Origin: Eubacteriales bacterium
Lineage (GTDB): Bacteria; Bacillota; Clostridia; Peptostreptococcales; Acidaminobacteraceae
DNA: 12,702 nt
Reading direction: 5' to 3'
NCBI GenBank assembly: GCA_030625285.1
Contig: DAOURC010000009.1
Span: forward strand, 1-12,702
In this document: positions 1 through 12,702 of the stretch, in pieces
Layout of the letters: each line of letters starts with the position of its first letter
Position numbering within the stretch: position 1 is the stretch's first letter
Made by a program: the position numbers and the translations under genes
Notes under the pieces: generated by a model
The model's database searches: none
The model's input: the letters and a program-made list of their open reading frames with translations, nothing else
What the model was told of the DNA's origin: nothing

Positions 1-1
1 A

Positions 2-619
2 AGCTCTGCAGTTGAGAAAGTGCAGGCATTTGTAGATCAGTATAACGCGACACTTTCATTTTTGCAGGATACAAACAGCGTGGGTGACTTAGATGCCACA
101 GTTAGTGGAGCAGGGTCTTTAGCAGGCGACCCAACACTACAAAGGATGATAAGCAATCTTAGAACTAGTGTCGGAGCAAGTATTTCCGGACTGGATTCAA
201 GTATCGGCGACTTATCGCAGATAGGAATAAAAACCATAGATAGATTTGGTCAACTTACATTTGATTCCAGTAAATTTGTATCAGAGCTTACCTCTGATCC
301 TGAGAATGTAAAGAATTTCTTTTATGATACAGACGCAGAGGATAATTATATAGGTTTTGAAGCTAAAATGGAAACTTATCTAAATAGCTTACTTGCTTCA
401 GGCACTGGAATTGTCGATATCAAAGAAGATGGACTTGCAAGAAGCTTGAGCGATATAGAAAAGCAGGTTGAAAGGTTCAACAATAGAATGGAACTTAGAG
501 AGCAATATTATATCAGGATGTTCACTAGACTAGATGTTGCACTGCAACAGGCAGAGGCGCAGACATCATGGCTTTCATCACAGCTTGCCGGGTTGTCAGG
601 ATCCAGTCAAGAGGGATAA
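2..619 (+). CDS. fliD: Flagellar filament cap protein FliD, 3' part (5' end outside window)
   Basis: C-terminal portion (about 205 residues) of the FliD (HAP2) filament cap, which sits at the filament tip and folds arriving flagellin. The reading frame is open to the left edge, reading S-S-A-V-E-K before VQAFVDQYNATLSFLQ, so the GTG at 20 is an internal valine codon and not a start. Family-typical stretches are the 'FVDQYN' helix, the 'IGIKTIDRFGQLTFDSSKF' block and a C-terminal coiled-coil helix with 'LSDIEKQVERFNNRMELREQYYIRMFTRLDVALQQ', where FliD proteins usually carry the RxxxxExxYxxxFxxLDxxL-type end. It is followed 16 bases later by flaG and then fliS, the common filament-gene order. 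Identification is strong; the missing N-terminal part cannot be assessed. Confidence 0.95.
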   Translation, partial: SSAVEKVQAFVDQYNATLSFLQDTNSVGDLDATVSGAGSLAGDPTLQRMISNLRTSVGASISGLDSSIGDLSQIGIKTIDRFGQLTFDSSKFVSELTSDPENVKNFFYDTDAEDNYIGFEAKMETYLNSLLASGTGIVDIKEDGLARSLSDIEKQVERFNNRMELREQYYIRMFTRLDVALQQAEAQTSWLSSQLAGLSGSSQEG

Positions 620-635
620 TGAGAAGTGATAAATT

Positions 636-1001
636 ATGATCAACATAAATAAAATAGATCCTAGAATCATGCAAATAGTTATTGCTAAGACTTCAGGAAA
701 TAACGTCCATAAAAAAGAGTCTGAAATTTTTGCTGACAAGGACGGAAAACATAGAGATGAAGGGCGCAGCGATCCTGAGGATGTTCGTCGAAAGGTAGAC
801 TATGCCAATAGAGTATTTAAAGAAAATGAAATCGATATTTTTTTGGTGCTGAATGAAGAAGTTCTTGGAAAAAGAATTGAAATTTTAGTTTATGAATCTA
901 GCACAAAGCAATTATTAGCCACGCTAGATGAAGAGAAATTTATGCATTTACTAGAAGAACTTGATATGAAATCAGGAATCATTCTAGATGCGAAAGGATA
1001 G
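636..1001 (+). CDS. flaG: FlaG family flagellar protein
   Basis: A 121-residue protein in the usual flaG position between fliD and fliS. Residues 1-50 are polar and probably disordered. The rest matches the FlaG fold pattern, with a strand 'IDIFLVLNEEVLGKRIEILVYES' followed by 'LLATLDEEKFMHLLEELDMKSGIILDAKG', equivalent to the family's 'I-R-Q-I-P-x-E' strand and helix. The usual 'RQIP' is replaced by 'LATL', so it is a divergent member. FlaG proteins are linked to control of filament length, but the exact role is not settled. The ribosome site is weak (GAGAAGTGA just after the fliD stop), so translation may depend on coupling to fliD. The ATG at 636 gives the family-like N-terminus 'MININKIDP'. 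Confidence 0.82.
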   Translation: MININKIDPRIMQIVIAKTSGNNVHKKESEIFADKDGKHRDEGRSDPEDVRRKVDYANRVFKENEIDIFLVLNEEVLGKRIEILVYESSTKQLLATLDEEKFMHLLEELDMKSGIILDAKG

Positions 1002-1007
1002 ATTTGG

Positions 1008-1370
1008 ATGTATGCATCAAATGCTTATAAGATATATGAAACAAATAATGTCAATACAGCTCCACCAAAAAAATTATTAGTGATGCTTTATGAGGGAGCT
1101 ATCAAGTTTTGTCGCTTGGCAGAAATGGCTATCAATGAAAACAACATCGAGAAAAGAAACGAAAACTTGAAAAGAGCACAAGATATAATTACTGAATTAC
1201 AAGTAACACTTAATCACGATGCTGGAGAGATTGCAGAAAAATTAGATATGCTATATTCATATATGAACAGTGAATTAGTGCAGGCGAATATAACCAACGA
1301 CGTTACGAAAATTATATTTGTAAGAGAAATGCTTGATGAATTAAAAGAAGCGTGGAATTCTATTAACTAG
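1008..1370 (+). CDS. fliS: Flagellin export chaperone FliS
   Basis: A 120-residue, mainly helical protein with the FliS signature: an N-terminal 'YKIYETNNVNTAPPKKLLVMLYEGAIKFCRLAEMAI' segment, corresponding to the typical Y-x-x-x-x-V-x-T-A-x-P-x-x-L-v-x-m-L-Y-d-G. Further on are 'KRAQDIITELQVTLNHDAGEIAEKLDMLYSYM' and a final 'VREMLDELKEAWNSI', which matches the conserved 'L-x-x-L-R-x-x-W' end. FliS binds the C-terminal helix of flagellin in the cytoplasm, stops premature polymerisation and delivers it to the export gate. Length is normal for the family. It starts 6 bases after the flaG stop with GGATAGATTTGG just upstream, so it is cotranscribed with flaG and the following chaperone-like gene. 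Confidence 0.96.
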   Translation: MYASNAYKIYETNNVNTAPPKKLLVMLYEGAIKFCRLAEMAINENNIEKRNENLKRAQDIITELQVTLNHDAGEIAEKLDMLYSYMNSELVQANITNDVTKIIFVREMLDELKEAWNSIN

Positions 1371-1386
1371 AATGTGAGTGATATAT

Positions 1387-1857
1387 ATGAAATTGATTAG
1401 TGAATTAATCCAAAATTATAAAAATCAAATTAAAAAATACTATGATATTGGGCAGATAACGAAGTTTGTCCATGATAAGGATGGAACCGCAGAAAGTATT
1501 ATTGAAGGGCTTCATAAAAGCCAAAAGATAATCGACAAGATAAACGTATTAGATAAAGAAAGAGTAAATATTGAGAAAAAGTTTATTGAGCACTATAAAA
1601 TGAAACGATTTGATGTCGTAAATTTACCTGATGAATTAGATGTTGATCTTCAGGTGGAACTGATAGAGACGATAGAAGAATTGCGTGACGTTATTAAAAT
1701 TGTTTTAGAATATAAGGTCAAAGAAAAAGCATTTATAAGAGAAGATCTTGCTAAAGCGAAGGGAAAAATCAAAGAGACTGCAAAAGGTGTTAATGCAGTT
1801 CAAGGCTATAAAAAAAGAAGTTATGACTCGGTATTCATTGATAAGGTATCAAAATAA
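1387..1857 (+). CDS. Probable FliT/FlgN-like flagellar chaperone
   Basis: A protein of about 156 residues, rich in lysine, glutamate and isoleucine and predicted to be almost entirely helical, lying directly after fliS where Firmicutes often encode FliT- or FlgN-like chaperones. The C-terminal part 'AKGKIKETAKGVNAVQGYKK' followed by 'SVFIDK' resembles the conserved end of clostridial FliT/FlgN-type proteins (I-x-x-x-x-K-G-x-x-x-x-x-x-Y ... F-I-D-K). A GTG at 1378 would add three residues. I prefer the ATG at 1387 because GTGAGTG at 1374-1380 then sits at normal Shine-Dalgarno distance. FliT handles the cap protein FliD and FlgN handles hook-filament junction proteins; fliD nearby favours the former. 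Family assignment rests on position, size and the C-terminal pattern only. Confidence 0.62.
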   Translation: MKLISELIQNYKNQIKKYYDIGQITKFVHDKDGTAESIIEGLHKSQKIIDKINVLDKERVNIEKKFIEHYKMKRFDVVNLPDELDVDLQVELIETIEELRDVIKIVLEYKVKEKAFIREDLAKAKGKIKETAKGVNAVQGYKKRSYDSVFIDKVSK

Positions 1858-1875
1858 AATTATTTTATTTTTTTT
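1851..1875 (+). terminator. AT-only hairpin with T tract, possible weak terminator
   Basis: AAAATAAAA (1851-1859) and TTTTATTTT (1863-1871) form a perfect 9-base-pair arm with a TTA loop, running into a T tract to 1875 and overlapping the stop codon of the chaperone-like gene. With no G-C pairs it would be weak alone. It may work together with the better hairpin just downstream. Confidence 0.35.
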
Positions 1876-1886
1876 CAAACGCACGT

Positions 1887-1911
1887 AAAGGCTGGAATTT
1901 CAGTCTTTTTT
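1887..1911 (+). terminator. Intrinsic terminator after the fliD-flaG-fliS group
   Basis: AAAGGCTG (1887-1894) pairs with CAGTCTTT (1901-1908), including one G-T wobble, across a GAATTT loop. It runs into an unbroken T tract ending at 1911. It lies 30 bases after the last chaperone-like gene and before the flgB promoter region, so it probably marks the end of the filament/chaperone transcript. Confidence 0.7.
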
Positions 1912-1923
1912 GGGATTCAAATG

Positions 1924-1942
1924 AGCAATAGTAACGATTGCT
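1924..1942. promoter_or_regulatory. Operator-like 19-base dyad upstream of the flgB promoter
   Basis: AGCAATAGT, one central A, then ACGATTGCT form an interrupted palindrome with 8 of 9 positions matching. The outer six bases (AGCAAT/ATTGCT) are perfect. It ends 13 bases before the proposed -35 element of flgB and is not followed by a T tract on the + strand, so it looks more like a protein-binding site than a terminator. The regulator is unknown. Confidence 0.4.
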
Positions 1943-1955
1943 AAAAAAATAACAC

Positions 1956-1985
1956 TTGAATAGTATACCTAATTAGTATTATTAT
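1956..1985 (+). promoter_or_regulatory. Candidate sigma-A promoter for the flgB cluster
   Basis: TTGAAT (1956-1961) and TATTAT (1980-1985) lie 18 bases apart, matching the TTGACA/TATAAT consensus at 4 and 5 positions. This is the only well-spaced pair I found in the 158-base gap, and it follows a terminator. Transcription would begin near 1992, giving a leader of about 24 bases with GGGAGTG at 2004-2010 before the flgB start. No sigma-D motif (TAAA, then GCCGATAT) was seen here. Confidence 0.5.
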
Positions 1986-2015
1986 ATTGTTATTAAGTGT
2001 AATGGGAGTGTTTTC

Positions 2016-2438
2016 ATGGGGATAAATGTAAATCTTTTCGCAGATAAAAATCTAGAAGTATTGAAAAAAGCCTTGGATGCGTCTTCGATGAGACAGCAGA
2101 CAATTACAAATAATATCGCAAACATAAATACTAAAGATTACAAGGCAAAAAGAGTACTTTTTGAAGACGAACTCAAAAAAGCAATTGGATCAGATGATAT
2201 GAAGGGTTTAACTACAACCAACGAAAAGCATATTGGCGGAAGTGAATCTATTAGAAAAATCAATCCTTCCATTGTGGAAGATACTTCAACTTCCGTAAAA
2301 AGTGACGGAAATAGCGTTGATATTGATATCGAGATGGTTAATCTCGCTAAAAATCAACTTATATATAATACGATAGTTCAACAGACATCAAAGAAATATT
2401 CAAATTTGAGATATATCATAAATGAAGGGAGACGTTAG
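2016..2438 (+). CDS. flgB: Flagellar proximal rod protein FlgB
   Basis: A 140-residue rod subunit with the flagellar rod/hook N-terminal signature '[25 protein letters not shown]' (about residues 29-53) and the C-terminal helix '[39 protein letters not shown]', typical of FlgB. FlgB builds the base of the axial rod on FliE above the MS ring and is exported by the type III apparatus without a cleaved signal peptide. The ATG at 2016 has GGGAGTG five bases upstream. Only two bases separate it from flgC, as in most flgB-flgC-fliE operons. Size is normal for the family. It is the first gene after the terminator and promoter at 1887-1985, so it probably starts the basal-body operon. Confidence 0.96.
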
Positions 2439-2440
2439 GT

Positions 2441-2854
2441 ATGAAACTATTTAGTTCGATATCTATAGCCGCTACCGGATTATCCGCTGAGAGACTTAGA
2501 ATGGATATTATTGCATCAAATATAGCCAATGTCAACACTACGCGAACCGAAGACGGTGGTCCTTATAAAAGAAAAATTGCAGTTTTCAAAGAAAACTTAG
2601 ATAATTCTATAAATAATAATAAACTCGGTGGAGTTGAAGTTGCAGGAATTGTAGAGGATACAACACCGCTAAAAAGAGTTTATGATCCTAATCACCCAGA
2701 TGCAGACGAAGAAGGATTTGTGATGATGCCGAATGTAGATATTTTAAACGAGATGGCGGATTTAATCATAGCAACGAGGTCATATGAAGCAAATGTCACT
2801 GCTTTAAATGCAAGTAAAAGCATGTTTTTAAAAGCGCTAGAAATAGGTAGATAA
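2441..2854 (+). CDS. flgC: Flagellar proximal rod protein FlgC
   Basis: A 137-residue rod subunit. The N-terminus '[42 protein letters not shown]' (residues 4-45) is the classic FlgC form of the rod signature, with the 'T-x-x-G-G-P-Y-x-R-K' extension that separates FlgC from FlgB. 'YVDPNHPDA' type sequence appears as '[30 protein letters not shown]', and the C-terminal helix '[27 protein letters not shown]' matches the family end. FlgC polymerises with FlgB, FlgF and FlgG to form the rod. GGGAG within the last codons of flgB serves as ribosome site, so the two are likely translationally coupled. It is followed by a 136-base spacer rather than the usual short gap to fliE. Confidence 0.97.
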
Positions 2855-2990
2855 TACGCAGTCTCGAAAACGAAATTATAAATTTCTTTCTACGTTGCGG
2901 TTGACCTACGACGAAATCATAGAATTTCTGTTAGGACATAAAATGATAGTTGAACGATAGTTCACAGCGTCATGAATGGAGTGTTAGATT
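2855..2990 (+). other. Repeat-bearing spacer between flgC and fliE
   Basis: This 136-base non-coding stretch has no convincing ORF. It holds two imperfect copies of a short element: ACGAAATTATAAATTTCT at 2870-2887 and ACGAAATCATAGAATTTCT at 2911-2929. The first contains a perfect GAAATT-ATA-AATTTC hairpin. Between them lies a CTACG direct repeat (2890 and 2906). Further on, GATAGTT occurs twice (2945 and 2956), and TGAAC-GATA-GTTCA forms a small dyad. The final part supplies the fliE ribosome site GGAGTG at 2978-2983. The content suggests a structured leader or processing region, but I recognise no known RNA family in it. Confidence 0.45.
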
Positions 2991-3278
2991 ATGGAAATTA
3001 ATTCAGTATCTCAATATATGAACTTGGTTAATAAACAGCTTGATGGGGAATCAAAGTCGATTGATTTTTCTTCAGTAATGAAAAATTATTTAAGTGACGT
3101 AAACGAATTACAAGTTGTTTCAGATAAAAGTACAGAAGATTTAATCCTTGGTGAAACTGAAAATGTACACGAAGTGATGATTAAAGCCGAAGAAGCAAGA
3201 TTAGCGTTGGAACTTACAGTTCAAGTGCGAAATAAAGTTATCGAGGCTTATCAAGAATTGATACGAATGCAAATATAA
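2991..3278 (+). CDS. fliE: Flagellar hook-basal body protein FliE
   Basis: A 95-residue protein with the FliE pattern: a polar N-terminus, then 'IDFSSVMKNYLSDVNELQVVSDKSTEDLILGETENVHEVMIKAEEARLALELTVQVRNKVIEAYQELIRMQI'. The block 'G-x-x-x-x-x-H-x-V-M-I-x-x-x-x-A-x-x-x-x-x-L-x-x-x-V-R-N-K-x-x-x-A-Y-x-E-I/L-x-R-M-Q-I/V' is diagnostic. FliE links the MS ring and export gate to the rod base and is among the first rod proteins exported. GGAGTG at 2978-2983 is well placed for the ATG at 2991. Its last codons overlap a perfect TATAAT (3274-3279), and a riboswitch follows immediately. Confidence 0.96.
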   Translation: MEINSVSQYMNLVNKQLDGESKSIDFSSVMKNYLSDVNELQVVSDKSTEDLILGETENVHEVMIKAEEARLALELTVQVRNKVIEAYQELIRMQI

Positions 3279-3286
3279 TATTTAAT

Positions 3287-3369
3287 CTACGAAAAGGCAA
3301 ACCATTTGTGAAAATGGGACGCAAAGTTTCAGATCTAAATTAGATGGCTGGGCTACCGAAAAGGAAGCA
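3287..3369 (+). promoter_or_regulatory. Class I cyclic-di-GMP riboswitch aptamer (GEMM-I)
   Basis: Three conserved blocks of the class I c-di-GMP aptamer occur in order with correct spacing: GGCAAACC (3296-3303), GGGACGCAAAG (3316-3326) and GGCTACCG (3351-3358). Between the first two, CCATTT and AAATGG close a GTGA (GNRA) tetraloop (3302-3317), as required for the known tetraloop-receptor contact. Between the second and third is the receptor-side hairpin, with CAG/CTG outer pairs and ATCTA-AAT-TAGAT at 3333-3345. The ligand-contacting guanine in the GG of block one is retained; cGAMP-preferring variants carry A there. The outer P1 helix is not obvious by eye. An intrinsic terminator follows three bases later, so control of fliF and later genes by transcription termination is the likely mechanism. 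Confidence 0.93.
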
Positions 3370-3372
3370 AAG

Positions 3373-3399
3373 AGCTGTGTATTTTTATACAGCTTTTTT
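3373..3399 (+). terminator. Riboswitch expression-platform terminator upstream of fliF
   Basis: AGCTGTGTA (3373-3381) pairs with TATACAGCT (3386-3394), with one G-T wobble and a TTTT loop, and is followed by an unbroken T tract to 3399. It lies directly after the c-di-GMP aptamer and 30 bases before the fliF start, so readthrough into fliF should depend on the riboswitch state. Confidence 0.88.
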
Positions 3400-3429
3400 G
3401 TTGGAAAATATTAATCACAAGGAGCGCAT

Positions 3430-5013
3430 ATGACTGAATCGAACAAATCGGAAAATAGAGTGATAAAAGTGTGGAAAGGTATAAATCGAGGAAAAAGAAT
3501 AGGCATTGTTGCTTTTCTTTTGACAATGATATTAGCATTTTCCATATATTACATATTCATAGGGCATACTACATACACTCAATTGTTTTCCGGCCTGGGT
3601 ATGAAGGAATCGGCAAATATCGTGAGTAAACTCGATGAAATGAAAATCACAAATTATAGATTGGAAAACGATGGGAGCACCATTGTTGTTTCTGATAAAG
3701 ATATAAACAAGATTCGTCTTGAACTCGCTATGAATGATTTGTTGCCGGAGATTGGTGTGGGTTATGAAATTTTTGACAATGCCAGTTTTGCGATAACTGA
3801 TGAAGATAGAAAAATCATGTATCAAAGAGCTCTTGAAGGAGAACTTGCAAGGTCGATCATGAGTTTGGATGAAGTAAAATATGCTAGAGTGCATTTAGCG
3901 CTGACTGAAGAGACTTTATTCTCAAGAGAAGTAACTCCTGGAAGTGCAACGGTAGTCATAGAGCTAAATCCCATTATGCAATTTTCATCCGATCGTGTAA
4001 AAGGTATTGTAGCACTCATTTCCAGCGCTGTAAAAAATGTACCACCGGAAAACATAAGCGTAATTGATACTAAAGCAAATTTATTAAGTGAAAATATATA
4101 TTCTAATTCAGATTCAATGACAATTGGACAATCTGCTATAGATTCAATTACTATAAAACAACAATTCGAATCAAAACTCGAAGATGAACTTCAAAAAATG
4201 CTGGAACTTACATTTGGTAAAGGAAAAGTACTTGTAAATGTAAATGCGAAATTAGATTTGAATTCTGAAGAACTTACAATTATAGAATATGACAAAGACG
4301 GCATACTTAGATCTCAACAAGACAGCATTGTTAAAAATACATCCAATGGCGATGCTATCGATAGTTCGAGCCCTGTTGACAACAATATTGAATATTACAT
4401 CAGCAACACTGAGGAGGCTATGAATAATTCATCTGTCAGTAATTTTGAAACTGTAAGGAATTATGAAATCGGCGAGACGAGGACGTATCGGATTAAAGCT
4501 CCAGGTGAAGTAATAAGTCTATCCACATCGATTATTTATGATGGAGACTTATCTGAAGTTCACAAGACCTCTATTAGAAACATAGTAGCGGCCGCTATAG
4601 GAATTGATGAAAACAGAGGAGACATAGTAAGCGTAGAAGGAATAAATTTCGATAAAACTTATGAAGAAAATGCTATCAACGAGTTTAATATTGCTCAAGA
4701 AGAATATTTAAAAGAACAAGAATCCAAGAAAAAATATATGTTTTACGGCAGCGTTGCTGGAGGAAGCATTCTATTTATTTTAATTATTTTGATTGTAATT
4801 AGGATCGTTAGAGGTTCCAAAAATAATCAAAATTTTATTGATACAATGCAGCCGATTCCAATAAGTGAATTAGAACAGCAATCATCAGAACTTTCTCATA
4901 TCAAACCTTTTCAAGAAAAAGATATCGAGAGAGGTGTAAAGGATTATGCAGATGAAAATCCTGAAAAACTAGCAGATCTTGTAAAAACTTGGATGTTGAA
5001 AGATGAGGGATAG
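3430..5013 (+). CDS. fliF: Flagellar MS-ring protein FliF
   Basis: A 527-residue inner-membrane protein that forms the MS ring, the foundation of the basal body. Two membrane segments are visible: about residues 24-44 (IGIVAFLLTMILAFSIYYIF) and 438-460 (FYGSVAGGSILFILIILIVI). Between them lies a large extracytoplasmic part. 'YTQLFSGLGMKESANIVSKLDEM' to about residue 105 and 'VGYEIFDNASFAITDEDRKIMYQRALEGELARSI' to 'YARVHLALTE' (110-160) are the YscJ/FliF ring-building domains. Residues 225-410 hold the FliF-specific C-terminal domain, with 'RTYRIKAPGEVISLSTSIIYDG'. The cytoplasmic tail ends with 'KDYADENPEKLADLVKTWMLKDEG', the FliG-binding helix. AAGGAG at 3419-3424 supports the start. It is the first gene downstream of the riboswitch terminator. 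Length is normal. Confidence 0.98.
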   Translation: MTESNKSENRVIKVWKGINRGKRIGIVAFLLTMILAFSIYYIFIGHTTYTQLFSGLGMKESANIVSKLDEMKITNYRLENDGSTIVVSDKDINKIRLELAMNDLLPEIGVGYEIFDNASFAITDEDRKIMYQRALEGELARSIMSLDEVKYARVHLALTEETLFSREVTPGSATVVIELNPIMQFSSDRVKGIVALISSAVKNVPPENISVIDTKANLLSENIYSNSDSMTIGQSAIDSITIKQQFESKLEDELQKMLELTFGKGKVLVNVNAKLDLNSEELTIIEYDKDGILRSQQDSIVKNTSNGDAIDSSSPVDNNIEYYISNTEEAMNNSSVSNFETVRNYEIGETRTYRIKAPGEVISLSTSIIYDGDLSEVHKTSIRNIVAAAIGIDENRGDIVSVEGINFDKTYEENAINEFNIAQEEYLKEQESKKKYMFYGSVAGGSILFILIILIVIRIVRGSKNNQNFIDTMQPIPISELEQQSSELSHIKPFQEKDIERGVKDYADENPEKLADLVKTWMLKDEG

Positions 5014-5016
5014 AGT

Positions 5017-6039
5017 ATGGCAAGAAGCCGAACTACACATGAATTAACAGGAGTTGAAAAAGCAGCTATCTTTTTTATTACGTTAGGTCCAGAGCATTCT
5101 GCAAAGGTTATGAAGCTTTTGCCTGAAAAAATGATAGAGCAAGTGACTTACGAAATATCAAATATAACAAAAGTCGAACCCGAGATGAGAGAACTCGTAT
5201 TAAATGAGTTTATAGATATGAATGACAAATTCGATTATTTCATGGAGGGTGGAGTCGATTATGCGAGGGATGTGCTTACTAAAGCTTTGGGCTCTCAAAG
5301 GGCACAAGATATTATCGAGACATCTTCAATGATGGCTTTGACAAGAAAACCGTTTACTTTGGCAAGAAGATCAGACCCAGTGCAGCTTCTCAAGACGATT
5401 ATTACAGAACATCCTCAGACGATTGCGCTTATTCTTTGTTTTCTTCAACCGGAAAAAGCGGGTTCGATTCTTTCTAGCATACCCGACGAACTTCAGTCTG
5501 ATGTCGCTTTTAGAATTGCAACTATGAGTAAAACGTCACCTCTTGTTATAAAGAGAGTTGAAAAAGTATTAGATGAGAAGCTGTCGAATGTAGTCGATAG
5601 TAATTTCGAAGCATATGGCGGTGTGGATACTTTAGTAGGAATATTAAATTCAGTCAATAGACCTACCGAGAAAAATATTATGCAGCAATTGGATGATAGA
5701 GATCATGATTTAGCTGAAAAAATTAAACTTAACATGTTTATATTCGAGGATGTCATTACTCTTGACGATGCATCTATCCAAAGAGTACTTAGAGAAATCG
5801 ACAATAATGATCTTGTTGTGGCGATGAAAGGTGCTTCAGATGCTGTTACTGATGCAATATTTACAAATCTGTCTAAACGAGCTGCAGAGACATTGAAAGA
5901 AGATATCGAATTCCTAGGACCTGTTAGATTGACCGTTGTCGAGGAAGCTCAGCATAAGATTGTAAGTGTTATCAGAAGACTAGAAGAAGTCGGTGAAATA
6001 TTTATAACTAGAGGAGGAGAAGATGCAGTCGTCTTATAA
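5017..6039 (+). CDS. fliG: Flagellar motor switch protein FliG
   Basis: A 340-residue rotor protein. The N-terminal domain 'LTGVEKAAIFFITLGPEHSAKVMKLLPE' (10-37) binds FliF. The middle domain carries the conserved EHPQT motif at 131-135, used with FliM. The C-terminal domain contains 'MFIFEDVITLDD' (240-251) and the torque helix. By alignment in mind with the enteric protein, charged residues K271, R288, E295, D296 and R304 ('GPVRL') correspond to the stator-facing set, so torque function appears intact. FliG couples ion flow through MotA/MotB to rotation and carries the switch. It starts three bases after fliF, with GAGGGAT upstream, and its last 17 bases overlap fliH. Size is normal for the family. 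Confidence 0.98.
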   Translation: MARSRTTHELTGVEKAAIFFITLGPEHSAKVMKLLPEKMIEQVTYEISNITKVEPEMRELVLNEFIDMNDKFDYFMEGGVDYARDVLTKALGSQRAQDIIETSSMMALTRKPFTLARRSDPVQLLKTIITEHPQTIALILCFLQPEKAGSILSSIPDELQSDVAFRIATMSKTSPLVIKRVEKVLDEKLSNVVDSNFEAYGGVDTLVGILNSVNRPTEKNIMQQLDDRDHDLAEKIKLNMFIFEDVITLDDASIQRVLREIDNNDLVVAMKGASDAVTDAIFTNLSKRAAETLKEDIEFLGPVRLTVVEEAQHKIVSVIRRLEEVGEIFITRGGEDAVVL

Positions 6040-6778
6040 AATCTACAAAAATCAAGAAATCTCTTATGAAATAGAAGAGAAAGAAATTCCTCTTAAAGAC
6101 AATAAGTACATAGATAGGATTGGTTTTTCTTCCAATCAAGCAAATTCCCTATTCAAAAAAGCGAAAGAAGAAGCAAATAGAATCGTAGAAGTAGCAAAAG
6201 ATAAAGAAAATGAAGTTTATAATAAAGCTATTGCTGATGCTGATATAGTCATTGAAGAAAAGAAAAATGAAGCCTATTTAGAAGGAATGATAATAGGAAA
6301 GAAAGATGGATATGATGAAGGTTATAAAGATGGAATTTTAGCAAGCGAGCGAGAGAGTAAACATATTATTGAAGAGGCAAAAGAGACGTTAAGCGATGCA
6401 TTTGAAGAGTCAAAAAAAATCATCTTGGATTCACAAGAGAAAATAATTGAATTATCTTTAAAAATTGCTGAAGAAATCATTAAAAAAGAAGTGGAACTTG
6501 ACGATAGTATTATTGTGGGAATCACAAAAGCAGCTCTTTATGAAGTTCGAAACTTAAGACACATCATTATAAAAGTATTACCTGAGCATCAAAGTATTAT
6601 CGAGGACAATATTTCAAACTTTAAAGATATCTGTCCCGATGCGTATTTTACAATATTAAAAGACGCTTCTTTGAAAGACAATGGATGCATTATCGAAACA
6701 GATAAACAAATAATCGATGCAACAATCGATAGTCAATTAGATGTCATTAAGTCAATATTACTTGAAGCGAGAGATTAA
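6023..6778 (+). CDS. fliH: Flagellar export ATPase regulator FliH
   Basis: A 251-residue FliH, the stalk and negative regulator that tethers FliI to the export platform. Residues 40-85 form a charged helix. They are followed by an exact series of glycines every four residues (G88, G92, G96, G100, G104 in 'GMIIGKKDGYDEGYKDG'), the FliH GxxxG repeat, and then a long coiled coil. The C-terminal part 'ELSLKIAEEIIKKEVELDDSIIVGITKAALYEVRNLRHIIIKVLPEH' is the FliI-binding domain shared with V/F-type ATPase stalk subunits. The ATG lies inside the end of fliG, 17 bases overlapping, directed by GAGGAGGAG at 6011-6019. The stop abuts the fliI start without a gap. Confidence 0.94.
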   Translation: MQSSYKIYKNQEISYEIEEKEIPLKDNKYIDRIGFSSNQANSLFKKAKEEANRIVEVAKDKENEVYNKAIADADIVIEEKKNEAYLEGMIIGKKDGYDEGYKDGILASERESKHIIEEAKETLSDAFEESKKIILDSQEKIIELSLKIAEEIIKKEVELDDSIIVGITKAALYEVRNLRHIIIKVLPEHQSIIEDNISNFKDICPDAYFTILKDASLKDNGCIIETDKQIIDATIDSQLDVIKSILLEARD

Positions 6779-8086
6779 ATGAGTAAAAGAATCCCATTCG
6801 ATCGTTTTGAAAAAGCGATAAATGATAAAAAATTATATAAGACCATAGGAAAAGTTACTCAAATCATCGGACTTACAATACAAGTTGAAGGAATTAAAAG
6901 TTTTATCGGCGAAGCTTGTGAAATTGCTATAGGTGACAACGAGAAAGTCCTAGCAGAGGTTGTAGGTTTTAAAGGAGAAATCAGCTTGTTGATGCCACTT
7001 GGTGAATTGACAGGCATTGGTCCTGGCAGTTTAGTATATCCACTTGGACATTCATTGACGATAAAAGTTGGAAAAGGGTTATTGGGAAAAATTGTTGATG
7101 GATTGGGCAGACCGATTTCTGGAGAAGTTATCGAGCTAGAAGAGACAGTTAGCATTTATCAAAAACCGCCAAATCCACTGACTAGAAAACCTATAGAAAA
7201 TATTATGACGACGGGTGTTCGTTCCATTGATGGAATGCTGACTTGTGGAGAAGGCCAAAGACTTGGAATTTTTGCTGGAAGTGGTATCGGTAAAAGTACA
7301 CTTATGGGTAAAATATCGAGATCGTCTGATGCGGATGTAAATGTAATAGCACTTATCGGAGAGAGAAATAGAGAACTCCTTAATGTAATAAATAAAGATC
7401 TTGGTGAAGAAGGGTTAAAAAAATCGGTTGTATTGATTGCTACATCAGATCAACCAGCTTTGATAAGGTCAAAAGGTGCTTTTGTGGCAACGGCAATTGC
7501 AGAGTACTTTAGAGATCAAGGATTAAAAGTGATGTTTATGATGGACTCTGTTACAAGATTTGCGATGGCAGAAAGAGAAATCGGACTGGCTATTGGAGAA
7601 CCGCCGGCATCTAAAGGATATACTCCATCTGTTTTTGCAAGGTTGCCGAAATTGCTAGAGAGATCTGGAACGTCAGAAAAAGGTTCAATAACAGCCTTTT
7701 ACACAGTTTTGGTAGAAGGTGATGACATGAATGAACCGATTACTGATGCAGTAAGAGGAATACTTGACGGTCACATTGTTTTATCAAGAAAACTGGCCAG
7801 TAAGAATCATTTCCCTGCAATAGATGTACAAAGCAGTATCAGTCGTCTTATGAAACAGATAGTAAATGAAGAGCAGTACAATATCGCCGCAAAGATAAGA
7901 GATAATTTAGCGGTGTACGAAGAATCAGAAGATTTGATAAATGTAGGAGCTTATGTCAAAGGATCAAATCCTAAGATTGACGAAGCGTTGAAAGTGCATG
8001 ATTCGATAATTGATTTTTTACAACAAGAAAATGAAGATATGTCTACTTTCGAAGGAACACTAAATATGATGAAAAATATTTTTTAG
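6779..8086 (+). CDS. fliI: Flagellum-specific export ATPase FliI
   Basis: A 435-residue hexameric ATPase of the type III export apparatus, related to F1 beta subunits. The Walker A loop AGSGIGKST is at 166-174, the catalytic glutamate region 'ALIGERN' at 191-197, and the Walker B strand 'VMFMMD' at 251-256. 'MAEREIGLAIGEPPASKGYTPSVFARLPKLLERSG' follows at 263-297, and the ATPase alpha/beta signature region 'PAIDVQSSIS' lies at 346-355. All catalytic motifs are intact. FliI binds chaperone-substrate complexes and helps load them into the export gate. The ATG directly follows the fliH stop and has only a weak ribosome site (GAAGCGAGAG), so translation is probably coupled to fliH. Size is normal. 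Confidence 0.98.
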   Translation: MSKRIPFDRFEKAINDKKLYKTIGKVTQIIGLTIQVEGIKSFIGEACEIAIGDNEKVLAEVVGFKGEISLLMPLGELTGIGPGSLVYPLGHSLTIKVGKGLLGKIVDGLGRPISGEVIELEETVSIYQKPPNPLTRKPIENIMTTGVRSIDGMLTCGEGQRLGIFAGSGIGKSTLMGKISRSSDADVNVIALIGERNRELLNVINKDLGEEGLKKSVVLIATSDQPALIRSKGAFVATAIAEYFRDQGLKVMFMMDSVTRFAMAEREIGLAIGEPPASKGYTPSVFARLPKLLERSGTSEKGSITAFYTVLVEGDDMNEPITDAVRGILDGHIVLSRKLASKNHFPAIDVQSSISRLMKQIVNEEQYNIAAKIRDNLAVYEESEDLINVGAYVKGSNPKIDEALKVHDSIIDFLQQENEDMSTFEGTLNMMKNIF

Positions 8087-8096
8087 GAGATAAAAA

Positions 8097-8540
8097 ATGA
8101 AAAACAAGAAGTATTCATTGGAAAGCATTCTTAAAATTAGACATGATAAAGAAGAAGAAAAACTAAATGAGATGTCGTTATTACTTAATCAGTATCTTGA
8201 AAACGTAGAGACTGAGAAAAAGATGACATCGGATATCGACGACACTGTTTATAAAATGAATAGTGAGAAAATTTCAAATATTAGAAATCAGAAATCATGT
8301 TATTTGTATTTAGAAAAATTAAGGTTTGAATTAGACGAACAAAAAAGAACTGTTGAGCAAGCTGAAAGAGATTATGAAGGAAAGAAAAAAGAATACATTA
8401 AAGCTCAAATGGATAGAAAAGTGATTGAGAAACATAAAGAAAGATATGTTGAAACTATAAATTTGGAAATGAAAAAGAATGAAGAGCTGATGCTCGATGA
8501 ACTTGCTATTGTTTCTTTCAACAGAAGGAAATGTCAATAG
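8097..8540 (+). CDS. fliJ: Flagellar export protein FliJ
   Basis: A 147-residue, highly charged protein predicted to be two long antiparallel helices forming a coiled coil. This matches FliJ, the central stalk of the FliI ring, equivalent to the F1 gamma subunit. The N-terminus 'KYSLESILKIRHDKEEEKLNEMS' (basic, then 'L-x-x-I-L-x-x-R-x-x-x-E-E') and the C-terminus 'KVIEKHKERY' to 'LMLDELAIVSFNRRK' fit the family ('E-K-x-K-E-x-x ... D-E-x-A-x-x-x-F-x-R'). AGGAG overlapping the fliI stop serves the ATG at 8097. Sequence conservation in FliJ is low, and position between fliI and fliK adds most of the certainty. Confidence 0.92.
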   Translation: MKNKKYSLESILKIRHDKEEEKLNEMSLLLNQYLENVETEKKMTSDIDDTVYKMNSEKISNIRNQKSCYLYLEKLRFELDEQKRTVEQAERDYEGKKKEYIKAQMDRKVIEKHKERYVETINLEMKKNEELMLDELAIVSFNRRKCQ

Positions 8541-8572
8541 ATATAATATGAAAATGAGAGGGAGGTGAAAAA

Positions 8573-9913
8573 GTGAGTACAAATATGATACAACTGAATA
8601 GTAAGAAAGTAGAGACAGGAAATCTTGAAAAAATCAGTATAAAAACAAACGGTGAATCAAACGATGTAGATTTTCAAAATGTTTTAGCTGATCTGCTAGG
8701 AATGTCTATGGGGTTTGAAAATCTTGTTGAAGAGAATCAATTATCTGCTGAACTACCTCTAAATGGTGATATTAAAGAGCTGAAGATGCTTTTGATAAAT
8801 GAGAATAGAGCAAAAGACAAATTGACAATCAGCGATTTCAAATCATCGAACAACAATAACGATTTGAAAATGCCTAGAGAGAGCGATAGATTTTATCCAA
8901 ACGATACTAAAGTAGGATTGTCAAAAACAAATGCCGCAGGAAAACTTGTTACTGACATTCAAGCAGATTTGAATGTTAAGGAAATAGTCGCTTCAACTGA
9001 ACAAAAAGATATTGAATTTACTCCTCAAAGCTACAAAAATATGCTTAAGATCAAGTTTAAAGATGATGTAATTGAAACAAATGAAATTGTCAAGGAGAGT
9101 AGTGTTCAAGATAAAGATGTTGAGAAAGTTGTGGGTTTAAAAAAAGCGGTAGAAAACAATGATAAAAGAAAATCTGTTAGCTTCAAGATTGAAGACGGCA
9201 AACTGGTAAAGACGGAGAATAAGGAAACAGGACTTGAAAAAGCGGTGAAAAACAATGATAAAAGAAAACCTGTAAGCTTTAAGATTGAAGACGGTAAATT
9301 GACAAAGACAGATAATAAGGATACGGCCACTACAAAACCTAATGAACTTGAAAAAGCAGTAGAGAGCAGTGGTAAAAGAAAGCCTACAGATCTAGAGATT
9401 GAAGATGACAAAATGATAAAACCAGAGAGTTCGTTGGTATCAAAAGCACAGGGCAATAAGGCTAGTATATCAAATCAAGCTAAAGCCATTGAGAATAATC
9501 AAGAAGTAAGAGAAGCCATGGTCGAGAGCATTAAAGAAGCTCAGACAAACGGCGTATCAAAAGTCAAGATTATGCTGAAACCTGCGGAGCTAGGCAATGT
9601 AGAAATTGAGCTTAAAATGGAAGATGGAAAAATTAAAGGAGAAATCAAGGTTTTAAACGCTGAGATAAAAAATCAGATTGAACAATTGGTTCTACCTGTA
9701 AAAGAAGTCTTGAAAGAGCAAAATATCTTTATTAAAGATTTTCAAGTAACGGTTTCTAGTCAGTCTTCCGATGGAGAATTTTCAAACAATCAAAATATGG
9801 ATTCTCATCAAAATAAGTATGAACCTAAGTTTGTAGATTATCATTATAATGAAACTAGTCAAGAAGATTACGAAGTGCAAAATGATGAAAAAGGATTGAA
9901 TTTATTTGCATAG
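8573..9913 (+). CDS. fliK: Flagellar hook-length control protein FliK with internal repeats
   Basis: A 446-residue, hydrophilic FliK. It is secreted during hook assembly, measures hook length and switches export specificity to filament proteins. The conserved C-terminal domain is at about 328-396: 'SKVKIMLKPAELGNVEIELKMEDGKIKGEIKVLN' with the family L-x-P-x-x-L-G-x-V motif, ending 'LKEQNIFIKDFQVTV'. The N-terminal ruler part is low-complexity and holds three tandem repeats (residues 189-286, described separately). The start is GTG at 8573, chosen because GGGAGGTGA at 8560-8568 lies at ideal distance; an ATG twelve bases later would be too far. It is followed by flgD, as in other Firmicutes. 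Confidence 0.93.
   Translation: MSTNMIQLNSKKVETGNLEKISIKTNGESNDVDFQNVLADLLGMSMGFENLVEENQLSAELPLNGDIKELKMLLINENRAKDKLTISDFKSSNNNNDLKMPRESDRFYPNDTKVGLSKTNAAGKLVTDIQADLNVKEIVASTEQKDIEFTPQSYKNMLKIKFKDDVIETNEIVKESSVQDKDVEKVVGLKKAVENNDKRKSVSFKIEDGKLVKTENKETGLEKAVKNNDKRKPVSFKIEDGKLTKTDNKDTATTKPNELEKAVESSGKRKPTDLEIEDDKMIKPESSLVSKAQGNKASISNQAKAIENNQEVREAMVESIKEAQTNGVSKVKIMLKPAELGNVEIELKMEDGKIKGEIKVLNAEIKNQIEQLVLPVKEVLKEQNIFIKDFQVTVSSQSSDGEFSNNQNMDSHQNKYEPKFVDYHYNETSQEDYEVQNDEKGLNLFA
9137..9430 (+). repeat. fliK: Three tandem repeats within the FliK ruler region
   Basis: Three consecutive units of 32, 38 and 28 codons begin at 9137, 9233 and 9347. Each reads L-x-K-A-V-x-x-x-x-K-R-K-x-x-x-x-x-I-E-D-x-K. 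Units one and two share 'NNDKRK' and 'VSFKIEDGKL' and are also close at the DNA level, with mostly synonymous differences. Unit three is more diverged. The unequal unit lengths arise mainly in the spacer after 'K-T-x-N-K', which in unit two is extended by 'TATTKPNE'. Confidence 0.9.
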
Positions 9914-9926
9914 GAGGTGAAAACAA

Positions 9927-10373
9927 ATGGATATAAGCAGCATTACCAATCAAACGGTTGCGGATACGACAGTGAAAAAAAATGCTGGAGGCGACTTGGG
10001 AAAAGACGAATTTTTAAAAATTTTAGCTGCGCAACTTCAGTTCCAAGACCCTATGGAAGGTGGAGATAATTCAGCATACGTGGCACAACTTGCACAGTTT
10101 TCTTCATTAGAACAGATGGAAAATTTAAATACCAGCTTAAACGAACTGAAAGGCAATCAGAATTTACTTTATGGAACATTATTGATAGGCAAAATGGTAA
10201 ATATAGCTTTTGACAATCAGATGGTAAGTGGTGTAGTCGATAAGGTCAAACTAGTCGATTCTATGCTAAAAGTCATGGTTGGTGGGCAGGAGTACGATGC
10301 TAGCAATATTTTGACTTTAGAAGATGAAGAAGAAGTTGTTCCAGTTGAAAGCAGTGAGGAAGTGATAGAATGA
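9927..10373 (+). CDS. flgD: Flagellar hook assembly scaffold FlgD
   Basis: A 148-residue hook-cap protein needed to polymerise FlgE. The conserved region 'GGDLGKDEFLKILAAQLQFQDPMEGGDNSAYVAQLAQFSSLEQMENLNTSLNEL' (about 21-74) is the FlgD N-terminal signature, containing 'FLKLL-x-x-Q-L-x-x-Q-D-P' and 'QLAQFSSLEQM'. The protein then has a short strand-rich segment and an acidic tail. It lacks the C-terminal Tudor/FnIII-like domains of the enteric protein (about 230 residues), as is common in Firmicutes. AGGAGGTGA at 9912-9920 is a near-perfect ribosome site for the ATG at 9927. The stop overlaps the next gene by four bases (ATGA). Confidence 0.96.
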   Translation: MDISSITNQTVADTTVKKNAGGDLGKDEFLKILAAQLQFQDPMEGGDNSAYVAQLAQFSSLEQMENLNTSLNELKGNQNLLYGTLLIGKMVNIAFDNQMVSGVVDKVKLVDSMLKVMVGGQEYDASNILTLEDEEEVVPVESSEEVIE

Positions 10374-10759
10374 CAAACAGAATCAATAATCAAAACATCA
10401 AACAGGTTGGACAATCAAGCCAAAATTTGAACAAGCAAAAAATCAACCGTAATGCTGAGAGATTTAGCCAGATATATCAACAAGAAATAACTGACAAAAA
10501 CGAGATTAAACTTTCTGCGCATGCAAGGCAGAGACTTAAGCAGAGAAACATTGAACTAAGTGAAGCGGACATGAATGCTTTAAGTAGAGGAATGCAAAAG
10601 GCTGAAGAAAAAGGCGGAAAAGAATCTTTGCTTTTGTATAAAGACTTAGCTTTTATTGCAAGCGTTAGAAACAGAACATTGATTACAGCTGTCGATCAAA
10701 AAGAGACAAAGGAAAATGTTTTTACGAATATAGACAGTGCGGTGATTATAGAAGAATAA
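10370..10759 (+). CDS. Conserved flagellar operon protein, TIGR02530-type, unknown function
   Basis: A 129-residue hydrophilic protein between flgD and flgE, the usual place of the small 'flagellar operon protein' family recalled as TIGR02530. The recognisable core is 'IKLSAHARQRLKQRNIELSEADMNALSRGMQKAEEKGGKESLLLYKDLAFIASVRNRTLITAVDQKETKENVFTNIDSAVII' (about 45-127). It contains S-x-H-A-x-x-R-L-x-x-R-N-I-x-L and the late 'N-R-T-x-I-T-A-x-D'. Residues 1-44 are Asn/Gln-rich and probably flexible. No signal peptide or membrane segment is visible. The start overlaps the flgD stop (ATGA), implying translational coupling. Its function is not established; a role in hook assembly is inferred only from position. 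Confidence 0.85.
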   Translation: MTNRINNQNIKQVGQSSQNLNKQKINRNAERFSQIYQQEITDKNEIKLSAHARQRLKQRNIELSEADMNALSRGMQKAEEKGGKESLLLYKDLAFIASVRNRTLITAVDQKETKENVFTNIDSAVIIEE

Positions 10760-10761
10760 AA

Positions 10762-10838
10762 TAGGCTGGACCTCCATGAGGAAGCCTAGTACCTTTGACT
10801 GATTGATAAGGTGCACACTTTCATGAAAAATTAGGAGG
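10762..10838 (+). promoter_or_regulatory. Structured leader of flgE with an internal anti-Shine-Dalgarno stretch
   Basis: Two hairpins fill the gap before flgE. In the first, TAGGCT (10762-10767) pairs with AGCCTA (10783-10788), and inside it CCTC (10771-10774) pairs with GAGG (10778-10781). In the second, GTACCTT (10789-10795) pairs with AAGGTGC (10808-10814), with one wobble. Neither has a T tract. A perfect TTTCATGAAA palindrome follows at 10819-10828. The CCTCC at 10771-10775 is complementary to the GGAGG of the flgE ribosome site at 10834-10838, so local and long-range pairings would be mutually exclusive. No known riboswitch class is recognised. Confidence 0.5.
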
Positions 10839-10846
10839 AATTAAAT

Positions 10847-11734
10847 ATGTTAAGATCATTATATTCAGGCGTTAGTGGAATGAGAAGCAATCAAACGAAA
10901 ATGGATGTCATCGGTAATAATATCGCCAATGTCAATACAACGGCTTTTAAAGCTGGTAGAGCGGGATTTCAAGATCTGTTTTCACAGACTTTGTCAAACG
11001 CACAATCGCCTTCAGCTACAGGACGTGGTGGAATCAACCCGAAACAAGTAGGTTTGGGGGTTTCTGTTGCATCTATAGATACAGTTATGAGCGGTGGAGC
11101 ATTGCAACCGACAGGTAGAGATTTAGACTTCGCAATAGAGAACGAAGGGTTTTTCATTGTATCTCAAGATACTGCTGGAGATATTAGAAGACTCACACGT
11201 GACGGAGCTTTTTTTACAGATTTTGAAGGAAACCTTGTAAATGCAGAAGGCTTAAGAGTTCTAGGATACGCTCCGAATGGAGCTTATGATGACGTTACGA
11301 TTCCAGCAAACGATTCTGATTATGGAGCGCTTACAACAATTACAATTCCCAACTCGATTACAGTTGGTGGAAATGAGCTTAGTTTAGAAACTTTCTCGAT
11401 AGATGGAACAGGCCTCGTTCAAGGTATCTATAACGATGGAAATGTATATAAACTCGGGCAACTTGGGATTGCTAAATTCAAAAATCCAGGTGGTCTTGAA
11501 AAATTAGGTGGAAACACGTATAGAGAAACGCGAAACTCTGGAACTACTGAAATCGGGATAGCGAGCCAAGGTGGATTTGGAACCATAAGACAAGGTGTGA
11601 GCGAGATGTCGAATGTCGACCTTGCCAATGAATTTACTGAGATGATTATTACAAGTAGAGCATATCAGGCTAATTCTAAAACTATCAGTACATCGGACGA
11701 GATGCTTCAGCAACTTTTGAATCTTAAGAGATAA
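10847..11734 (+). CDS. flgE: Flagellar hook protein FlgE
   Basis: A 295-residue axial protein that forms the hook. The N-terminus '[49 protein letters not shown]' is the hook/rod signature. Next is 'PKQVGLGVSVASIDTVMSGGALQPTGRDLDFAIENEGFFIV', and the C-terminal helix is 'MSNVDLANEFTEMIITSRAYQANSKTISTSDEMLQQLLNLKR'. The D2-like middle is short, so the protein is smaller than enteric FlgE (about 400) but close to the Bacillus protein (about 264). FlgG is similar in these ends; position after flgD and before flbD-motA favours hook. No cysteine is present, so the lysinoalanine cross-linking known in spirochaete hooks is not possible. AGGAGG at 10833-10838 supports the start. Confidence 0.95.
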   Translation: MLRSLYSGVSGMRSNQTKMDVIGNNIANVNTTAFKAGRAGFQDLFSQTLSNAQSPSATGRGGINPKQVGLGVSVASIDTVMSGGALQPTGRDLDFAIENEGFFIVSQDTAGDIRRLTRDGAFFTDFEGNLVNAEGLRVLGYAPNGAYDDVTIPANDSDYGALTTITIPNSITVGGNELSLETFSIDGTGLVQGIYNDGNVYKLGQLGIAKFKNPGGLEKLGGNTYRETRNSGTTEIGIASQGGFGTIRQGVSEMSNVDLANEFTEMIITSRAYQANSKTISTSDEMLQQLLNLKR

Positions 11735-11739
11735 ATGAA

Positions 11740-11784
11740 TTTCTTGGCTTCAGAAGGAGTTGTGTTCTAGCTGAAGCTTAGAAA
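11740..11784 (+). other. Large stem-loop just after flgE
   Basis: GCTTCAG (11747-11753) pairs perfectly with CTGAAGC (11771-11777). The helix extends outward by a G-T wobble and, after one T-T mismatch, by TTTCT/AGAAA (11740-11744 with 11780-11784). The 17-base loop contains AAGGAG. There is no T tract, so this is not a standard terminator. It begins six bases after the flgE stop and may act as a 3' stabiliser or processing signal. Confidence 0.5.
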
Positions 11785-11828
11785 GCATAATCCAGAGGCT
11801 GTAGAATTCTTAGTCATCGGATAAATAA

Positions 11829-11860
11829 TATAAGGGTTGGGCTTTTAGCCCACCCTTATA
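11829..11860 (+). other. Strong 14-base-pair hairpin between flgE and flbD
   Basis: TATAAGGG (11829-11836) pairs with CCCTTATA (11853-11860), and after one bulged T, TGGGCT (11838-11843) pairs with AGCCCA (11847-11852) over a TTT loop. All 14 pairs are Watson-Crick. On the + strand the following bases (AAAGTAAGAAGGG) are not T-rich, so it would be a poor intrinsic terminator. It ends 22 bases before flbD, near its ribosome site. It could set relative expression of flgE and the flbD-motA genes, for example by RNA cleavage or by pausing. Confidence 0.6.
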
Positions 11861-11882
11861 AAAGTAAGAAGGGTGAAAAATT

Positions 11883-12068
11883 ATGATTGAATTAACTTCA
11901 CTGCACGATGAAATTTTTTATTTGAATATTGATAGAATGGAAAAAATGCAGGTTTTGTCTGATACGTTAATCACATTGGTAGATGGAAAAGTGATACGTG
12001 TAAAAGAGACTCCTGATGAAATAATAGAAAGAATTATTGAATTTAAAAAACAAGTTGGATGGAGGTAG
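11883..12068 (+). CDS. flbD: FlbD/SwrD family flagellar protein
   Basis: A 61-residue protein matching the FlbD family: 'MIELTSLHDEIFYLNIDRMEKMQVLSDTLITLVDGKVIRVKETPDEIIERIIEFKKQVG'. The family pattern is M-I-x-L-T-x-L-x-x-x-x-F-x-L-N-x-x-x-I-E, then P-D-T-x-I-x-L-x-x-G-x-x-x-x-V-x-E-x-x-x-E-V-I. The usual proline before 'DT' is serine here. The Bacillus subtilis homologue SwrD (YlzI) raises motor power and is needed for swarming. Placement immediately before motA fits a link to the stator. AAGGGTGA about six bases upstream supports the ATG. The end of the gene supplies the motA ribosome site. Confidence 0.93.
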   Translation: MIELTSLHDEIFYLNIDRMEKMQVLSDTLITLVDGKVIRVKETPDEIIERIIEFKKQVGWR

Positions 12069-12071
12069 CTA

Positions 12072-12702
12072 ATGAAAAAAATTGATATTGTTCCTATTGT
12101 CGCTATCTTCGTTGGAACCTCACTAATAATTATGGCAATGGCAATGGGCGGCAGTCTAATGATGTTTTGGAGTGTATCATCTCTAATCATAACTATGGTT
12201 GGCTCTTTTATGGCGCTGCTGGCGAGTTTTCCATTTAAAGTTTTAAAACAAACACCAACAATTTTAAAACAGGCTTTTGTGCATCCGCTGGATAATAGAG
12301 TAGAGCTTGTGACCATGGTTTCAGATCTTTCTAGAAAAGCTCGTTCAGAAGGACTTTTATCATTAGAAGACGAACTTACTACTATGGAGGATGAATTCTT
12401 AGTTAAAGGTTTACAAATGGTAGTTGATGGTATCGAGCCAGAAAATATCAAGCAGATTATGGAATTGGAAATAGGAGCTATTGAGAGAAGGCACTCTATG
12501 GGTCATAGTATTTTTAAATCTTGGGGAGATCTTGCGCCAGCCTTTGGTATGATTGGAACATTGATTGGTTTGATAACAATGCTGAGTGACCTTACCGATG
12601 CCAGCGCTATTGGTATAGGTATGGCTACAGCTTTGATTACGACTTTTTATGGAGCTTTTTTTGCAAACATGGCATTGATACCAATCGCCAACAAATTGCA
12701 GA
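12072..12702 (+). CDS. motA: Flagellar stator protein MotA, truncated by window end
   Basis: The first 210 residues of a MotA-type stator subunit, open at the right edge; about 50-60 residues are missing. The protein starts 'MKKIDIVPIVAIFVGTSLIIMAM' with membrane segments at about 7-25, 33-53, 155-172 and 180-205. The cytoplasmic loop has 'SRKARSEGLLSLEDEL'; R91 and E99 lie eight apart, like the FliG-contacting R90/E98 pair of the enteric protein. 'DLAPAFGMIGTLIGLITML' (153-171) carries the conserved proline P156, equivalent to P173, and 'LIPIANKL' holds the second conserved proline. MotA with MotB forms the ion channel that drives rotation; the coupling ion cannot be decided without MotB. 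GGAGGT at 12061-12066 overlaps the flbD stop. Confidence 0.96.
   Translation, partial: MKKIDIVPIVAIFVGTSLIIMAMAMGGSLMMFWSVSSLIITMVGSFMALLASFPFKVLKQTPTILKQAFVHPLDNRVELVTMVSDLSRKARSEGLLSLEDELTTMEDEFLVKGLQMVVDGIEPENIKQIMELEIGAIERRHSMGHSIFKSWGDLAPAFGMIGTLIGLITMLSDLTDASAIGIGMATALITTFYGAFFANMALIPIANKLQ

Follow-up and report, generated by a model that had tools for sequence, protein, structure and literature searches.

Class I c-di-GMP riboswitch at the fliE-fliF junction, a probable OFF switch within a flagellar operon

What does a c-di-GMP riboswitch control when it does not precede a flagellar operon but lies within it? The question is raised by a stretch of 12,702 nucleotides from an Acidaminobacteraceae genome (G000), in which a class I aptamer is located between fliE and fliF; the whole stretch is referred to as the window. 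Four other genomes (G003, G031, G443 and G109) carry an aptamer at the same site. We consider it quite probable that the element acts as a transcriptional OFF switch within the flgB-flgC-fliE-fliF operon, sparing flgB, flgC and fliE. The features of the locus are as follows.

1889..1906, + strand: terminator-like hairpin upstream of flgB (-6.2 kcal/mol, then TTTTT)
1956..1985, + strand: putative promoter-like site before flgB, TTGAAT-18-TATTAT (consensus scan only)
2016..2438, + strand: flgB, ahead of the riboswitch (TIGR01396, 124.3 bits, cut-off 59.05)
2441..2854, + strand: flgC, ahead of the riboswitch (TIGR01395, 176.4 bits, cut-off 102.1)
2991..3278, + strand: fliE, ahead of the riboswitch (TIGR00205, 98.2 bits, cut-off 30)
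3287..3361, + strand: c-di-GMP-I aptamer (RF03167, RF01051 and residue mapping)
3302..3317, + strand: P2 hairpin with a GUGA loop at 3308-3311 (Rfam structure line)
3325..3354, + strand: P3, short and without the usual tetraloop receptor arm (base pairs, by-eye comparison with the RF01051 consensus)
3341..3381, + strand: predicted antiterminator, 3344-3349 with 3373-3378 and 3341-3342 with 3380-3381 (minimum free energy fold, transcript cut at 3385)
3373..3399, + strand: intrinsic terminator, hairpin 3373-3394 and T-run to 3399 (-10.7 kcal/mol)
3419..3424, + strand: RBS-like AAGGAG before fliF (sequence)
3430..5013, + strand: fliF, first gene behind the switch (TIGR00206, 232.2 bits, cut-off 129.75)
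5017..12702, + strand: fliG, a fliH-like gene, fliI, further genes and a motA-type gene (profile searches, reading frames)

The original prediction had placed the element behind flgB, flgC and fliE and ahead of fliF, and the NCBIfam gene matches agree with this order. Two of the later assignments are weaker: the fliH-like gene (109 bits) and the motA-type gene (207 bits), which is truncated by the window end, both score below their cut-offs. From 3400 to the window end, a script requiring a hairpin with 6 or more pairs and a stability of at least -6 kcal/mol, followed by six Ts, found no further terminator-like site on the + strand. The flagellar sigma factor FliA gives a match over its cut-off on the same strand, about 16-18 kb downstream of fliF, in G031, G109, G001 and G341, the distance being about 17-18 kb in G031 and G109, and on a contig separate from fliF in G000, G003 and G443. 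Since FliA follows fliF on the same strand in these relatives, it probably stays under the switch while flgB, flgC and fliE escape.

Some observations on the surroundings may be added. Ahead of flgB, a 159-residue protein encoded at 1378-1857 has no NCBIfam match, and similar proteins occupy the same place in three related records (L013-L015). The genes at 1008-1370 and 2-619 are presumably fliS and fliD, which they resemble. A palindrome-rich repeat element is found in intergenic gaps of the operon, with matches at E 0.001 in G000 (two: 2855-2960 of the window, in the flgC-fliE gap, and G000:C105:6602-6668), G003 (three: C60, C194 and C137) and G031 (one: C221:67573-67600); in G031 it also lies in the fliE-aptamer gap.

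The identity of the aptamer is well defined. A covariance-model search of the genome with Rfam gives RF01051 a score of 63.4 bits at 3286-3360 (cut-off 35), and cmscan gives RF03167 (c-di-GMP-I-GGC) 60.0 bits at 3287-3361 (E 2.3e-12), one bit above its gathering score of 59. The predicted class and site, between fliE and fliF, are therefore borne out. RF03167 is the family kept by cmscan for the window and for G003 (60.1), although RF01051 gives the window more bits, and the copies of G031, G443 and G109 are reported under RF01051. The three aptamer blocks and the GNRA-capped hairpin of the original prediction could be located as well, the blocks at 3296-3303, 3316-3326 and 3351-3358 and the hairpin as P2 with its GUGA loop. 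All 18 P2 and P3 pairs that have letters on both sides in the Rfam alignment are standard. In P1, the three pairs of the RF03167 alignment are all non-canonical; a shift of one base permits C3290-G3358 and G3291-C3357, and the structure line of RF01051 contains no P1. The fold of 3279-3429 is better than that of 200 out of 200 shuffles (z -2.94).

GUGA is a GNRA loop, but the receptor arm is absent, so that the combination of tetraloop and receptor characteristic of type I is lacking. The missing receptor defines a subtype and not the class: judged from its letters, the window aptamer belongs to the subtype with a GYRA loop and no receptor. This GEMM-I subtype ("type II") is described in the available part of PMC11218506, and the window shares both its traits, the GUGA loop and the lack of a receptor. 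At this site of the operon, the copies of G443 and G109 differ from it and carry GAAA loops. The weak P1 and the absent receptor arm could also be signs of a decayed, non-functional riboswitch. We give this reading very little credence, as the core blocks are intact, the copy of G003, from the same genus, is nearly identical across the aptamer, the stem of the terminator is preserved, apart from some base changes, in G003 and G031, and a GYRA subtype without receptor is already on record (PMC11218506, same part).

The residues that contact the ligand point to c-di-GMP. The Vc2 residues G20, A47 and C92 correspond to G3296, A3323 and C3356, mapped by their positions relative to P2, J2/3 and J1/3: position 20 is the base directly before P2, position 47 the base after P2 and position 92 the second base of J1/3. 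The mapping draws on the helix limits of a cGAMP aptamer (excerpt of PMC6274999), on three Bc1/Vc2 residues (excerpt of PMC11218506) and on the window's own pairs. A different ligand, 3',3'-cGAMP or another dinucleotide, deserves consideration since a single G20A change lets a GEMM-I aptamer bind cGAMP, as stated in the same excerpt of PMC6274999, and two GEMM-I copies of this genome carry A at position 20. In the window aptamer, positions 20 and 92 are G and C, so that it does not carry the A20 of GEMM-Ib aptamers, which makes another ligand highly improbable; c-di-GMP is the probable ligand.

The two A20 copies, out of five GEMM-I aptamers in G000, are located at G000:C122:2428-2515 and G000:C114:2849-2936 (L001, L003). 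The latter forms a tandem with a G20 copy (3022-3110), and the former is followed by a gene for a secreted-type protein that appears to resemble copper amine oxidase N-domain proteins.

The aptamer is followed by an intrinsic terminator, as the original prediction had it: a hairpin AGCTGTGTA-TTTT-TATACAGCT at 3373-3394, then TTTTT. A simple terminator scan of the window did not list this hairpin, perhaps because an extension of its stem by A-U and G-U pairs consumes the T-run. Folding of the nascent transcript suggests a competing structure. When the transcript is cut at 3385, the 5' arm of the terminator (3373-3378) pairs with the 3' strand of P3 (3344-3349) in the lowest-energy fold, which at -25.2 kcal/mol is better by 8.4 kcal/mol than the fold with the aptamer enforced (-16.8). 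The inner hairpin of this predicted antiterminator, 3352-3368, also pairs C3356. In the longer transcript aptamer and terminator coexist; the terminator is present both with the aptamer enforced (-29.2 kcal/mol) and in the free fold (-32.7). In the predicted folds, the aptamer is thus compatible with the terminator and exclusive with the antiterminator, as in a Cd1-type OFF switch, and it is from these two relations that the OFF logic follows. Since the terminator is present in the full-length fold even when there is no ligand, the switch must be kinetic.

These folds lead to the following picture. At low c-di-GMP, the nascent RNA would pair the 5' arm of the terminator with aptamer strands, forming the antiterminator, and the polymerase would continue into fliF and the genes beyond. 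With c-di-GMP high, the ligand would hold the aptamer, leaving the arm free, so that the terminator could form and transcription would end before fliF. The genes flgB, flgC and fliE, being upstream of the switch, would escape this cut-off, and a polar effect on fliF and the later genes would result.

The opposite direction, an ON switch in which the ligand prevents termination, has a precedent in a GEMM-I relative, the pilM switch (PMC9262584, in the part available), and the presence of the terminator in the ligand-free full-length fold could be read in its favour. It is nevertheless improbable: the predicted folds make the aptamer compatible with the terminator and incompatible with the antiterminator, the class I switches of C. 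difficile are described as OFF in the accessible text of PMC11477304, and a motility operon suits OFF control. The OFF direction thus agrees with both the predicted antiterminators and the studied Cd1 switch.

It could also be imagined that the riboswitch heads a transcript of its own, which would start near 3286 from an internal promoter at the fliE end, with flgB-flgC-fliE as a separate unit. A perfect -10 hexamer, TATAAT at 3274-3279, ends 7 bases before the first base of the aptamer. Its -35 partner, ATCAAG, 18 bases away, is poor, and the hexamer falls out of the Gln-Ile-stop codons of fliE; the corresponding letters are TATAGT in G443 and TTTAAT in G109. The aptamer begins 8 bases past the fliE stop, a gap too short for a terminator that would close a separate unit, and in G031 the gap between fliE and aptamer measures 216 bases. 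We therefore regard such a promoter as rather unlikely, and even if it were active, polymerase coming from flgB would still run into the switch. Whether transcription starts at the flgB promoter or at the fliE end, fliF and the later genes lie behind the switch either way. The reading that we prefer is the OFF switch reached by read-through from the flgB promoter.

How common is this placement? The survey set consisted of 198 genomes of the order, of which 122 have FliG; with two (G483, G503) left out, 120 stretches from 119 other genomes were searched together with the window, 121 in all, up to about 5 kb upstream of fliG. The 16 aptamers underlying the search model (R1) include those of the window, G003, G031, G443 and G001, which match by construction, and the matches outside R1 are that of G109 (L099) and 17 further ones. 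A strong aptamer, of at least 53 bits, was present in 23 of the 121 stretches. According to profile searches with FliE and FliF, 18 of these are upstream of fliE, at the operon head, and five are between fliE and fliF. In 10 of the 120 stretches the contig ends less than 2000 bases upstream of fliF, and nine of these ten are without an aptamer match, so that a head aptamer could be missed there. At all 18 head loci, every rod-protein match is downstream of the aptamer; two rod genes, flgB and flgC, follow it in 17, and in G518 the first rod gene after it is flgC.

The five mid-operon aptamers belong to two families and three genera. All score above the RF01051 cut-off of 35: the window and G003 (63.0), G443 (63.1), G109 (65.4) and G031 (51.5 bits). 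L013, L014 and L015, which are treated as the records of G003, G031 and G443 and counted once, show the order flgB-flgC-fliE-aptamer-fliF; their FliF proteins are 88, 70 and 49% identical to that of the window. The placement had been called unusual, and it is indeed the rarer one, with five cases against 18 at the head; it is not unique, and its occurrence in five genomes makes it a conserved variant.

Several candidates for a wider distribution were discarded. A match in L136 (19.9 bits, E 0.047) lies inside fliF. In a class-wide search for a fliE end combined with an aptamer, found in six of 391 genomes, four of the six were rejected as chance after inspection by eye, being without the GACGCAAA block or a FliE-like reading. 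An arrangement common to the whole family f1 was likewise rejected, as among the 30 f1 genomes with FliF three have the mid-operon and one the head position. The names f1, f3, f4 and f90 are labels assigned by the survey tool, and f4 is presumably the family of C. difficile. In f90, which is near in the FliF tree, none of the three stretches has an aptamer match.

Two of the mid-operon aptamers have individual traits. That of G109 (L099, 3187-3273) carries U at the position of C92, yet scores 65.4 bits; its ligand preference may differ. That of G031 (L093, 3235-3327) is divergent, with GGUAAUCC and GGUGCACAAAG in place of GGCAAACC and GGGACGCAAAG, and one of its P2 pairs is changed on both sides, from C-G to U-A.

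The expression platform can be compared across these loci. All five mid-operon loci, with terminator limits set by hand, have a hairpin and a U-run (-10.7 to -5.5 kcal/mol), and folding of transcripts cut before the 3' arm pairs the 5' arm with upstream sequence in each of the five (best 6-nt stretch 0.96-0.99). The window, G443 and G109 have their predicted partner inside the aptamer. The window employs the 3' strand of P3; in G443 and G109 the 5' strand of the aptamer (AAAGGGC) is used, as in the head-type loci L199 and L200. For G003 and G031 the folds place the partner at the aptamer end or immediately 3' of it, which renders the coupling to the aptamer less direct. When the arm was shuffled, 12, 90, 37, 32 and 30 of 400 shuffles (window, G003, G031, G443 and G109) reached the observed pairing; this support is only moderate, and each antiterminator prediction taken alone is modest. 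Among the 18 head-type loci, six were folded in the same manner. L199 and L200 clearly pair the arm with the aptamer 5' strand (AGGC), and this design was not seen in the other four: in L198 and L204 the arm mostly pairs at or just after the aptamer 3' end, in L209 it pairs with sequence near and after that end, and in L191 folding of the cut transcript gave no clear antiterminator. An automatic finder detected no terminator in five of the 18 head loci (L101, L195, L188, L189 and L194). The same OFF logic would be reached in the mid-operon relatives of the window via different pairings.

How the switch came to its position is suggested by a FliF tree of 120 rows, calculated with a quick method, for which the tool warned of long branches meeting near the root. 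The five mid-operon rows form one group with an SH-aLRT of 94, just under the tool's mark of 95. The next larger supported group (97) comprises 10 rows: besides these five it includes G001, which has a head aptamer, and four rows lacking an aptamer; it joins a group of 19 rows that holds 16 head aptamers. As the mid-operon group stands beside carriers of the head position, the switch has probably moved inward. The simplest reading of the tree would be an ancestral head position, a single inward move, and losses in f90 and G002. The mid-operon aptamers may instead have been gained independently, which would accord with the GYRA loops of the window, G003 and G031 as against the GAAA loops of G443 and G109.

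As a separate observation, the flagellar FliG and FliF of G000, G003 and G031 are nearer to those of f3 and f90 (61-66% for the window FliG) than to those found elsewhere in their own family f1 (48-55%). This may be a sign that the operon was transferred horizontally, or else of noise in the taxonomy.

Returning to a single inward move, its consequences may be sketched. The transfer from the head to the fliE-fliF site would have turned control of the whole operon into a gate at the MS ring: high c-di-GMP would stop basal body, export gate, hook, motor and FliA but keep FlgB, FlgC and FliE, which could shorten the restart of flagellum assembly, and aptamer subtype and antiterminator design would have changed more than once while the OFF logic was kept. 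We see this scenario as evenly balanced between right and wrong. If it is true, cells at high c-di-GMP keep these three rod proteins. The two positions offer a natural comparison, with the same sensor at two points of one operon, so that the reason for giving up whole-operon control becomes directly testable. They also suggest that an operon can retain internal riboswitch control over long divergence, with FliF identity falling to 49%, even as its expression platform is remodelled.

The closest known system is that of C. difficile, where a review (PMC11477304, accessible text) places a class I switch before the flgB operon and describes the class I switches of this species as OFF. Its aptamer class, intrinsic terminator, flagellar operon and OFF logic, the last of these predicted for the window, all match, and there too the flagellar sigma factor is located further down the operon (PMC11477304). 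For Cd1, an OFF switch, aptamer and terminator are described as coexisting and as competing with a transient antiterminator (PMC9262584, available part); such coexistence is likewise found in the predicted fold of the window. Cd1 precedes the whole operon, whereas the window switch is not at the operon head and has flgB, flgC and fliE ahead of it. Among the titles and abstract openings listed by an open-access library, none reports a c-di-GMP riboswitch at the fliE-fliF junction. What is new is the mid-operon position common to five genomes; aptamers of this class, their OFF logic and their connection with flagella are already known. Terminators between the genes of an operon, which lead to different levels on either side, are known as internal transcription attenuators (for example PMC9045158 and PMC10450193, in the parts available). 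The window shares with them a terminator within an operon, and differs in that its terminator is predicted to be gated by a ligand.
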